Assembly: GCA_019637075.1 (NCBI GenBank)
Contig: JAHBWI010000002.1
Span: forward strand, 186,001 to 250,000
Length of the DNA stretch: 64,000 bases
Direction: 5' to 3'
Origin: Nitrospiraceae bacterium
GTDB lineage: Bacteria; Nitrospirota; Nitrospiria; Nitrospirales; Nitrospiraceae
This document shows positions 1 through 64,000 of this stretch, one piece after another. The position numbers and the translations under genes were made by a program. The notes beneath the pieces were generated by a model. The model was not told where the DNA came from and did no database searches. It was given only the letters and a program-made list of their open reading frames with translations. The stretch's first letter is position 1; the number at the start of each line of letters is the position of its first letter.

Positions 1-1572
1 GAACAACGCCATGCGCCAACTCACATAGCGGCTGGAGAGATAGTAGGTTTCCACCAAGCTGTACCGCCCACTGGTGAGGAACGCAATCCAGTGGGCCGGC
101 TCAGGAAACGAATCAAGGTAGGGCTCGGCAATGGGACCGAGCGTAACGGTAATCCCACGCAGCAGCGCGTTCCGACACCATCCTTTCTCACCACCGGCGC
201 GAATGCTCACCGCTTCGGCGGAGGCCAAGTGGTACCCAATCGATCCGGGGCGGAAAGCAAACGCATCCTCATACCCTCGAAGCTTGTACCATCCGACATA
301 TAAAGCCACGTCCGGCGCCTCCCCCGGCTCACTAAAACGCCGCTCAGTGTTTTCGAGGCGAACCTTGAGTGCCCCCTTGCCTTGGAACATCCTTGCCGCC
401 AATCTCAAACTGTCATCGTAGCGCCCATACGTGTCAGACTGAGCGAGCCCCCTGGCATCAAGGTACACTGTGCCCGATAGGCCTTCACGCTCGGCCTCCA
501 ATGCACGATCGACCATCTGCATCGACAACTGGGGGGACGGTGCATCCAGTCGGCTTGCCATCAATACCGGCAGCTGCCCCCCATCACCCGTCGTCTGCTT
601 CGCCACATCGAAAAACAGCGGATTGGGCACACGCCATGCCACCACATAGTCAGACCGATCCCACCAGAGGAAGCTCAATTCGCTATCCACACTGGCGTCT
701 GCATGATCGCCGTTCAACGCATCCATCTCCGCCGCGGCCAGCCCCAACACTCCCTGAAGCCCGAACAATTGTTGTACCCATACGTACAACTCATGCCGGC
801 GCGTAAGTTGAGGCTGCTGCATGAGCATGCGGAGAATGCGCTCGCCCTCCTCGATCTGTTGGCGTAACACTTGGACCTCCAGCGGTTCCTGTGGATTGCG
901 GGTGGCAGGTATGAATGCCCCGCGGCCGGCAAATTGGACGATCAGCCGCGTGAGTTCTTCCTCCCATCGTGCATAGTCCGCATGCCCTGCTTGCGCTTGA
1001 ACCCGTTTGATCGCCGACTGAATGGCCTGCCCGATTCGCGAGAAATCACGAGCGGCCCGTTGCGCCTCTAGCATTGAGTCCCCGGACTCACGAGGACCAC
1101 CAGGCGCAGGATGCGCCTCGGTCACGGCGATGTCGGACAAGGACGTCTCCAGCTTGGTCAGCAATCCTCGGACAGCCCGGACATGGGTCCTTGCATCTGC
1201 CAGTGCCTGCGCCTGCTCAGGTGTCAGCACCGGAGCAGCCACCCGTAAGGGCAGATCATAGGTTACGACCAACGCTCGCGCCTTCGCCTGCCACCCGTTG
1301 CGCTCCAATGCCGCTCGCAAGGGCAGCACGAGCCGCACCTCATAGTCGGATCGAGAAATCGTCTCGCCCAGAGGCACATCCAACACAATGATCTGCCGTT
1401 CTGTCAGGCCTCGTTGGGCGGCATAGTGACGCGCGACAGCGACGCTGTCCGTACTGTTCCGGTTAGCTAGCACGACGACCTGATCGGGTTGAAGACTGGC
1501 CGAGGAGGTGGCCTCAGGCATGAACGAACAGAGCAATAGCCACAGCAGTAGGTAGCGGGAACATATCCGCAT
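1..1572 (-). CDS. TIGR03790 family secreted protein (C-terminus beyond window)
   Basis: An open minus-strand frame runs without a stop from an ATG at 1572 to the window edge (524 codons seen). It begins with a hydrophobic signal sequence (MRICSRYLLLWLLLCS...). Next comes the family's typical N-terminal stretch LVLANRNSTDS..VARHYAAQRGL....I..LD.P.GETISR.DYE. Near the edge it has WCRNALLRGITVTLG..AEPYL and ER.Y.L.ETYYLSSRYVSWRM-like segments (here SLVETYYLSSRYVSWRM). TIGR03790 proteins are uncharacterised and are reported to occur in genomes that carry exosortase. No strong Shine-Dalgarno precedes 1572. The gene is co-directional with the efflux operon but 100 bp from it. Confidence 0.75.
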   Translation of the reverse strand, partial: MRICSRYLLLWLLLCSFMPEATSSASLQPDQVVVLANRNSTDSVAVARHYAAQRGLTERQIIVLDVPLGETISRSDYEVRLVLPLRAALERNGWQAKARALVVTYDLPLRVAAPVLTPEQAQALADARTHVRAVRGLLTKLETSLSDIAVTEAHPAPGGPRESGDSMLEAQRAARDFSRIGQAIQSAIKRVQAQAGHADYARWEEELTRLIVQFAGRGAFIPATRNPQEPLEVQVLRQQIEEGERILRMLMQQPQLTRRHELYVWVQQLFGLQGVLGLAAAEMDALNGDHADASVDSELSFLWWDRSDYVVAWRVPNPLFFDVAKQTTGDGGQLPVLMASRLDAPSPQLSMQMVDRALEAEREGLSGTVYLDARGLAQSDTYGRYDDSLRLAARMFQGKGALKVRLENTERRFSEPGEAPDVALYVGWYKLRGYEDAFAFRPGSIGYHLASAEAVSIRAGGEKGWCRNALLRGITVTLGPIAEPYLDSFPEPAHWIAFLTSGRYSLVETYYLSSRYVSWRMALF

Positions 1573-1671
1573 CTTTAGATCCACGAGATGAGCTGCAGCG
1601 AAAGCGCCGCATGGCATGAATGAATGGCAAACGACCGGTCAGCGGCGGGAAACGCTTCGGCTGAACCGCAC

Positions 1672-3105
1672 CTAGCCCCGGTTCGCATTGGATGAGGCCG
1701 GCACAGCCTGCGGGAGCGGTGCCCCCTCTGCCATCCAGCCACCGCCTAACGCCTTGTAGAGTTGCACAATGGAAACCAGATGCAATCGATGGGTGCCGCT
1801 CAAGGCAAGTTCAGCATCAAAGAGGCTTCGCCGAGCTACCAACACATCCAGGTAGTTGGCCAGTCCACCCTTGTAGCGAAGTTCTGCGAGGTGTAGCGCG
1901 GACTGCAGCGCGTTGACCTGTATCTGTTGTGCCTCCCGTTGATCGCGCGACGTCTTGACGGCAATCAGAGCATCCTCGACTTCCTTAAAGGCGGTCAGCA
2001 CGGTCTGCTCGTATTGCGCTTGAGCCTGGCGGGCCTGCGCCTCGACAGCTTCTTGCTGGAATCCCAAGATCTGGGCATTCAACAATGGACTCGCAAGAGA
2101 AGGCCCCGCCACCCCATAGGAGGCAGGGTCGGTGAAGAGTTTCGACAGCTGGGGACTGGCCACGCCCAAGATCCCCGTCAGGCTGATCTTTGGAAATCGC
2201 TCCGCCTTGGCGGCCCCGATACGCGCGGTCGCCGCGGCCAATTGTTCTTCCGCCTGCATGAGATCCGGCCGCCGCTGCAACAGGTCGGACGGAAGTCCTG
2301 CCGGCACTTCCGGCGGCATCACCTGTTCGGTCAATGAACGGCCCCGAGCAACCGGGTACGGCCTACGCCCCAACAAGACGCTCAGCTGGTTTTCCTTCTG
2401 CACCCGTTGCCGCTCGAGCTCGGCCGTCCGTGCCGCCGCGTTGGCGCGCTCCGCCTCGAATTGATCCGAATCCAGCTTCGACGTCATGCCCTGACGCAAG
2501 CGGGCTTGGGCGATGCGAACCGACTCTTCCCAAGACTGCAGAGTGCGCTTCGCGATGTCATACTGCATATCGAACTGAAGAAGGTCAAAGTAGGCCTCGG
2601 CGACACCCGAGACCAATTGCAGGACAACAGCCCGTTGATTGTCCTCGCGTGCCAGGAGGTCCTTCAAGGCCGCCTCGTTTGATCGGCGGATCCGCCCCCA
2701 CACGTCGAGTTCCCAATTCAGGCTCCCCTGAAGATAATAGTTGAATGGATTCGCGAACCCGGGAAACAAGAAGATACTCTTCCGGCCAAGCACGGGAGCA
2801 TTGGCCGTGGCGGTCAGCCCCGGCAGGTAGTCGGATCGTGCCACGAGCGCGCGGGCCCGAAATTCGTCGACCGTTGCCACAGCGCGCCGCAGGTCCCGGT
2901 TCTCGTCCAGGGCCACCCGCACGAGCTTCTGCAACTCCGCATCCTTGAGCAGCTCCCACCAGGCGAGATTAGCCAAGGAGGTCGCATCCGAGCCCGACGC
3001 CAGCCGGAATGAATCCGACGTCCCGACATCCGGTCGTTTGTAGTCCGGCCCCATAGCACAGGACATGAGCATGCAGGAGAGCACCGCCGCAACACCGAGA
3101 CGCAT
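1672..3105 (-). CDS. RND efflux outer-membrane factor lipoprotein (NodT/OprM family)
   Basis: A 477-residue TolC-type channel of a tripartite efflux pump. The N-terminus is a lipoprotein signal with lipobox LMSC, followed by the family hallmark GPDYKRPD. Two outer membrane efflux repeats follow, with long coiled-coil segments rich in Ala/Gln/Arg, and a second-half hallmark LL.RRPDLM.AEEQLAAA.A.IG.A.A..FP. A longer frame reaches 3159. I chose 3105 because it has AGGGAGG about nine bases upstream, lies one base after the permease stop, and starts a normal signal peptide. It is the last gene of the adaptor-permease-OMF operon. The substrate cannot be read from the sequence. Confidence 0.93.
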   Translation of the reverse strand: MRLGVAAVLSCMLMSCAMGPDYKRPDVGTSDSFRLASGSDATSLANLAWWELLKDAELQKLVRVALDENRDLRRAVATVDEFRARALVARSDYLPGLTATANAPVLGRKSIFLFPGFANPFNYYLQGSLNWELDVWGRIRRSNEAALKDLLAREDNQRAVVLQLVSGVAEAYFDLLQFDMQYDIAKRTLQSWEESVRIAQARLRQGMTSKLDSDQFEAERANAAARTAELERQRVQKENQLSVLLGRRPYPVARGRSLTEQVMPPEVPAGLPSDLLQRRPDLMQAEEQLAAATARIGAAKAERFPKISLTGILGVASPQLSKLFTDPASYGVAGPSLASPLLNAQILGFQQEAVEAQARQAQAQYEQTVLTAFKEVEDALIAVKTSRDQREAQQIQVNALQSALHLAELRYKGGLANYLDVLVARRSLFDAELALSGTHRLHLVSIVQLYKALGGGWMAEGAPLPQAVPASSNANRG

Positions 3106-3106
3106 C

Positions 3107-6100
3107 CTAATGTCCTCCCTCCACCGCCTCATGCTCAACCTGCCGTACTCCCCTGCCACGACGTGTGACCTTCCGCACCAAAACGAAAAACAGGGGCACG
3201 AAGAAAATGGCGAGGAACGTCGCGGCGATCATGCCTCCGAATACGCCCGTCCCGATGGAATGACGACTCGCGGCGCCCGCCCCCGTGGCAACGACCAACG
3301 GCAACATGCCGAAGATAAACGCCATGGACGTCATAATGATGGGACGGAATCTCAAACGCGCCGCCTCAACCGCCGCTTCGAGCAATGGGCGACCTGCCTC
3401 GACCCGCGTATTGGCAAACTCCACGATCAGAATCGCGTTCTTAGCGGACAACCCGATCAACGTGACCATGCCGATCTGGAAATAGATATCGTTGGTCAAC
3501 CCCCTCATCCACACGGCCGACAACGCCCCGAAGATCCCGAAGGGCACAGCCAGGATCACCGCAAACGGCACAACCCAGCTCTCGTATTGGGCCGCCAAGA
3601 CCAGGAACACCATCAGCAGTCCAAACGCGAAGGCCATGCCTGACTGGCCACCGACCTTCTTCTCTTGGAACGAGATCGCGCTGTAATCCAATCCATACCC
3701 CTGCGGAGCCAGAACGTCCTTAGCCGCTTGGTCCAGCGCATCCAGCGCCTGCCCAGAACTGAACCCCGGCGCCGCGGCTCCCAGCACCAGCGCCGTGTTG
3801 TAGCCATTGAAATGGTTTACGGGATCCGGACCGCTTGTATACTCCGGCGTGACGACCGTATCGATCGGGATCATGTTGACCCCTTGCGGCGTCTGCGCCC
3901 GCACATAGATCTTCGAGAGGTCCTGCGGCGTGGAGCGAAACTCTGCATCTGCTTCCGTCTGCACATGGTAGACGCGCCCGAATTTCACGAAATCGTTGAT
4001 GTAGAAGTTCCCGAAGTAGGCCTGCAGCGTATCGAAAATATCCGAGATCGGCACGCCCAGCGCCTTCGCCCGCTCTCGGTTCACATGGGCATACAGACGC
4101 GGCGCGGTGACGCGGAACGTCGAACTGATGAAACCGATGGAGGGATCCTTCTGCGCTCGGGCGACAAATTGCTGCGCCACCTCGGCGAAATGCTTGAAGT
4201 CCCCTCCGCTGGGATCCTGGATCTGAACCGAGAACCCTCCCGTGGCCCCGATCCCACGGATCGGCGGCGCATTGAACGCCAGAATCAACGCTTCGGGGAT
4301 CTTGGCAAACTCTCCATAGGCTGCGCCGATCAGCGACTTCACGTGGTTCTGGGGACCGGGCCGCTCGTCCCACAACCGCAAGGGTAGGAACATCGTCGCG
4401 GCGTTGGGGCCTCTGGTGCCGAACACGAAGTTCTGTCCGGACAACGCATCGGTCGAATGGATCGCCGGAATCGAGAGAAAGAATTTTTCCAACCGGGTCA
4501 GCACCGCATCCGTCCGCTGCTTCGAGGCACCATCGGGCAACTGCACCACCGAAATGAAGTAGCCTTGGTCCTCCTCGGGCAGGAAGCTGTGCGGCAGACT
4601 CCGAAACAGGCCCAAGCAGAGCCCGAGAATGGCGAGAAATCCGACAATCGGAAGGAACGGCCGCGCCACGATGCGTCCCACTGTCCCGGCGTAGCGCGTC
4701 TGGGTCCAGTCGAATGAACGATTGAACAGGTTCCAAAACCGCCCTCTGGGACCTTCTCCGGGCTTCAGGACCACGGCGCACAGCGCCGGGCTCAGGGTCA
4801 AGGCAACGAAGCCGGAGAGCGTCACCGACATCGCAATAGTCGCAGCAAACTGTTTGTAGAGCGCGCCGGTGATACCGCCCAAGAACGCCACCGGCACGAA
4901 GACTGAGACCAACACCAGCACAATCGCGATGACCGGAGCCGTCACTTCGCTCATGGCCCGCTTGGCCGCCTCGCGCGGAGGCAACCCCTCGTGCGACATA
5001 TGCCGCTCCACGTTTTCGACCACGACGATCGCGTCGTCCACCACGATGCCGATCGCCAACACCATCGCGAACAGCGTAACCGTGTTAATGGAAAATCCCA
5101 GCGAGGCGAGTCCGATCATCGTGCCGATGAGCGACACCGGCACCGCCACCGCGGGGATGATCGTGGCGCGCCAGCTTTGCAGGAACACATAGACGACCAG
5201 GATCACGAGTATGAGGGCCTCCCCCAAGGTCTTCACGACTTCACGAATCGAGACCTCGATGAAGAACGTCGTGTCGTAGGGGATGTCGTACGACACACCT
5301 TGCGGGAAGGTCTTTGCGACCTGTTCCATCTCGTGCCGGATCAGTTTGACCGTCTCCAGCGCGTTGGCACCAGGCGCAAGGAAGGTCAGAAGGAAGGTGT
5401 TCGGATGCCCGTTCCAGCGGCCTTCAAGATTATAGGACTGGGCGCCTAGCTCGACCCGCGCCACATCCTTGAGCCGCACCATCGAACCGTCCGGCAGCGC
5501 ACGGACGATGAGTTCTTCGAAATCCCTCGCCTCACTCAAGCGCCCCTTGGTGATGACGGGAATCGTGAGCTCCGTTCCCTTCAAAGCCGGCTCCCGGCCG
5601 AGCGTGCCGGCCGGGAAATCCCGGTTCTGCTCCCGCACGATCGTCGCAATGTCCGTCGGAGTCAGCCCCAGCCGCGCCATCCGGACCGGGTCGAGAATCA
5701 ACCGCATGGCGTAATTGTGAGTCCCGAACACCATGGCATTGCCGACGCCGGGCAACCGCTTCAGATTGTCCACGACGCGCAGGATCGCGTAGTTGGACAA
5801 GAACACGATGTCGTAGCGGGGATCATTCGAGCTGAGCGCGATCACCGCGAGGAGGTCCGGGGAGGTTTTTTGGATCTGGATGCCCTGCCGAACGACCTCG
5901 GGCGGCAACTGCGGTTCGGCCAACTTCTGCCGATTCTGAGTCTGGACCTGGGCGATATCGGGATTGGTCCCGATCTCGAAGGTCAGCTTGATCGTCATGT
6001 GCCCATCGTTCGTGCTGGTCGAATCGTAGTACAGCAGATGGTCGATGCCGGGCAGCTGCACCTCGATCGGTCGAGCCACCGATTCGGCCACGACCTCGGC

Positions 6101-6262
6101 GCTCGCGCCGGGATAGTCGGCATCGATCTGGACCACCGGGGGAGAAATGTCCGGGAACTGCGCGATGGGAAGAAACTGCATGGCCATGAGGCCAAGCACG
6201 ACCAGCACGATGGAGACTACGGACGCGAAGATCGGTCGATCAATGAAGAAATGCGAGGTCAC
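3107..6262 (-). CDS. RND family (HAE1) inner-membrane efflux permease
   Basis: A 1051-residue proton-driven efflux permease of the AcrB/MexB type and normal length. Visible hallmarks are the N-terminal MTSHFFIDRPIFASVVSI, the porter repeats, the TM4 proton-relay pair in GIVVDDAIVVVENVER, and the second-half counterpart GLSAKNAILIVEF with its essential Lys. The start is GTG, sharing one base with the adaptor stop (TAGTG), so translation is probably coupled. The downstream outer-membrane factor begins one base after its stop. The HAE1 type points to organic or amphiphilic substrates rather than heavy metals; the exact substrate is unknown. Confidence 0.96.
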   Translation of the reverse strand: MTSHFFIDRPIFASVVSIVLVVLGLMAMQFLPIAQFPDISPPVVQIDADYPGASAEVVAESVARPIEVQLPGIDHLLYYDSTSTNDGHMTIKLTFEIGTNPDIAQVQTQNRQKLAEPQLPPEVVRQGIQIQKTSPDLLAVIALSSNDPRYDIVFLSNYAILRVVDNLKRLPGVGNAMVFGTHNYAMRLILDPVRMARLGLTPTDIATIVREQNRDFPAGTLGREPALKGTELTIPVITKGRLSEARDFEELIVRALPDGSMVRLKDVARVELGAQSYNLEGRWNGHPNTFLLTFLAPGANALETVKLIRHEMEQVAKTFPQGVSYDIPYDTTFFIEVSIREVVKTLGEALILVILVVYVFLQSWRATIIPAVAVPVSLIGTMIGLASLGFSINTVTLFAMVLAIGIVVDDAIVVVENVERHMSHEGLPPREAAKRAMSEVTAPVIAIVLVLVSVFVPVAFLGGITGALYKQFAATIAMSVTLSGFVALTLSPALCAVVLKPGEGPRGRFWNLFNRSFDWTQTRYAGTVGRIVARPFLPIVGFLAILGLCLGLFRSLPHSFLPEEDQGYFISVVQLPDGASKQRTDAVLTRLEKFFLSIPAIHSTDALSGQNFVFGTRGPNAATMFLPLRLWDERPGPQNHVKSLIGAAYGEFAKIPEALILAFNAPPIRGIGATGGFSVQIQDPSGGDFKHFAEVAQQFVARAQKDPSIGFISSTFRVTAPRLYAHVNRERAKALGVPISDIFDTLQAYFGNFYINDFVKFGRVYHVQTEADAEFRSTPQDLSKIYVRAQTPQGVNMIPIDTVVTPEYTSGPDPVNHFNGYNTALVLGAAAPGFSSGQALDALDQAAKDVLAPQGYGLDYSAISFQEKKVGGQSGMAFAFGLLMVFLVLAAQYESWVVPFAVILAVPFGIFGALSAVWMRGLTNDIYFQIGMVTLIGLSAKNAILIVEFANTRVEAGRPLLEAAVEAARLRFRPIIMTSMAFIFGMLPLVVATGAGAASRHSIGTGVFGGMIAATFLAIFFVPLFFVLVRKVTRRGRGVRQVEHEAVEGGH

Positions 6263-7446
6263 TATTTATCCTGGCTCGTCGCAGGAGGCGCTGCTGCGTC
6301 CGCCGGAGCAGCCGATACTTCGACCGGCTTGACCGGCATCCCCGGCGCGATTCGAAGCAAGCCGTTGACCACCACCCGCTCCCCGGCCTTCAGCCCTGCT
6401 TCGATCAACCACTGCCCGCCTTGCCAGTCGGTGGCGGTCACGTCGCGCATTTCCACCTTATCCTCGGCACCGACCACATAGACGAACGGGCCCTTCGGCC
6501 CCTGCAGCACTGCACGCTGGGGGACGAGCACGGCATTGGTTTTCGTATCACCCTTGAAGCGCAGCTTGAGGAATTGTCCGGGCAGCAGCTTGCGCTCGGA
6601 GTTGGGAAAGCTCACGCGCGCCTGCCGCGAACCAGTCTCACTCCGCAGGCCCGGCTCGAGCAGGTCGAACACACCTTCATGCTCATAGGCTGAGCCGTCC
6701 ATGAATGTGAGGACACCACGAAGCTGATAGACGCCGGGATGTTCAATGCGCTTCATCTCGATATCGCGGCGCCGCTTTAGAATGAACGTTTCCGGCACAT
6801 TGACCACCACGTACATGGGATCGACGCGGTGGATGACCGTCAACAGATCCGTTTGGGCAGACACCAACCGCCCTTCATAAAACCGGCTGCGCTCGATCAG
6901 CCCGGCAATCGGCGCGGTGATCAGCGTGTTGCTCATATCGAAGTTGGCCTTCACGACCTCAGCCTTGGATCCCTCCAGCGCCGCCTTGGCAGCCAGCTCC
7001 TCCGCCACGGCGTCATCCAAGTCCTTCTGGCTGACCGCCTGCTCCTGAAGCAAGGGCTTGACCCGGGCAAGGTTCTGTTTCGCCTGAATCAACCGCGCTT
7101 CGGCTTGAGCGACCTTGGCGCGGGCGCTCTGAAACGCCGCCTGAAATGGAATCGGGTCGATCCGATAGAGCTGGGCGCCCTTCTTGACGTCGCGCCCCTC
7201 CGGAAACAGGACGCTCTGAATGATGCCCGTGACTTGGGACCGGATCTCGACGGGGCGAGAGGCTTCGGCCTGGCCGATAAACTCCGGTTCATCCGGCACG
7301 CTCTGCAGCGTGACGGTTTGGATCTCTACCTGTGGAATGGGCATGGCAGGGGCTGCGCCCCCCTCTTGCTTGCATCCACCCGAGACGAGCAGGACCAGGC
7401 CCATCAGCCAGTAACCAGCGCGCCGGCGACACATCGTGACGATCAT
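6262..7446 (-). CDS. RND efflux periplasmic adaptor lipoprotein
   Basis: A 394-residue membrane-fusion protein linking permease and outer-membrane factor. Lipoprotein signal ends near SGGC. Then comes the barrel-sandwich segment VEIRSQVTGIIQSVLFPEGRDVKKGAQLYRID, a coiled-coil hairpin (about residues 90-160), the second lipoyl half (ITAPIAGLIERSRFYEGRLV) and a beta-barrel with GQFLKLRF. A longer frame to 7563 is open, but the ATG at 7446 has GAAGGA upstream and begins the signal peptide. First gene of the efflux operon; its leader carries a 14-bp palindrome and a near-consensus sigma-54 element (separate entry). Confidence 0.93.
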   Translation of the reverse strand: MIVTMCRRRAGYWLMGLVLLVSGGCKQEGGAAPAMPIPQVEIQTVTLQSVPDEPEFIGQAEASRPVEIRSQVTGIIQSVLFPEGRDVKKGAQLYRIDPIPFQAAFQSARAKVAQAEARLIQAKQNLARVKPLLQEQAVSQKDLDDAVAEELAAKAALEGSKAEVVKANFDMSNTLITAPIAGLIERSRFYEGRLVSAQTDLLTVIHRVDPMYVVVNVPETFILKRRRDIEMKRIEHPGVYQLRGVLTFMDGSAYEHEGVFDLLEPGLRSETGSRQARVSFPNSERKLLPGQFLKLRFKGDTKTNAVLVPQRAVLQGPKGPFVYVVGAEDKVEMRDVTATDWQGGQWLIEAGLKAGERVVVNGLLRIAPGMPVKPVEVSAAPADAAAPPATSQDK

Positions 7447-7459
7447 CAATGGTCCTTCG

Positions 7460-7489
7460 TCCAAATGTTTGGAATCAACAATCGTGCCA
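7460..7489 (-). promoter_or_regulatory. Efflux operon control region: palindrome and sigma-54-like element
   Basis: TCCAAATGTTTGGA at 7460-7473 is a perfect 14-bp palindrome 14 bases upstream of the adaptor start, and looks like a small operator. Immediately upstream on the minus strand (7489-7474) is TGGCACGATTGTTGAT. It matches the sigma-54 consensus except that the -12 GC reads GA, normally a damaging change. If used, transcription would begin inside the palindrome. No regulator gene adjoins the operon. Confidence 0.4.
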
Positions 7490-7559
7490 TCATAACCAAG
7501 CCCTTCCTCGGACACAACCCGCCGACCGCTGAGGAGTGGCAACAGGAGAGCGATTGATG

Positions 7560-8510
7560 TCATCGCTCATGGCAGGTCTGAACCGTTTCCAAGCAATCTC
7601 GCAGCAGTCTCGCGGGCTCGAACGAGTCCGCAAGCGGAGTGACGGTTTGGTAGGCATACAAACTCCATTGGGCGGGATCTCGTTTCGCCCACTCATCGGC
7701 CAGCAACAGCGTGCGAAGCGGCGGGGGAAGATCTATATCCGCAAGTTCTTCATGAGATGGCGGCGGTGCCGTCTCCGCCACTTCAAAGACGCCTTGCACC
7801 TGAGTTCCTTCACGATCCCTCACCGATACGCGAACGAACCCAGACTCAAGCGGCTGATCGAGGACGACTGCCACTCGCTGGCTTGCGAGGTCCATGCGAT
7901 GCACTAACTCTCTCGCTTCCGGCTGCTGGGAGACGACCCGGAGCTCATACGGCGGCACTCCACCGGTCCAACCGAGATAGAGCGTCTTGGCCTGAGCCGG
8001 CAGTCGGTTCATACGATCCTGAAGCAGCGGCAGGGCAAGCGGATCCTCCTCGCCCCGACTGCTCGTACTGACCTTCGTCACCGAGCGCGCCTGCTGCGTC
8101 GTCAATCGGCGTCCCACTTCGATCAACAGGGTCCCCAACCGATCAAGAAACGTAGGGGGCGCGGCATTGGGCGGCACGATGAAGGGAGAGTCTCGTTCGG
8201 TCACGCGCACTCGACGATTTCCGCATTGGAGATGGGCCACGGCTTCGGCTCCCTTGACCACCAGCCGATCCCCCGCATGCACCGGTAAAAGCAGGGCCAG
8301 CGGGACTGACGATCCGCCTCGTTCGATCGTAAAGCTTTCCAAGCTGCCGACCAGTTGCTCGACATACCCGACGGCGGGCATAGGCCCGCGACTTTCCGCT
8401 GCGAGGGAGAGTGCGCCGCAGACAAGCAGCATACTGACGCAGGCGCCTATCGCCCATACAGCCGGCCCTCGCTGAAAAAGCTCCCTACGCTTTACCGGAT
8501 ACGGCATCAT
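7560..8510 (-). CDS. FecR-domain-like membrane-anchored protein
   Basis: About 316 residues. One N-terminal hydrophobic segment (AVWAIGACVSMLLVCGALSLA) is followed by a FecR-like region (VGYVEQLVGSLESFTIERGG....L...VHAGDRLVVKGAEAVAHLQ). The C-terminal half (WTGGVPPYELRVVS) resembles the extracellular part of other FecR/DUF928-type proteins. The chosen start overlaps the end of the CHASE2 gene by 26 bases, which implies coupling; the ribosome site is weak and 8507 is an alternative. FecR/CHASE2 pairs next to caspase genes are common in multicellular-like and biofilm bacteria and are taken to be signalling modules. No catalytic motif is visible. Confidence 0.7.
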   Translation of the reverse strand: MMPYPVKRRELFQRGPAVWAIGACVSMLLVCGALSLAAESRGPMPAVGYVEQLVGSLESFTIERGGSSVPLALLLPVHAGDRLVVKGAEAVAHLQCGNRRVRVTERDSPFIVPPNAAPPTFLDRLGTLLIEVGRRLTTQQARSVTKVSTSSRGEEDPLALPLLQDRMNRLPAQAKTLYLGWTGGVPPYELRVVSQQPEARELVHRMDLASQRVAVVLDQPLESGFVRVSVRDREGTQVQGVFEVAETAPPPSHEELADIDLPPPLRTLLLADEWAKRDPAQWSLYAYQTVTPLADSFEPARLLRDCLETVQTCHER

Positions 8511-10083
8511 ATTCACGCTTGATCTTGGGCGACTCGAGATTGAAGTCCACGAACCGGCCATAGGCCTGCAACACCAGCAACGGAAACACGACATCTAACC
8601 ACCAACCGTACTGGAAGAACCAGAGGCTCACCGGTACCAGAATCGCGTTGACGAGGAACCGCGCCACCCTCGTGCCCCACGTCTTGGTAAAGTAGGAAAA
8701 AGACAAACTGAAGGCCACGATGAGGGCCAGCAACACCGTCCATTTCGTGCCGGCACTCATTTCCTGGATCTGCCCGAACTCAAGCAGCGCATTGAGTTCA
8801 TTCACCACCACCAACGCCCCCGGCATCTCCCCCAACGGAGTCGCATGGGCATCGTTAGCCGTGGCGAAGCTGGCCCCAATCACCACGACCTTACCGGCCA
8901 GCCACTCCGAGCTCAGGGGCTGAGACGGCTGGGGGTCGGTAATCAGCGAGGCGCGCACGCGCGAGAACCAGTCGGCCTGGACCGAGCCTGGATGGAACTT
9001 ATAGAAGATGCGATGCTCGAGGTTCGTCGGCTTGGCGCTCAGCACAAGCGCTTTCTTCAGGACCGGATCGTCGAGTCGCCAACTCCGGCCGGTCGTCCGC
9101 TCGGATGACAGCACTGCACCACCCGGCTCGGGGCGGCAATAGCCGGCAGGAGGTGAAAACCGTCGTTTGAGTTCCGTGCGGAATCGATGGACCGAAAAGG
9201 GCACATCATCCAGTCGCGGTTCGCGGAGTAGGGCCCACCCCAGCAAGGCCGCCGAGGGCACGGCATTCGCTTCTCGCTTCAAACATGTCGGCTCGAAGAG
9301 CCGCCAGTCACGGAGCACCCCATCATCGTCCCGTTCAATCAGCGATGAAGCCCAATGCAGAACCGGCGACGGTGTCACAACCTGCTCGAGAAACTCGGAA
9401 GGACGCTCCTCACGAAACACCAACGGCCCCTCGTCTGACTCCCCTGACTCGCCCCCGACTTCGGTCCCGGCGGCCGGACGCAACGGCTGTCCGATGGTGC
9501 GAACGAAAATCATGGGCGGACGGCCGGCCCTCTGCTTCGCGTCGAGCGCTTCACGCGAGTATCCATCCAAGAACAGACGCAAGGCCTCGTCGGGATCGGC
9601 CGGAATCTCGACCCCTTGCGCGTGAGTCGGCGGCCTGCGCAACGGCCCGACATATTTCGTCAGCTCAATGTCGACGATGACGAGCTTCGCCGGAGCCTCG
9701 GCGGCAAAGCGAATCAATCGACCCAATTTGTCACGCGGCACGAAGAGCGGTTCGCCCCACTGCTGGTAGCTCGACTCGTCGACATCGACAAAGACGAACC
9801 GCTCAGGCCCCACCCCAGGATCGGACGATCGATCTTTCCAAAACTTGATGGCCCAGTCGGTTGCGGAGGTCTCCGCGCTGGTGATGGCCGGTAACCATGG
9901 CCGAGCTTGGTGCAGGAAGATCGCCGCGCCCAATCCGATGGTTAGACTCTGAAGTAATAGTTGAGCAAACGGAGGAAGTCGGCGCCACAAACGGGCGAAG
10001 GGACCGAGTCGGGGTTCCAGCGCGAGCAGCTTGAGACGGAAGCCTACTTTGAGTTCGTCGAGCCAGCTGGAGGGGTCACGCAT
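8485..10083 (-). CDS. CHASE2 domain sensor-like membrane protein
   Basis: About 532 residues. An N-terminal transmembrane segment (near residues 38-58) is followed by a large extracytoplasmic CHASE2 domain with its hallmarks (TDWAIKFWKDR.....ERFVFVDVDESSYQQWG, LVIVDIELTKYV, LAGKVVVIGASFATANDAHATPLGEMPGALVVVNELNALLE). Two or three C-terminal transmembrane helices end the protein. No kinase, cyclase or GGDEF domain follows, so the output must come from partners, probably the coupled FecR-like protein. ATG at 10083 has GGAGC eight bases upstream; a GTG at 10089 is possible. It is divergent from the caspase gene at 10291. Confidence 0.9.
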   Translation of the reverse strand: MRDPSSWLDELKVGFRLKLLALEPRLGPFARLWRRLPPFAQLLLQSLTIGLGAAIFLHQARPWLPAITSAETSATDWAIKFWKDRSSDPGVGPERFVFVDVDESSYQQWGEPLFVPRDKLGRLIRFAAEAPAKLVIVDIELTKYVGPLRRPPTHAQGVEIPADPDEALRLFLDGYSREALDAKQRAGRPPMIFVRTIGQPLRPAAGTEVGGESGESDEGPLVFREERPSEFLEQVVTPSPVLHWASSLIERDDDGVLRDWRLFEPTCLKREANAVPSAALLGWALLREPRLDDVPFSVHRFRTELKRRFSPPAGYCRPEPGGAVLSSERTTGRSWRLDDPVLKKALVLSAKPTNLEHRIFYKFHPGSVQADWFSRVRASLITDPQPSQPLSSEWLAGKVVVIGASFATANDAHATPLGEMPGALVVVNELNALLEFGQIQEMSAGTKWTVLLALIVAFSLSFSYFTKTWGTRVARFLVNAILVPVSLWFFQYGWWLDVVFPLLVLQAYGRFVDFNLESPKIKREYDAVSGKA

Positions 10084-10290
10084 CGTCACTTGCTCCGGGA
10101 CGCAGTACTTGCCGAGGCGCTCCCCGACGACTGCACTCCCGCTTGCCAGGCGATCACGAACATGAAATAGTGCGCCCCGGCGCCTGTTGGGCGCGATACT
10201 GCGGGCGCCAGTGTATCAAAGTCGGTCGCCTTCCGCCCAGTCCTTCGAGGCCTGACTCGGGCACGTGAAGGAAGGCCTCACAGATCATCC

Positions 10291-12621
10291 ATGAAACTTG
10301 CCAGGCTCGTCGCCATCCTGCTCCTTTTACTTCTGATCACAGTGGCCTTCCCTGCTCCCGAGCAGGCGGCGGCCGAAACTCGACGAGCCCTCCTGATCGG
10401 CATCGATCGGTATGACCATGGGTTATCCTCGGAAGACCTTACCTTGGCAAAAGAACACGGGCGTCGGGTCTGGCCGAACCTTCAGGGGTCGGTCAACGAT
10501 GCCACGGCCATCAGGGAAATTCTCATCAAACAGTTCAGCTTTGACGAACGTAACGTCGTCCTCCTGACCGACGAAGCCGCGACGAGATCACGCATCATTT
10601 CAGAGTTCAACCATCACTTGATTGATCGATCACAACCAGGTGATCATATCGTTCTCTTTTACGCAGGCCACGGCTCACGAGTTCGCAATTCAAACTCTCC
10701 GGAACTCGACAAAAAGGACGAGACCATCGTACCAGCGGATGCGAACCGCGGCGACGGTAGATCCACCATCGTCGATATCCGAGACAAGGAATGGGACCGC
10801 CTGTTCACGCGCGCGCTCGATAAGGGTCTCCGACTCACGGCCATTTTCGACAGTTGTCATAGCGGCTCCATCTCGCGTGGGGTGGCGCCCCATCAGGCGG
10901 GAGTCCGGTTCCTGGAGGAAGACGAGCGGGACGTCGCCCAGTTGATCGGACCGGAATCGCCCTCGCACCAGCCCGGACAAGAGCCGGAAAAGCGCGAGGG
11001 GGCCCTGGTCATCTCTGCCGCACAGGAAGACCAATTCGCCAGCGAAGCTGCGCTTCGGAGCGGCGAGAAGAAAGAATGGCACGGGGCCTTTACGCTCGCG
11101 TTGATGGATACCTTGCAGCATTTTCCCACCGACACCGCGGCCGAGCGGCTCTTCGATCGGGTGACGGCGAAACTGAAGGCCATGGGATTGCGTCAGGATC
11201 CCATCTTGGCAGGACTACCGGCTCGACGCCACGCGCCCCTTTTCGGCAACGCTCCGGTCGATGGTCCTCGTGAGTTGCACCTGAACGTGGTCCACACGGA
11301 CGGAGCCGACGACATCGAACTGCAAGGCGGCCTGGCCCTCGGCTTGCGGCCCGGTACGGAACTGGTCCCCACTCATAGCGCCGGCGGCCCCCCGCTCCGG
11401 CTCCGCATTACTCAGGTGCGCGACCTCCTGCGGAGTCAGGCTGCGGTCATCCAGGGCAACTGGAAATCGATTCGATCCGGAGACGAATTTGAAGTGGTGC
11501 ATTGGGGCAGCCTGCCGGAACGAACCCTCAAGATCTATATTCCGCCTCCAACAACGGATGAGACCTCAGTCCTGAATTTGTCGATCGAGCTGCGCCGGCA
11601 CCTGACCGCTGCCGGCGCCACGTGGGTCGAGGATCCCGCCGAGCAGGCGATCACCCACTTGCTGGCGTGGACAGGCAAACAGTGGACGCTGACTGGCCCC
11701 ACCGGTCCAGGCATCGCGCTCGGGCCCCAACCGGAAAGCGGATCCGTACTGGCACATCTTCCTATCGAGAAATCCACCGTTCGACTCTTCATGAACTTGC
11801 CGCCTTCCGCCAATCTGCGCAACATCTTGGTCCCGGTCGGGAGGGGCGGTGAAGGACGCGCTGAACTGACGCAGGAGCTGGACGACGCGGACTATCTATT
11901 AGTGGGGCGGGCAGCCGGCCCTCGAAGCGAGCACGCCTGGATGCTGCGAACGTTCACGTCAAATTCTCAATCGACGAAGACCTCCACGATTCCCCTCCCC
12001 GTCCGGACCGCCTGGGGGCATGCCCAGACACTCCGCAATCCCTGCACGGATGGCGGCTTGAAAGCCTGCCTTCCGCACTTGGCCAAGCTGTATCACTGGC
12101 TCAACGTGGAAAGCCCCGCGGATGATCGGCGTTTCCCCTATCGCTTGGGATTTGTCCCGCTTACACCCGCGCCACGATCACGGGACGATCAATTGCCGGA
12201 AGGGACCTATCAATTGGTCCTCGAATCGGACCAAGACACTATTGCGGCGTTGCAGGCCAATTGGGGAGTACAGGCCCGGTATGTCTATGTGTTCGTGATC
12301 GACCAAGACGGCCGCTCTACGCTCCTGTTCCCCAACGACGCAAGCAAGGAGCGGGAACACCTGCTGCCGCAACTCGGCGCGAATGCGCCACCGGCCAAGG
12401 ACTTGGTCCGCGTGTCGATGGGGGAAAGCGCCGTGATCCAAGTGCACGCGCCCTTCGGCAACGACACCTATGTGATGCTGAGTTCGAACCGGGAAATCCC
12501 GCGCGTCAAAGAATTGGTCGAAGCGGATGCCGTCGATTCGAGCGCGCGTCGGATGAGGGGACAAACCGATTGGTCGATCAGCAGACGCTTTCTGCAAAGC
12601 GTCCCGGCTACCTCGCGATGA
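10291..12621 (+). CDS. Secreted caspase-family (orthocaspase) protein with DUF4384-like C-terminus
   Basis: 776 residues. Signal peptide (LARLVAILLLLLLITVAFPAPEQAAA), then a caspase/C14 p20-like domain starting at RRALLIGIDRY. The catalytic His is in LFYAGHGSRV and the catalytic Cys in IFDSCHSGSIS. The middle region is unassigned. The C-terminal 200 residues (LPEGTYQLVLES......YVYVFVIDQDGRSTLLFPND) resemble DUF4384, often paired with caspases. Metacaspase-type enzymes cleave after Arg or Lys; that specificity here is inferred from the family. Divergent from the CHASE2/FecR pair, which may be functionally linked. The similar gene at 41058 is controlled by an ECF sigma pair. Confidence 0.9.
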   Translation: MKLARLVAILLLLLLITVAFPAPEQAAAETRRALLIGIDRYDHGLSSEDLTLAKEHGRRVWPNLQGSVNDATAIREILIKQFSFDERNVVLLTDEAATRSRIISEFNHHLIDRSQPGDHIVLFYAGHGSRVRNSNSPELDKKDETIVPADANRGDGRSTIVDIRDKEWDRLFTRALDKGLRLTAIFDSCHSGSISRGVAPHQAGVRFLEEDERDVAQLIGPESPSHQPGQEPEKREGALVISAAQEDQFASEAALRSGEKKEWHGAFTLALMDTLQHFPTDTAAERLFDRVTAKLKAMGLRQDPILAGLPARRHAPLFGNAPVDGPRELHLNVVHTDGADDIELQGGLALGLRPGTELVPTHSAGGPPLRLRITQVRDLLRSQAAVIQGNWKSIRSGDEFEVVHWGSLPERTLKIYIPPPTTDETSVLNLSIELRRHLTAAGATWVEDPAEQAITHLLAWTGKQWTLTGPTGPGIALGPQPESGSVLAHLPIEKSTVRLFMNLPPSANLRNILVPVGRGGEGRAELTQELDDADYLLVGRAAGPRSEHAWMLRTFTSNSQSTKTSTIPLPVRTAWGHAQTLRNPCTDGGLKACLPHLAKLYHWLNVESPADDRRFPYRLGFVPLTPAPRSRDDQLPEGTYQLVLESDQDTIAALQANWGVQARYVYVFVIDQDGRSTLLFPNDASKEREHLLPQLGANAPPAKDLVRVSMGESAVIQVHAPFGNDTYVMLSSNREIPRVKELVEADAVDSSARRMRGQTDWSISRRFLQSVPATSR

Positions 12622-12647
12622 GGGCGCGCCGATCGCGCGCCCTCATC
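12617..12647. terminator. Bidirectional hairpin between convergent genes
   Basis: GATGAGGGCGCG (12617-12628) and its exact complement at 12636-12647 form a 12-bp stem with a 7-base loop. It sits across the end of the caspase gene and before the convergent small gene. There is no long T-run, so termination efficiency is uncertain. Confidence 0.6.
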
Positions 12648-12658
12648 TGAACCGCCGC

Positions 12659-12997
12659 CTAGAACGCCGGCCCCACGAATGGAATCGGTTTGACCACGGC
12701 CGTCGCCCTGCGGGCGGGCAACGAAGTCTGGTCCCGGCAGCCCGGCGCCTGGCCGCGAGCCACCTGAGCCTCCCACAACAGCTGATATTCGCGTTCCGTG
12801 ATGTCGCCGCGAAGCCGTTTGTCGTCCAACTCACGGAGCACGCGAAGATCCTGATTCAGTTGATCCACGGCCACGTCTTCCGTTTTCGTCGACCGTTCCG
12901 CAGGCAGGCAAGGTGTTGCCGCCTCGACCGGCTGTGCAGCAAACCCAACCAGACACCCCAATACGATCGTCATGACACCAGCCGTCATCCGTGCCAT
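12659..12997 (-). CDS. Small secreted protein with SHOCT-like C-terminal helix
   Basis: 112 residues. Signal peptide MARMTAGVMTIVLGCLVGFAA, then two Cys residues (TPCLPAE, APGCRD). A helical segment LRVLRELDDKRLRGDITEREYQLLWEA resembles the short SHOCT motif. The frame is open upstream to 13075, but ATG at 12997 has AAGGGA at good spacing and starts the signal peptide. It lies downstream of the beta-barrel-like gene on the same strand and is probably cotranscribed with it. Function unknown. Confidence 0.6.
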   Translation of the reverse strand: MARMTAGVMTIVLGCLVGFAAQPVEAATPCLPAERSTKTEDVAVDQLNQDLRVLRELDDKRLRGDITEREYQLLWEAQVARGQAPGCRDQTSLPARRATAVVKPIPFVGPAF

Positions 12998-13058
12998 CTG
13001 CGCATCCCTTTCTCGTGAGACTTCCTGGCCGCCAGACACCAACACCGCCAACCCAGGA

Positions 13059-13904
13059 TTAGAAACGAGCAACAATCTGGAATGTCGGTCCCCACGTAAT
13101 GTCGTTGTTCGCCAGTGGGGAATTGTTGATGTTGATGATCTGAGCGCGGAACCCGCCCTGAATTGCGGAACCGATTGTGCCCATCTTGGTCTTCAGGCTC
13201 GGGCCATCGACCGACAACCCAACTTCCGCCGCATAGCCCTGGGCACCGTTGGCCACCACCCGACCAGGGCCGACTCCGGTTCCCGCTTGGTTGGTCTTCT
13301 CATCGAAGAATCCCATGGAAAAGTTACCGTAGGCCTTCACCGGTCCACCGACCGTTCCGGACCCATACATACCGACGACCGGTCCGCTGATCCAGACCGA
13401 GCTGTGAGCCGGGCCGGTGATGGTGAGAAACTGGCTGCTGAACCGCTGCTGCATATGATAGTAGCCGCCGAAGATCCCGAACCCCCGCCAAATCGCAAGC
13501 GTGCCCACGACCGAGTAGTCACGCCGGATAGCCGAAGTCACATCCGTCGGGCCCAGGCCGAACGAGGAGAAATCGAACCCTCCGGCCTGCAACCAGGTAA
13601 AGTTCACACCGAGGCTATGGAGGAATTCATCGTCACGCAGCCGGACGGACCCGGTGATGCTCGGTCCGGTCAAGGTTGTCGTGTCCGAGGTCCTAGTCGA
13701 GTTGATGGCGCCGACCGATCCGGCTGCCTGCCATTTCGCCACCCAAAATTTCCAGCCCACATCCAGGGAAAACCGGTCGCCGAAAAGTCCATGGCTCGGC
13801 TCGTCAGGGGCCGGTTCCGCCGCTGAGGCACTTCCGCCGAACACCCCCATCGCCAGGACGCCGATGACCACCATCCCACAACCCACCTGTCTCCAGCTCT
13901 TCAT
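13059..13904 (-). CDS. Predicted outer-membrane beta-barrel protein
   Basis: 281 residues. Signal peptide ending at ASAAEP. Alternating polar and aromatic strands follow (FSLDVGWKFWVAKWQAAG, FLHSLGVNFTWLQAG, LAIWRGFGIFGGYYHMQQRF, VKAYGNFSMGFFDEKT). The chain ends in Phe (FQIVARF), the usual outer-membrane insertion signal. ATG at 13904 has GGAGG six bases upstream. It lies between a caspase gene and a SHOCT-like gene on the same strand. No specific porin family is recognised. Confidence 0.7.
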   Translation of the reverse strand: MKSWRQVGCGMVVIGVLAMGVFGGSASAAEPAPDEPSHGLFGDRFSLDVGWKFWVAKWQAAGSVGAINSTRTSDTTTLTGPSITGSVRLRDDEFLHSLGVNFTWLQAGGFDFSSFGLGPTDVTSAIRRDYSVVGTLAIWRGFGIFGGYYHMQQRFSSQFLTITGPAHSSVWISGPVVGMYGSGTVGGPVKAYGNFSMGFFDEKTNQAGTGVGPGRVVANGAQGYAAEVGLSVDGPSLKTKMGTIGSAIQGGFRAQIININNSPLANNDITWGPTFQIVARF

Positions 13905-13937
13905 GCACTGCCTCCTTCACGCGTGTGAGCGAGCTAG

Positions 13938-15407
13938 CTAGAATCCCCCGACAAAGGGGGCTCTCTTGCTCTTCTCCGGTTTACTCTCGGGCTGGGGCTC
14001 GATACCCCGCACCCGCTCTTGATTCGCCAATCGCTCCGCTTCCTGTCGTTTGGATTGTTCCTGTTCCAACGCCTTCTTGGTCTCCGTTTCACGTTGGCGT
14101 TGCTCCGCCAACTGTCGCTCGAGCAACACCCGCTGCCGCCGCTCCTCGGCCAATTTGCGCTGCGTTTCCACCTCCACTTCACGCTGATCCCTCGCCGCCT
14201 GCTGCTTGGCGGCCTGCTCGGCCGCTTCTCCGCCCTTTCGCGCCTCGGCCGCTTGACGCTCCGCCTCCACTCGCTGGCGATGCTCCTCTTCCAGTTGCCG
14301 CTTCACATCCGCTTCATCCCGGCGTTGCTTCTCGAGCTGCCGTTCGAGTTCCAGTAGATGCGCGCGCTCCTTCTCCAACTTGTCCTTCGCCTCAAGTTCC
14401 AGCCGACGCCGCTCCTCCGCCAGCCGATCCAGCTCCTGCTTCAGATCGTCGCGGACCTGCTCGCGCGCGCGGCGCAGAGATTCTTCCGCCTGTTTGCCCT
14501 GCTCCTCCAATCCACGCGCGAGAGAGGACAACTGGAGCACGAATTGCCCGCCTTCATCGTTGGCTCCCTGCAGCGGCTGGCTGCGCGGCATCTGCTCGGC
14601 ATTGCGCGCGACCAACGGAATGACGTGGTCCGCGATGCGGCTGGGCACCAGATAGGGCTCATCGTTCTCATTGAGGAATTTAATCAGGTGGTAGGCAAAC
14701 ACACTGTGCCCATCCTTGCCCTGATCGGCCACCGGCTCGGTGCTCCCGGACGTGAGCCCCCAACGGGACCGCTTCGCATAGAGTTTGGCGTAGTATCGGT
14801 CTCCCATCGGAGGAATGATCGCGCGGGTTTGCGCGAACAGATTGCCGCTGAAGCATGAATCCGCAATCACATAGACATGACGCGCTCGCATTGCCGCAAC
14901 ATAGTTGCGAATGGCCGCATCGAGGATCCAGGTGCCCGGTTCCTCCAGGCTCGCTTCCACCGGCACCCACCAGGCCAATTGATTGTCGTCGCTGTACTGG
15001 CCATGCCCGGCGTAATAGATGAGGACGCTGTCGTTTGGGCCGGCTTCCTTTGCCAATTTGACGAATGCCCCTTCGATACGGCTTCGCGTCGCGTCTCCGT
15101 TAATGAGGAACCTGACCCTGTCCGCTTTGAAGCCGTACCGATCCATCAGCACTCGGCGGATGGCGCTCGCATCCGAAACGGCGGTTTTCAGTTTTGGGGC
15201 AGCCTGGTATTCGTCGATTCCGATGATGAGCGCCCAATACTCGCCTTCGAGCGTCACCTCACCGGGGATGGCTTTGACGGCAGGGCTGGCACCGCGGGAC
15301 GCGGCTTGGACGAAATCGGGAAGGAACGCCCCAAACGGGCAGACGACAAGAGCCGTCATGATCCAGAGACCCAATCGCGCAAACAAATTGGGAATCGACT
15401 CCCCCAT
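13938..15407 (-). CDS. Secreted caspase-family protein with long C-terminal coiled coil
   Basis: About 489 residues. Signal peptide (LFARLGLWIMTALVVCPFGAF), then a caspase domain starting at EYWALIIGIDEY, with catalytic His in IYYAGHGQYSD and Cys in IADSCFSGNLF. From about residue 310 to the end is an uninterrupted Glu/Arg/Gln/Lys-rich coiled coil (repeated EERRR.LE, RQLEEEHRQRVEAERQ), which may oligomerise the protease or anchor it. The frame is open to 15563; the ATG at 15407 starts the signal peptide and has AGGA upstream. It diverges from the WD40-caspase gene. Confidence 0.88.
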   Translation of the reverse strand: MGESIPNLFARLGLWIMTALVVCPFGAFLPDFVQAASRGASPAVKAIPGEVTLEGEYWALIIGIDEYQAAPKLKTAVSDASAIRRVLMDRYGFKADRVRFLINGDATRSRIEGAFVKLAKEAGPNDSVLIYYAGHGQYSDDNQLAWWVPVEASLEEPGTWILDAAIRNYVAAMRARHVYVIADSCFSGNLFAQTRAIIPPMGDRYYAKLYAKRSRWGLTSGSTEPVADQGKDGHSVFAYHLIKFLNENDEPYLVPSRIADHVIPLVARNAEQMPRSQPLQGANDEGGQFVLQLSSLARGLEEQGKQAEESLRRAREQVRDDLKQELDRLAEERRRLELEAKDKLEKERAHLLELERQLEKQRRDEADVKRQLEEEHRQRVEAERQAAEARKGGEAAEQAAKQQAARDQREVEVETQRKLAEERRQRVLLERQLAEQRQRETETKKALEQEQSKRQEAERLANQERVRGIEPQPESKPEKSKRAPFVGGF

Positions 15408-15791
15408 CGTCGTACGTCCTACTACGAGGAATGACTGAGGTTTGGGAGTGTACAACAGGCCCCCGCCGCTTTCAATCGCGTAGGTACGGATTCGCTGACC
15501 GTCGCCGCTCTGGATGGGGCAGTCGGGGAAGCGATCGGGGAGGGATTGAGAACGATCTATCATTGTATGCGAGCGGACTTCCTTCCGGCAAGACCGAGCC
15601 CCTCAAATGCTTGCATTGACCTCGAACTCTGTCCTGCTCCGATTGACATTTCTTCAACCTGAAAAATAGACTACGCCGTCTTACGTGTTCAGTTGAACCT
15701 TCGAGTTCGAGGCGTCGACGAACAGTTCGAAGGTGGGACGGGATATCAAGTCATTGGCAGGGCCCCGCTCTTGGGCGTCCGGGAAGTCGGG
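15408..15791. promoter_or_regulatory. Divergent promoter region of two caspase genes
   Basis: 384 bases without a gene separate the two divergent caspase genes. On the plus strand, TTGACA at 15643-15648, an 18-base spacer and TAGACT at 15667-15672 make a plausible housekeeping (sigma-70) promoter for the WD40-caspase gene. That gives a leader of about 110 bases. I saw no comparable minus-strand promoter and no clear operator. Confidence 0.5.
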
Positions 15792-18700
15792 ATGAAGGTT
15801 CGCCCTATGCGCACAGCTCTGGTTCTTGCCAGTGTGGCATGGGTACTACTTGCGTGGGCGTCAGGCCCGGCTTGGTCGGACCAGACCGAAACAGCCCCTC
15901 GAGTACTCAACGGCCACGCGAGCGAGATTCTCGCCGTTGCGTTCTCCCCCAACGGACGCCTGCTTGCCACCGCCGGAACGGATCAAACCATTCGACTTTG
16001 GGACCCGGAAACCGGGCGGGACCTCAAGGTCCTCCGCGGGCACATGGGAGCCGTCTACGCCCTCACCTTCTCCCCGGACGGCAAGTTCCTAGCCTCGGGA
16101 AGCGCTGACACCTCTGTACGGATCTGGGATCTCGGCTCCGGACAGGAAGTCCGCGCGGTAACCTCCACCTTCGGCGCCGTGCGCGCCCTAGCCTTTTCCG
16201 GCGACGGCAAGATGCTGGCCAGCGGAGGCAACGACGGCAGCCTGCGCTTTTGGGATGCCGCGAGCGGCAAGGAACTCAAGTCCATACGCGGCCAATTCGG
16301 CGTGGTCTACGGCATCGTGTTCTCGCCGAACGGCAAGTTGGTGGCCACCGGCAGCAGCGATATGCAGATCCATCTCTGGGACCTGGCCACGGGGCTGCAA
16401 CGCAGCGCCCTCACCGGCCACACCGGTGCCGTTCATGCTCTGGCGTTTGCACCGGGCAGTCACCTCCTCGGGAGCGCCTCCGCGGACGGCACGATCCGCC
16501 TGTGGGATATCGACGCCGGCCAGGAACGCGTCATGCTGACCGGCCACGCGGGTGACATTTTCGGAATCGCCTTTTCGACGGATGGGCGTTCCCTCGTCTC
16601 CGGCGGGGCGGACGGCACCGTGCGCCTGTGGGACGCCACGACCGGACGTGAGCGGCACCGCCTGGCCGGCCACAAGGGTCCGGTCCGCGCCGTCGCGATC
16701 TCTCCCAACGGCACTGTGGTCGCCAGCGGCGGCCGCGACAAGACCGCGCGTCTGCAACCGAGCGTCCCGGCCACCATCACCGCCGACTTGGCCGACAAGA
16801 TCAAACAGCGCGGGAACGAGATAGGCGCCGCTCCCTCGCCGCCGCCGCTGCCGGAAGCGGAGCTGTCGATTAGGCCGATGGAACTCGTCGCAGGCCAGCC
16901 GGTTACCCTCACACTGTCGGTAACCAACAAAGGCAAGGGCCCCCTCTATCAATTCCAGGCCCGCACGAAAAGCGACGACCCCGCCTTGAACGGGTTGCTG
17001 TTTTACTTCGGAAAAATTGATCCGGGTCAAACGCTGGACGACGCCGTAACTCTCCCGCTCCCGGCCGACCGGCCCGACGGTTCCATTCCGGTTGCGCTGG
17101 AATTCGATGAATACAACGGCTTCATCCCGAATCCGCTGCAAGCGGCCCTCAGCCTGAAGGGGCAACCGCGTCCCCGCTTCGCCTATACCCACCAGTTGCT
17201 GGACGATGGCAGCGGCCAGTCGGTCGGCAACGGAGACGGCCGCATTCAAAAAGGCGAAGCCATCGACCTCTTGCTCACGGTCAAGAACGTCGGTCCGGTC
17301 GTAGCCCAACAGACGACGATCGAACTGAGCCTGCCCGGTTCGCGAGATGCACGTCTCAGCCAGACAACCCTGGAGCTCGGCCCGCTTAGTCCGGATGAAA
17401 CCAAAACGGCCCGCGTGAATCTGATCGTGGCACGTGACATCAAGGCCGAAGAATTGTCGCTCCGCCTTTACATTCGCGAACGCGGCCTGAACGTCACGCT
17501 GGACGAACAACTCAAGCTCGCGGTCGACCACCGGCCGTCCCCGCAGATCGTCGCCACCAACAAACTGGTGGCCGTGAGCGAACCCTCGGCGAAGATCCAC
17601 AGCGGCGCGGGCCCCGACACCTCCGTGATTGCCTCGGCTGCCAAGGACCAGGGACTGGCCGTCACGGGCGAGCTTGGCGACTGGTGGCGCGTCCAGATTT
17701 CCCCGAAGGAAACCGGCTGGATCGCCAAACACGACGCGCGTGAACCGGCTGAGTCGGCCAAAGGTGACATGCCGATCCCGTCCATCGCCGGCGCGCCGGT
17801 CGTGAAGCTGTTCCAGAATGCTCCCCCGGTCATCGCTCTTGCTTCGCCATCCGATGGAGCGGATGTGACGGTGGACAGGATCCTGCTCGCCGGAGCCGCC
17901 GCCAGCGAGCGTGGCATCGCGCGGGTGGAGATTCGGGTCAACGGCCAGCTCCTCACGCAGCGCGAAGCCCGTGGGATCGCCGTCAAACCGGACGTTCCGA
18001 CGGCACAGCCGAACCTCGAGTTTTCGGAACGACTCACGTTAAAGGAAGGCAAGAACGAGATCGTGGTCTCTGCCATCGATCGGGATAACTTGTCGGCGCA
18101 AAAGGTCATCACCGTGATGCGTCAGGTGGATCGCGCCAAAGTCTGGGCCGTGGTCATCGGCATCTCGAAATATAAGACGGTCCATCCGCTGCGCTACGCG
18201 GACGTGGATGCCCAGGCCTTCTACGACTACCTCATGCGCAATGTCGGCGTCCCGCCGGAGAATGCCACGCTGCTGTTGAACGAGCAGGCCACCCTGATGA
18301 ATCTCAAACGGACGCTCGGGACGGACTTGAAACGGAAGGCCGCGGAGAAGGACACGGTCATCATTTACTACGCAGGCCATGGAGCGCCGGAGGCGGATGC
18401 CTCCGCCTCGGATGACGATGGTCTCGAAAAGTACATCGTCCCCTACGACGCGGACCCGAAAGATCTGTATTCAACCGGTCTACCGATGCGGGAAGTCGAA
18501 ACGATCTTCAACCGGCTCGCGCCAGAACGGGTCATCTTCATCAGCGACTCCTGCTACAGCGGCGCCACGGCCGGCCGCACCTTCGCCACGGCCTCGCGCC
18601 GCGCCGTCGTGTCGGAATCGTTCCTGAGCCGCCTTTCCAAAGGCAAAGGTCGCATCGTGCTCAGCGCCAGCAAGGCCAGCGAGGTCAGTGAGGAACGGGA

Positions 18701-18902
18701 AGACCTGGGGCACGGTGTCTTCACCTACTATTTGCTCGAAGGCTTACGCGGTCAGGCGGACACGGACCGCGACGGCATGATCACCGTCGACGAAGCTTAC
18801 GGCTACGTGTCGAAGAAGGTGCCGGAAGTGACCGGTCAGAATCAGCACCCGGTCAAGAAGGGCGAAGTGGAAGGACAGTTGATTCTCGGACAGGTGCGAT
18901 AA
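15792..18902 (+). CDS. WD40 propeller - CARDB-like - SH3-like - caspase multidomain secreted protein
   Basis: About 1036 residues. Signal peptide, then seven WD40 repeats, enough for one complete propeller (each of the form GH...V.A.AFSPDG..LASGS.D...R.WD). Next are immunoglobulin-like CARDB-type repeats, a bacterial SH3-like segment (VAVSEPSAKIHSGAGPDTSVI....GDWWRVQ) and a further Ig-like segment. The C-terminal caspase domain starts at KVWAVVIGISKY, with catalytic His in IYYAGHGAPEA and Cys in ISDSCYSGATA. An acidic DTDRDGMITVDEAYGYV stretch resembles an EF-hand. The frame opens at 15693, but ATG 15792 (or 15807) starts the signal peptide. The propeller probably binds a protein partner or substrate. 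Confidence 0.93.
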   Translation: MKVRPMRTALVLASVAWVLLAWASGPAWSDQTETAPRVLNGHASEILAVAFSPNGRLLATAGTDQTIRLWDPETGRDLKVLRGHMGAVYALTFSPDGKFLASGSADTSVRIWDLGSGQEVRAVTSTFGAVRALAFSGDGKMLASGGNDGSLRFWDAASGKELKSIRGQFGVVYGIVFSPNGKLVATGSSDMQIHLWDLATGLQRSALTGHTGAVHALAFAPGSHLLGSASADGTIRLWDIDAGQERVMLTGHAGDIFGIAFSTDGRSLVSGGADGTVRLWDATTGRERHRLAGHKGPVRAVAISPNGTVVASGGRDKTARLQPSVPATITADLADKIKQRGNEIGAAPSPPPLPEAELSIRPMELVAGQPVTLTLSVTNKGKGPLYQFQARTKSDDPALNGLLFYFGKIDPGQTLDDAVTLPLPADRPDGSIPVALEFDEYNGFIPNPLQAALSLKGQPRPRFAYTHQLLDDGSGQSVGNGDGRIQKGEAIDLLLTVKNVGPVVAQQTTIELSLPGSRDARLSQTTLELGPLSPDETKTARVNLIVARDIKAEELSLRLYIRERGLNVTLDEQLKLAVDHRPSPQIVATNKLVAVSEPSAKIHSGAGPDTSVIASAAKDQGLAVTGELGDWWRVQISPKETGWIAKHDAREPAESAKGDMPIPSIAGAPVVKLFQNAPPVIALASPSDGADVTVDRILLAGAAASERGIARVEIRVNGQLLTQREARGIAVKPDVPTAQPNLEFSERLTLKEGKNEIVVSAIDRDNLSAQKVITVMRQVDRAKVWAVVIGISKYKTVHPLRYADVDAQAFYDYLMRNVGVPPENATLLLNEQATLMNLKRTLGTDLKRKAAEKDTVIIYYAGHGAPEADASASDDDGLEKYIVPYDADPKDLYSTGLPMREVETIFNRLAPERVIFISDSCYSGATAGRTFATASRRAVVSESFLSRLSKGKGRIVLSASKASEVSEEREDLGHGVFTYYLLEGLRGQADTDRDGMITVDEAYGYVSKKVPEVTGQNQHPVKKGEVEGQLILGQVR

Positions 18903-18971
18903 CGGGCCTCGTCATTCATAGTGAGACCCCCTTTATTCCGTCATGCTCATTGGACAGTAAGGAGGCTGCGT

Positions 18972-19967
18972 ATGTCATCATCATGGTCCCGTATCGGCGT
19001 CGTCGCCATCGGCTTCATCGGCCTGGCCGGCTGCACCGAGGTCGAAACCGTCAAGGCGCCGATCGAAGTCCCGTCAAGAATCTATACCGCCAACGAAAGC
19101 TCGAACGATGTCTCGGTGATTGATGCGACCAGCTACACGCCGGTGGGCAGCATCGAGTCGAAGAATCAATCCACCCATGACATCGCGATCTCACGTGATG
19201 GCCGCCGCGTGTACGCCACCAACCTCGCCAGCGGCCGCCTCTCAGTCATGGACGCGGGCACAATGGAGACGATCGCTTCCATCTATACAGGACAACGCTG
19301 CCACGTGGTCGCCCTCACCAACGACAATAAACAGGCCTGGGTTGCCAACATCGGGGACAACAACATCTCGATCGTGGATACGGAGACGTTCCGTATCGTC
19401 GGCACGATTCCGACCGGCAAGGGCCCGACCGGCCTCACTTTTTCGCACGACGGCAAGTTCGCCTACGTCAGCACACAGGGAGACAAAACCGTCGACATCA
19501 TCGACACCTCGACGCACCAGATCGTCAAATCGCTTTCCGTCGGGGCAAATCCCCACTTCCTGGTCGTCGGTCCGAAGGGCTACATTTGGGGCACGAACAC
19601 CGGAGGCACCGACATCTACGTGATCGATCCCGCGACGCAAGATATCGCCGGGACCTTGGAGGTCGGCGCAAAGCCGCAGCAGATCGCCTTCGGCTTCAAG
19701 GGCATGCAGGGTCCGAACGTCTACGTGACCGTCGGCGGAACGAACAAGGTCGCGGTCGTCCCGGCAGATCCCAAGAACCTCAAGGTGCTTGAAGAAATCT
19801 CCGTGGGTGACGGCCCCAACGGCATTTGGGCAAACCCCGAGGGCACGCGCATTTTTGTCGGACATGACAAGGGCAACGAGGTGCGAGTGATCGACACGGG
19901 CACCGGCCAGAACATCGCCACCGTGCCGGTCGGTCGCAAGCCGATTCGAGTGGTCGTGTCGAGGTAG
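18972..19967 (+). CDS. YVTN-type beta-propeller lipoprotein
   Basis: 331 residues with lipobox GLAGC. About seven repeats of the YVTN/NHL type follow (IYTANESSNDVSVIDATSYTPVGSI; VYATNLASGRLSVMDAGTMETIASI; AWVANIGDNNISIVDTETFRIVGTI; FAYVSTQGDKTVDIIDTSTHQIVKSL). Such propellers are surface or periplasmic scaffolds, often beside cytochromes or cell-surface complexes. No catalytic site is visible. ATG 18972 has GGAGG six bases upstream; the open frame further upstream lacks a signal. It follows the WD40-caspase gene by 69 bases on the same strand. Confidence 0.88.
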   Translation: MSSSWSRIGVVAIGFIGLAGCTEVETVKAPIEVPSRIYTANESSNDVSVIDATSYTPVGSIESKNQSTHDIAISRDGRRVYATNLASGRLSVMDAGTMETIASIYTGQRCHVVALTNDNKQAWVANIGDNNISIVDTETFRIVGTIPTGKGPTGLTFSHDGKFAYVSTQGDKTVDIIDTSTHQIVKSLSVGANPHFLVVGPKGYIWGTNTGGTDIYVIDPATQDIAGTLEVGAKPQQIAFGFKGMQGPNVYVTVGGTNKVAVVPADPKNLKVLEEISVGDGPNGIWANPEGTRIFVGHDKGNEVRVIDTGTGQNIATVPVGRKPIRVVVSR

Positions 19968-20058
19968 ACGAAGATCCCAGGGCCGTTGGCATATCGCCAA
20001 GACGCGAAACAGTCTTGACCAAACGCGAGAACACAGAATTCTGAGTGCGGAGGATGAC

Positions 20059-20700
20059 ATGACGCAATCGTTCATTACGAGGACACTGACCATAGCAGCC
20101 ATCATCGGCGCGACAAGCCTGCCGGCATTTGCTGCGAATGCTCCGGTGGGATGGGCCGTCAACGCCATCGGCACCTTGACGATCATTCGCGCCGACGGCG
20201 TCCAAGAGCAGTTGCAGGGCCGGAAAACGATGCCGCTCTTCGAGGGCGACGTCCTCAAGACCGACGCCTCGAGCCAGGCCTATATTCAACTCAAACAAGG
20301 CGTGAACGTGGCACTGAACGAAGAAACCACGTTCAAGATCATCTCGCGTTGGCAGAAGGACAAGCCGACGACATGGATTCTCCGCCTGAGCCAAGGGGAG
20401 GTATGGGCAAAGACGGCGGGTGACGGGCCGAAGGCCTTCGAGGTCGAGACCCCGGTGGCCACGGCGGCGGTGAAGGAAACGGAGTTCAATCTCAAAGTCC
20501 AACCCGACGGCCAGAGCATCCTGACGGTCATCGAAGGCGTCGTTCAATTCGGCACCGCCTTCGGAACCTGCCCGATCCGAACCAACACGATCAGTTATGG
20601 CGTGCGGGGCAAGAAGTGCACGAAACCGGCGGAAAGCGACGGCAATGCGACCAAAGCCTGGACGAACCAGCTGATCCCGCCGTCGGCGACACCGCAATAG
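20059..20700 (+). CDS. FecR-domain secreted protein
   Basis: 213 residues. Signal peptide ending near PAFAAN, then a FecR-like domain with the usual pattern (VGWAVNAIGTLTIIRADGVQEQL.....LFEGDVLKTDASSQAYIQLKQGVNVALNEETTFKI; GEVWAKTAG....FEVETPVATAAVKETEFNLKV). Two Cys near the end (GTCPIR, GKKCTK) probably form a disulfide. GGAGG lies before the ATG. It has no FecI/FecA neighbours, so it is probably a structural or ligand-binding FecR homologue, not an iron anti-sigma factor. Confidence 0.88.
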   Translation: MTQSFITRTLTIAAIIGATSLPAFAANAPVGWAVNAIGTLTIIRADGVQEQLQGRKTMPLFEGDVLKTDASSQAYIQLKQGVNVALNEETTFKIISRWQKDKPTTWILRLSQGEVWAKTAGDGPKAFEVETPVATAAVKETEFNLKVQPDGQSILTVIEGVVQFGTAFGTCPIRTNTISYGVRGKKCTKPAESDGNATKAWTNQLIPPSATPQ

Positions 20701-20775
20701 CGCAATGAACCTTCGCCGACCGTCGGCAGACTCACCTGAGGCGGGTGAATAGGCCGACGGGAGGAGGGAGTCGGG

Positions 20776-22413
20776 ATGACGGCACATCAACGTCAGCGCG
20801 TGGCTGACCGGGGCACACGCGTCCTGCTGGCACTGCTTTCTGCGGCGCTGCTGGCCCTCTCTCTCCCCTCCCCGGATATCGGCTGGCTGGGCTGGTGCGC
20901 CCTCGTCCCGCTTCTCCTGGCAACGCAAGGACTCAGGCCCGGCCAGGCGGCCGTACACGGACTGCTGACCGGAATCGTCGCCGGCTTCGGCATCTATGGC
21001 TGGTTGTTCGAAGTCCCCAGTTTCGACCTGCGTCATGCCGTTCTGCTGGCCCTCTACGTCGGGGCCTATCCGGCGATCTGGGCCTTCGCCACCGCCTGGG
21101 CACTGCGGCGCAATTTCCCCCTGCTTCTCTCTGCGCCTGTTCTTTGGCTGGTATTCGACTACCTCCGCGGGCACGCGGGATTCCTCGCACTTCCCTGGGG
21201 CACCTTGGCCCAAACACAACATCGCAACCTCCCCCTGCTTCAGATCGCGAGCGTGATCGGCGAGCATGGCGTCACGTTTCTGGTCGCGTTGGGCAATGCC
21301 GCACTGGCGGCCTTTTGCCTGAAGCAGGAGCGACGCCCAGCCATGGTCGCTGCATTGGTTCTCGTCACTGTCCATGTGTGGGGCGCTGCCGAACTGTTCT
21401 CTCCCGCGTCCGGTCAATCCATCACGGTCGCGGCGATTCAACCGAATATTCACATCGGCGAACGTGCGACCGAAGCCGGGCGCACTGCCAACCTGGCACG
21501 ACTCGAACGATTGACCAGAGAGGTGGCATCGTCACATCCGAACCTCATCGTCTGGCCGGAAAGCGCAATCCCAGGCGACCTGTCCGATCCGGCGCTGCTC
21601 GATCGTCTCCGGCAATTGAGCCATGAAACCGGCGTGCCGCTGGTTCTCGGAGCTGCCGAGGTGGAAAAATTCGCCACAGGAGACAGCCTGCTCAGCATCG
21701 GACGGCGCGCGTTCAACAGCGCCCATCTGTTGCAGCCGGACGGCTCCGCCTCGCCACCCTATCGCAAGCGCATGCTGGTGCCGTTTGCCGAATATGTGCC
21801 GCATGCCGACGTCATCCCTTGGCCCGAGTGGCTCGCCCCGCGGGTGACCGAATTGACTGCCGGTGACAGTGGTCGGCTGTTTACGATCGCGCCGCAGATT
21901 TCCGTCGCCGCATTAATCTGTTGGGAAAATCTCTTCTCACACCTCGCCCGGGAATCCGTCAACGGCGGGGCACAGCTTCTGGTGCAACTGACGAACGACG
22001 TCTGGTTCGGCCCCACGGCTGCCCCCCGGCAACACAATCTCATGTCCGTCATGCGAGCCGTAGAAAATCGTGTGCCGGTCGTGATCGCGTCGAACGCGGG
22101 CCCCTCACAACTCATCGATGGGTATGGCCGGGTGGTCGCCGCCACATCGAACGTCTTTCAGGAATCGGCCATCACAGGTGCCGTGGCCCTCGGGGGAGGA
22201 GGCACCGTCTACTCCAAGACCGGGGATTGGTTCGTTCTGCTCATGCCCGCCGGTGCATTCTGCACGTATGTCCTCCTGAAGCGGGTACACCCGAGTCGAT
22301 ATGCGAACCGGAACTCGTTCCCTTGGATCAGGGGCGCCCCCGCATCCCTTGTGATCGCTTCCATGCTTGGACGAAGCAGGCGCGTCCTGGGACGGACGAC
22401 TCCGGAGGGGTAA
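20776..22413 (+). CDS. lnt: Apolipoprotein N-acyltransferase
   Basis: 545 residues. It N-acylates the lipid-modified Cys of lipoproteins at the inner membrane. An N-terminal multi-helix membrane domain is followed by a nitrilase-type domain. The catalytic triad is visible: Glu in IVWPESAIPGD, Lys in YRKRMLVPFAEYVP and Cys in ALICWENLF. A C-terminal transmembrane segment closes the protein. Good ribosome site (GGGAGGAGGG). It precedes the secreted-protein island, and several window products are lipoproteins, so it could be cotranscribed with clients. Length is normal for the family. Confidence 0.96.
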   Translation: MTAHQRQRVADRGTRVLLALLSAALLALSLPSPDIGWLGWCALVPLLLATQGLRPGQAAVHGLLTGIVAGFGIYGWLFEVPSFDLRHAVLLALYVGAYPAIWAFATAWALRRNFPLLLSAPVLWLVFDYLRGHAGFLALPWGTLAQTQHRNLPLLQIASVIGEHGVTFLVALGNAALAAFCLKQERRPAMVAALVLVTVHVWGAAELFSPASGQSITVAAIQPNIHIGERATEAGRTANLARLERLTREVASSHPNLIVWPESAIPGDLSDPALLDRLRQLSHETGVPLVLGAAEVEKFATGDSLLSIGRRAFNSAHLLQPDGSASPPYRKRMLVPFAEYVPHADVIPWPEWLAPRVTELTAGDSGRLFTIAPQISVAALICWENLFSHLARESVNGGAQLLVQLTNDVWFGPTAAPRQHNLMSVMRAVENRVPVVIASNAGPSQLIDGYGRVVAATSNVFQESAITGAVALGGGGTVYSKTGDWFVLLMPAGAFCTYVLLKRVHPSRYANRNSFPWIRGAPASLVIASMLGRSRRVLGRTTPEG

Positions 22414-22474
22414 CCATACGAGACTAGGCTCCATCACTCAATCACGAGAAGGAAGGATCTTCACCCAGAGATAC

Positions 22475-23467
22475 ATGTGGGGCGCGTTGTTGTTCGTGCT
22501 GTCCGCCATTGCCGGGGATGCCGGCGCTGCTGGCGTCGTTGTGAGGATCTATCCGATGACGACGGTCAGCTGCCATCTGGATTCCATTCAAGCGAAGTTC
22601 ACAGCGGCGAAGTCCACCTATCGCATGACCGGACGGTGCGATCAGCAGCTCAAGTATGAGGACCATGTGGAAGTGATCCCCATTCCTTGGACTTCAGAAG
22701 GAAGCTATGCCCCTGGGCAAGGCAAGGTGGCAGAAGCGATCCAACTAAACGGGAACCCGCCGCTTCGGGGAAAAATCGAAACCAGGCTTGGTTGCGTGGA
22801 AGATCCCTGGCTGGTGACGGGCAAAGCCGCCTGCACCCAGCCGGTCTTCTCTTCCACCGGAGATGTGCAAAGTCTCGATTACATCGTCTCCTACCTGCGG
22901 AACGGCTTCGAACAGACGTTGAAACCCAACACCACCGGGTTCTCTTATGATCGGGCGGCTCTGGTGGCCCAACGACCAAGAGATCTCCAGGCGGAACAAC
23001 TGGCCCTTGCCGAGGCGGCAGAGACCGCGCGACAAAAACAGAACCAGCGACTGCAACAGGGTATTCAGCCGGGTCCCGCAGTGATCGCTCCCGTCGTGTT
23101 GTCACCGGCGGCAGGAGCGCTCTACCTGCAAAACAACGCCGTTCCCATCAAACTGCTTCCTCCCAAGGGTATGACGGCAACCGGTTTCATCGTGAGGCTC
23201 GAACGGAGAGACGGCCTGGGAAATTGGGGGCTCGTCACAAATCTGCCCATCACCGCAGCCGAAGCCGGTTCGCCAACGGGCTACCTGGGATGGGGCACGC
23301 CAGGAAACGGCAGGGACCCTTCTCGCATGGTGTCTCTGCCTGGCACGTACCGCATCAGTGCCCAGGTGTCTTTACCCCGTCCAACCGGATGGAGTGTACC
23401 CACTGAATTTGTCGTGACCGCGACGAACAAAGCGATTCAGCGGGCGCCGAAGGCGTTCGGACCATGA
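22475..23467 (+). CDS. Secreted protein, C-DPW-C family member 1
   Basis: About 330 residues, function unknown. Short signal peptide (MWGALLFVLSAIAGDAGAA). The N-terminal domain shares a pattern with the products of 23565, 24878 and 27147: Cys, then Y.MTGRC, a Trp-containing strand (PWTSEGSYAPG.G..AEAI), then LGCVEDPWLVTGKAAC. The C-terminal half looks immunoglobulin- or fibronectin-like (PVVLSPAAGALY....TYRISAQVSLPRPTGWSVPTEFVV). The open frame starts at 22367 inside lnt; the ATG at 22475 is preferred for the signal peptide, although GGAAGGA is rather distant. Ends ..AIQRAPKAFGP. Confidence 0.7.
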   Translation: MWGALLFVLSAIAGDAGAAGVVVRIYPMTTVSCHLDSIQAKFTAAKSTYRMTGRCDQQLKYEDHVEVIPIPWTSEGSYAPGQGKVAEAIQLNGNPPLRGKIETRLGCVEDPWLVTGKAACTQPVFSSTGDVQSLDYIVSYLRNGFEQTLKPNTTGFSYDRAALVAQRPRDLQAEQLALAEAAETARQKQNQRLQQGIQPGPAVIAPVVLSPAAGALYLQNNAVPIKLLPPKGMTATGFIVRLERRDGLGNWGLVTNLPITAAEAGSPTGYLGWGTPGNGRDPSRMVSLPGTYRISAQVSLPRPTGWSVPTEFVVTATNKAIQRAPKAFGP

Positions 23468-23564
23468 GCGAGAGAATGCGAAGAAAGCATGCAGATCATC
23501 CCTGAATGAGAACGTGTTCGTCACGTGAAGCCAAATAGGTCGCGCACGAACTGAGGACGAGTGC

Positions 23565-24755
23565 ATGAACGTCGACGCACAGGCCTTCGGTCACTCTGAA
23601 ACCTTTGGCCGTTCAGGGCCGAGAATATGGGCCTATTCATCCTCACTTGCCCTGCTCGCGGCAACGACCCTGTTGCTCGCCTACCCTGCACCGGCCGATG
23701 AACCGGCCGTGGTCAGTCAACTCTCCATGGCCTGCGCGGTGGGCCAAGTGACCAGCTCGCATAAATCAGCAAGCTCCGACTACACCGTCACTGGAGCCTG
23801 CAACCTATTTGAAACCTCAAGAGGCAAAACCAGCCCCTACAACGCGTATGTCGTCGATTGGAGCGCGACCGGGAGCCACCAACCCAATACGAAAGCGACT
23901 TTTGAAACGATGACGCTCACGCTCGTTGAACTGGGGAAGGTCACCGGTATAGCGACGATTCACTCCACGATGCAATGCGGGTCCGACCCTTGGCGCATCG
24001 CACCCACCGGCCGCTGTCGCGCCATGACAAGACAGACGGCGCCTCCATCGTTAGCCGGCTACCTCTCCATGGCCTACCAACAATTGCTGCAGGACGCACC
24101 GAATCTGCCCCTGTCGTTCAAGCTCAATCCTGCCCAGCGGGCGGCGCTCGAGAAGCAGTACCAAATGAGTTTCGCAACACGTCAGAAGCCGGGATCGGTC
24201 GGCCCTCTCATGGACAAGCCGATGGGATCGCCGCTTTCACCTGCGAACCAAGCGGCTATCGGCGCCGCCACGAAAGTCGTTCCCGACTGGCCGGCGCTCA
24301 CGGAGCCCAAACCGGGCGCCCGCGTGGTGCAAGGCCAATTCATGGTCAAGGCCACGCCCCCGGCAGTAGGCGGAGGCTTTGCCGCAGAGGTGGAGTTTAC
24401 CTGGTTGGATGCGTCTGCCCTCAACCCATATGTGAACACATGGCCGCTGTCGATGGACCAGCTCACCAAAGGCATCATCGTACCGGGCGGAGTCACTCGC
24501 GGGCAGGCGGGCCGCTGGCAAGTGCGCGCGCGGGTCAGTAATCCGAACAAGGGCTCCTGGAGCATCCCGGTCCCGTTCGAACTCTTCTTGACCCAACCGA
24601 CGCAGTCGCTCCAGACGCCGCAGCCACTGCGGCAATCACCCCAACAAGGACTGAGCGATACGACGCTGATCCGTCCGCGTGGGATCGACGAACAAGGCGC
24701 GGCTCAACGACACGAGCCCGTCGCTCGGCCAGACGAACCCGGCGCGCTACGATGA
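23565..24755 (+). CDS. Secreted protein, C-DPW-C family member 2
   Basis: 396 residues, function unknown. A hydrophobic signal (SSLALLAATTLLLAYPAPA) starts at about residue 28. The N-terminal domain repeats the shared pattern: MACAVG, YTVTGAC, WSATGSHQP, then MQCGSDPWRIAPTGRC. The C-terminal half is an Ig-like domain (PDWPALTEPKPGARVVQGQFMVKATP......WQVRARVSNPNKGSWSIPVPFELF). Near the end is RPRGIDEQ, one instance of the short R-G-[IV] motif that recurs across the island. GAGGACG precedes the start. Confidence 0.72.
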   Translation: MNVDAQAFGHSETFGRSGPRIWAYSSSLALLAATTLLLAYPAPADEPAVVSQLSMACAVGQVTSSHKSASSDYTVTGACNLFETSRGKTSPYNAYVVDWSATGSHQPNTKATFETMTLTLVELGKVTGIATIHSTMQCGSDPWRIAPTGRCRAMTRQTAPPSLAGYLSMAYQQLLQDAPNLPLSFKLNPAQRAALEKQYQMSFATRQKPGSVGPLMDKPMGSPLSPANQAAIGAATKVVPDWPALTEPKPGARVVQGQFMVKATPPAVGGGFAAEVEFTWLDASALNPYVNTWPLSMDQLTKGIIVPGGVTRGQAGRWQVRARVSNPNKGSWSIPVPFELFLTQPTQSLQTPQPLRQSPQQGLSDTTLIRPRGIDEQGAAQRHEPVARPDEPGALR

Positions 24756-24877
24756 TCGCGAACGCGCTCCGCCTGCTCGCATGAAAGGGAGACGGCCTTG
24801 ATTGATTGTAAGGGCCCAACAGCCAGCTGCAGCGAGCTCCGAAACCGTTTCAACCGTACGGACGCAGGAGGCACAAT

Positions 24878-25579
24878 ATGATCTCGTCGTTGTTAGTCGG
24901 CATCGGGCTTTTTCTGTGGAGCCCGCTGCTGTTGCCTTCAGCAGCGCAGGCGAAGGGTGAACTTATCTCATTCAACGATCCCAATTGTTATGGCAGCGAA
25001 CCGAAGAACGCCACCTTCGTCGCGACACGCTATACCTACGTCTTTACCGGTTCCTGCGACCTGGCGCAGACCAGACTGGCAATTAGAGTATCGGTGCCCT
25101 GGACCGGAGTCGGGACCTTCGACCCCGCGACCGGCCAAGCCGCCGAGGACATTATCGTCCCCGCCCCGAAGATCAGTGAACCCTCCCGCCCCTATGGTCG
25201 TTTCAAAGCGACCATGCACTGCAGCGTCGATCCCTGGCTGAATCCAACCGTCCAGTGCGACCAAATCGTACCGACAGTCGATGCGCCGTTGGATCGCACC
25301 GCACCCAACGCGCAAGGCTACAGGCCCGAGCCCCTGGCACCCAATATCGTCGACACCATACGGGCCAGGCGTCGCCCCTTCACATCGTTCATGAATCAAG
25401 ATGCGGTCAATAGCCTGAATCGGCGATACGGCGCCTACCAGGCGCAGAGCAAACCCAATCCAGCGATCCGTCAATTCAAAAAGAATCCTGGGATTCTGGG
25501 ACGAGGGATCGAGGGCCACGATCAACCCTCATCACCATCGAACGATCAGACTCCTGCTCAAAGCAGCACGAAGCCATGA
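24878..25579 (+). CDS. Secreted protein, C-DPW-C family member 3 (short form)
   Basis: 233 residues. Signal peptide to AQAKG. It has the shared N-terminal domain (NCYGS, YVFTGSC, PWTGVGTFDP.TGQAAEDI, MHCSVDPWLNPTVQC). It lacks the C-terminal Ig-like domain of members 1, 2 and 4. The C-terminus is Pro/Ser-rich and includes LGRGIEGHD, an instance of the island motif. Good AGGAGG site. The reading frame continues in frame past the TGA into a protein-like stretch (see 25580-25768), so the gene may have been shortened by a nonsense change or may abut a remnant. Confidence 0.72.
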   Translation: MISSLLVGIGLFLWSPLLLPSAAQAKGELISFNDPNCYGSEPKNATFVATRYTYVFTGSCDLAQTRLAIRVSVPWTGVGTFDPATGQAAEDIIVPAPKISEPSRPYGRFKATMHCSVDPWLNPTVQCDQIVPTVDAPLDRTAPNAQGYRPEPLAPNIVDTIRARRRPFTSFMNQDAVNSLNRRYGAYQAQSKPNPAIRQFKKNPGILGRGIEGHDQPSSPSNDQTPAQSSTKP

Positions 25580-25768
25580 ACACGCATCGCGGAGGCGCAG
25601 CGCTTGCCGCTGCCGATACTTCCGATCCCCGTTGGCATGCACGGGCTCAATTACACGAATCTGTACGTCAAGAAGGGCGGCACGACGATCAAATTGTCGA
25701 TGCAGGAAACCATCGGCGATGTAGAGAAGCTGAAACCGCTCGCGCAAAAGGCACTGCGCCGGTTCTGA
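25580..25768 (+). pseudogene. Protein-like remnant in frame after member 3 stop
   Basis: Reading straight on from the stop at 25577-25579 gives 62 more codons ending at a TGA at 25766. The peptide looks coding (PIPVGMHGLNYTNLYVKK, then GGTTIKLSMQETIGDVEKL, then KPLAQKALRRF). It resembles the C-terminal end of small exported proteins, but no N-terminal part is present. A TTG at 25604 preceded by GGAGG could start a 54-residue product without a signal peptide. Remnant or readthrough extension is more likely than an independent gene. The following 218 bases to 25986 hold nothing I recognise. Confidence 0.35.
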
Positions 25769-25986
25769 TATGAAATACCCGTATTGTCCCATAGCGTAGT
25801 TGACCCAGAGCCGTATGGCTGCGTATGCTCCAGTCCCGGCGGCCCGGTCCGCAAGCGCTTGTTCGGCGTGGCATGGCGAGGCCCAGCGTGATTCCCAGAC
25901 TTGCCAAATCTTCTGTCTCGACCCGCAATCCTTTTGTTCGAAGAAAATCTTCGAACCTTCCCTCCTCTCGCTGCGACGTACCGAAC

Positions 25987-26349
25987 ATGAAGTCACGTTC
26001 CACATCCATCGCCGTAGCGGGCTTTTTATGGACCGCCTCTGCTGTGCTCGCATTGCCGGCCGCGGCAATGACCGCCAGCCAACCGAATGCGGCCGTCACT
26101 CCCGCGTCAGCCGTTCCGGTTCAACCGGATTGTGATGGGCAGCCGATTCGCGTCGCGCCCCTGACAAGAATGTGGAATCGAATGATGGGGCAAACGGATT
26201 CGGACGGGGCGAAACTCTGCCTGACATCCCCGGAGGAAGCGTCGACTACGGAACGAGTGCCACCTGCATTTCCAGAATACCGATCACGATACACGACCGT
26301 CACCGAACCAGCGGTGAACATACGACCCGATGCAAAGGAGGCCCGATGA
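25987..26349 (+). CDS. Small secreted protein upstream of DsbA-like gene
   Basis: 120 residues. Signal peptide (TSIAVAGFLWTASAVLALPAAA), then a Pro/Thr/Val-rich chain with two Cys (QPDCDGQ, AKLCLTS). Its TGA overlaps the ATG of the DsbA-like gene (ATGA), which supports a real, coupled gene. The frame is open upstream to 25825, but ATG 25987 begins the signal peptide; the ribosome site is weak. Not similar to any family I recognise. Confidence 0.5.
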   Translation: MKSRSTSIAVAGFLWTASAVLALPAAAMTASQPNAAVTPASAVPVQPDCDGQPIRVAPLTRMWNRMMGQTDSDGAKLCLTSPEEASTTERVPPAFPEYRSRYTTVTEPAVNIRPDAKEAR

Positions 26350-27101
26350 ATCTCCGCCGTTCTGCCAGTGTTGCCACTCTCTTCACCCTGATGTTGGGTT
26401 TGACCTCGCTGCCCGCTGTGGCCGCTGAGCCGGACCTCGATGCTGCGACGAAGCAATCCTTGGAACAAGCGATCGAGCAGTACATCCGCACCCATCCGGA
26501 GGTCATCGAACAGTCGTTGCAAGCGCTGGAGGCCAGACGCGAAGCGGAAGAACGGGCCAAGCAAAAGGCCGCGCTTGCGACGCATCAGCAGGAACTCGTC
26601 AGCGATCCATCCTCGCCCATCAGCGGCAATGCGTCCGGGAACATTACGCTCGTGGAGTTCTTCGACTACCGCTGCGGCTACTGCAAGCGGGCAGCAGGCG
26701 CCGTCACCCAATTGCAGAAGGAAGATTCCCGCGTGCGCGTCGTCTATAAGGATTTCCCCATTCTCGGCGAAGCCTCCGAGCTGGCCGCCAAAGCAGCCCT
26801 CGCGTCAAAAGCCCAAGGCAAGCATCAAGCCTTCCACGAGGCCTTGCTGGCTTCGAAAGGCGAGATGACGAAGGAATCGATCTTCGCGATCGCAAAGGAA
26901 GTCGGGCTCGACACGAATCGTCTCGACGCCGACATGCGCAACCCTGAATGGCAACAGGTCATCGAACGGAATCGCGCCCTGGCGCGCAGCCTCGGCATCA
27001 ACGGGACACCGGGATTCATCGTCGGCACGGAATTGGTGCCTGGTGCTTTGGACTTGAACGGATTGAAAGAACTGATCGCGCGGGCGGGAAGCAAGCCATA
27101 A
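26346..27101 (+). CDS. DsbA/ScsC-like periplasmic thiol-disulfide oxidoreductase
   Basis: 251 residues. Signal peptide, then an N-terminal helical stalk (LEQAIEQYIRTHPEVIEQSLQALEARREAEERAKQKAA) like the oligomerising stalk of ScsC-type proteins. A DsbA-type thioredoxin domain follows, with active site CGYC in FFDYRCGYCKRA and the cis-Pro loop INGTPGFIVG. AAAGGAGG precedes the ATG, which overlaps the previous stop. It sits in the middle of about 18 genes for Cys-rich secreted proteins, so it probably forms or shuffles their disulfides. A stalk of this kind can convert a DsbA fold into an isomerase; that is inference. Confidence 0.92.
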   Translation: MNLRRSASVATLFTLMLGLTSLPAVAAEPDLDAATKQSLEQAIEQYIRTHPEVIEQSLQALEARREAEERAKQKAALATHQQELVSDPSSPISGNASGNITLVEFFDYRCGYCKRAAGAVTQLQKEDSRVRVVYKDFPILGEASELAAKAALASKAQGKHQAFHEALLASKGEMTKESIFAIAKEVGLDTNRLDADMRNPEWQQVIERNRALARSLGINGTPGFIVGTELVPGALDLNGLKELIARAGSKP

Positions 27102-27146
27102 CGGCTGAGGCCCTCACCGCCGACGGCGCACACAGCCTGGGGAACT

Positions 27147-28145
27147 ATGCCACCGACTCGCTCACTCATGCTTCTGGCAGCGATCCTCGGCACCACGCTC
27201 GTCCCCCATGCTTGGGGCGGCGAAGACTTTACCATGCCGTACCAATGCAAGCCTCAGTTCCACGCTCAAGCGCAGTTCACGGAAACAACCGCCACCTACG
27301 ATCTCCAAGGCATGTGCGCGTATGTGGACAGTGGTGGCAACGCTTCTTCTGTTTGGACGTTCTACGGCAAAGGAACCTTTACAGCTGGAACACCAACTGG
27401 AAAGGCAACCGAGCAATATACCTTCTCTTCTCCTCAGGGAAACAGCGAGATGTTGCTCAGCATGAACTGCTTCGGCGACCCATGGATCGATGGAGGAATC
27501 TGCGATCGCAACTCTTTGCGAATCGCGTGGAAAGGGCTGACCTTTCCCCCATTGATGGACCAGTTTTCTCCAAGCGGGCCGATCCCGCCGCCGTTCTCGG
27601 CCTCCTATTTGCGGCGCGATCCTCCGCGCATCCAAGCTTACAAGGCCCAGCGCCAAACCTATTTGACGCAATTGCAGCAGGAACGCCAAGCCAAGATCTC
27701 CGGACTACCCCAACAGGTTCCCGGCGCACTCGACCAGACCATCAATGCCCCCTACATGCCGACGATCCTGAGCCCGGCCGAAGGGGCGCAGTTTGTGCGA
27801 GGCGGCCCAATGCTGCTGATGGTCAGGGCTCCCGAAAAGGACACCTTGGGGAATCTGGTGCAGATCGAATTTCAGCTCTGCGTGTTCGACCAAGCGAAGA
27901 ATGCCTGCAATTGGCTTTCGCAAGGCATCGAAGGGAAGGTGGCCGTGCCCGATCTTCTGGCGGGCACCTATCGGCTTCCCCCACGCATCGCCGACAAGCC
28001 CGGCACCTGGCGACTCCGGGTGCAACGCCCCGCTGATCCAGTGGCCAGGACGGCGGCCGGCTATCCCAGCGTCTGGCGCAGATTCGTCATCGTCGTGCCC
28101 GGAGGACAAACGGGGCCAAGCCGAGGGCCCGTGTTTGGGCGGTAG
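27147..28145 (+). CDS. Secreted protein, C-DPW-C family member 4
   Basis: 332 residues. Signal peptide MPPTRSLMLLAAILGTTLVPHAWGG. Shared N-terminal domain (MPYQCKP, YDLQGMC, FYGKGTFTAGTPTGKATEQ, MNCFGDPWIDGGIC), a basic linker, then an Ig-like C-terminal domain (PYMPTILSPAEGAQFVRGGPMLLMVRAP.....GTYRLPPRIADKPGTWRLRVQRP). Architecture matches members 1 and 2. No clear copy of the R-G-V motif. GGGGA precedes the start; it follows the DsbA-like gene by 45 bases. Confidence 0.72.
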   Translation: MPPTRSLMLLAAILGTTLVPHAWGGEDFTMPYQCKPQFHAQAQFTETTATYDLQGMCAYVDSGGNASSVWTFYGKGTFTAGTPTGKATEQYTFSSPQGNSEMLLSMNCFGDPWIDGGICDRNSLRIAWKGLTFPPLMDQFSPSGPIPPPFSASYLRRDPPRIQAYKAQRQTYLTQLQQERQAKISGLPQQVPGALDQTINAPYMPTILSPAEGAQFVRGGPMLLMVRAPEKDTLGNLVQIEFQLCVFDQAKNACNWLSQGIEGKVAVPDLLAGTYRLPPRIADKPGTWRLRVQRPADPVARTAAGYPSVWRRFVIVVPGGQTGPSRGPVFGR

Positions 28146-28223
28146 CCGGCGCCGGCGGAGTCTAAGTGCAGTCATGCATGAATCAACCGTGTCATCCAAC
28201 CAATCAGAAGAGAGGAATCGACC

Positions 28224-28616
28224 ATGAAGCACCGCTACGCCGTCGTCTTTTTGGGCCTGTCGATCATCGTCATGAGCACCGTCACTGAGCAGACATCGGC
28301 AAAACCTCGCATCAACGGCTGCACGGCACATCAGATTCAATCGAATCAGCCCGGCATTCAAGCCTGCGCAGACCGGATCGCGCGGGACATCGCCGTGGGC
28401 GGCGGCGCGCACACAGAAATGGTCTGTGTGGGGGATCAGGTCAATTGTTGTTCGAACGACAAGAACGGGAACACGATGTGCACCTTCGCCGGAACTGCGG
28501 CTCCGCGTGTGACCGCCCAGCCCGGCACATTGAATCCACCGCCGATCAAGCGCCGTGGCGTCGACGGCGGACAGCCTACGGAGTCGGCACCTGCGGGCGA
28601 AAGCGTAGCCAAGTAA
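28224..28616 (+). CDS. Small Cys-rich secreted protein, double-Cys (CC) family
   Basis: 130 residues. Signal peptide to TSAKP. The mature part has NGCTAHQIQSNQPGIQAC, then MVCVGDQVNCCSNDKNGNTMC. This is the spacing shared with the products at 28679, 29679 and (partly) 36283: Cys, about 12 residues with N-P/Q-P, Cys, then C-x6-CC-x(4-12)-C. The C-terminal tail is disordered and carries IKRRGVDGG, an island motif instance. Good ribosome site (AGAGAGGAA). Function unknown; disulfide-stabilised. Confidence 0.68.
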   Translation: MKHRYAVVFLGLSIIVMSTVTEQTSAKPRINGCTAHQIQSNQPGIQACADRIARDIAVGGGAHTEMVCVGDQVNCCSNDKNGNTMCTFAGTAAPRVTAQPGTLNPPPIKRRGVDGGQPTESAPAGESVAK

Positions 28617-28678
28617 CAGGCCAGAAGTCGTGAAGCACCGGCGCAGTCACGTTGAGCGGCATAGCCAGGAGGTTCGCA

Positions 28679-29011
28679 ATGATATTTCTCAGATCGTCCA
28701 TTCTCATGGCGGTCGGCATCGTGATCATTGCAAGCTGGTCAGCTGAGGCAAAACCCAAAAGTCCACGGATGTGCGGAGGTGGCTGCACCTGCGAGCAGAT
28801 CAGCAAACTGAAACAGACCAATCCCAACGCGTATCACCAATGCCTCGACAACAACATGACTGACCCGAGCGGCCGCAAATATTATTTCAGGTGCGACATC
28901 TCCGGCACTCCGCTCTGTTGCTCCAACAGCGGTACCGTCGAATCGTGCGACCTCGGCAGAACCGTGACACCGACACAACCGGGTCCACCGGCCAACATAC
29001 CAAGACGGTAA
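28679..29011 (+). CDS. Small Cys-rich secreted protein, double-Cys (CC) family
   Basis: 110 residues. Signal peptide MIFLRSSILMAVGIVIIASWSAEA. Eight Cys: CGGGCTCEQ at the start, YHQC, then YFRCDISGTPLCCSNSGTVESC. The spacing of the last five matches the gene before and the one at 29679. ATG 28679 has AGGAGG six bases upstream; the open frame to 28652 is not needed. Short Pro-rich tail without an R-G-V motif. Function unknown. Confidence 0.66.
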   Translation: MIFLRSSILMAVGIVIIASWSAEAKPKSPRMCGGGCTCEQISKLKQTNPNAYHQCLDNNMTDPSGRKYYFRCDISGTPLCCSNSGTVESCDLGRTVTPTQPGPPANIPRR

Positions 29012-29022
29012 GAGGCACCCTG

Positions 29023-29577
29023 ATGTCCCAAGCCACTCAAAGACTGGTACACCTCCTCGTAGCCTGCGCCTGCATCGTGCTGATGTGTTGGGGACCCCCT
29101 GCGGTCCTGAGAGCAGGTGCTGGGGCAGACTCACCTCCAGCGTCCTCGACCACGGACCTCGGCAGCGACGTGCAGGAGCGCGGCCTCGCGCCACTCCTTC
29201 TTGAGAAGGCGCCGGGCGGACGGAAGGTATTACCCACACCGCCTGCACCGGCCGGAGGTCCGCCTCCGCAGCTCTGCCGCACAGAAACCAAAATGCTGAC
29301 CCAATGTAAGTGCTTCACCGGAGCGGAATGTCAGCCGTTGACGACGTTGTTTCCCAACTCATGCCCGGTCGGCAGCACCCACTGCGAATTCGTGCCGATG
29401 AGCCGGGGCCCTATGCCGGCATTGCCGCCGAATCTTTGCGCGTACCAAGTCCCATTCCAGGTGACACACTGCTCCTGCCACAACCAGGCCGAGTGCCAGC
29501 TGTTGTCGCCGTTTTGCCCCGGCTCCTGCCCTCCCGGAAGCCAGAGCTGCGAGTGCACGCCGATGCAGAGACGATAG
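29023..29577 (+). CDS. Secreted protein with two tandem Cys-rich repeats
   Basis: 184 residues. Signal-like N-terminus (LVHLLVACACIVLMCWGPPAVLRAGA). Then comes SDVQERGLAPL, an island motif instance, and a Pro-rich linker. Two repeats of about 45 residues follow: LCRTETKMLTQCKCFTGAEC...NSCPVGSTHCEFVPM and LCAYQVPFQVTHCSCHNQAEC...GSCPPGSQSCECTPM. Each has six or seven Cys in register. Starts 11 bases after the previous gene with GAGG upstream. The repeats resemble small disulfide-knotted adhesion or inhibitor modules, but no named family is claimed. Confidence 0.66.
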   Translation: MSQATQRLVHLLVACACIVLMCWGPPAVLRAGAGADSPPASSTTDLGSDVQERGLAPLLLEKAPGGRKVLPTPPAPAGGPPPQLCRTETKMLTQCKCFTGAECQPLTTLFPNSCPVGSTHCEFVPMSRGPMPALPPNLCAYQVPFQVTHCSCHNQAECQLLSPFCPGSCPPGSQSCECTPMQRR

Positions 29578-29678
29578 CGGTGCGATGAGATGGAACCGTG
29601 ACTGAACGAGCTTGCGGGAAGCATGCGGAAGAGAAGGGTAAGGATTTACCGTCGCCGTGAGTGAAAGGAGAAGCATCC

Positions 29679-30104
29679 ATGATGTACCAGCCGTCCGCCG
29701 TCTGGCTTAGCCTAGCCATTCTCATAGGGGCGATCGTTACAGAAACGGCTCATGCTGCGCCCAGGAGACCATCGAATAGCGCGTCCGCTTGTTCGATCTC
29801 TGGAGACAAATTCAATCAGCTGGCCGCCAAGAATCCGTCCGGTGCCCAAGCCTGCCGGAACATGGCGGACAACGCCCAGGCCACCGGAGGCTCCTTCTCC
29901 TTCATGTGCGATGGCGCGACCGGAGAAATCTCCTGCTGCAACGACGCCAGTTGCGTCTCGCTTGGGTCGGCGATGCGAGGCAAGTTGCCAACCATGAGGC
30001 CCGAGCAAATGCCGGGGGCCTTGCAGCAGATACCGCCTCCCTCGGGCAAGCCCGGCATGGCCGTTCCTCCCCGCGGCCAGACCATTCCGGCACCCGTTCG
30101 CTAA
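29679..30104 (+). CDS. Small Cys-rich secreted protein, double-Cys (CC) family
   Basis: 141 residues. Signal peptide to AHAAP. The Cys pattern is SACSISGDKFNQLAAKNPSGAQAC then FMCDGATGEISCCNDASC, aligning with the products at 28224 and 28679. The C-terminal tail is Pro/Gly/Met-rich. AAAGGAG precedes ATG 29679. Function unknown. Confidence 0.66.
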   Translation: MMYQPSAVWLSLAILIGAIVTETAHAAPRRPSNSASACSISGDKFNQLAAKNPSGAQACRNMADNAQATGGSFSFMCDGATGEISCCNDASCVSLGSAMRGKLPTMRPEQMPGALQQIPPPSGKPGMAVPPRGQTIPAPVR

Positions 30105-30141
30105 GGACAGTCCATTGCCTTGCGTCTGAAGGAGAACATCC

Positions 30142-30633
30142 ATGAGCTTGCGCCGATCCCATAGCGTGCCATACAGCCTTATCGCGATATCGGTCCTGGC
30201 ACTGGACTGGGGCATCGCCTCAACAGGCAATGCCGCCCCCATTCGCCAAGGGACCGGTGCCGATGCAACGTGCGAAGTGGTCAGCGTCGGCCAGTGGTAT
30301 TGCACGATCGACGGAAAGGGCTACTACTGCGACACCAACAACAATCCGGATAAGAACAAGAACTGCCGGCCGGCGAGGATCGCGCCGACCGGACCGAAGG
30401 GGAACCTCAACCAGGGCATGCTGCGCAATCAGCAGATCATGCGGCGAGGCGTCGAAGGTGACGCAACGGCCACCGAGGGAGAGGCGGGCAAAGACAGCAG
30501 CGGCGACGTCAAAGAACGTAGCGTGAAACGGCCGACTCCTCGCCCTGCGCCACCGGTTCCGCCGAAAGGCCCGAACGATCCTCAAATCCCACCGATCGGC
30601 CCGGGGGGAACAGGGCCGACCATACCGAGATAA
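30142..30633 (+). CDS. Small secreted protein with two island motif copies
   Basis: 163 residues. Signal peptide to GNAAP. A compact Cys segment follows: ATCEVVSVGQWYCTIDGKGYYC then KNCRPARI. The second half is disordered, with IMRRGVEGDA and DVKERSVKRP, two copies of the x-[ER]-R-[GAS]-V motif 26 residues apart. It ends in a Pro/Gly-rich tail. GAAGGAG precedes the ATG. Function unknown. Confidence 0.66.
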   Translation: MSLRRSHSVPYSLIAISVLALDWGIASTGNAAPIRQGTGADATCEVVSVGQWYCTIDGKGYYCDTNNNPDKNKNCRPARIAPTGPKGNLNQGMLRNQQIMRRGVEGDATATEGEAGKDSSGDVKERSVKRPTPRPAPPVPPKGPNDPQIPPIGPGGTGPTIPR

Positions 30634-30733
30634 ATCATTGCCTCACGTACTCAACACTCGCATAGAGATGGAGACCATCATGAATAGGAACATCTCTCGA
30701 GTCGGAGCCGTGGCGTTAGGGAGGACATCGATT

Positions 30734-31111
30734 ATGAAAGGCCTCAACCACTTGATACTCCTCGTTGCTCTCGGCTCGGGCATCGGCGTCATGCGGATGC
30801 CGGCCGTCAGCCAGGCTGCACCCAATACCGGAAGCGGGCCCCAGAAGACCGAGAAGCAGTGCAAGGACGAACGCACCGCCTGCCTGCGGGGATGCGATCA
30901 ACTCATCGACATCGACAACAACATCCAGCGATGCAAGGATCGCTGCACCGATGCCTATATCATCTGCACACCGGCACGACAGAATCCCGGCGGTTCCCTG
31001 CGGCCGCCGATGTATCCCGGCAAGAATGCGCCGATCCTCCGACGAGGGGTAGAAGGCGAGACGGCTCCGTCGGGGACAGAATCCACGACGCCCCAACCAG
31101 AGAGCAAGTGA
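30734..31111 (+). CDS. Small secreted twin-Cys helical-hairpin protein
   Basis: 125 residues. Signal peptide MKGLNHLILLVALGSGIGVM. The mature domain has a mirror-image Cys pattern: C-x6-C-x3-C (QCKDERTACLRGC), 12 residues, then C-x3-C-x6-C (RCKDRCTDAYIIC). This is what a two-helix hairpin clamped by disulfides would show. A tail contains ILRRGVEGET (island motif). ATG 30734 has GGGAGG nine bases upstream; ATG 30680 also has a site (GGAG) and would add 18 residues. Confidence 0.65.
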   Translation: MKGLNHLILLVALGSGIGVMRMPAVSQAAPNTGSGPQKTEKQCKDERTACLRGCDQLIDIDNNIQRCKDRCTDAYIICTPARQNPGGSLRPPMYPGKNAPILRRGVEGETAPSGTESTTPQPESK

Positions 31112-31128
31112 GAACAAGGAGTACTCGC

Positions 31129-32232
31129 ATGACCGTCGTCCGTTTCCCATCTGCTGCATGTCTGATTCTCGGGATGGCTTGCGGCATCCTGATTGAACTC
31201 CCGGCACAGGCCGCTCAACAATCCTTGGCCTCGTCGACCGCCGCGCAGGAAGAACAGGCAAGCTCGACTGTGAACGCCACGCCTGAAGGGGCAGCCGAGA
31301 TCCAGGAACAGGCCGTGATACGCGACCATCAGGTGCAGCCAGAAAGTCCGTCCACGCTGATGACGCCGCCTCCCGTGACCGGCGAGATTCAAGAACGAGG
31401 CATCGCGGACAAGTTCCAAGGAGCAACGGCGAATACGTTTGTTCAAGCCCAATACCAAGCCCCCACCGCCAACTTGACCTTGGTGGCGAACGCATTGCGA
31501 CTCGCCTACAAAAGCTTGAGCACCCTCGTCACTGTCGCCCCAAACCTTCCGGTGACTCAACCGGTGGAAATCAGTATCGGCTACTATTCCTCAGCCGGCA
31601 ATGAGCGCATCACCCAGTCGTACGTGCGTGCCTCCGGCAACCGCTTTCTGCATAACGACAAGGAAGGCGACGGGAAGCCTCGCACCGTGACGATATCGAT
31701 TTCTCTGCGTGAGCCCAAAGCTTCGGGAGGGTTCGAAACGTTTGCCGTGAACTGGCAAGCCCCGCTCGATCCGCTCTACGACGTCAGTATCGGGCCATTC
31801 GCCTTCGACCTGATCAGCAAATGCGATGCCGTCGGCAAAAGCGAAATCCTTTTCACCTGGTACGCGCCGGATCAGCAGTACCACAAGGTGAGATTCAGCA
31901 CCCGCGCCGGAGCTCGCACCACCATCAGCCCGTTTGCCTGGGCCCGCCAGGAAGTGAGCTGGTCGCACAAGGTCTCGCGTCCGAGCGAAACGTTTTATGA
32001 CGAGGACAACGCGGCGACGGAAATGTTATGGAACTGCCTCCCGGCCGGATGTGGATTTACCGTGGCCGCCGGTCCTTCCTCGCAGCACCTCCTTACAGGC
32101 ACGACCGCCATCGTCAAAGGCAATCTGAAAGCGGTGAACGACAATTGTCAGGCCTATTATGAATACTCCATGACTAAGACGCTCCGATGGTATCCCTATC
32201 TCGATAGTCCAACCGTGCGCGACCATCGATGA
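31129..32232 (+). CDS. Secreted protein of unknown function with two island motif copies
   Basis: 367 residues. Signal peptide to AQAAQ. Residues 25-100 are low complexity and contain EIQEQAVIRD and EIQERGIADK. The folded remainder is beta-rich (VEISIGYYSSAGNERITQSYVRA, RTVTISISLREPKASGGFETFAVNW, EILFTWYAPDQQYHKVRFSTRAG) with a few Cys (MLWNCLPAGCGF, DNCQAYY). No family recognised. AAGGAG precedes ATG 31129; the longer open frame overlaps the previous gene and is not used. Confidence 0.65.
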   Translation: MTVVRFPSAACLILGMACGILIELPAQAAQQSLASSTAAQEEQASSTVNATPEGAAEIQEQAVIRDHQVQPESPSTLMTPPPVTGEIQERGIADKFQGATANTFVQAQYQAPTANLTLVANALRLAYKSLSTLVTVAPNLPVTQPVEISIGYYSSAGNERITQSYVRASGNRFLHNDKEGDGKPRTVTISISLREPKASGGFETFAVNWQAPLDPLYDVSIGPFAFDLISKCDAVGKSEILFTWYAPDQQYHKVRFSTRAGARTTISPFAWARQEVSWSHKVSRPSETFYDEDNAATEMLWNCLPAGCGFTVAAGPSSQHLLTGTTAIVKGNLKAVNDNCQAYYEYSMTKTLRWYPYLDSPTVRDHR

Positions 32233-32447
32233 TAGGCAATATCGCCCCTTACGCGCGTGGAGAGGGAGCGTCGCGGCTGCAAGCTGATCCTGCAATGTGT
32301 CGACGGCCATTGCCGGTTACCGGCACGGGAGTTGCCATCGGAGTCCAAGAAGAAGTGAACCAGGAAGCGGCTTCATCCGACTGACCCGACAAGAAAGAGG
32401 GACTTCCTCGCACTGCACGTTATGCGATGACACTAACAGGAGGCACT

Positions 32448-32975
32448 ATGTCACAGACACAGCAGATAAGACGCGCATGGCTGGCAGCCTTCGGGCTTTT
32501 TGCGTCCCTCGCGTGCTCCCTTGCATCCTCCGCCGCCGAGCTTGAAGGTCAACGTTGCGCTGAAGAGCCGTTGATCCAGCTGGCTGCTGCGGAGGACGCC
32601 CTGTCGTCCACAGGCGAAACCGCCCCATCAGGCGATGTGCAGGAACGAGCGGTTCCGAGAATGGGCCCTGGCGGAATGGCGCGGGGAGTGAAACCGGGCG
32701 CAGTAGAGGGCGCTATCCTGGAGAAAGGCCGGGTGCTCGTGCAGCCTGGATACGTGCTCCAGCCACAAGCCGATGGCTCCGTGATGGCCAGGAAACCCGG
32801 GGGCGGAAGCGGAGGCAGCAGCTTTTCCTGCTTTTGTGCGTTGGGAAGAGGGGGCTGCAAGATGGTTGTGCAGGGCGGTAGCGCCTGGTGCAGCAAGACC
32901 GCGGACAATCCCTGCAGCAACACCTGTGACATGAAGATTTCTAAATTTTCAGACGGCGGCATGATCATGCAATGA
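32448..32975 (+). CDS. Secreted EGNRL-family protein, tandem copy 1
   Basis: 175 residues and the first of four adjacent paralogues (with 33024, 33596 and 34200). Signal peptide, an early Cys (QRCAEE), an acidic Ala-rich linker, then DVQERAVPRMGPGG. Next is the family core (AVEGAILEKGRVLVQPGYVLQPQADGSVMARKPGGGSG) and a C-terminal knot (FSCFCALGRGGCKM....AWCSKTADNPCSNTCDM). AGGAGG precedes ATG 32448. A gap of 215 bases separates it from the gene upstream, so the array may have its own promoter. Function unknown. Confidence 0.68.
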   Translation: MSQTQQIRRAWLAAFGLFASLACSLASSAAELEGQRCAEEPLIQLAAAEDALSSTGETAPSGDVQERAVPRMGPGGMARGVKPGAVEGAILEKGRVLVQPGYVLQPQADGSVMARKPGGGSGGSSFSCFCALGRGGCKMVVQGGSAWCSKTADNPCSNTCDMKISKFSDGGMIMQ

Positions 32976-33023
32976 GCATGGTCAAGCACGCCACCATGCG
33001 GGGTGGGAAGGAGGCTCACATCA

Positions 33024-33524
33024 ATGAGAGACTCATATGGATTTCGTCGATTCTTGAAGCTGTGCATTGTCACGATGCTTCTGCCGCTTTCGCAGGCCGC
33101 CATTGCCGCTCAACCGACCAGCGATGAAGCCTCTTGTAAAAACACGGAACTGGTGCTCGTCGCGGATGCCTCAGCGGGGCCGAGCGAAGGCACCAATCCG
33201 CCCGATGATGTGCAAGAACGGGCGGTTCCACGGATGGGTGCTCCCGGCATGCCCGTGCCGCAATTCGAAGGCGGTGTGTTGGAAGGCAATCGTCTGCGAA
33301 TAAAGCCCGGCTTCACACTCGAACGGAAGCCGGATGGCACGGCCCTCCTGAGACCCTCAGGAGGGGGAAATGGCTTCAACATGTCCTGCCGATGCACAAA
33401 AACCGGAGGCTGTTTCATGCAAGCTGATTCCCATTCCGCCTGGTGCAGTCCGGATGGTTGTAAAGGCGACTGCCAGATGCGAGTCACGACCGGCATCGTA
33501 TCGCCGGGAATGAGGATGCAGTAG
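33024..33524 (+). CDS. Secreted EGNRL-family protein, tandem copy 2
   Basis: 166 residues. Signal peptide to AAIAAQ. Linker with SCKNTELVLVADAS, then DVQERAVPRMGAPG. Core FEGGVLEGNRLRIKPGFTLERKPDGTALLRPSGGGNG, then the Cys knot MSCRCTKTGGCFM....AWCSPDGCKGDCQM. AAGGAGG precedes ATG 33024. Most similar to copies 1 and 4, which supports a local tandem duplication. Confidence 0.68.
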   Translation: MRDSYGFRRFLKLCIVTMLLPLSQAAIAAQPTSDEASCKNTELVLVADASAGPSEGTNPPDDVQERAVPRMGAPGMPVPQFEGGVLEGNRLRIKPGFTLERKPDGTALLRPSGGGNGFNMSCRCTKTGGCFMQADSHSAWCSPDGCKGDCQMRVTTGIVSPGMRMQ

Positions 33525-33595
33525 CTCCTGAATTGGCGAGCCGGCCAATTCGAGGATTAGACACACGCACTCACTATACCTATCGGGAGGACCCC

Positions 33596-34105
33596 ATGAG
33601 CATACGGTTACGGCACAAGATGCAAGCTACCGGCTGGGGCATTGGTCTACTCGGTATGCTGATGTTGGTTATCACCGGTCATGCCGCTGCTCAGGAAGGG
33701 ATGAAGGAATGTGAACTAGATACAACTATCGTGATCGCGGCGGCAGAGGCAACACAGGACAAGCCGAATGAAGGCGCAGTGGAAGAACGTGCCGTCCCCA
33801 GAATGCAGCCAGGCCGCCCCGCCCTGCCTGTGTTCAAGGGTGCCACCATTGAAGGCAATAAGCTAACAGCTAATCCCGGATATGAAGTCGGTGTTCGCCA
33901 GGACGGGGTCATCATGCTTATGCCGGTAGGAGGTGGCGGGCTCGGCGCCACCGGCCGCTGCGTCTGCAGCAGCACCGGTACCGGTTCCTGCTACGCGTAC
34001 CGAGACAGCAACAAGAAGATTACCTGCTTGTCCAAAGGTCAATGCACCTCCTGCAGCATTACGATTGATAACCCCGCAATGGGCGGGATGAAGGCCATAC
34101 AATAG
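33596..34105 (+). CDS. Secreted EGNRL-family protein, tandem copy 3
   Basis: 169 residues. Signal peptide to HAAAQ. Linker MKECELDTTIVIAAAEA, then AVEERAVPRMQPGRPA. Core FKGATIEGNKLTANPGYEVGVRQDGVIMLMPVGGGG, then the Cys knot RCVCSSTGTGSCYA....ITCLSKGQCTSCSI. This is the most diverged copy: Gln of the motif is Glu, and EGNRL is EGNKL. GGGAGG precedes ATG 33596. Confidence 0.68.
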   Translation: MSIRLRHKMQATGWGIGLLGMLMLVITGHAAAQEGMKECELDTTIVIAAAEATQDKPNEGAVEERAVPRMQPGRPALPVFKGATIEGNKLTANPGYEVGVRQDGVIMLMPVGGGGLGATGRCVCSSTGTGSCYAYRDSNKKITCLSKGQCTSCSITIDNPAMGGMKAIQ

Positions 34106-34199
34106 ACATCGGATCGGGATGGTGTGATCTCACGATATGCGACGCTGATCATCCCTATCCATGAGGGACCGCAGACTCATTCGCAAAGGAGGCTCTCCA

Positions 34200-34700
34200 A
34201 TGTCGCAATGCAAAATATTGTCCGTCCTATGCGGGCTTCTCTTTCTGACAAGCTCAAACATCCTCGCGGCCGACAAGGACGACATGGTCTCGGAAGAGAG
34301 CTCCTGCGAGGAGAACGCGGTGCTGGTGATTGCGCAGGCAGGATCGCCGGAAGAACCAGCTTCCGGGGCTATTCAAGAACGCGCCGTTCCTCGCATGGGA
34401 CCCGGTGGTGTCACCCCACCAATCACACGCCTTGAGGGCGGTGTGCTCGAGGGCAATCGGCTCCGAGCCAATCCAGGCTATACTTTGCAGCCGCTCCCAG
34501 GCGGAAAGGTGATGCTCAGACCTAACAGTGGCGGCAACGGCGTCGAAGCAAGCTGTCGTTGCCCCAAAACCGGCGGTTGTAGCGTTTCGGTTGACGGCGG
34601 GCTGGCCCTCTGCATCCCGTCATCAACGAATGGGTGCAAGGTCAGCTGCCTCATGATCCTCGGGGCCCAACGATCAGGTGGCAACATGATGATGCAATGA
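34200..34700 (+). CDS. Secreted EGNRL-family protein, tandem copy 4
   Basis: 166 residues. Signal peptide to NILAAD. Linker SSCEENAVLVIAQAG, then AIQERAVPRMGPGG. Core LEGGVLEGNRLRANPGYTLQPLPGGKVMLRPNSGGNG, then the Cys knot ASCRCPKTGGCSV....ALCIPSSTNGCKVSCLM. AAAGGAGG precedes ATG 34200. Each copy of the array has its own strong ribosome site and 48-95 bases of spacer. Confidence 0.68.
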   Translation: MSQCKILSVLCGLLFLTSSNILAADKDDMVSEESSCEENAVLVIAQAGSPEEPASGAIQERAVPRMGPGGVTPPITRLEGGVLEGNRLRANPGYTLQPLPGGKVMLRPNSGGNGVEASCRCPKTGGCSVSVDGGLALCIPSSTNGCKVSCLMILGAQRSGGNMMMQ

Positions 34701-35032
34701 TCTGAAGGAACTCGCCTTGAACGTCAGGGCGAACTTCGCCGATCGCGCTCCGAATCCCATGGCGGTGCGTAGTGCGTGTGTGAACACGTACTGCCCAATA
34801 CATATTCAATGCATTCAGTTGCGCCGCGACCAGGGACATCCGTTCAACGGCGGCTGTGCCATGAAACAGCCTAATCCCAACATCGGACGTGCATTTCTTC
34901 TGATCCCGCGGGATTCATTGTTGATCTTCGAGTGAACCTGCCGGACAATCCTTTCGACTCATTTCCGAATACTCAGGCAACCAAGGGACAGTCGCCATAG
35001 CGGACCATCACCTTCGGACCAGGAGGCACCAG
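34701..35032. other. Gap between secreted array and fascin-like lipoprotein
   Basis: 332 bases with no supportable gene; the short open frame here lacks a ribosome site and a signal peptide. It is less GC-rich than its surroundings, so it may hold a promoter for the lipoprotein gene at 35033. I could not pick out a convincing -35/-10 pair or a hairpin. Confidence 0.4.
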
Positions 35033-36265
35033 ATGCGACATAGAGCAGTCCTCACATTCGTAGCAACAGCAGCATTATGCATGGGGCTTGCCGGCTGCGC
35101 GGCAAAGGACCCTGGTAAGGACCGCGTCGCGAAAGACACCCCGGCAATGGAAGTTCCCGTGATTCCCGACGAGACGCCTTCCGGGCAGGCAACGGCGGCG
35201 CCGGACACGGCGGGAGAGGTGCAGGAGCGTGGGGTTTCGCGGGTGCTTCCGGGTGCGACCGCCGGGACAGCGGTCGTGGGAGCCCTATCGACCAATTTCA
35301 CCAGCGCCTATCCCGGGGAGTTCGCCTTTAGAACGCAGACAGGCTATTACCTCACGGCCATCAACGGCGGCGGCCGGACCGGAGACCCAACCGTCATCAC
35401 GAGCGCGACTTCGGCGGGCCCCTGGGAAAAATTCAAGCTCGGTATCGCCTCGCCGCCCTCCTCCTATGACAAACTCATTCAAACCGCGACAGGAAACTAC
35501 CTGACGGCGGTCAACGGCGGCGGCATGACCGCGAATGTGTTGCACACCGACGCGACACAGCCGAAGGATTGGGAACGGTTCCGGCTGGTCTATATGGGCG
35601 GATACCCCCCGCCCTATTACGGGATCGGGACAAGCAAAGGTAACTTCCTCACGGCCGTGGGGGCCGGAGGGCGCTACCAGGACGCCGTCCACAGCGATGC
35701 CAGACAAGTCCAAGCCTGGGAGCAGTTCCGCATCGTCAAATGTGGTGATCCTGGCTCCGGGTATGAGTACGGCATCATGGCGGCCGACGGCGAATTTCTC
35801 GCCTCCTCCACCTATCAGGGCAAGACCTGGTTCGGCCTGAACGGCCACCCGAGTGAGCCGGAGATGAGACTCAAGGTGATTCGACAAGGCGATGGCACTT
35901 TCGCACTCCAAACCGTGAATGGACGATACGTCACTGCGCTGGGAGGCGGCGGGCAAGTCGAGAAATACGACAGGAAATATTGGACACCTGATTGCGGAGG
36001 CCTCTTCGGCGGGCCCTGCGTCGGGGGATCCTCCCCCATCTTCCACATTGACGCGACGCAGGTGCAGGCCTGGGAAAAATTCCGCCTCATCGACCAGGGC
36101 AACTGCACGTACGCGATTCAAACCACGAGCGGATTCTTTGCCGGCATTTTTAAAGATGGCTCCGGCGTGACCTTGTTCACGACAAGACGGGACGGCGCGT
36201 CGACACCGAACGAGAAATTCCAACTAGTCGTGTTCGGCCTGGCGTCACCGCCTATCATTCAGTAG
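35033..36265 (+). CDS. Lipoprotein with fascin-like beta-trefoil repeats
   Basis: 410 residues. Lipobox MGLAGC, then a linker with EVQERGVSRVLPG (island motif). Tandem fascin-like units follow, each with the pattern (T..G.YLTA..GGG......DA.....WE.F.L): TGYYLTAINGGG, TGNYLTAVNGGG, KGNFLTAVGAGG, NGRYVTALGGGG, and intervening WEKFKL, WERFRL, WEQFRI, WEKFRL. Fascin-type trefoils bind carbohydrate or protein filaments; here it is a surface or periplasmic binding lipoprotein by inference. AGGAGG precedes the ATG. No catalytic motif. Confidence 0.8.
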   Translation: MRHRAVLTFVATAALCMGLAGCAAKDPGKDRVAKDTPAMEVPVIPDETPSGQATAAPDTAGEVQERGVSRVLPGATAGTAVVGALSTNFTSAYPGEFAFRTQTGYYLTAINGGGRTGDPTVITSATSAGPWEKFKLGIASPPSSYDKLIQTATGNYLTAVNGGGMTANVLHTDATQPKDWERFRLVYMGGYPPPYYGIGTSKGNFLTAVGAGGRYQDAVHSDARQVQAWEQFRIVKCGDPGSGYEYGIMAADGEFLASSTYQGKTWFGLNGHPSEPEMRLKVIRQGDGTFALQTVNGRYVTALGGGGQVEKYDRKYWTPDCGGLFGGPCVGGSSPIFHIDATQVQAWEKFRLIDQGNCTYAIQTTSGFFAGIFKDGSGVTLFTTRRDGASTPNEKFQLVVFGLASPPIIQ

Positions 36266-36282
36266 GCACGGTAACAGGTGAG

Positions 36283-36591
36283 TTGAAGACTTGCCAGTCA
36301 AGTACACAGCAGCGCCGGCCCAACACCCACGTCCTATTTTGCGGCGGCGACACCATGCTCTGTTGCACCGTCGACAACAATACCAATCAGGTGATCAATT
36401 GCCGGAAGCCGGCCGGCAGTCACATCATGCCTGGCCTGCAGGGCAACAATATCGGCGCCGCCGGGATGGCCGGGGTTCAACGACGCGGCACGGCGGGAAC
36501 GGCAACGGCATCCGATGAGGATACTCCGGTTCCTTCAACGCTCACCCCGGAGCTCGTAAAAGATTTGGTGAAAAAGCCCACTTCGAAATAA
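36283..36591 (+). CDS. Truncated double-Cys family protein
   Basis: Up to 102 residues from a TTG with AGGTGAG just before it. It matches the C-terminal two thirds of the double-Cys family (LFCGGDTMLCCTVDNNTNQVINC) and keeps the tail motif GVQRRGTAGT. The signal peptide and the first Cys region are missing and no upstream start restores them. It starts 18 bases after the previous stop. Probably a 5'-truncated copy that may no longer be exported. Confidence 0.45.
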   Translation: MKTCQSSTQQRRPNTHVLFCGGDTMLCCTVDNNTNQVINCRKPAGSHIMPGLQGNNIGAAGMAGVQRRGTAGTATASDEDTPVPSTLTPELVKDLVKKPTSK

Positions 36592-36631
36592 GGCTTTCGA
36601 GCGAGTCTCCGCATCGGCAACGCGACGCAGA

Positions 36632-36685
36632 GCCTGTGTCGCGCAGGGAGGATGATACCGATTACCTGCCTGCGCCGACACAGGC
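36632..36685. terminator. Hairpin terminator between convergent genes
   Basis: GCCTGTGTCGCGCAGG at 36632-36647 pairs with CCTGCGCCGACACAGGC at 36669-36685, leaving one bulged base and a loop of about 20 bases. It lies between the end of the secreted-protein island and the convergent gene at 36738-37718. No T-run, so probably a bidirectional or rho-assisted terminator. Confidence 0.55.
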
Positions 36686-36737
36686 GTATGCAAAGGATAC
36701 AAGACGCGCCGGCGCCGCGCGGGATCGATCGGGCGAC

Positions 36738-37718
36738 TTACCTGGGGAGATACTTGACCACGTAGTCGGTGCCGTGGAACGAGGCTTCAAGGACCTGGAT
36801 CTGGGCCGGGCTCATCGGATTGATGCCGGCCTGCATGAGTAGATCGGCACGGAGTGTCTGCCAAACGATCTGATCGAACTGGGTGCGGGTCTGCGGATGG
36901 CTCAAGGCTTCACGCACGCCGGTTTCAATCGCGTTGCCGAGCGTATCCAGGTATTTCTTCGACACCTCGCAGATATTGATCGGGAAAATGACGTCGAACC
37001 AGTACGTGCATTTGTCCTGCGGCTTGAGTGTTCCCCGAAACCCCGCCCGTACCGCCTGGTACGTGGGAAATCCCTGCTGGTTCGTCGTGGGTAGAATGAA
37101 GATATCGACAATCGCATTCTCGCCCACCGTATCACCCACCGCCTGATCACCTTCGGGGGAATAGTCTCGGTAGTAGGTCTTGAATTGCAGGCTCGGGAAA
37201 TGAAACTCCAGATGCAGCTCATTGCCTTCGGACTTCACCACCGGTGGGTTGGACAGACCGTTTGCATGCACGAACACGCGGCTGCCGTTTGACGCCTCAT
37301 GCACATACGGCGGGACGGTGAAGCGTCCGGCCAGACTCCGCCCGATCGTAAAGTTCGAGTCGACTTGCCCACGCAGGTTCGTCAGCTGCACGAACGATTT
37401 CGACAGATCCCCGCCGAGCAGGAGCGCCAGTGGAATCGTCTTGACCAAAGGCGCCGGAGCCTGTGGCGGTTGCATCATCGGCTGCATCCCTGCTCCAGGT
37501 ATGCCTTGCTGCCGTTGCCCCGGGATCGGCGGCATCTGATTGGGCCCTGGCATCTGTTGCCCCATTGGAGGAGGAACCGGCTGCACCGGCACGGATGGGG
37601 TATTGGAACGAGGGGGAAAGACTTGCGCGTCCGCCAGGGGAATAGGCCCGTACAGCGATGTCAATAATCCGAGTAGCACCAACGACGTTTGAAGCCCGAG
37701 GGACAGCAAGGTGATCAT
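36738..37718 (-). CDS. Secreted Pro/Gln-rich protein of unknown function
   Basis: 326 residues. Signal peptide (LGLQTSLVLLGLLTSLYGPIPLADA). About 60 residues rich in Pro, Gln, Met and Gly follow, then a folded domain of about 220 residues (FVQLTNLRGQVDSNFTIGRSLAGRF; ELHLEFHFPSLQFKTYYRDYSPEGD; NAIVDIFILPTTNQQGFPTYQAVRAGF; TYWFDVIFPINICEVSKKYL). No family recognised. The low-complexity stretch resembles that of the next minus-strand gene upstream (37948), so the two may act together. Confidence 0.6.
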   Translation of the reverse strand: MITLLSLGLQTSLVLLGLLTSLYGPIPLADAQVFPPRSNTPSVPVQPVPPPMGQQMPGPNQMPPIPGQRQQGIPGAGMQPMMQPPQAPAPLVKTIPLALLLGGDLSKSFVQLTNLRGQVDSNFTIGRSLAGRFTVPPYVHEASNGSRVFVHANGLSNPPVVKSEGNELHLEFHFPSLQFKTYYRDYSPEGDQAVGDTVGENAIVDIFILPTTNQQGFPTYQAVRAGFRGTLKPQDKCTYWFDVIFPINICEVSKKYLDTLGNAIETGVREALSHPQTRTQFDQIVWQTLRADLLMQAGINPMSPAQIQVLEASFHGTDYVVKYLPR

Positions 37719-37947
37719 TCGTTCCGAGGAGAGCCTTCCATCCTGTGTTGCTCACGAGTCGCCATGGGATCCATTACTCACGAGCTACGCTTCACAATAA
37801 ACTCGTCACCAGAAGAGTGAATTCGCAGGATGTCCAAACTGATCGACGGCAAGGCCGCAGCGAACGAAGCGGCGACGCGTACTTCGCCTCGGCCGTTGAG
37901 CCGCTGAGCGATGCGAGAACGCAGTTGGCGATCATTTCAACATCCTG

Positions 37948-39576
37948 CTACTGGTGGCGAAACCAGCGCGTGACCCGCACATCATCTCCCACCTTCGCCG
38001 CCACATAAGAGAGCGGGGTGACCTGGACGGCCTGTTGCGCTTCGTCACGCACCTGAGTGGCATGACCAGCCTGAGTCTTGCCGAATCCGTTCGGAATCAC
38101 GGCCGGTTCCTCGACCTGCGCGGCAACCTGCCCCGCCGGTCGTTGTTGGCCGGCCAGTTGCGCGAGACTTTCCTCCACATCGGTCCGCCGCGCGGGAGAG
38201 GCGACGAGAAAGAAGGTCTCCACCCCCTTGAACTGATCGAGCGTGAACCAATAGGGCCCGTCCGGGAAGGCCTGCTCCACCTCCGGCTTGAGCGGATTGC
38301 CGACCGTGCCGTTGGCCGTAGGGAAGACCGGCTGCGCCCACCCCGAACCATCGATGGAGATCACGTACACGAAACATTCACAGTTGGTTCGCACCACCAG
38401 CTTGAAGCGATCTCCGTCCTGCCCGCCCTTCAAGGTTTCACCGTCCTGCACGAGCGTCACTTGCTTTCCGTTCGGTCCATTGACCTGGCGGATGAGCGCC
38501 ACGTCCAATGCCACCGGTTCAACCGGTCCTGGGATGCCTCGCGGATAGACGCCGCCCGGGTACGACACGCCGACGTTAGGGGCCTGCCCATAAGGCTGCG
38601 GCATCCCAGGCTGGGCATAGCCCTGCACCGGCTGCTGGGCGTAGCCTTGCATCGGCTGCTGATATCCCTGCATCCCTTGCTGCTGGTAACCACCCATCGC
38701 CCCTGGTTGCATCGGTTGTTGCTGATAGCCGCCCTGCATGGCTTGTTGTTGATAGGGATCCATCTGCTGTTGGTACGTCCCCGGTTGCATCGGCGGCTGA
38801 CCATAGCCCTGCATCCCTTGTGGAGGATAGCCGGGAGCGGGAGCCTGCGCGGCCATGCCCGGCGCGGCGGACGGATAGCCCGGTTGCGGCGGTAATCCCT
38901 GTTGGGCTGGATAGCCGGGCTGGGGCGGGTATCCACCCATCTGCCCTCCATAGGGTTGGGTCCCGTACTGGCCATACTGCCCGCCGTAGGGCTGTGTCAT
39001 GCCATAGGCAGGAGCCTGCACATTCATGCCGGGCACAGAGGCATAGGGATTACTGGGATCATAATACCCTCCGACCTGCCCTTGATAACCGTATTGCGAC
39101 GTTCCGTACCCACCCATTCCACCATACCCGCTCATGCCGCCGTATCCGCCCATCCCGCCGTATCCCTGCATTCCATAGCCACCCGCCATGCCGCCCGCGG
39201 GATTGTACGGATCTGGGTATCCCATACCCATGCCCATCCCCACACCTTGCTGGCCGGATGCTTGGGCGTTCATCATCGCCTGTTGCTGCTGCATCAGCAT
39301 GGTCGGCGGGACCAACGCCGCAGGCGAGGTGCCCATGGGCAACCCCATCGCCACATAGGGCGTGCTGAGACGCACCATCAGCCGATTCATGTCTTCGGAA
39401 TACTTGCCGCCGTAATTTTTGTTGCTGGTGACGAGGAGATTGCGGGCGAATTCAATACCGGCCGGAATCAAAAACGGCGCGGCGGCACAGGACGCCAAAA
39501 GCAGAAAGGGCACAAAAACCAGTAGCCCCGCGTGGGTGCTGGCAGGGCGCCGGAGCGACTGTCGGCGTGCATTCAT
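37948..39576 (-). CDS. Lipoprotein with prion-like low-complexity region and DUF4384 domain
   Basis: 542 residues. Lipoprotein signal with LLASC. Residues 35-80 are a short ordered segment (GIEFARNLLVTSNKNYGGKYSEDMNRLMVRLS). Residues about 105-345 are almost entirely Gly, Tyr, Gln, Pro, Met and Ala (repeats of GYGGM, PGYP, GYQQQ). The C-terminus is a DUF4384 domain (VALDVALIRQVNG....GDRFKLVVRTNCECFVYVISIDGSGWAQPVFPT..). AGGTGAGG precedes the start. It is divergent from the ECF sigma gene whose operon encodes a caspase with DUF4384, so a shared pathway is plausible. Confidence 0.82.
   Translation of the reverse strand: MNARRQSLRRPASTHAGLLVFVPFLLLASCAAAPFLIPAGIEFARNLLVTSNKNYGGKYSEDMNRLMVRLSTPYVAMGLPMGTSPAALVPPTMLMQQQQAMMNAQASGQQGVGMGMGMGYPDPYNPAGGMAGGYGMQGYGGMGGYGGMSGYGGMGGYGTSQYGYQGQVGGYYDPSNPYASVPGMNVQAPAYGMTQPYGGQYGQYGTQPYGGQMGGYPPQPGYPAQQGLPPQPGYPSAAPGMAAQAPAPGYPPQGMQGYGQPPMQPGTYQQQMDPYQQQAMQGGYQQQPMQPGAMGGYQQQGMQGYQQPMQGYAQQPVQGYAQPGMPQPYGQAPNVGVSYPGGVYPRGIPGPVEPVALDVALIRQVNGPNGKQVTLVQDGETLKGGQDGDRFKLVVRTNCECFVYVISIDGSGWAQPVFPTANGTVGNPLKPEVEQAFPDGPYWFTLDQFKGVETFFLVASPARRTDVEESLAQLAGQQRPAGQVAAQVEEPAVIPNGFGKTQAGHATQVRDEAQQAVQVTPLSYVAAKVGDDVRVTRWFRHQ
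38580..39250 (-). repeat. Gly/Tyr/Gln/Pro low-complexity coding repeats
   Basis: Degenerate short coding repeats inside the DUF4384 lipoprotein gene. GYGGM-type units lie at about 39090-39190 and GYQQQ/PGYP-type units at about 38600-38960. Composition is like prion-like or phase-separating domains. Copy number may vary between strains. Confidence 0.7.
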
Positions 39577-39749
39577 GAGATCACCTCACCTTGTACCCGT
39601 CTGTCGCGCCATCCCTGGAAAGGTTCACGATTGTAGTCTCTCGTTTATCGAAGGGTCAACGGGCCGCTATTGAGGGCGCGGCGGTATCTGTGCTAGAGCT
39701 GAGGCGCCCGGGCAGCGCTTCCCCGTATTATCCTTGAACATGTAGGCCC

Positions 39750-40334
39750 ATGGATCCGACTCACGACCAGAATGCAGCGGAGGTTAGGCTCGTGACGGAG
39801 GTGGCAACGGAAGATCCCCAGGCCTTTGAGAAGCTGTACGGGCTCTACGAACAGCGCGTCTACCATTATATCTGTACATTGGTGCGGGATCCCAACCTGG
39901 CGGAAGAGGTCGTCGGCGACGTCATGCTGGCCGTGTGGCAGGGGGCGCGTCGTTTCGCCCATCAGTCGCGGGTCTCCACATGGATTTTCGGGATCGCACG
40001 ACATAAGGCCTTTGACGCGCTTCGCCGCCATGGCCGCCACCAGCAACAGGCGCTTCCGCTCGACGACGCACCGGACATTCCCGATCGGGAGGACTCACCG
40101 GTCGAGCAGATCCATCGCGAACAATTGGGGTGGATCACCAGACAAGCCGTGGCCAAGTTGTCCCCCGAACATCAGGAGATCCTTCGGCTGGTCTTCTATG
40201 AGGAGCTGCCCTACGACGAGATCGCAACCTTGCTCGAGATTCATGAAAGCACCGTCAAGACGCGCGTCTTCTACGCAAAGCAGCAGCTGAAACGTCACAT
40301 GGACCGCGTGACGGCAGGAGAGTCCGTGCTATGA
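39750..40334 (+). CDS. ECF-type RNA polymerase sigma factor
   Basis: 194 residues. Region 2 is visible as FEKLYGLYEQRVYHYICTLVRDPNLAEEVVGDVMLAVWQGARRF...SRVSTWIFGIARHKAFDALRR, and region 4 as LSPEHQEILRLVFYEELPYDEIATLLEIHESTVKTRVFYAKQQLK. Its end overlaps the anti-sigma gene by ATGA, so they are coupled. Directs transcription of an envelope-stress-type regulon, likely including the caspase gene that follows. The ribosome site is weak. Confidence 0.94.
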   Translation: MDPTHDQNAAEVRLVTEVATEDPQAFEKLYGLYEQRVYHYICTLVRDPNLAEEVVGDVMLAVWQGARRFAHQSRVSTWIFGIARHKAFDALRRHGRHQQQALPLDDAPDIPDREDSPVEQIHREQLGWITRQAVAKLSPEHQEILRLVFYEELPYDEIATLLEIHESTVKTRVFYAKQQLKRHMDRVTAGESVL

Positions 40335-41008
40335 GCGCACCGCACGAGACCCAAGCCGCACATCCCACTGCCCTGCTCCTCCCCTGGTATGTGAGCGGCA
40401 CCCTGAAGGACCAAGAACGCCTGGCGGTGGAACACCACCTCGCCGACTGCGATGCCTGTCGGCGCGAGATGGAGGAACTCAAAGCCTTGCGGCTCCCGAT
40501 GCGGGATGCCTTTGCCGCAACACCGGCCCCCGCCCCACGGCTCAAAACCGCGGTGATGGCCAAGATCCAGAGCGCCCGGGAAGATCGTCCCGCTTCCAAT
40601 TCCCAGCCGGCCGCACTCCCAGTGGGCGAAACCCTTGAACAGTGGTTCCGGAACCTGTTTGCACCGCGCTGGATGCCGACGCTGGCAGCCACGCTCCTGG
40701 TCGGCCAACTGCTCTTGCTGCTGTGGTCGGCGGGGCAGCAGAGCCCGCTGCCTCCGAGCACCATCTCCACAAGGGCTGTTGCCCCCGTGTCCACCAAGGT
40801 TCAGATCCTGTTTCAGGAATCGGTCACCGAGGCACAGATTCGACGGATCGTACAGGGCTTGCAAGGCCGTATCGTGGATGGGCCTGGTGCCGATGGACGC
40901 TATACCGTGGAAGTGGGACCGGCAGTGGCAGATCAGGTCGATGCAAGAATCCAGAGCCTGCGACAGCAGTCCAAAATCATTCGGCGGGCGGAGCGGCTGT
41001 CGCCTTGA
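40331..41008 (+). CDS. Zinc-finger (ZAS) anti-sigma factor, membrane anchored
   Basis: 225 residues. The cytoplasmic zinc-binding anti-sigma motif is H-x3-C-x2-C in HHLADCDACRREME, preceded by LPWYVSGTL. One transmembrane helix (TLAATLLVGQLLLLLW) lies near residue 125. The periplasmic domain (VQILFQESVTEAQIRRIVQGLQGRIVDGP..GRYTVEV) resembles a small ferredoxin-like sensor fold. Overlaps the sigma gene (ATGA). It should hold the sigma factor until an envelope signal inactivates it. Confidence 0.92.
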   Translation: MSAPHETQAAHPTALLLPWYVSGTLKDQERLAVEHHLADCDACRREMEELKALRLPMRDAFAATPAPAPRLKTAVMAKIQSAREDRPASNSQPAALPVGETLEQWFRNLFAPRWMPTLAATLLVGQLLLLLWSAGQQSPLPPSTISTRAVAPVSTKVQILFQESVTEAQIRRIVQGLQGRIVDGPGADGRYTVEVGPAVADQVDARIQSLRQQSKIIRRAERLSP

Positions 41009-41057
41009 ACCTTTTGCCGAGCGACACGACAGACCGACCATGAGGCGAGGAATCCCC

Positions 41058-43247
41058 ATGATGCAGCGTATCGCGACCCTGCTTCTCTGCACCCTGATCG
41101 CTTTTCCCACGGCTCAGGCTGCGGAAGCAGGCAAGGCCGGGACAAAACGGGCCTTGCTGATCGGCATCAATCGTTACCAAGTACTTCCCACTCTCAACGG
41201 GTCTCTCAACGATATCGAAACCATGCGGCAAGTACTCACCACACGCTGGGGGTTTCAGCCGCAACACATCGCGATGCTCACCGACCAGGCTGCCACCCGA
41301 GCCGGCATCTTTGCGGCTTTTGAACGATTGGTCCAAGAGACCGGCCCATCGGACATGGTCTACGTGCATTACTCGGGACACGGCTCCCAAGTCGAGGACG
41401 TCAGCGGTGACGAAGTCGACGATCACCTGGACGAAACGCTGGTGCCGCATGACGGACGAACTCCCAACATTCCCGACATCACCGACGACGAATTGGAGGC
41501 CATCGTCGCCAGGCTGAAGGCCCGCAGCGTCTTGATCGTCCTCGACTCCTGCCATTCAGGAACCGCAACGCGTTCTTTGGACATCCGGACCCGTTCGGTC
41601 CCGCAAGATACGAGGACTGAGCTGTACCGATCGTCCGGTGTGCAAACGCGTCAGGTCGTCCCGGTCACCAGCACACGCTACGTCCTCATGACCGGCGCCG
41701 CCGCCAACCAAGAAGCCCTCGACGGACCGGTCGGGGGACGCTATCACGGGTTTTTTTCCTACTCACTGTCTCGCAGCATGGGCTCGGCCAGCCCCTCCGC
41801 CTCGCCGCGGGAGATTTTTTCGGGAGTCGAGAGGGAGATGAAACGCATCCAGGCCCACTTCGGCCGCATCTCGATGCCGGAGCCACAACTGGAAGCCCCT
41901 CCCGCGCTGATGGACGCCCCGCTCCTGCCCGCGCCCTCCGAGCCGGGCAATGGAGCGAATGCGACCGGGACTGCCCGTTTGCCTTGGGTCGAGGTCAAAG
42001 CGCAGAACGGGGGAGACTTTCTCCTCGTCAACGGCCAGTTGCTCGGCGCCACGCCGGGATCGACGTGGGCGGTGTATCCTCCGAACGAAGTGGGATTCGC
42101 ACCCGGCAAGTCGCTCGGCCTGCTGACGGTTACGCAGACACGAGCAAAAGATGCCCTCGCCAAACCGCAGGGCAAGGAGCTTTCGGTCGCAGCCGGCTCG
42201 CGTGCCGTGGCATTTCTGCCGGCGGCTTCGCCGGAACGAGTGCCCATTCGCCTGTTGGATGTCCCGAAGGAACGTCGCGCAAAGATCGAGCAGGTCCTGC
42301 ACGAACAGGGACGTGAGGTGCAAATTGTCGAGCCTGGGCAGTCGGCTCAATTTCTGGTGGATGTGAAGGAGAATCAGCTACAGCTGTATTCCGCGGATGG
42401 GCTGCAGCTCGTCAGCTCGTTCGCGATGGAAGACTCGCAGTGGGGCGCCGGGCTGGCGCTGGTGTTGTCCCGTTCCGCCAACGCCTCCGAACTCCTGACC
42501 CTGGATAATCCTTCGGCGCAGATCAAAGTCGACGTGAGAATCGCCGGAGCGCCTCGCCGCCAAAGCCGCGGGATCGCCGTGGTCGCTGACACGGAACCGG
42601 CACAGTACCGCATCCGGCGCGAAGGCGACCCCCGCACAGCCGGTAACAGCCTGCAGTTGGAAATCCAGGCAACGGCGGATAGCTACCTGACCATTGTGGA
42701 TGTGGATTCCGAAGGGCACCTTAATCTTCTGTTTCCGACTGAACATCAACAAGCGTCCTTCTATCCCGAAGGTTGGGTGCGGGCCGGTGACGTGGTGACG
42801 ATTCCGGATTCGTTGCAGTCGGGAAATCATGCGGGTTTTCATTGGGACTATGCGCCTCCGACCGGTACCGACACGGTGCGGGTGTTTGCATCGACGGATC
42901 TGGAGACCGCGCAAGCCATCCGCCGGAGAGTGAGGAGTACTTCCGCGCCGGCGTCTCAGGCTACGACAATGGTGACCACGCGATCGGTGGTCGCATCGAG
43001 CGTCACGAATCTCCGCCAGGACTTGAGTCGAATCGCCACGCGTGGACTCTCCTCGGTCTACGATCCGACTCCCGCTGCCTTGACCGGGCAGCCGGCAGCT
43101 CCTTCGATACCTGCACCAGCGGCCCCGACGCCAAGCCCGATGACGAATCCCGTCCCTCAAGCCGATCCCCCTGCCGCGCAGCCGATCGCGAACGGACCTC
43201 CGGCCGATTGGACCGCAACGTCACTCACAATCCAAGTTGCGCCCTGA
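41058..43247 (+). CDS. Secreted caspase-family protein with DUF4384 domain
   Basis: 729 residues. Signal peptide (IATLLLCTLIAFPTAQA), then a caspase domain at KRALLIGINRYQVL, with catalytic His in VHYSGHGSQVED and Cys in VLDSCHSGTAT. The middle is unassigned. DUF4384 lies near residues 530-630 (LQLEIQATADSYLTIVDVDSEGHLNLLFPTEHQ). The tail is Pro/Ala-rich. ATG 41058 has GAGG seven bases upstream; ATG 41040 is an alternative. It follows the ECF sigma/anti-sigma pair by 50 bases, so expression is probably stress-induced. Same architecture as the 10291 product but only moderately similar. Confidence 0.92.
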   Translation: MMQRIATLLLCTLIAFPTAQAAEAGKAGTKRALLIGINRYQVLPTLNGSLNDIETMRQVLTTRWGFQPQHIAMLTDQAATRAGIFAAFERLVQETGPSDMVYVHYSGHGSQVEDVSGDEVDDHLDETLVPHDGRTPNIPDITDDELEAIVARLKARSVLIVLDSCHSGTATRSLDIRTRSVPQDTRTELYRSSGVQTRQVVPVTSTRYVLMTGAAANQEALDGPVGGRYHGFFSYSLSRSMGSASPSASPREIFSGVEREMKRIQAHFGRISMPEPQLEAPPALMDAPLLPAPSEPGNGANATGTARLPWVEVKAQNGGDFLLVNGQLLGATPGSTWAVYPPNEVGFAPGKSLGLLTVTQTRAKDALAKPQGKELSVAAGSRAVAFLPAASPERVPIRLLDVPKERRAKIEQVLHEQGREVQIVEPGQSAQFLVDVKENQLQLYSADGLQLVSSFAMEDSQWGAGLALVLSRSANASELLTLDNPSAQIKVDVRIAGAPRRQSRGIAVVADTEPAQYRIRREGDPRTAGNSLQLEIQATADSYLTIVDVDSEGHLNLLFPTEHQQASFYPEGWVRAGDVVTIPDSLQSGNHAGFHWDYAPPTGTDTVRVFASTDLETAQAIRRRVRSTSAPASQATTMVTTRSVVASSVTNLRQDLSRIATRGLSSVYDPTPAALTGQPAAPSIPAPAAPTPSPMTNPVPQADPPAAQPIANGPPADWTATSLTIQVAP

Positions 43248-43376
43248 GCTGGGCTTTGATGGAACGGGAAGATCGACCTGACTCTGGACCGAGGCGGAGT
43301 GGTCTTAGCGAGCCGGTCATGAGGAAAGGCAGCTGGCGTGAATTCGAACGGAGAGGATCGAAGGAGTTGATCCCGG

Positions 43377-43766
43377 CTAGGCTGCGGCGGCAGGGACGCT
43401 GCTCGCCATGTCTTCCGCACTCCGCTTGGTCCAACTGAGCAACGCCCCGAGCCCTCCGCTCGACTCTGTCAGGCAGACCAACACGAAGTCCTGAGCGATG
43501 TGCTTGAACAACACGATCCCCTTGTCGTTTTCGGAGATGATAATCTGACAGGTACCGAGTGAAAGCTCCTTGGCGATGGCATCTCCCAACGCCATCAGGG
43601 AGCTGCTCATGACGGCAGCCCGTTCGCCGTGATGGTTCTTACGCTGCTGTTCGGCGACCAACCGGCCGTCGAGCGTGGCCACCATAACCATGTCGGCTGC
43701 GTCACAGCTTGCACAGAGCGCCGCGAGATGATTGCCGAAATGGGCTTTGAGTGTCTCAGAGATCAT
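43377..43766 (-). CDS. Roadblock/LC7 domain protein
   Basis: 129 residues and a single roadblock/LC7 fold (VMVATLDGRLVAEQQ....AAVMSSSLMALGDAIAKEL.....QIIISENDKGIVLFKHIAQDFVLVCLT). Bacterial roadblock proteins act as regulators (MglB-like) of small Ras-like GTPases; the GTPase is encoded at 44538-45518. AAGGAG precedes the ATG. Last gene of a three-gene operon. Confidence 0.9.
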   Translation of the reverse strand: MISETLKAHFGNHLAALCASCDAADMVMVATLDGRLVAEQQRKNHHGERAAVMSSSLMALGDAIAKELSLGTCQIIISENDKGIVLFKHIAQDFVLVCLTESSGGLGALLSWTKRSAEDMASSVPAAAA

Positions 43767-43801
43767 GTCGTGCGCTCCTTGCTACAGGCCTCCACTGAAC
43801 G

Positions 43802-44479
43802 TTACAACCCGGCCTGCTCGTCGGAACCCTCGGCTGCCCGCTGAACGCCGGCCCGCAGGTCCCCTCCCGCATCACCCTGTCGCCACTGCTCCGCGCAGGA
43901 GGAGCAGAGCGTGTCGTTGACCTTGAGGTCGGAATGCTGCGACAGAAACTCATCGACAGGCTGCCACTGTCCGTCCGCGTTTCTAATCTTCTTGCAGCCG
44001 CAGCAAATCGGAGCATACCCTCTCAGGACCTTCAATTCCCTCAAGGCCTCCTCGAGTTCACGCTCCCGCTTTTTGCGCAGATCCATTTCTAATTTCTGGC
44101 TGAGCACGGAGCAGGTCCGTCCGATGAGTTCCACGGGAATGACCGGCTTGCGAATATAGTCCGTTGCCCCTGCGATGAAGGCCCGTTGGAGACTTTCAGC
44201 ATCCGTCTTGGCGGTCACGACGATGATCGGGATATGGGACAATTGGGGTACCGCCTTGATCTTGCGACAGGCCTGCAGCCCGTCGACGTCCGGCATCATC
44301 AAATCCATAAGAATCAGATCCACGGGCATCGGGGTCGCGCCCGCGACGCCGATACCCAGCAGATCAAAGGCCGCGGCGGCAGAACTGACGGCGTGCGTCT
44401 TCTCATACCCGGCTGCGCGCAAGACCCGCTCGAGTATCAACAGTTGTTCAGGCGCATCGTCGACAATCAAGATACTCAT
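43802..44479 (-). CDS. Response regulator with C-terminal Cys-cluster domain
   Basis: 225 residues. The receiver domain starts at MSILIVDDAPEQL, with the phospho-acceptor Asp in LILMDLMMPDVDG, Thr in IIVVTAKTD and Lys in YIRKPV. After a helical linker comes a putative metal-binding domain (PICCGCKKIRNADGQWQPVDEFL.....LCSSCAEQW) seen in many stand-alone regulators. There is no DNA-binding or enzymatic output domain. It lies between GTPase and roadblock genes, so it may gate the GTPase. GAGGAG precedes ATG 44479. Confidence 0.9.
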   Translation of the reverse strand: MSILIVDDAPEQLLILERVLRAAGYEKTHAVSSAAAAFDLLGIGVAGATPMPVDLILMDLMMPDVDGLQACRKIKAVPQLSHIPIIVVTAKTDAESLQRAFIAGATDYIRKPVIPVELIGRTCSVLSQKLEMDLRKKRERELEEALRELKVLRGYAPICCGCKKIRNADGQWQPVDEFLSQHSDLKVNDTLCSSCAEQWRQGDAGGDLRAGVQRAAEGSDEQAGL

Positions 44480-44537
44480 GGCATGCTCCTCATCATTCAA
44501 GCAAACCGCCGACTCGTGTAGCTTCGCGGAGCCGTCG

Positions 44538-45518
44538 TCAGCGGCGGACCATCGGTTTTCGCGTCTGCTCCAGCATCGACACCAAGGCGCTGACCAGCGT
44601 CACCACATCGGACCGCTTTCGTGGGTCGACGGGAAACACCGGCCATGGCTGCTGCCGAACACGGAAATAGTCCTCATACTTCTGCAGCGCCGGTTCCTGC
44701 GCTTGATCGCGATGCGTCACCCCGACCACCATGGCCGTGGACTCGATCAGATCGGAAAATATGAAACTGTAGTAGTCCAGTTCCGCCAGCGGATTCACGA
44801 TGCGGTTATCCAGCAGAATGACGAGCCCCAATGCCCCCTTGCAAAGAATCTTGCTCATGAAGTCATAGCGGCGCTGCCCGGGAGCTCCATACAACCGCAA
44901 CCGTCGTCCATCGTCCAATCCCATCTCTCCATAGTCCATCGCAACCGTCGTCAAAGGCTTGAGCTTGGAGACATGGTCGGATGCCGCCACGTCCGTTCTG
45001 ATCGTGGGAACGTCGCTGATGGACTCGATGGCCGTGGATTTCCCTGCGGCCACACTCCCTGCAAAGAGCAATTTGATCTCTCGAAACCCGCCATCCTGGA
45101 CGGCCCGCCTTGTCGCCACCGACGTCAACCGGGTCTTCAGGGCTGCATACGGATCGGCTACAAGCGGTTCGTCCGACGGGGTCGCTAGCGGAAGGGACGC
45201 CTTCATGACATGGCTGGACAGGTCATTGAGAAACGCCGTCAGGCTGTGGGTCCGGATGGGCTTACGCAATACCCATTGGGCACCGGGCACCGGCGAATCA
45301 GACACGGCCACGGCAATCGGCGACACGGTGTGGCATGCCTGCTCCCACATCATTTTGCTCCGAGGATTGGATAAATCGTACAGCACCGCATGGGGATTTC
45401 CGGACTTGATCACCGAACAGGGACATTGCAGCTGGTCGGAGGCGAAGGAGAGAATCATCGACAACAGCATATCCTCCGGCTCCGGCAGTCCCTCTGTCAT
45501 GAGTGTGAGTTGATCCAT
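44538..45518 (-). CDS. Ras-like (MglA-type) small GTPase with N-terminal extension
   Basis: 326 residues. Residues 1-130 look like a degenerate receiver-like or DUF domain (VLYDLSNPRSKMMWEQA....WVLRKPI). The GTPase domain follows: P-loop in LFAGSVAAGKST, G3-like segment RLYGAPGQRRYDFM, and GVTHRD in the place of the NKxD specificity motif. Similar proteins pair with roadblock proteins in gliding or polarity systems, and this operon contains one. First gene of the operon, behind a sigma-54-type promoter. Confidence 0.85.
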   Translation of the reverse strand: MDQLTLMTEGLPEPEDMLLSMILSFASDQLQCPCSVIKSGNPHAVLYDLSNPRSKMMWEQACHTVSPIAVAVSDSPVPGAQWVLRKPIRTHSLTAFLNDLSSHVMKASLPLATPSDEPLVADPYAALKTRLTSVATRRAVQDGGFREIKLLFAGSVAAGKSTAIESISDVPTIRTDVAASDHVSKLKPLTTVAMDYGEMGLDDGRRLRLYGAPGQRRYDFMSKILCKGALGLVILLDNRIVNPLAELDYYSFIFSDLIESTAMVVGVTHRDQAQEPALQKYEDYFRVRQQPWPVFPVDPRKRSDVVTLVSALVSMLEQTRKPMVRR

Positions 45519-45567
45519 GGTAAACCGTCACCTCGACGCGCAGGAGTTGAGTGGGGTTGGTCGTTAG

Positions 45568-45610
45568 CAACCCATGGGTTGGCACTAGGGTAGTTGCAGG
45601 CAGCATGCCA
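45568..45610 (-). promoter_or_regulatory. Sigma-54-type promoter and palindrome of the GTPase operon
   Basis: On the minus strand, 45610-45595 reads TGGCATGCTGCCTGCA: the sigma-54 consensus with GG-N10-GC and one mismatch in TTGC. Transcription would begin near 45584, about 66 bases before the GTPase start. Right at that point is a perfect 14-bp palindrome, CAACCCATGGGTTG (45568-45581), a possible repressor site. No ATGGGRCG-type enhancer dyad lies upstream, so the activator is probably different from that of the oxidase operons. Confidence 0.55.
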
Positions 45611-45948
45611 CTTACGGGGGGATCGGATGACATCTATATGAGAAGCCAGAATTCTCCGACGAACCGACAAGGGGGCCGAACGGCCCTAGATGATACGATT
45701 CAATGGTATACGTTGCAGGCGATTAGGGAGATTGGACCCAAGCAGGGAGACCACAGGCGCGGCTGACGCACCGATAAAGTGCGACCGTACCGATGCGTAT
45801 CTCTCGGCAGAACGTCGCCCTACTGTGCGAATTCGTCAGTACTTGCCAATTTCCGTCCCTTCCCAAGCACAAGCCGAGCCGTCACGCCGTACGACAAGGG
45901 GCGGCGAGGACACGCTTATCAGAGGGCCCGCCTCGTCGGAGTCAGCCC
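45611..45948. other. Gap between GTPase operon promoter and SmbP-like gene
   Basis: 338 bases without a supportable gene. It holds a short hairpin (GGGCC-GAAC-GGCCC at 45673-45686). Close to the SmbP-like gene is an imperfect stem (about 45904-45940) that may end the oxidase operon transcript. Nothing else is recognised. Confidence 0.35.
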
Positions 45949-46422
45949 TTAGGCACTATGGTCTTGGAGCGTACGGAGGAGATGGACGGCTTCTCTTACG
46001 GCGTTGCGGGCTTTGGAGGCGGGATTCAGGCTGGCGCCAGGATCAGCCTTGTCTCCGATCTGTTGGACGCGACGGCAATGCCGAATGGCATCCTGAAGCA
46101 ATGAGATCGCCGGCTTCACCTGAGGATCCTTCGCCGGGAGATCTTTCATGATCGCTTGAGCATGCTGCGAGACTTCCCCGCAGTGGTAAACAATAGCCTT
46201 GGCATCGCCCATCCCGCCGTGTGCGATCATGTCCTCGGCGTCTTTCAGCATCGCCTCACGATGCTCCTTGATCGCAGAAGGCTCCACTGCCCCCACCCAA
46301 GCGGTACCCGCGGGGAACAGCCCCAGGATCAACAAGACGGTGACGACAGAACGAACTGAAGAGGAAAGAGACGGGAGATTGATCGCCGTGGAACCGTCAG
46401 TCCGGTTGCAGCGAATAGGCAT
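45949..46422 (-). CDS. SmbP-like small metal-binding periplasmic protein (operon A)
   Basis: About 157 residues. Hydrophobic signal (VVTVLLILGLFPAGTAWVG), then a four-helix-bundle pattern rich in His: EHREAMLKDAEDMIAHGGMGDAKAIVYHCGEVSQHAQAIM and LLQDAIRHCRRVQQIGDKADPG. This resembles SmbP of Nitrosomonas europaea, a periplasmic copper-binding protein. Paralogue of 55279-55686. The start is uncertain: ATG 46422 overlaps the end of the LolA-like gene by 26 bases, and 46467 is also open. Last gene of oxidase operon A. Confidence 0.8.
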   Translation of the reverse strand: MPIRCNRTDGSTAINLPSLSSSVRSVVTVLLILGLFPAGTAWVGAVEPSAIKEHREAMLKDAEDMIAHGGMGDAKAIVYHCGEVSQHAQAIMKDLPAKDPQVKPAISLLQDAIRHCRRVQQIGDKADPGASLNPASKARNAVREAVHLLRTLQDHSA

Positions 46423-46960
46423 AGGGAGGTTCAAAGAGACGGCTCGACTGAGTCGAAAATCGGACATTTCGGTACTCGACTGACCAGTCTTCTTGTTCGT
46501 GCACAGTTTTTATCACAAAACGGCGGTCTTTTGTCACCCATTGATAGAATCGTTGAGTCCGTCCCCTAACCGACAGGGTCACGTCGAAGACTTCACAAGG
46601 GTAACCGTTCCGATCCTCGGTTCCGATGAGCACCCTGGTGGCGTCAGGAGGAATCGTCTCATCGACATGCAGAAGGAGGCTAGGAGGTACCGTCCGCTCC
46701 ACATAGATTCGGCTTCTCGGGTAGAGGTACCAGGCAACCCCACGATCCTGACGGACGATGACGACGTCGCTACCGGCTTGGGGGAAGAGGTATTCCAGCC
46801 GCCAGCGGTCATCGCTGGCAAAGACACGCGTCTGGACCGTCTTCCCCCCCGATCGATAGACTCGCTCCGCAGAAAACTCAAAGGCGTCCGCTGATCCGCT
46901 CCATGCCCCCAACGTAAATAGCATTGAGGCGAACAAGAATCCACGGAGAGCCGACAGCAT
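46397..46960 (-). CDS. LolA-like / outer-membrane lipoprotein-sorting-like periplasmic protein (operon A)
   Basis: 187 residues. Signal peptide to ADAFEF. A half-barrel fold like LolA/DUF4412 is suggested by FSAERVYRSGGKTVQTRVFASDDRWRLEYLFP....VVIVRQDRGVAWYLYPRSRIYVE and GYPCEVFDVTLSVRGRTQRFYQWVTKDRRFVIKTV. Paralogue of 56994-57590, which has FSAERVVKQGKSVLTTHVNAKSDRWRLEFSHP. Starts three bases after the previous stop. Probably a chaperone or ligand carrier for another operon product, not housekeeping LolA; this is inference. Confidence 0.78.
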   Translation of the reverse strand: MLSALRGFLFASMLFTLGAWSGSADAFEFSAERVYRSGGKTVQTRVFASDDRWRLEYLFPQAGSDVVIVRQDRGVAWYLYPRSRIYVERTVPPSLLLHVDETIPPDATRVLIGTEDRNGYPCEVFDVTLSVRGRTQRFYQWVTKDRRFVIKTVHEQEDWSVEYRNVRFSTQSSRLFEPPYAYSLQPD

Positions 46961-46963
46961 GCG

Positions 46964-47464
46964 TCAATACCGTCCCCCGGCGTCTTTGGGAGTCGTCAGC
47001 CGGCGATACAGCGCGTGGAACTCCGCCGTCGACAAACGCTCGTCCTGCAATTGCTCCAGGCTGGCATGGTCGATGGGAAACTCCACGGTGTCGTCGAAAT
47101 TCGAAGAGGCAATCGTCACGAACCGCGGTGGAAACAGGTGTTCCGGAAGAAGGATCGTCACGTCTTTATTATATTTCAGCGCCAAGCGAATCGCTTCCCG
47201 GGCTTTATCGGCCGGGACGTCACGCCCCATCCCAATGTTGGGTGGAGGCTGTCCCATCCGGGCAAACTGGAGGTGCACATTGGTCATCCCCGCCTGGACG
47301 AAATCTTCTTTCACCGGCGCCTGGTTCTGTTGATACTGTTTCGCCAACACGACTTCGATGCGAGTGACCGGAGGAACGGGTGTCTGATCTGCAAGAACAG
47401 AAGACGCCTGGCCCATCAGCGCCGCCCCGGACAACAACACTGCAAGCGACATGCGGACGATCAT
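46964..47464 (-). CDS. Periplasmic protein of unknown function (operon A)
   Basis: 166 residues. Signal peptide to SVLADQ. Conserved with the operon B paralogue at 55686-56207: VHLQF...G.PP.N.GMG, A..A.RLA.+YN..VTILLPE.LFP....IASS.FDDTVE+.ID.A....L....L....FH.LYRRLT. Found only as part of the two oxidase operons in this window. No known family or catalytic motif recognised. AGGAGAGG precedes the start, three bases after the cupredoxin stop. Confidence 0.75.
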   Translation of the reverse strand: MIVRMSLAVLLSGAALMGQASSVLADQTPVPPVTRIEVVLAKQYQQNQAPVKEDFVQAGMTNVHLQFARMGQPPPNIGMGRDVPADKAREAIRLALKYNKDVTILLPEHLFPPRFVTIASSNFDDTVEFPIDHASLEQLQDERLSTAEFHALYRRLTTPKDAGGRY

Positions 47465-47467
47465 GGC

Positions 47468-48235
47468 TTACCTCTCCTTGAAGGTCAACTCAGTCTGCAC
47501 GGTACCCTTGGCTGCCACAGTAATCTCGCGAACCTGCTCGCCCAAGGTCGGATGCCACGCCCGCAACCGATAGGACCCTGGCGGCAAGTCGGAAATGGTG
47601 AACGTCCCGTCAAGATTCGTGATGGCATAGTAAGGATTGTCCACCGCCACCCCGTGTCCCTGCATGTACGGATGCATCCCGCACTGCATGATCACGGCCC
47701 GACGCCCACCGGTCATGCGAATGAGATCCCGCGTCCCGGCCTTCGTGAGGGCAGGTCGGTGAAACATGATGAAAATATGATCCTGGTCCCGCTCGTAGAT
47801 TTGCAGGTCGTGCGCCACGGAATCGATGTTCGTCACGGTCAACATGTGACGGTCGCGCATGACGGACACAAACGGGACGAACTGGCAAATGTTCGCTTCC
47901 AGTTTCGTTTCCACTAAATCAAAGGCTTTGCCCTTCTCCACGCCGTCGATGGTGATGACGACGTCCTTCAAGCCATGCCCCGGCCCGACCGCGACTTCGC
48001 GCAAAAACCGATAGCCCGACCCATCCGACAAGGCTCCGCAATACCCACGATCAGGAGACCGACGCAACTCAAAACGGGTCGGATCCGGCACCTCTCCATC
48101 GAACTGTACGGTGCCGGTGACGGTCCCGCCGTCTTGGACGGCGATTTCATCATAGGCACCGGCTGGCGCCGCGGTGAGCGCTGACACGACTGCAAGGCTC
48201 CAACTACACAGGATGCTCCGCAAGGTTGGCTTCAT
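47468..48235 (-). CDS. Cupredoxin-like periplasmic protein with carboxypeptidase-regulatory-like domain (operon A)
   Basis: 255 residues. Signal peptide to AGAYD. The N-terminal beta domain (GGTVTGTVQFDGEVPDPTRFELRR..DRGYCG) is followed by a cupredoxin core with candidate type 1 copper ligands: His in NIDSVAHDLQIY, then Cys, His and Met in MQCGMHPYMQGHG. A C-terminal transthyretin-like fold (YYAITNLDGTFTISDLPPGSYRLRAWHPTLGE) is typical of carboxypeptidase-regulatory domains. Probably an electron carrier for the oxidase upstream. GAGGACC precedes ATG 48235; paralogue at 56204-56974. Confidence 0.85.
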   Translation of the reverse strand: MKPTLRSILCSWSLAVVSALTAAPAGAYDEIAVQDGGTVTGTVQFDGEVPDPTRFELRRSPDRGYCGALSDGSGYRFLREVAVGPGHGLKDVVITIDGVEKGKAFDLVETKLEANICQFVPFVSVMRDRHMLTVTNIDSVAHDLQIYERDQDHIFIMFHRPALTKAGTRDLIRMTGGRRAVIMQCGMHPYMQGHGVAVDNPYYAITNLDGTFTISDLPPGSYRLRAWHPTLGEQVREITVAAKGTVQTELTFKER

Positions 48236-48252
48236 GAGGTCCTCGTGTTCAA

Positions 48253-48284
48253 GCAAAAGTGGGGGAGCCTTGCGGCTCCCCCAC
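48253..48284 (-). terminator. Hairpin with T-rich tail between oxidase A and cupredoxin A
   Basis: GTGGGGGAGCC at 48259-48269 and its exact complement at 48274-48284 form an 11-bp stem with a 4-base loop. On the minus strand it is followed by TTTTGC. It lies 70 bases after the oxidase stop and 23 before the cupredoxin start, so it probably acts as a partial terminator or mRNA 3'-end stabiliser within the operon. Confidence 0.7.
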
Positions 48285-48354
48285 CACGGGTGATACGGAC
48301 CGGCACTGCTAGCGGCGGACGGCGCCCCGGTCTCGCAACGCCGTCCTAGACTCC

Positions 48355-51300
48355 TTATCGCACCGACACGGAGGTCTTCGAAGCATGTCCCCCGTTCGAT
48401 TCGGTGTCCGCCGTCTTGGTCGCAGGCGGCTGCGGCGTCAACGGAAGAATCCGCTGATCCTCGACCGGCAGTACCTTGAAGAGTCCCCACTGTCCGGCAT
48501 TCGCGAACGCCGGCCGCTGGTTCTTCCACAGGTAATCACCGACGATCTTGTTCGGTCCACCCGCGCCGCCCGTAAGGTAGGCGTTGATGATTTCCGAACC
48601 ACCGAACTCCATCGTGCTCACCTGGTCGGCACCCTGCATGTAGGGCTCGTGCGGCCATTCGTGACCGTCGACCGTGAACAGCTGAACCTGTTCACTGAAT
48701 GCGCCCAACACATGGATCGCCACAGGATCACCGACGTGCGCTTGCAACAACGGCGTCGACGGCGTCTCGCCGGCCTTCACGCAGCTGAAGACCTCGGACA
48801 CTTCACAACCCTTCTCCACCCGCCATGCCGTCGGTTCCGACCGATAGTTCACGGCCGAGATACCGGCGACCTGCTGGATGTAGGGCATGAAGCTGACACC
48901 GACGATGTTGTCTTCGTCCTGGAACATCAGCGAGAAGTCGCGGTAGTTCTTCCGGCTCTCGTTTCCGGGAACCGAGCGATCCACCAGCACGTCAGCGCGC
49001 CAGCTGCTCTTCATCGTGATGTCGTCGCCGGTCATCGGGTCGCGATAGCGCGAGCCCTTCGGGCCGACGATGATGGAACCGAACAGGCCGTTCCGCGGAT
49101 TTTCCACCACGTTGCCCCAATCTTGGATCAAGGCGGCCAATTCACCGTACTCAGGATGCGCATAGTACGTATAGGTCTTGCTCTCGCCCGGGCCGACCGT
49201 CTGATCACCGGGGTTATTGCCGACGTTGGCGCCGAAGGAGTCCTTCGGATCGAACGCCATCATGTCGACGTGGAACCCGGCCCGATCTTTGGCCATCTCG
49301 TTCTTGAGGTTGACCTTGATGCAATCACCGACGTTGACGTGCAGCGTCAGCGGGCTCGGCTTCAATTCACCGGCCTTGACCCTACCGCGATCTCCGTCGA
49401 GGACATACATCTTGCCTTGTTCGTTACCCAAGACCATCTTCCGTTCCAGATCGACTTCCATCAAACCCGGTGCCCCTTCGTGGTACCGGATGTTCTGGTC
49501 GACCGCGGAGACGTTGAAGGTCTTCACGGGTGCATCCGCCGGACACACCGACTGGGCGGACTTACGGATCTCTTCGCGACCCGGCAACGGCTTCAGGTCC
49601 TTCTGCGCTTCATCGAACACGCGGAAGATGCCCCAGCTGCCTTCGGCGAAGTGCGACGCCCGACCGCTGTAGTACAGGTAGTCACCCGCCATCTGTTGCG
49701 GACCACCGGCCGCCGGAATGGCCGGATCGTACCGCTCGCCGATGACCAGGTGCACCGTGCTGCGCGGCATGGCCGTCGTGCCGTACCGTTCCATCGGGAA
49801 CCAGTGGCCGGTCACGTGCCACGTGTGCACTTCGTTGGCGGATCCCACGAGCGCCCGAACGAGAATCGGGTCACCCAGGTAGGCCCGTAACAACGGCGTT
49901 CCCGGATCGCCGTGCAATCCGGACACGAACAACTTCGACGGATCCGGGTTGTTGGCCAACCGGACGCTCAACGGCTCCACACGCATGCTGTAGCCGCTGC
50001 CCGTCGTCGCCTCGCCGCCGTTCAGGAACCACATCGCCGACTTGTTGATCCGATCCGGGAATTGGTGCGACGGCGGTCCATCGACCGTCACCGCGCCCAT
50101 CCTCGCCTGCGGATTGTCGGTCGTGATCAACTCCGCCGACCGGGCGTTGCTGTCCATGATGTGCATCATGACTTCGCGGAAGCTGCCGCGGATGTGGGCA
50201 GACACCGGCTCCATCGTATGAATGTCGGCGATCGGTCCGCTCCGCAGTTCCTTGCCGGTCACCGGGTCATGATACGTTGACCCGCGCGGCTCGGTGATGA
50301 ATGCCGAGAACAGTCCGTGTCCCCAGGTGTCGGTGCCGAACACGTGATCGTGCCAGTACACCGTGCCCAAGTCCACGTCGACATACCAGCGCTCGCGGAT
50401 GAACTCCACGCTCGCGATGTCGTTCTTTTTGTGCGCGTGCTTCAAGGGCGCATCGAACGTGATCGTGTTGCCCTTGATTTCCTTGATGCGGGCGACCTCG
50501 AAGAACTTCGGATCGTCCATGCCCACCCCCAACTCGATGTTGTGGTGGAACTTCGCCGGATTCTTGACCGTGATGCTCCGCGCACCTGCCTTGCTGTCCG
50601 CCGTCAACACGGTGTTGGCTGGCAAAGGCATACCCTTCGTGGGCTGCGGGTCTTCCAGCATCGTGAACGCGCGCAGGGACATGTCGTAGGAGAACCCGAT
50701 GGTCGGGCCGTCCGACGCGCTCGTGTCGAACTGGAAGAAGTGCGGATGGAGGTTGATCTTGTTCGCCCAACCGGTGCGAGCGTCGTCGGGGATCTCGTTC
50801 TTGAAGATCACGTCGACGCAATCATGCACGTTGCCGCGGATGACCAGCGGAACCTGCTTGGCGGGGTTCTTGCGGACTTCCTCTTCTTCTTCGTGCAGCA
50901 CATAGATCATGCCGATCGGGTCCACGATCGCGGCGGTCTTGGAGGTCGCCGGCTTCAGGGTAATCGGCAGCGTGATCGAGTGGATGGTGAAGAACTTCCG
51001 CGGCGCATTGGCCGGACAGAGGCTCCAGGGCCCCTGCTCACCCGGCTTCGCCGGCTCGGTGCTCTTCGTGCCGTCCTCGCGGACGCGGAACGGCTCGAGC
51101 CACGGCGCCCCGCCGTGGTTCGGCGCGAACGGAGGCCGCTTGCCGAGGTGCGGACGCAGCCATGGGAACGCCAGCTTACCGGTCTGCGGATCGAACGTGA
51201 TCGCCGGGCGCTCGTTCGGCGTCGGCGACACATAGTCGGCCCACTTGTGCGGCGTTTCCGGCTCATTCAGGGCGGTGTCGCCCTTCCACTTCCAGTTCAC

Positions 51301-53097
51301 GACGGTCGGGTCGTTCGCTTGAGCCTGCTTGAGCTGGTCCTCGGTCTTCCCGGGGAGGCCCTGCGGCGGAAGCATGTACTCGACCCAATCCTTGATGGAC
51401 ACCTTCACCGGATTGGACTTCCAATCGGTCTTGTCCTTGGTGATCTCGAACTTCTTGCCGCCATACCAGTCGACCGTCTTACCGACCAACTGATCGGAGC
51501 TGACGCCTGCCTTGATCTTGCCTTTGCGATCCGGCAATTCAACCAACGGCTTCATCACGTCGTTCTGGAAGCCCGGCTGCTGCAGCGTGTTGTACACGCG
51601 CCAGAAACCCCACATGCCGGTCACATAGTGCTGCGGAATGTGGCAATGGAACACGAACTCGCCGGCCAGCGCCTGCAACCCGCCGGAACCGCCCTCGATC
51701 ACTTCATCATAGATTTCGGACGGACCGATCGATTGCACGTCCAACCGGTCGGAGGTGTCGGTGATCGGGGGGAACTTCACCGGACCGCTCTTGGAAAGCG
51801 TGGGGTCCAGCTTGCTCGTGCCCGGCTGACGCGCCCAACGAATGGAACCACCGTGCAAGTGGTGCGAGTGCACGATCTCCGAACCACCGATCATCCGGAA
51901 CTTGGCCGGATCACCGAGGTAGGAGCGGGGAATCGTGGTCGCCGGATCGCCGAACGTATAGGAGCCGTAGCCCTGTGATTCGTCGGCAAACCCAACCAAA
52001 TGCTCTTGCATTTCCAACCGCTCGCCGTGCGGCTCGCTGCGATAGTTGAGCAAACGCGCGGCCGGCCGATAGGTATCGGTGTGGGCGTCGCGCTGCGGCA
52101 ACATATCGCCCTTGCGGTTGAGGAGACGGAAGGTCTCGTCGCCCGCTTCGTGATAGAAAATCACGAATTCGCGGAAGTCCGAGCCGCCCGCCACGTCGAT
52201 GATGGCCTCCCAGCCGCTCTTCATGTCCTCACCTGAGAACGGGCTCAGGAAGCGGGAGCCGCGGGGCTCGACCACAAGGGAACCGACCATGCCGAGCGAG
52301 TACTGGTCACGGCTCGCATGGCTATGGAACGCACGTCCTCCCTCCTGCAGGTCCAGGGGGATGTACCACTCGAACTCGCCGGTCTTCCCGGCAGGCACGA
52401 GGGCATCAGGGTTGTTCGCGGTCGCCGGCTTCCCCGTGCTTGCGACAAGCATCTGGGAGCCGTTGATGATCATGTTCGTCGCTTCGTTCTCAATCTGGTT
52501 GCGGAGCGTGATCCGGAGACAGTCACCTTGATTGGCCCGGATGACCAACGGCTGGATCAAGTCGCCCTGCAAGCCATTGGAGACCGCACCGCCCGCAAAG
52601 GTCGGATCTTCGCTGTCCCGCGCGGCCTTGTTCTTGGCTTCCTCGTCGCGCACACCGGCCACTTGCTCGGTCAACGCGAACATATAGCCGGGATAGAAAT
52701 CGCCGAAACGGTTGACCGTGATTTCCACGTTCATCGCGGTCACGTCGTAGACTCGGACCGGCGCATTCGCCGGGCAACGAGCGCCCTGCGACACCTGCAC
52801 CTTGTCGGGATCGTCCGCAACCAGCAACACACCCTGCTGCATGGCGTGGGCGCTTGCGCCCCGGAACGGGCCCTGGGAATTCACTTCCCGTTCGATCTGG
52901 TCGATCGCCTTGGACATCTTGTCCTGCAGGATCGGACCAGCCGGTTGGTGGACTGGTGTCGCGAGGTCCGTACTGGACTCCGTCGCCACATGTCCGTCAT
53001 GGCTCATGATGGCCCCAGCTGGCATAGCGCCGGCCAGGCCGAGACAGGTGGTGAGCCCCAGCACACCTGCTCGCATCCATTTCCTTGGTACACCCAT
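48355..53097 (-). CDS. Giant three-module multicopper oxidase (operon A)
   Basis: 1580 residues, about three times a usual multicopper oxidase. Signal peptide MGVPRKWMRAGVLGLTTCLGLAGAMPAGA. Three cupredoxin-based modules each end in a W-G-x-F/W-x-V segment. Module 1 carries FHSHASRD, IVHSHHLHGG and FHCHIPQHYVTGMWG (type 1/type 3 ligands). Module 2 carries LHPHFFQFD, YWHDHVFG and VHTWHVTGHW but ends in ASHFAEGSWG, without H-C-H. Module 3 (..DGHEWPHEPY..GQWGLF) keeps few ligands. Substrate unknown; in the periplasm it could oxidise Cu(I) or another small reductant. AAGGAGG precedes ATG 53097; the leader RNA and sigma-54 promoter are listed separately. Confidence 0.92.
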   Translation of the reverse strand: MGVPRKWMRAGVLGLTTCLGLAGAMPAGAIMSHDGHVATESSTDLATPVHQPAGPILQDKMSKAIDQIEREVNSQGPFRGASAHAMQQGVLLVADDPDKVQVSQGARCPANAPVRVYDVTAMNVEITVNRFGDFYPGYMFALTEQVAGVRDEEAKNKAARDSEDPTFAGGAVSNGLQGDLIQPLVIRANQGDCLRITLRNQIENEATNMIINGSQMLVASTGKPATANNPDALVPAGKTGEFEWYIPLDLQEGGRAFHSHASRDQYSLGMVGSLVVEPRGSRFLSPFSGEDMKSGWEAIIDVAGGSDFREFVIFYHEAGDETFRLLNRKGDMLPQRDAHTDTYRPAARLLNYRSEPHGERLEMQEHLVGFADESQGYGSYTFGDPATTIPRSYLGDPAKFRMIGGSEIVHSHHLHGGSIRWARQPGTSKLDPTLSKSGPVKFPPITDTSDRLDVQSIGPSEIYDEVIEGGSGGLQALAGEFVFHCHIPQHYVTGMWGFWRVYNTLQQPGFQNDVMKPLVELPDRKGKIKAGVSSDQLVGKTVDWYGGKKFEITKDKTDWKSNPVKVSIKDWVEYMLPPQGLPGKTEDQLKQAQANDPTVVNWKWKGDTALNEPETPHKWADYVSPTPNERPAITFDPQTGKLAFPWLRPHLGKRPPFAPNHGGAPWLEPFRVREDGTKSTEPAKPGEQGPWSLCPANAPRKFFTIHSITLPITLKPATSKTAAIVDPIGMIYVLHEEEEEVRKNPAKQVPLVIRGNVHDCVDVIFKNEIPDDARTGWANKINLHPHFFQFDTSASDGPTIGFSYDMSLRAFTMLEDPQPTKGMPLPANTVLTADSKAGARSITVKNPAKFHHNIELGVGMDDPKFFEVARIKEIKGNTITFDAPLKHAHKKNDIASVEFIRERWYVDVDLGTVYWHDHVFGTDTWGHGLFSAFITEPRGSTYHDPVTGKELRSGPIADIHTMEPVSAHIRGSFREVMMHIMDSNARSAELITTDNPQARMGAVTVDGPPSHQFPDRINKSAMWFLNGGEATTGSGYSMRVEPLSVRLANNPDPSKLFVSGLHGDPGTPLLRAYLGDPILVRALVGSANEVHTWHVTGHWFPMERYGTTAMPRSTVHLVIGERYDPAIPAAGGPQQMAGDYLYYSGRASHFAEGSWGIFRVFDEAQKDLKPLPGREEIRKSAQSVCPADAPVKTFNVSAVDQNIRYHEGAPGLMEVDLERKMVLGNEQGKMYVLDGDRGRVKAGELKPSPLTLHVNVGDCIKVNLKNEMAKDRAGFHVDMMAFDPKDSFGANVGNNPGDQTVGPGESKTYTYYAHPEYGELAALIQDWGNVVENPRNGLFGSIIVGPKGSRYRDPMTGDDITMKSSWRADVLVDRSVPGNESRKNYRDFSLMFQDEDNIVGVSFMPYIQQVAGISAVNYRSEPTAWRVEKGCEVSEVFSCVKAGETPSTPLLQAHVGDPVAIHVLGAFSEQVQLFTVDGHEWPHEPYMQGADQVSTMEFGGSEIINAYLTGGAGGPNKIVGDYLWKNQRPAFANAGQWGLFKVLPVEDQRILPLTPQPPATKTADTESNGGHASKTSVSVR

Positions 53098-53102
53098 ACG
53101 TT

Positions 53103-53111
53103 CGGCCTCCT
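53103..53111 (-). promoter_or_regulatory. Oxidase A ribosome-binding site complementary to its leader loop
   Basis: The minus strand reads AGGAGGCCG just before ATG 53097. It is perfectly complementary over nine bases to CGGCCUCCU in the leader RNA hairpin (53224-53232). The pairing would hide the Shine-Dalgarno sequence, giving a simple translational switch. Confidence 0.55.
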
Positions 53112-53189
53112 TCTGACTAACGGTCGTTACGCTGACTACTGCGGACACAACTAACAGGGCACATGAAACACACCGTCACAAATATGGGA

Positions 53190-53261
53190 GTCTGGCGGAG
53201 GCCAATTGCGTTGGAGGAACATCAGGAGGCCGGTCCTTCTATTCCGACTCCTCCGCCAGAC
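53190..53261 (-). promoter_or_regulatory. Structured leader RNA element, copy A (three-way junction)
   Basis: A 72-nt element in the oxidase A leader. The outer stem is 12 perfect pairs (53250-53261 with 53190-53201). Inside are hairpin 1 (53216-53245), built as GGAA/UUCC, a 4x4 internal loop that could hold tandem G-A pairs, and AGGA/UCCU around loop CCGGCC; and hairpin 2 (53202-53214, CCAA/UUGG). Its apical 12-mer GGACCGGCCUCC (complement of 53225-53236) is identical in copy B while all stems differ. It lies 92 bases before the start codon and 54 after the predicted transcription start. Confidence 0.65.
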
Positions 53262-53325
53262 AACTCGAATTCACTAAGGGGTCAGACCACCGAGAGCCTG
53301 GTTAGCATTCGGCTCGTGCGAGAAA

Positions 53326-53341
53326 AGCAATTAATGTTCCT
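53326..53341 (-). promoter_or_regulatory. Sigma-54 promoter of oxidase operon A
   Basis: The minus strand reads AGGAACATTAATTGCT: GG at -24, exactly ten bases, GC at -12, with TTGCT intact. Start of transcription would be near 53315, giving a leader of about 218 bases that contains the structured element. Two enhancer-type dyads lie about 90 and 122 bases upstream of it. Confidence 0.7.
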
Positions 53342-53413
53342 GTCAAATCCGTAAGACGGTGATGTCGAATTCTGTGGCAAATGTCGCCGACCACACCCTG
53401 GCATGGCCGAAAA

Positions 53414-53465
53414 ATGGGATCTCTACGCCCCATTCGCAAATTGAAATAGGGCGACAACGCCCCAT
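53414..53465. promoter_or_regulatory. Tandem enhancer dyads for the NtrC-type regulator (operon A)
   Basis: Two dyads with 8-base half-sites and 4-base spacers: ATGGGATC-N4-CGCCCCAT at 53414-53433 and ATAGGGCG-N4-CGCCCCAT at 53446-53465. Their centres are 32 bp apart, about three helical turns. The same dyad occurs perfectly at 62173 and nearly so at 60699. Placement upstream of a sigma-54 promoter fits an enhancer-binding protein, most simply the regulator encoded at 62223-63617. Confidence 0.68.
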
Positions 53466-53580
53466 CCGAAACCCCTTCTCGCTCCGCCCCCTCAGAACAG
53501 ACATAGAATCTAATTCCCGTTCAGTGGTTCATTGTGTTACCTCTGGGGCTCTTGCTCCCTGCACGCGTCAACGGGATCCC

Positions 53581-54477
53581 ATGAAGCGATTGATGGCTCG
53601 GCTTCTCGGCAAGTATCAGGTCTTGGCGATCGCAACGCTCTGCGGCTTCCCCTTGTGCGCGGAGACCGCATTGGTTCGCAGCGAAGAGCCCCGGCAGCGG
53701 CTCCAAGCCATCGCGGCACTCGCCGCCGAGTCACCGATGGTCCGAGTGGATGAGGGCCCGTTCCTCATGGGTACGCCGCGCACGATCGAAAGCACATTCG
53801 GCCTCGAACTCCAGTATGACGACACAGAACAACCGCAGCGACGCGTGCAAATCGACGCCTTCGAAATCGATCGCGATGAGGTGAACCTCGGATCGTTCCT
53901 CGCATGGCTATACAAGACCGATCGGACGCCTTCGGAGCTGCTGGTCAAACTCATCGACCACGTCGCGGCCGTGCACTCGGTGTCGCCTGCGGTCCTAACT
54001 CGTTGGCCCGCGCTCTATGTCACCTGGAGTGAGGCCAGGGACTACTGCTTATCCCAAAAGAAGCGGCTGCCGCGCGAAGCGGAATGGGAGAAGGCGGCCC
54101 GCGGAGCCGACGGCAAACTCTTCCCGTGGGGAAGCCATGCCCCAACAGCAGAGCTCGCCATGTTCGGGCAGTACCATGTCCATGAGATTCCCATCGTGGC
54201 CGCCGTGGACAACGGCTTGGCCGGGCAGAGCCCCTATGGCGTTCGACATATGGCGGGCAACGCCGCTGAGTGGGTCGCGGATTGGTTTGGGATCGATTAC
54301 TATGTGACGATGCCGGACCGGAACCCGCCCGGGCCTACTACAGGTCGGTACAAGGTGGTGCGGGGCGGGTCGTGGAAAAGCACCCCGGCGCTGCTACGTA
54401 CCTCCACCAGGAGCGGCGCGGCACCGGATCAGCGAGCGGCCACGATCGGATTTCGTTGTGCGCGCTCGGTTCAGTAA
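53581..54477 (+). CDS. Periplasmic SUMF1/FGE-like domain protein, probably non-catalytic
   Basis: 298 residues. Signal peptide to CAETA. The formylglycine-generating-enzyme fold is clear: MVRVDEGPFLMGT, PQRRVQIDAFEIDRDEVNLGSFLAWL, VTWSEARDYCLSQKKRLPREAEWEKAARG, YGVRHMAGNAAEWVADWF, YKVVRGGSWKSTPALLRTSTRSG and IGFRCAR. The catalytic Cys pair normally after RGGSW is replaced (Ser, Leu), so sulfatase activation is unlikely; a structural or ligand role is more probable. The frame is open to 53359 but that part covers the operon A enhancer dyads, so ATG 53581 is chosen. It sits between the two oxidase operons. Confidence 0.85.
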   Translation: MKRLMARLLGKYQVLAIATLCGFPLCAETALVRSEEPRQRLQAIAALAAESPMVRVDEGPFLMGTPRTIESTFGLELQYDDTEQPQRRVQIDAFEIDRDEVNLGSFLAWLYKTDRTPSELLVKLIDHVAAVHSVSPAVLTRWPALYVTWSEARDYCLSQKKRLPREAEWEKAARGADGKLFPWGSHAPTAELAMFGQYHVHEIPIVAAVDNGLAGQSPYGVRHMAGNAAEWVADWFGIDYYVTMPDRNPPGPTTGRYKVVRGGSWKSTPALLRTSTRSGAAPDQRAATIGFRCARSVQ

Positions 54478-54500
54478 CCGGAAAGAGGAACGAGACAGGC

Positions 54501-55127
54501 ATGAACATGATCCGGACACGAGGTGGATGGCTTGGACTGTGGCTGGCGATACTGTGTGCGAGCCTATCCAGTGCCTACACCCAAGCTGCGGTTCCAGACC
54601 AGCAGGGCTGGAGACTCTACACCAATGCGCGTTTTGGATTTTCCGTGCGGTACCCGGACACCTGGCAAATGGGAAAACCGTTGCCCGACGGAATCGGCGT
54701 CACACTGCTTCCCCCCGTCGAACACAGTCTGGTTGCCCTCTCGGGCCATATGAACCTGCTCGAGGGCACAAGCCAGGACCGCCGGCAGACACTCGAGGAA
54801 TTTGCCGCGGCGCATCGCCGAATCATCACCGAGCTGTTCCAGAAAAAAAATGTCGCGCTCACCTGGCGCAAGGATCAGGAGACGACGCTCGCGGGGTTCC
54901 CGGCTAAACGATTGAGCTTCACCTACCAAGATGAACGGAGCGTGCACATGGTCGAGGTTCACCTGTTTTCGTTGGGAAGGAATGAGGGGCGTGGCGTGCG
55001 GATCAAGATGCCGGCCACGTCGCAGAAGGAGTTGGAACCGGCCATCGCCGCGATGTTGGCCGGTTACCAACCAGGGCGGGACCAAAATGCGGTCAGCCCG
55101 ATCGTACCGAAGCAGCAATCACAATAA
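54501..55127 (+). CDS. Secreted PsbP-like / DUF1795-like protein
   Basis: 208 residues. Signal peptide to TQAAVP. The start of the domain (GWRLYTNARFGFSVRYPDTWQMGKPLPDGIGVTLLPP) is typical of PsbP/DUF1795-type folds, and the rest fits (TTLAGFPAKRLSFTYQ....VHMVEVHLFSLGRNEGRGVRIKMPATSQKELEPAIAAMLAGYQ). Function unknown. It begins 24 bases after the SUMF1-like gene, probably as a two-gene operon. Confidence 0.75.
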   Translation: MNMIRTRGGWLGLWLAILCASLSSAYTQAAVPDQQGWRLYTNARFGFSVRYPDTWQMGKPLPDGIGVTLLPPVEHSLVALSGHMNLLEGTSQDRRQTLEEFAAAHRRIITELFQKKNVALTWRKDQETTLAGFPAKRLSFTYQDERSVHMVEVHLFSLGRNEGRGVRIKMPATSQKELEPAIAAMLAGYQPGRDQNAVSPIVPKQQSQ

Positions 55128-55278
55128 AGCGTGATGCATACCTCGTCGTCCGTATTTCGCCGGCGTGTGAACAGAGGGAATCTGTTTCCTCGCCACGAAC
55201 CGAGCTTCACGCGTCACATGGCACAGTTGAGCATCCCAGCTACAACCGAGCGGATCCACCGGCGTTCTTGGGGGCCCG

Positions 55279-55686
55279 CTACGCGCCGTTGTCCCGGATC
55301 GCCTGCAGCCGTTTGACCGCTTCCTTCACCGCAGTGCGAGCTTTGACGGCTGGGTTCAAACTCATGCCGGGATCGACCTTGTCCCCTAGTTCGGCAACCC
55401 GTCGGCAATGCTTAATAGCATCTTGCAAGTGCGGCACTGCGGCCTTGGCCTCTTCGTTGTTGGACGGCAGCTGTTTCAAAATCGATTCGGCGTGCTTGGT
55501 CACTTCCCCGCAGTGGTGGACAATCGCTGAACCGTCCCCCATTCCGCCGTGCATGACCATCTCTTCGGCGTCCTTGAGCATCGCCTTGCCGGCTTCCTGC
55601 ACATCTTTGGGTGACCAGGCATAGACCACCGCCCCCCCCAACGCCGCACAGAGAACTATCGCCCGCCCCACCTGCTTTGCATACAT
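55279..55686 (-). CDS. SmbP-like small metal-binding periplasmic protein (operon B)
   Basis: 135 residues. Short signal (AIVLCAALGGAVVYA), then the SmbP-like pattern: EAGKAMLKDAEEMVMHGGMGDGSAIVHHCGEVTKHAESIL and LQDAIKHCRRVAELGDKVDPGMSLNPA. It aligns along its whole mature length with the operon A copy at 45949. The ATG overlaps the stop of the previous gene (TGATG). Probably a periplasmic copper buffer, by analogy with SmbP. A gap of 151 bases follows to the convergent gene. Confidence 0.82.
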   Translation of the reverse strand: MYAKQVGRAIVLCAALGGAVVYAWSPKDVQEAGKAMLKDAEEMVMHGGMGDGSAIVHHCGEVTKHAESILKQLPSNNEEAKAAVPHLQDAIKHCRRVAELGDKVDPGMSLNPAVKARTAVKEAVKRLQAIRDNGA

Positions 55687-56207
55687 CAAAACACCCGACC
55701 TTTCTTTACCGGAGGATGATCCGCCGGCGTCAGTCGGCGATATAACTCGTGAAACTGCTCCGTTGTCAAGGCGGGGTTTTCCAATTCCTTCATCGTCGCC
55801 TCATCGATCTGGTACTCGACGGTATCGTCGAAGCTCGACGAGGCGATCGCGATGTAATGGGCCGGAAACAGGCGCTCCGGCAGTAGGATCGTCACGGCAC
55901 CGTTGTAGCGTTTCGCCAACCGCAGCGCCGCTTGGGCACGCGCAACGGAGACGCTTGGTCCCATCCCGACGTTAGTCGGCGGGCGTCCCGCCTTCATGAA
56001 CTGCAGATGTACATTCTCCAGCCCGGCCTCGGCGAACTCCAGCTTGATCGTGTTCGCTTGGGCGCGGTGTTCTTGCACGAACACGGCTTCAACCCTGCCC
56101 ACCGAGAGGCCATCCTCCTCGGCGGCGAGCGGCAACCCGGCCGCTCCCGCCACAAGGGCCAATACACAACACATCCGGCGACACAGGTCGATCATGCTCT
56201 TGCTCAC
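55686..56207 (-). CDS. Periplasmic protein of unknown function (operon B)
   Basis: 173 residues from a GTG that overlaps the cupredoxin stop (GTGA); ATG 56195 is an alternative. Signal peptide to PLAAEE. Paralogue of 46964-47464, keeping NVHLQFMKAGRPPTNVGMG, YNGAVTILLPERLFPAHYIAIASSSFDDTVEYQID and FHELYRRLTP. Unknown family, found here only in the oxidase operons. Confidence 0.75.
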   Translation of the reverse strand: MSKSMIDLCRRMCCVLALVAGAAGLPLAAEEDGLSVGRVEAVFVQEHRAQANTIKLEFAEAGLENVHLQFMKAGRPPTNVGMGPSVSVARAQAALRLAKRYNGAVTILLPERLFPAHYIAIASSSFDDTVEYQIDEATMKELENPALTTEQFHELYRRLTPADHPPVKKGRVF

Positions 56208-56974
56208 TTGGCGTTGAACTCCAGGTCAAGCTGCACGGTCCTATTCGGTTCCACAATCAGATCACGCGCCAGCTCACCCAAGGTCGGATGCCAGGCTTTC
56301 ACTTTGTAAGTCCCGGCCGGCAGATCGGCGATCGCAAACGCGCCGTCCGTTGCCGTCACGGCGTAATTGGGATTGTCGACCGCATAGCCCCAATTCTGCA
56401 TGTAGGGATGGACCCCGCACTGCATCGTGAAGACCTTCCGTCCCTTGACCAAATGCACCGTCTCCGTCGTTCCGGTCGCCTTCAGCGACGGTCGATGGAG
56501 CACGATATCCACGCCCGATTGGTCATAGGTGTACCCTTGAATATCGTGTGACACGGGGTCCCGGTTCGTCACGGTCAATTGCCGTTTCTCGCTCACGACC
56601 GTCACGTACGGCAGGAACTGACAGGTCCTGGCTTCCACCGTCGCCTCTTGCGCATCGAAGGGCTTCCCGTGTTGAACTCCTTCGATCACGATCACCACGT
56701 CTTTCAGTCCACCCTCCTGCCCGACCGTCACCTCCGTCATTTGCCTTAATCCCTCGCCATTAGATAGCGTCCCACAGAAGGTTCGGTCCGGATACCGGCG
56801 CAACTCGAACTGTTTCGGTTCCGGCAGGCTCCCCTTCAACGACACGGTTCCCCGCACCGTCGCTCCCTCGGTAACCGTTCCGGGTTCGTACGCCGCCTCC
56901 CCGCTCCCGACGCCCACCACCGTCGCCAATCCCGCCGCCATCGCGGCGGCCCATATGATTCTCGACTGTTTCAC
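56204..56974 (-). CDS. Cupredoxin-like periplasmic protein with carboxypeptidase-regulatory-like domain (operon B)
   Basis: About 256 residues. Signal peptide (IIWAAAMAAGLATVVGVGSGEAA). Same architecture as 47468-48235: GATVRGTVSLKGSLPEPKQFELRRYPDRTFCG, His in NRDPVSHDIQGY, the copper-type motif MQCGVHPYMQNWG, and the transthyretin-like end (YAVTATDGAFAIADLPAGTYKVKAWHPTLGE). The start is a GTG at 56974 (or 56983) behind AAAGGAG; there is no ATG at a sensible place. Probable electron-transfer or copper protein. Confidence 0.83.
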   Translation of the reverse strand: MKQSRIIWAAAMAAGLATVVGVGSGEAAYEPGTVTEGATVRGTVSLKGSLPEPKQFELRRYPDRTFCGTLSNGEGLRQMTEVTVGQEGGLKDVVIVIEGVQHGKPFDAQEATVEARTCQFLPYVTVVSEKRQLTVTNRDPVSHDIQGYTYDQSGVDIVLHRPSLKATGTTETVHLVKGRKVFTMQCGVHPYMQNWGYAVDNPNYAVTATDGAFAIADLPAGTYKVKAWHPTLGELARDLIVEPNRTVQLDLEFNAK

Positions 56975-56993
56975 CCTCGTCACGTCTCCTTTC

Positions 56994-57590
56994 CTAGTGC
57001 TCGACATTGGCCGGCGGGTTCGCCCGGTCCATCCGCTGTGGAACGTCGAACAGCAAGGGAGATTGCTCCGTGAAGACCAGATGCCGATACTCCTCCGACC
57101 ACTCGCCTTCCTTGCTGACTGTCTTGAGCGGAAACCGCTCGGCCTTGGTAATCCATCGATAGTAATGCTTGGTTTCTCCGCGCTGGGCCACGGCCACATC
57201 GAACAGTTCGGTCGCAAACCCGTTCAATGTCTGTTCGCCGACCAGTTCCCGAGACAGTTCCCCTTCCATCCGCTCGCCGAGCTCCAACCGGTAGGCATCG
57301 GCAATCGGCACCTCCACAAACTGCCGCCGTTTTGAGAGGATCAGCCACGCCACCGCACGATCGCCCCGCACGATGATCACGTCAGCTCCCCATTGCGGAT
57401 GCGAGAATTCCAGTCGCCAGCGATCAGACTTGGCATTCACATGGGTCGTTAGCACCGATTTGCCTTGCTTGACCACGCGCTCGGCGGAAAAGTCTCCTCC
57501 CGCGATCGCCCCCCCAGGGAACGCTGCACAGAGGGCCGCCGCCAGCACCAACCCCGTTGTCGCTTGCCGTTCATGCATGCTCGCTTGCAT
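56994..57590 (-). CDS. LolA-like / outer-membrane lipoprotein-sorting-like periplasmic protein (operon B)
   Basis: About 198 residues. Signal peptide (TGLVLAAALCAAFPGGAIAGG), then FSAERVVKQGKSVLTTHVNAKSDRWRLEFSHPQ...VIIVRGDRAVAWLILSKRRQFVEVPI and FATELFDVAVAQRGETKHYYRWITKAERFPLKTV. Paralogue of 46397-46960, but placed before rather than after the cupredoxin gene. Start uncertain (57590, 57578 or GTG 57626). Confidence 0.76.
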   Translation of the reverse strand: MQASMHERQATTGLVLAAALCAAFPGGAIAGGDFSAERVVKQGKSVLTTHVNAKSDRWRLEFSHPQWGADVIIVRGDRAVAWLILSKRRQFVEVPIADAYRLELGERMEGELSRELVGEQTLNGFATELFDVAVAQRGETKHYYRWITKAERFPLKTVSKEGEWSEEYRHLVFTEQSPLLFDVPQRMDRANPPANVEH

Positions 57591-57638
57591 CGGTCCGACA
57601 GAGCGGACCCGCACCGCAAGATTCACTCGAGAACGAAA

Positions 57639-57674
57639 CGGGGGAACCCGGATTGAAACCGCCGGATCCCCCCG
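57639..57674 (-). terminator. Hairpin between oxidase B and the LolA-like gene
   Basis: CGGGGGAACCCGG (57639-57651) and CCGGATCCCCCCG (57662-57674) form a nearly continuous stem with a 10-base loop. On the minus strand it is followed by TTTCG. It occupies the same place, just after the oxidase gene, as the hairpin in operon A. Confidence 0.55.
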
Positions 57675-57697
57675 CTCCAGGACTGGCCTCCTCTCAG

Positions 57698-60316
57698 CTA
57701 GTTCGTCTTCATGGACACCGGTACGGTTTGCACCGGTGCCTGTTCCTCAGCCTGTTGAGTCGCCGGCACCTGTCCGCTCAAGGGCAGAATCGCCCGGCTG
57801 TCGCGGTCCAGTACCTTCAACATGCCCCAGTGACCGGCATCGAGATAGCCAGGCCGCTGGTTCAGCCACAGGTAGTCGCCGGGGATTGAATTCGGTCCTC
57901 CTGCTCCACCGTGCAGCCACGCGTTGATGACCTCCGCACCGCCGAACTCCATGGTGCTCACGAGGTCCGCGCCGCTCAGGTACGGCTCATGTTTCCACTC
58001 ATGACCCGAGACGCTGAAGAGTTGCACCTGTTCGCTGAAGGCGCCCAGGACGTGAATCACGACGGGATCGCCGACGTGCGCCGCAATGGTCGGCGTCACC
58101 GGTTGATCGCCCGTTTTCACGCAGGCAAATACTTCGCTATAGGCACAGCCCTTTTCGGTTCGATAATCGGTCGGTTCCGACCGGTAGTTCACCGCCGTCA
58201 CACCGGCCACCCTTTGGATGTAGGGCATGAAGCTGGTGCCGATGATGTTGTCTTCATCTTGGAAGAGCAACGCGAACGACCGGTAGTTCTGCCGGGTTTC
58301 ATTCCCCGCCACACTCCGATCAACGAACACGTCCGCGCGCCAGGAGCTCTTCTGGGCCAAGTCCTCGCCCGTCACCGGGTCCCGATACTGCGAGCCCTTG
58401 GGACCGATGATGATGGCGCCGAACAGGCCGTTCCGCGGGTTCTCGACCACGTTGCCCCAGTCCTGAATCAGGGCCGCGTTCTCGCCGAACTCCGGATGGG
58501 CGAAGAAGGTATACATCCGGCTCTGGCCGGGCGCCACGGTCTGGTCGCCCGGATTGTTGCCGGCGTTGATACCCATGGACTCCTTCGGATCATAGGCCAG
58601 GTTGTCCACGTGGAACCCGGCCCGTTCCTTAGCCATCTCGTTCTTGAGATTGACCTTGATGCAATCGCCCACGTTCACGTGCAGCGTCAATGGGCTCGGC
58701 TCGAGACTGCCCGAGGCGACCTTCGTCATTTCGCCTTCGAGCACATACATCTTGCCGCTCTCATTGCCGAGGACCATCTTCCGTTCCAGGTCCACTTCCA
58801 TCGCACCCGGCGTTCCCTTGTTGTAGCGGATCGCCTTATCAATGGCGGCCACGTTGAACGTCTTCACCGGCGCATCAGCCGGGCACACCGACTTGGCCTG
58901 CTGCGGGATCTCCTCGCGGCCCGGGAGCGACTGCAACGTACCATCCGCCTTGTCGAGCACCCGGAAGAGGCCCCAGCTGCCTTCTGCGAAATGCGACGCG
59001 CGACCGCTGTAGTACATATAGTCGCCCGCCATCTGCGGCTGACGAGCCCAGCGGATGGAACCGCCGTGCAGGTGATGCGAGTGCACGATTTCGGAGCCGC
59101 CCGCCATCCGGAACTTGGCAGGATCGCCAAGGTACGAACGCGGGATCGTGGTCGCCGGATCGCCGAACGTATAGGATCCGTAGGCCATCGACTCGTCGCC
59201 GTAGAAGCCCATATGGGCCTGCAATTCGATCCGCGTGCCGTGCGGCTCACTGCGATAGTTCAGCAAACGCGCTCCCGGACGATACGAGTCGGTATGGGCA
59301 TCGCGCTGCGGCAACATTTCGCCCTTCTTGTTCAAGAGGCGGAACGCTTCGTCTCCTGCTTCATGATAGAAAATCGCAAACTCACGGAAGTCCGGGCCGG
59401 TCGGGTCTTCGATCATCGCTTCCCAACCGCTCGTCATCGGCTTGCCGTCGAAGGGGCTCAAGTAGCGCGAGCCGCGAGGCTCGACGACGAGCATGCCGAT
59501 CAAGCCCTGGTTGAACTGATCACGCGAGGCATGAGAACGGAAGAACCGGGCGCCCTCCTGGGTGTCCGGCTTGATGTACCACTCGAAACTCTGCTGGCCG
59601 CCCGCCGGGACCGTGGCTTCGGGATTCGACGGCGTGGCCGGCTTCCCGGTGGAAGCCACCACCATCGAGGACCCGTTGATGATGAGATTGGTCGCCTCCT
59701 CGGTGATGCCGTTGTGGAGCATCAGCTTGAGACAGTCGCCTTGGTTGGCCCGAATCACGAGCGGCTGGATGACATCGCCCTGCAAGCCGTTCGAGACGGC
59801 TCCGGGATCGTCTTCCTTATCTCTCGCCGTCCTGTTGGCCGTCTCTTCGGCTCGGGCCTTCTCCACGTTTTCGGTCAACACGTACATGTAGCCGGGGAAA
59901 TAATCCAGGAATCGGCTCAACGTAATTTCCACGTTGATCGCCGATACGTGATACTCCTTCACCGGTGCGTTGGCCGGACAACGCTGCCCATCGCCCACTT
60001 TCACTGCGTCATCCGCAACCAACAATACACCTTGCTGGAGCATATGACTGTTGGCCCCTTGGCTGTACCCGCCTTTTTGCCCAATGTACTCCTGCTGCCG
60101 CTTCACCTCCTCCATCATGCGGTCACGCAAAACCGACCCGCCATCGCGGTAGATGACTTTCTCCGACGACGCCGTTCCGGTGTCGCCTTTGTGGCTGTGC
60201 GGATCCGCTGCGAATCCCATGGGGGATGTCAGCAGGCTGCTCGCCAGCAGCACGGCGGGTAAGCCCGCCGCCAGTCCAGCCCTTCGGCGCTTCTTGAAAC
60301 CGAACCGCCTTCTCAT
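57698..60316 (-). CDS. Two-module multicopper-oxidase-like protein with hybrid first module (operon B)
   Basis: 872 residues. Signal peptide with a basic start (MRRRFGFKKRRRAGLAAGLPAVLL). It aligns with the 1580-residue operon A oxidase from end to end except for one missing block of 709 codons: RWARQP of module 1 is joined directly to QMAGDY of module 2 (junction at 59035/59036). The result is a hybrid module that keeps HSHHLHGG but loses H-C-H-x3-H. In addition FHSHASRD has become FRSHASRD. Few copper ligands remain, so it may be structural or have altered chemistry. AAGGAGACCGG precedes ATG 60316. Confidence 0.88.
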   Translation of the reverse strand: MRRRFGFKKRRRAGLAAGLPAVLLASSLLTSPMGFAADPHSHKGDTGTASSEKVIYRDGGSVLRDRMMEEVKRQQEYIGQKGGYSQGANSHMLQQGVLLVADDAVKVGDGQRCPANAPVKEYHVSAINVEITLSRFLDYFPGYMYVLTENVEKARAEETANRTARDKEDDPGAVSNGLQGDVIQPLVIRANQGDCLKLMLHNGITEEATNLIINGSSMVVASTGKPATPSNPEATVPAGGQQSFEWYIKPDTQEGARFFRSHASRDQFNQGLIGMLVVEPRGSRYLSPFDGKPMTSGWEAMIEDPTGPDFREFAIFYHEAGDEAFRLLNKKGEMLPQRDAHTDSYRPGARLLNYRSEPHGTRIELQAHMGFYGDESMAYGSYTFGDPATTIPRSYLGDPAKFRMAGGSEIVHSHHLHGGSIRWARQPQMAGDYMYYSGRASHFAEGSWGLFRVLDKADGTLQSLPGREEIPQQAKSVCPADAPVKTFNVAAIDKAIRYNKGTPGAMEVDLERKMVLGNESGKMYVLEGEMTKVASGSLEPSPLTLHVNVGDCIKVNLKNEMAKERAGFHVDNLAYDPKESMGINAGNNPGDQTVAPGQSRMYTFFAHPEFGENAALIQDWGNVVENPRNGLFGAIIIGPKGSQYRDPVTGEDLAQKSSWRADVFVDRSVAGNETRQNYRSFALLFQDEDNIIGTSFMPYIQRVAGVTAVNYRSEPTDYRTEKGCAYSEVFACVKTGDQPVTPTIAAHVGDPVVIHVLGAFSEQVQLFSVSGHEWKHEPYLSGADLVSTMEFGGAEVINAWLHGGAGGPNSIPGDYLWLNQRPGYLDAGHWGMLKVLDRDSRAILPLSGQVPATQQAEEQAPVQTVPVSMKTN

Positions 60317-60318
60317 AC

Positions 60319-60328
60319 ACCGGTCTCC
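60319..60328 (-). promoter_or_regulatory. Oxidase B ribosome-binding site complementary to its leader loop
   Basis: The minus strand GGAGACCGGT before ATG 60316 can pair with ACCGGCCUCC of the leader hairpin (60548-60557): nine of ten positions, with one A-C mismatch. This mirrors the pairing in operon A although the two ribosome sites differ. Confidence 0.5.
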
Positions 60329-60510
60329 TTCTGCAGCCGCCCTCCATGACGAGAGCGGCAATCTGTGGGTGACTCCGTCCGTCTGAACCACACTCAGATC
60401 TGATGATTGGTACATCCACCGATCCGGCTGCCTGTGCAACGGATCGCTAGATCGACGAATCCCCAGAAGCTTGTCACCTGCCTCCCTCATGCCTCACCGG
60501 CCCTATTGGT

Positions 60511-60581
60511 GCTGGTGAAGTGCATCTCCCCGAGACGCGGGTTATTCGGAGGCCGGTCCGAATCCCGAATACTTCACCAGC
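60511..60581 (-). promoter_or_regulatory. Structured leader RNA element, copy B (three-way junction)
   Basis: 71 nt. The outer stem is 11 perfect pairs (60571-60581 with 60511-60521). Hairpin 1 has a GGG/CCC stem, a 2-base bulge, AUUCGGA/UCCGAAU and loop CCGGCC (60539-60566). Hairpin 2 has seven pairs, one of them G-U, around a GGG loop (60522-60538). The apical GGACCGGCCUCC is identical to copy A. The element begins about three bases after the predicted transcription start and ends 194 bases before the start codon. Confidence 0.65.
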
Positions 60582-60594
60582 GCCCCCACGCTTC

Positions 60595-60610
60595 CGCAAT
60601 AATGATGCCT
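60595..60610 (-). promoter_or_regulatory. Sigma-54 promoter of oxidase operon B
   Basis: The minus strand reads AGGCATCATTATTGCG: GG, ten bases, GC, with TTGC intact. Transcription would start near 60584, giving a leader of about 268 bases. Same geometry as the operon A and regulator promoters. Confidence 0.7.
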
Positions 60611-60698
60611 CGCGAGCGAATACGTGGATTCTCCTCTGTTCATGCAGGTTTTCACTTCCTACGTTGCCTAAGAGCGCTTTCGGGCATTTTTCGCGAAT

Positions 60699-60718
60699 AT
60701 GGGACGGACTCGTCCCAT
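60699..60718. promoter_or_regulatory. Enhancer dyad of oxidase operon B
   Basis: ATGGGACG-N4-CGTCCCAT, a perfect 8-bp dyad centred about 106 bases upstream of the sigma-54 promoter. It fits the shared consensus ATGGGRCG-N4-CGYCCCAT. Confidence 0.68.
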
Positions 60719-60861
60719 GATTGTGCCAGCGCTCTCACCGAGCGCCAGGATAATCAACCACATAGCGTTGTCTATCGGCTTACACAGTGAAACCGGGAAA
60801 ATGTGGCGAGTTGGAACAGTGCGAGAATCGGCGCACGAGAATCTACGGAAGGGAAGTAGGC

Positions 60862-62067
60862 TCAGAGATGGCGGATTTGTTCAGGGAGGTTGGCGCAGCC
60901 AAGCAACGGTCCATCGGCCCCAATAGCCGCACGCTCCGCCACGCGCTGCAATTCCCGCACATTGCCGGGCCAGGCATATTGGCACAGGTGGGCAAGCGCA
61001 TCCGGCGTGAAACCGAATCCTGATACCGGCTCGGGATACTTACGCTGCAACAGCGGCGTCATGAACACTCGCGCCAACTGCTCTAGATCTTCCAACCGTT
61101 CGCGCAGCGGAGGTACGGAGACAGGCACGACACTGAGGTGCTGGTAGAGATCCTCGCGAAATTCGCCCGACTGACAGGCCTGCTCAAGCGGCTTGGTCGA
61201 CGCGGCGATCACACGAATATCCAACCGGTAGAACTCACTCCCATTGACCCGTCTGGCGCGCTGTTCCTTCAGTGCGCGCAACAACTTCGCCTGAATGCGT
61301 AGGCTCAAACCCCAAACTTCGTCCAAGAATAGGGTGCCGCCGTGAGCGGCTTCCAGCGAGCCCGACCGTGCGCCGCTCGATTTTGTCGGACGCAATGCTT
61401 CGAGGCCGAACAACTCGGCCTCGACCATCGCCTCCTCCGCCCCCAGACAGTCCACAGGCATGAACAGCTTGCTGTGCCGTGGACTGATGGCATGGATTTG
61501 ACGAGCGATCCGCTCCTTGCCACTCCCATTTTCACCGAACAACAGGACGGCGGCTTCGGTCTGAGCAACTCGGTCGACCAATGCGCGGACTGACCGGATG
61601 GCGAGACTAGTTCCAGACAACACCGGCTCGCCGCCTGTCTCCGGGCCTCGTCGTGCTGCTGCCTGCTTCGCAATAGGCTTCTCAGTTGCGACGTCGGCCG
61701 GCTCGTCTCCCAACGCCCGCTGAATCACCGTCCGGAGTTCCCTGCCGGTAAACGGTTTCGCGAGGTAATCAAAGGCACCGTGACGCATGGAACTCACGGC
61801 GGTGCGAATCGAGGCATAGGCCGTCAACAACACCACCTTGATCGCGGGGTCAATGCGCTTCGCGGCTTTTAACAGATCGATTCCGTCCAGCCCTGGCATA
61901 CGCAGATCGGTGACCAACACCTGGGGATGCTCGCGCTCGATGGCATCGAGCGCCCGCTGCGGATCAGTCTCGACAATGCAGTTGCACGAGGGCCCGGTCA
62001 GGATCCGTCGGCAATTTTCGACCGCGTCCGGCTCGTCGTCGACGATGAGGATCTTCGTCAGTGGCAT
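60862..62067 (-). CDS. Degenerate NtrC-type response regulator (no GAFTGA, no HTH)
   Basis: 401 residues. The receiver domain is intact (ILIVDDEPDA, phospho-Asp in VLVTDLRMPGLDG, LLTAY, Lys in YLAKPF). The AAA+ domain has a Walker A (GENGSGKERIA), Walker B (GTLFLDEVWG) and the [11 protein letters not shown] segment. Where sigma-54 activators have GAFTGA, this protein has LRPTKSS. It also stops right after the AAA+ domain, without the Fis-type helix-turn-helix. It therefore should neither contact sigma-54 nor bind DNA on its own; it may modulate the neighbouring regulator. GGGGA precedes the ATG, and it has its own dyad and promoter. Confidence 0.9.
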   Translation of the reverse strand: MPLTKILIVDDEPDAVENCRRILTGPSCNCIVETDPQRALDAIEREHPQVLVTDLRMPGLDGIDLLKAAKRIDPAIKVVLLTAYASIRTAVSSMRHGAFDYLAKPFTGRELRTVIQRALGDEPADVATEKPIAKQAAARRGPETGGEPVLSGTSLAIRSVRALVDRVAQTEAAVLLFGENGSGKERIARQIHAISPRHSKLFMPVDCLGAEEAMVEAELFGLEALRPTKSSGARSGSLEAAHGGTLFLDEVWGLSLRIQAKLLRALKEQRARRVNGSEFYRLDIRVIAASTKPLEQACQSGEFREDLYQHLSVVPVSVPPLRERLEDLEQLARVFMTPLLQRKYPEPVSGFGFTPDALAHLCQYAWPGNVRELQRVAERAAIGADGPLLGCANLPEQIRHL

Positions 62068-62136
62068 AGTATTCCCCGTTCCAATTATGGCAAGGGACGG
62101 CCCGGCAACCGTCCGAGCAGAACAGTTTCTACACGA

Positions 62137-62152
62137 AGCAAGTTGGATGCCG
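62137..62152 (-). promoter_or_regulatory. Sigma-54 promoter of the degenerate regulator gene
   Basis: The minus strand reads CGGCATCCAACTTGCT: GG-N10-GC with TTGCT. Transcription would start near 62125, 58 bases before the start codon. Confidence 0.65.
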
Positions 62153-62172
62153 ATGGTACGGAACAGGCAAGA

Positions 62173-62192
62173 ATGGGGCGAGATCGCCCCAT
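62173..62192. promoter_or_regulatory. Perfect enhancer dyad upstream of the degenerate regulator gene
   Basis: ATGGGGCG-N4-CGCCCCAT, the best example of the shared dyad. Its centre is about 58 bases upstream of the predicted transcription start, closer than usual for an enhancer. It lies between the two regulator genes. Confidence 0.7.
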
Positions 62193-62222
62193 TTCAAATA
62201 CCCTGACTACTCGATGGAGGAA

Positions 62223-63617
62223 CTAGGACTCGCGGAGTCCGTGACGTTTGACCATGCGCTCGATCGTCTTGCGATCGACGTTGGCTTCCTGCGCCGCATT
62301 CCCCATGTGCCAGTTATGACGTTTGAGCAGGTCTAGGAGGAAGGTCCGTTCGAAGGAACGAACCATTTCCTGTTTGGCTTCCTTGTAGGAGGCACCTTCC
62401 TGAGCCAAGGCCTCTTCCCGCAGGGCCGTCCTGAGACGTTCCGGCAAATGGCGGGCTTGAATGACCGGTCCGTCGGCCAGCGCTGATGCCCGTTCGATGA
62501 CATTTTGCAGCTCGCGCACGTTGCCGGGCCAGGCATACTGTTTCAACAGCGCCAGGGCCTCGACGGAAAACTGCGGTCCGCCAGGATAGGCTTGGCGGGC
62601 CATGAAGCGGCGAAGAAAGGCCTGTGCCAGGAGTTCGACATCTCCCTCCCGCTCCCGCAGCGGAGGCAACACGATTGGGATGACGTTAAGTCGGTAATAC
62701 AGATCCTCTCGGAACACACCCTTCTGACTCAGTTCCTCGAGGTCGCGGTTGGACGCGGCAATGACGCGGACATTGACGTCCGTGTACCTAGTGCCCCCGA
62801 CCCGCCTGACGTGACGCTCCTGTAGGACACGTAACAAACGCGCCTGGAGCGTGTGGCTCATCCCGCTCACCTCATCGAGAAACACCGTTCCCCCGTTGGC
62901 CACCTCGAACAGACCGGCTTTGGTCGCATGGGCGCCGGTAAACGCGCCGCGCTCGTGGCCGAACAACTCCGACTCCAGCAATGTATCCGGCATTGCCACG
63001 CAGTCCACCGGAACGAATGGTTTTGCCGACCGTTCGCTCTGCTCATGGACGGCAAGCGCGGCCAGTTCCTTGCCGGTTCCGCTTTCGCCGTAAATCAAAA
63101 TGTTTGCATCGGTCCGTGCCACCCGCTTGATCAGTTCCTTGACATCGACAACCGCTCGGCTCTTGCCGAGAATGCGGTCGGTGGCCCCCCGCTCCCCCTC
63201 CTGCCCAACGGCCTCCGACTGAATCGCCTCCCCGTCTGAGCCGGGTTCCGATAGCTTGGTTAAGGCACGGCGGGCGACGTCTTCCAAGTCCTTGCTGCTA
63301 TAGGGTTTCAGAATGTAATCAAGCGCGCCACGCCGCAGGCATTCCACGGCCGTCTGAACCGTCGCGTAGGCGGTCATCAATACCACGCCGATATTGGGAT
63401 CCACTCGCTTGGTCTCAGCCAGCACGCCGATCCCATCCAGCACCGGCATGCGCAGATCGGTAAATACCAATTCCGGACGCTCATGCTGGATGCGCTCGAT
63501 CGCGCGCAATGGATCGCTCTCCGTCATGCACTCGTAGCCCAAACGGCTCAAGATGCGCCGGCAATTGTCCAGCGCATCGATTTCATCGTCGACCACTAAT
63601 ATTTTGCCTGTCCCCAT
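62223..63617 (-). CDS. NtrC-type sigma-54-dependent response regulator
   Basis: 464 residues with all parts. Receiver domain: [14 protein letters not shown], phospho-Asp in [23 protein letters not shown], Lys in YILKPYS. AAA+ domain: Walker [18 protein letters not shown] in [18 protein letters not shown], Walker [24 protein letters not shown]-terminal Fis-type helix-turn-helix follows ([23 protein letters not shown]). The start overlaps the kinase stop, and AGGAGG lies before the ATG. Most likely the activator that binds the ATGGGRCG dyads before both oxidase operons. Confidence 0.96.
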
Positions 63618-64000
63618 CCGGCCTCCTGTGGTGCGCCAGGCACCGATGCCAGCGCAGGGAGCGAGACCGAAGCCTCCGCCCCGCGCCGGCCGTTCTTGAT
63701 ATCAAGACGACCACGGTGGTCCGCCACGATGCCGTAGCTGAGAAACAACCCCAGCCCGGTACCGGCCCCTTCATCCTTGGTCGTAAAAAATGGGTCGAAA
63801 ATCCTGCCCAACATTTCCTCCGGAATGCCGGGGCCCGTGTCACACACACGAACTACGGCAAAAACCCCGTCCTTGCTCGTCTCGCGGTCAGACCGCAACG
63901 TGATCACGCGGGGCTTGGGGCCGTCGGCCATCGCATCGATGGCATTGTTGATGAGATTGATGACGACGGTTTCCAACCGGTCGCGATCGCCCATAACAGG
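63596..64000 (-). CDS. Sensor histidine kinase, C-terminal ATPase part (N-terminus beyond window)
   Basis: Open frame from the window edge to a stop at 63596 (134 codons). The HATPase domain shows the N box ([19 protein letters not shown]), G1 ([12 protein letters not shown]), F box ([12 protein letters not shown]) and G2 ([13 protein letters not shown]). Overlaps the NtrC-type regulator by about 22 bases, so the two form a coupled two-component pair. The sensor and His-phosphotransfer parts lie outside the window, so the signal cannot be read here. Confidence 0.95.

Follow-up and report, generated by a model that had tools for sequence, protein, structure and literature searches.

Upstream of two genes for multicopper oxidases in the window (the whole stretch of 64,000 nt analyzed here) lies an element of 71–72 nt with a closing stem, a tall hairpin and a short hairpin. 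The question raised by this locus is what kind of element it is, and what the conserved loop of the tall hairpin does for the genes behind it. Coordinates are collected in Table 1.

A conserved leader RNA of MnxG-like oxidase genes

Both copies, folded alone, gave a three-way junction, with energies of −37.4 kcal/mol for copy A and −37.8 kcal/mol for copy B, and none of 200 shuffles equalled either value (z-scores in Table 1). The minus strand is the strand of both junction elements and of the oxidase genes. Folding thus confirmed the two junctions of the first-pass annotation, and its self-complementary closing stems were found as perfect P1 helices of 12 bp (copy A) and 11 bp (copy B). The same annotation called the closing stems unrelated in sequence, which was overstated, since the two P1 helices can be aligned as homologues (CTGGYGRAG) with compensatory differences. 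It also described the apical segment of the tall hairpin as the only identical part; the loop is indeed identical (GGACCGGCCUCC), and 45 of the 75 aligned columns are identical in all. The two oxidase operons carry the element as described, but a third copy stands before a third oxidase in the same genome (G000:C2:761770-761844).

Table 1. Positions of the leader RNAs, their loops and complementary sites, the oxidase genes and the regulatory features in the window.
Feature	Position	Strand	Evidence or remark
Copy A, three-way-junction leader RNA	53190..53261	−	Fold z −4.78; covariance-model match in own genome; family covariation
Copy A helices	P1 53250-53261/53190-53201; P2 53216-53245; P3 53202-53214	−	
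Copy A apical loop GGACCGGCCUCC, putative anti-RBS	53225..53236	−	Exact match; conserved in aligned homologues
RBS of oxidase A, GGAGGCCG	53103..53110	−	Loop-complementary over 8 nt
Sigma-54-type promoter GGAACATTAATTGC, 65 nt before P1 of copy A	53327..53340	−	Motif
MnxG-like multicopper oxidase A, 1580 aa	48355..53097	−	Pfam Cu-oxidase_3/_2; PDB MnxG 9bxa, E 4e-92
Copy B, three-way-junction leader RNA	60511..60581	−	Fold z −5.56; covariance-model match; family covariation
Copy B helices	P1 60571-60581/60511-60521; P2 60539-60566; P3 60522-60538	−	
Copy B apical loop GGACCGGCCUCC, putative anti-RBS	60548..60559	−	Exact match
GGCCGGU in leader B, complementary to the loop and proximal (8 nt after P1)	60496..60502	−	p 0.08 vs shuffles for leader B alone
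RBS of oxidase B, GGAGACCGG	60320..60328	−	Loop-complementary except one position
Sigma-54-type promoter GGCATCATTATTGC, ends 14 nt before P1 of copy B	60596..60609	−	Motif
MnxG-like multicopper oxidase B, 872 aa, without the middle of A	57698..60316	−	Pfam; alignment to A
NtrC-type sigma-54-activating response regulator adjoining oxidase B, candidate activator	60862..62067	−	Sigma54_activat E 9.8e-47; Response_reg
Second NtrC-type sigma-54-activating response regulator, candidate activator	62223..63617	−	Sigma54_activat E 1.6e-68

Of the 175 genomes of this family, a covariance model of the two copies detected the element in 148 and a model of 28 sequences in 153; the E-values are rough and both models were built from members, but the covariation is independent of the models. 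Among 396 genomes drawn from the phylum, 113 carried the element, all in one order (this family or its sister family), and none was found outside the order. The sister family held it in 12 genomes. In 69 aligned homologues 21 of 26 pairs covary, compared with 13.4 in column shuffles and 9–12 with the structure slid, and 91% of the cells are paired (81.5% in column shuffles, at most 57% with the structure slid). These values, above both controls, exclude a chance origin. All 11 pairs of P1 covary and 99.7% of its cells are paired; the 35 G-U and zero A-C cells in P1 indicate that the gene-sense strand is the RNA.

The window gave no match to Rfam 15 at the gathering threshold and so no assignment to a known family, and a relaxed search of the six element loci returned only one chance match, away from the element. 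No earlier description of this structured RNA was found in the literature. The junctions are therefore members of an undescribed structured RNA family conserved across Nitrospirales. Two of the checks proposed in the first-pass annotation bore out its view of the element as a functional leader RNA in which changes are compensatory and one loop is conserved: the covariance-model search of relatives found further copies upstream of homologous oxidases, and the covariation was present.

Several other classes were rejected. A DNA palindrome, a mobile repeat or an attC-like element does not fit, because G-U without A-C cells marks one RNA strand and all copies share a constant gene context. A known riboswitch was rejected for lack of an Rfam match, and an intrinsic terminator at P1 because the U-tracts after P1 were unconserved by inspection of the downstream sequences.

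The gene after the junction was a homologue of oxidase A or B in 94 of 94 resolvable copies; four further copies were too near a contig end or had no such homologue in the sequence available. The junction-linked proteins have about 1600 aa, and MnxG is their nearest solved structure in sequence. With the NCBIfam MnxG equivalog NF041487 (cut-off 3100 bits) oxidase A scored 147 bits and oxidase B 61 bits, far under the cut-off, and we therefore name the oxidases only MnxG-like. Oxidase B aligns to residues of about 32–425 and 904–1567 of A, as if by internal deletion of the ~1600-aa architecture.

A sigma-54 site (GG[CA]A[CT]-N5-TTGC) was present upstream in 95 of 98 copies, compared with 0.6 in shuffles; these −24/−12 elements (GG-N10-GC) stand at a consistent distance from the RNA. 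In the main type the TTGC end of the promoter lies 13–15 nt before P1 (76 copies), and in A-type copies the site lies about 44–65 nt upstream of P1. As the site usually ends 13–15 nt before P1, the sigma-54 transcript is predicted to begin with this RNA. From the usual promoter-to-start distance, a main-type sigma-54 transcript would start 2–4 nt before P1.

Complementarity of the loop to ribosome-binding sites

The only near-invariant part of the RNA is the loop GGAYYGGCCUCC (GGAYYGGCYUCY in the aligned homologues), which occurs as GGACCGGCCUCC with the variants GGACUGGCCUCC and GGAUUGGCCUCC. Judged by its complementarity to the RBSs of oxidase genes, the loop is an anti-Shine-Dalgarno, and this match to the RBSs of both its own gene and a paralogue would account for its conservation. 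The own RBS, GGAGGCCG, matches the loop over 8–9 bp. In a comparison of 76 distinct loop/RBS combinations, the distinct RBSs were GGAGGCCG in 50 of 74 GGAGG-type leaders versus 2 of 47 control genes, the GGAGG-site genes of this one genome (p = 3.5e-13; related leader sequences are not independent, so that p-values are optimistic). The duplex energy of the loop with its own RBS was −17.6 kcal/mol (A or C) and −15.1 kcal/mol (B), and −15 to −18 kcal/mol overall. Many leaders also carry a further proximal complement, often GGAGGCCGGU, about 34–40 nt after P1; the longest proximal complement had a mean of 6.9 nt versus 4.7 nt in shuffles, and A-type leaders lack it. A UU/AA change between loop and own RBS was set aside as proof of cis pairing, because it is a single event and energetically neutral. 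The proximal GGAGGCCGG was rejected as the RBS of a leader peptide, as no consistent start codon was seen by inspection. Many main-type leaders (e.g., L036, L039, L073) have a GC-rich hairpin, CCGCC...GGCGG, about 8–12 nt before the RBS.

The second target was found in the genome itself. In its 4.06 Mb, GGACCGGCCTCC occurs five times on both strands, and three of these are the junction loops. The other two run in the opposite sense in the leader of a fourth MnxG-like oxidase (contig C10), which reads AAGGAGGCCGGTCC-ATG up to the start codon. Here the 12-mer GGAGGCCGGTCC is the RBS, abuts the ATG and matches the loop perfectly over 12 nt (GGAGGCCGGUCC-AUG). Neither a junction nor a sigma-54 site precedes this gene. 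AGGAGGCCGGTCCATG occurs once more 300 nt ahead of the C10 oxidase (L010:1167-1181, G000:C10), where it starts an ORF of 11 codons (MNFFVLLLRDT) and is flanked by the 7-bp palindrome AAATTCA/TGAATTT; this second copy is possibly a leader peptide or a decoy.

AGGAGGCCGGTCCATG was found in 75 of 175 family genomes and in none of the reversed control. In the 20 genomes read and 13 of the second family, all were orthologues of the same one oxidase, with no junction loop or sigma-54 site upstream; many of these orthologues have a TTGACA promoter 125–210 nt upstream. As selection by the 12-mer pattern was to be avoided, 22 orthologues were picked by protein similarity, and 10–12 of their 12 RBS positions pair with the loop, compared with only 6–9 of 12 in five outgroup oxidases from genomes without the junction. 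Conservation is mostly above 80% at RBS positions −1 to −14 and near 40% in the flanks, in a profile that mixes pattern-found and protein-similarity-found oxidases. On this evidence the 12-mer is a conservation island in two families, absent from the outgroup oxidases, and the loop complement sits at the translation start of a second mRNA in both families, as for a trans-acting 5′-UTR antisense.

The duplex of the loop with the trans target had an energy of −27.3 kcal/mol. RNAcofold gains were small (−2.7 to −9.2), because the junction must unfold in the calculation, and kissing is outside its model. A few genomes (e.g., G043, G024, G312, G275, G281) keep the 12-mer RBS with the junction undetected at the search settings, so that, barring weak junctions that escaped detection, the 12-mer does not strictly depend on the junction. 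A comparison between genomes showed no trans covariation; for the RBS variants in g14 (GGAGGCCAGUCC) and g17 (GGAGGCCGAUCC), the copies read had no clear loop change to match. In two junction-less oxidases (L086:2969 and L102:2801) the RBS is GGAGGCCAGUCC, which differs from the loop complement by one mismatch. By protein the former belongs to the A type (82% identity), and a junction is present elsewhere in its genome.

These data also bear on a purely cis-acting loop, whose partners in a long-range pseudoknot would be limited to the downstream RBS of its own gene and a proximal competitor, with the paralogue RBS kept by ancestry. The strong enrichment of own RBSs for GGAGGCCG, proximal complements of 8–11 nt at a near-constant 34–40 nt after P1 in many lineages, and the junction always lying in an oxidase leader agree with such a loop, but own RBSs match over 8–9 nt, whereas the junction-less paralogue matches over 10–12 nt, including the four nucleotides before the AUG, with unconserved flanks. 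Ancestry alone would not hold a 12-mer amid drifting surroundings, and the outgroup oxidases are without it. We therefore consider cis pairing alone unlikely.

Proposed mechanism and remaining alternatives

It is fairly probable, given these complementarities, that the loop of this structured 5′ UTR pairs with RBSs and thereby controls the translation of oxidase paralogues, with a trans component; a cis component is probably present as well. More tentatively, we propose an mRNA-to-mRNA isoenzyme switch, in which the 5′ end of a sigma-54-induced oxidase mRNA would silence the sigma-70-driven paralogue by way of the 12-nt loop–RBS complementarity preserved throughout an order of nitrifiers. In this model the sigma-54-dependent mRNAs that encode the giant MnxG-like multicopper oxidases would carry the element as their structured 5′ UTR. 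P1 would close the three-way junction, at the transcript 5′ end in the main type and near it in the A type, and P2 would present the 12-nt anti-Shine-Dalgarno in its apical loop. Pairing of the loop with oxidase-gene RBSs would block translation. In trans it would form 12 bp with the RBS/start region of the paralogue with the sigma-70-type promoter. The weaker cis match of 8–9 bp would autoregulate, and in many lineages the leader also has the proximal GGAGGCCGGU, a would-be competitor for the loop. A sigma-54 programme, with the NtrC-type regulators beside oxidase B, would induce the oxidase, and its leader would then lower the constitutive isoenzyme and limit its own translation.

As the loop tip is the exact complement of the sister-gene RBS, the message of one enzyme may switch off translation of the other. 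Both partners can be folded as GGA/UCC-closed hexaloops (CCGGCC and GGCCGG), which makes a kissing start plausible. The data show structure, strand, gene linkage, promoter motif, complementarity, conservation and distribution, whereas the actual pairing, the direction of its effect and the signal are inferred; repression is the expected direction, because the RBS would be occluded.

A metabolite or metal riboswitch, in which loop–RBS pairing would depend on a ligand of the junction such as copper, manganese or nitrite, is very unlikely. A three-way junction in the 5′ UTR of a single enzyme family suits it, an RBS-linked expression platform is plausible, and an MnxG-like target could need metal feedback. 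However, apart from the anti-RBS loop, neither the junction nor the internal loops contain conserved nucleotides in the 69 homologues: the near-invariant columns are the loop, the GGA/UCC closing pairs and covarying stem pairs, so that no conserved pocket supports a ligand, and even the relaxed Rfam threshold gave no match. Of the first-pass reading, the functional leader RNA holds and the riboswitch idea, with copper or nitrite as ligand, is unsupported; the sigma-54 promoter, the anti-RBS loop and the trans target had been missed. About equally unlikely is an RNA-binding-protein site or 5′-end stabilizer, with a terminal P1 protecting the mRNA and a protein reading the loop: main-type P1 does start 13–15 nt after the −12 element, at about +2/+3, but A-type copies lie 44–65 nt downstream of the promoter, stabilization leaves the loop sequence conservation unexplained, and a protein leaves the exact reverse complement of paralogue RBSs unexplained.

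Relation to known regulatory RNAs

In Listeria the SAM riboswitches SreA and SreB act in trans on prfA mRNA (PMC8079631). The trans action of SreA, like that of the Rli51 leader, is the closest known parallel in behaviour. SreA resembles the switch proposed here in that the structured 5′ UTR of one operon pairs in trans with the 5′ UTR of another mRNA and impedes translation (PMC8079631). SreA has a SAM aptamer and is freed by termination, and its pairing site lies about 80 nt ahead of the SD (PMC8079631), whereas the Nitrospirales leader is without a known aptamer or terminator, its loop complements the RBS itself, and the putative target gene is paralogous to the one downstream of the leader. 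Rli51, from the 5′ UTR of mpl in Listeria, is a 5′UTR-derived RNA reported to be active in cis and trans (PMC11394854); unlike the Nitrospirales leader, to which it is unrelated in sequence and host, it is attenuation-based and without complementarity to a paralogue RBS. If the proposed model is right, the leader would work like SreA and Rli51 and be a member of neither.

RNAIII-type anti-SD hairpin loops are C-rich and pair with the SD, and the CopA/CopT kissing-loop antisense pair initiates by loop–loop contact. These are stand-alone or plasmid RNAs, unlike conserved leaders of sigma-54 mRNAs. The SMK box (SAM-III) riboswitch is a three-way junction with SD/anti-SD pairing, in which the SD lies inside the junction and conserved core residues bind SAM; in the Nitrospirales leader the RBS is about 70–340 nt away and there is no conserved core.

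Nitrospirales, the order across which this structured RNA family is conserved, is central to nitrification. If the model is true, isoenzyme switching would have a simple route, in which a 5′ UTR is a dedicated antisense against the RBS of a paralogous enzyme. With the leader RNA, the regulation and the role of the MnxG-like oxidases also become testable.

Regarding the neighbourhood of these oxidases in the window, both NtrC-type regulators near oxidase B carry receiver domains. A gene for a small metal-binding protein (SMBP) lies at 55279-55689 on the minus strand, and CarboxypepD_reg-domain genes adjoin both oxidases A and B.
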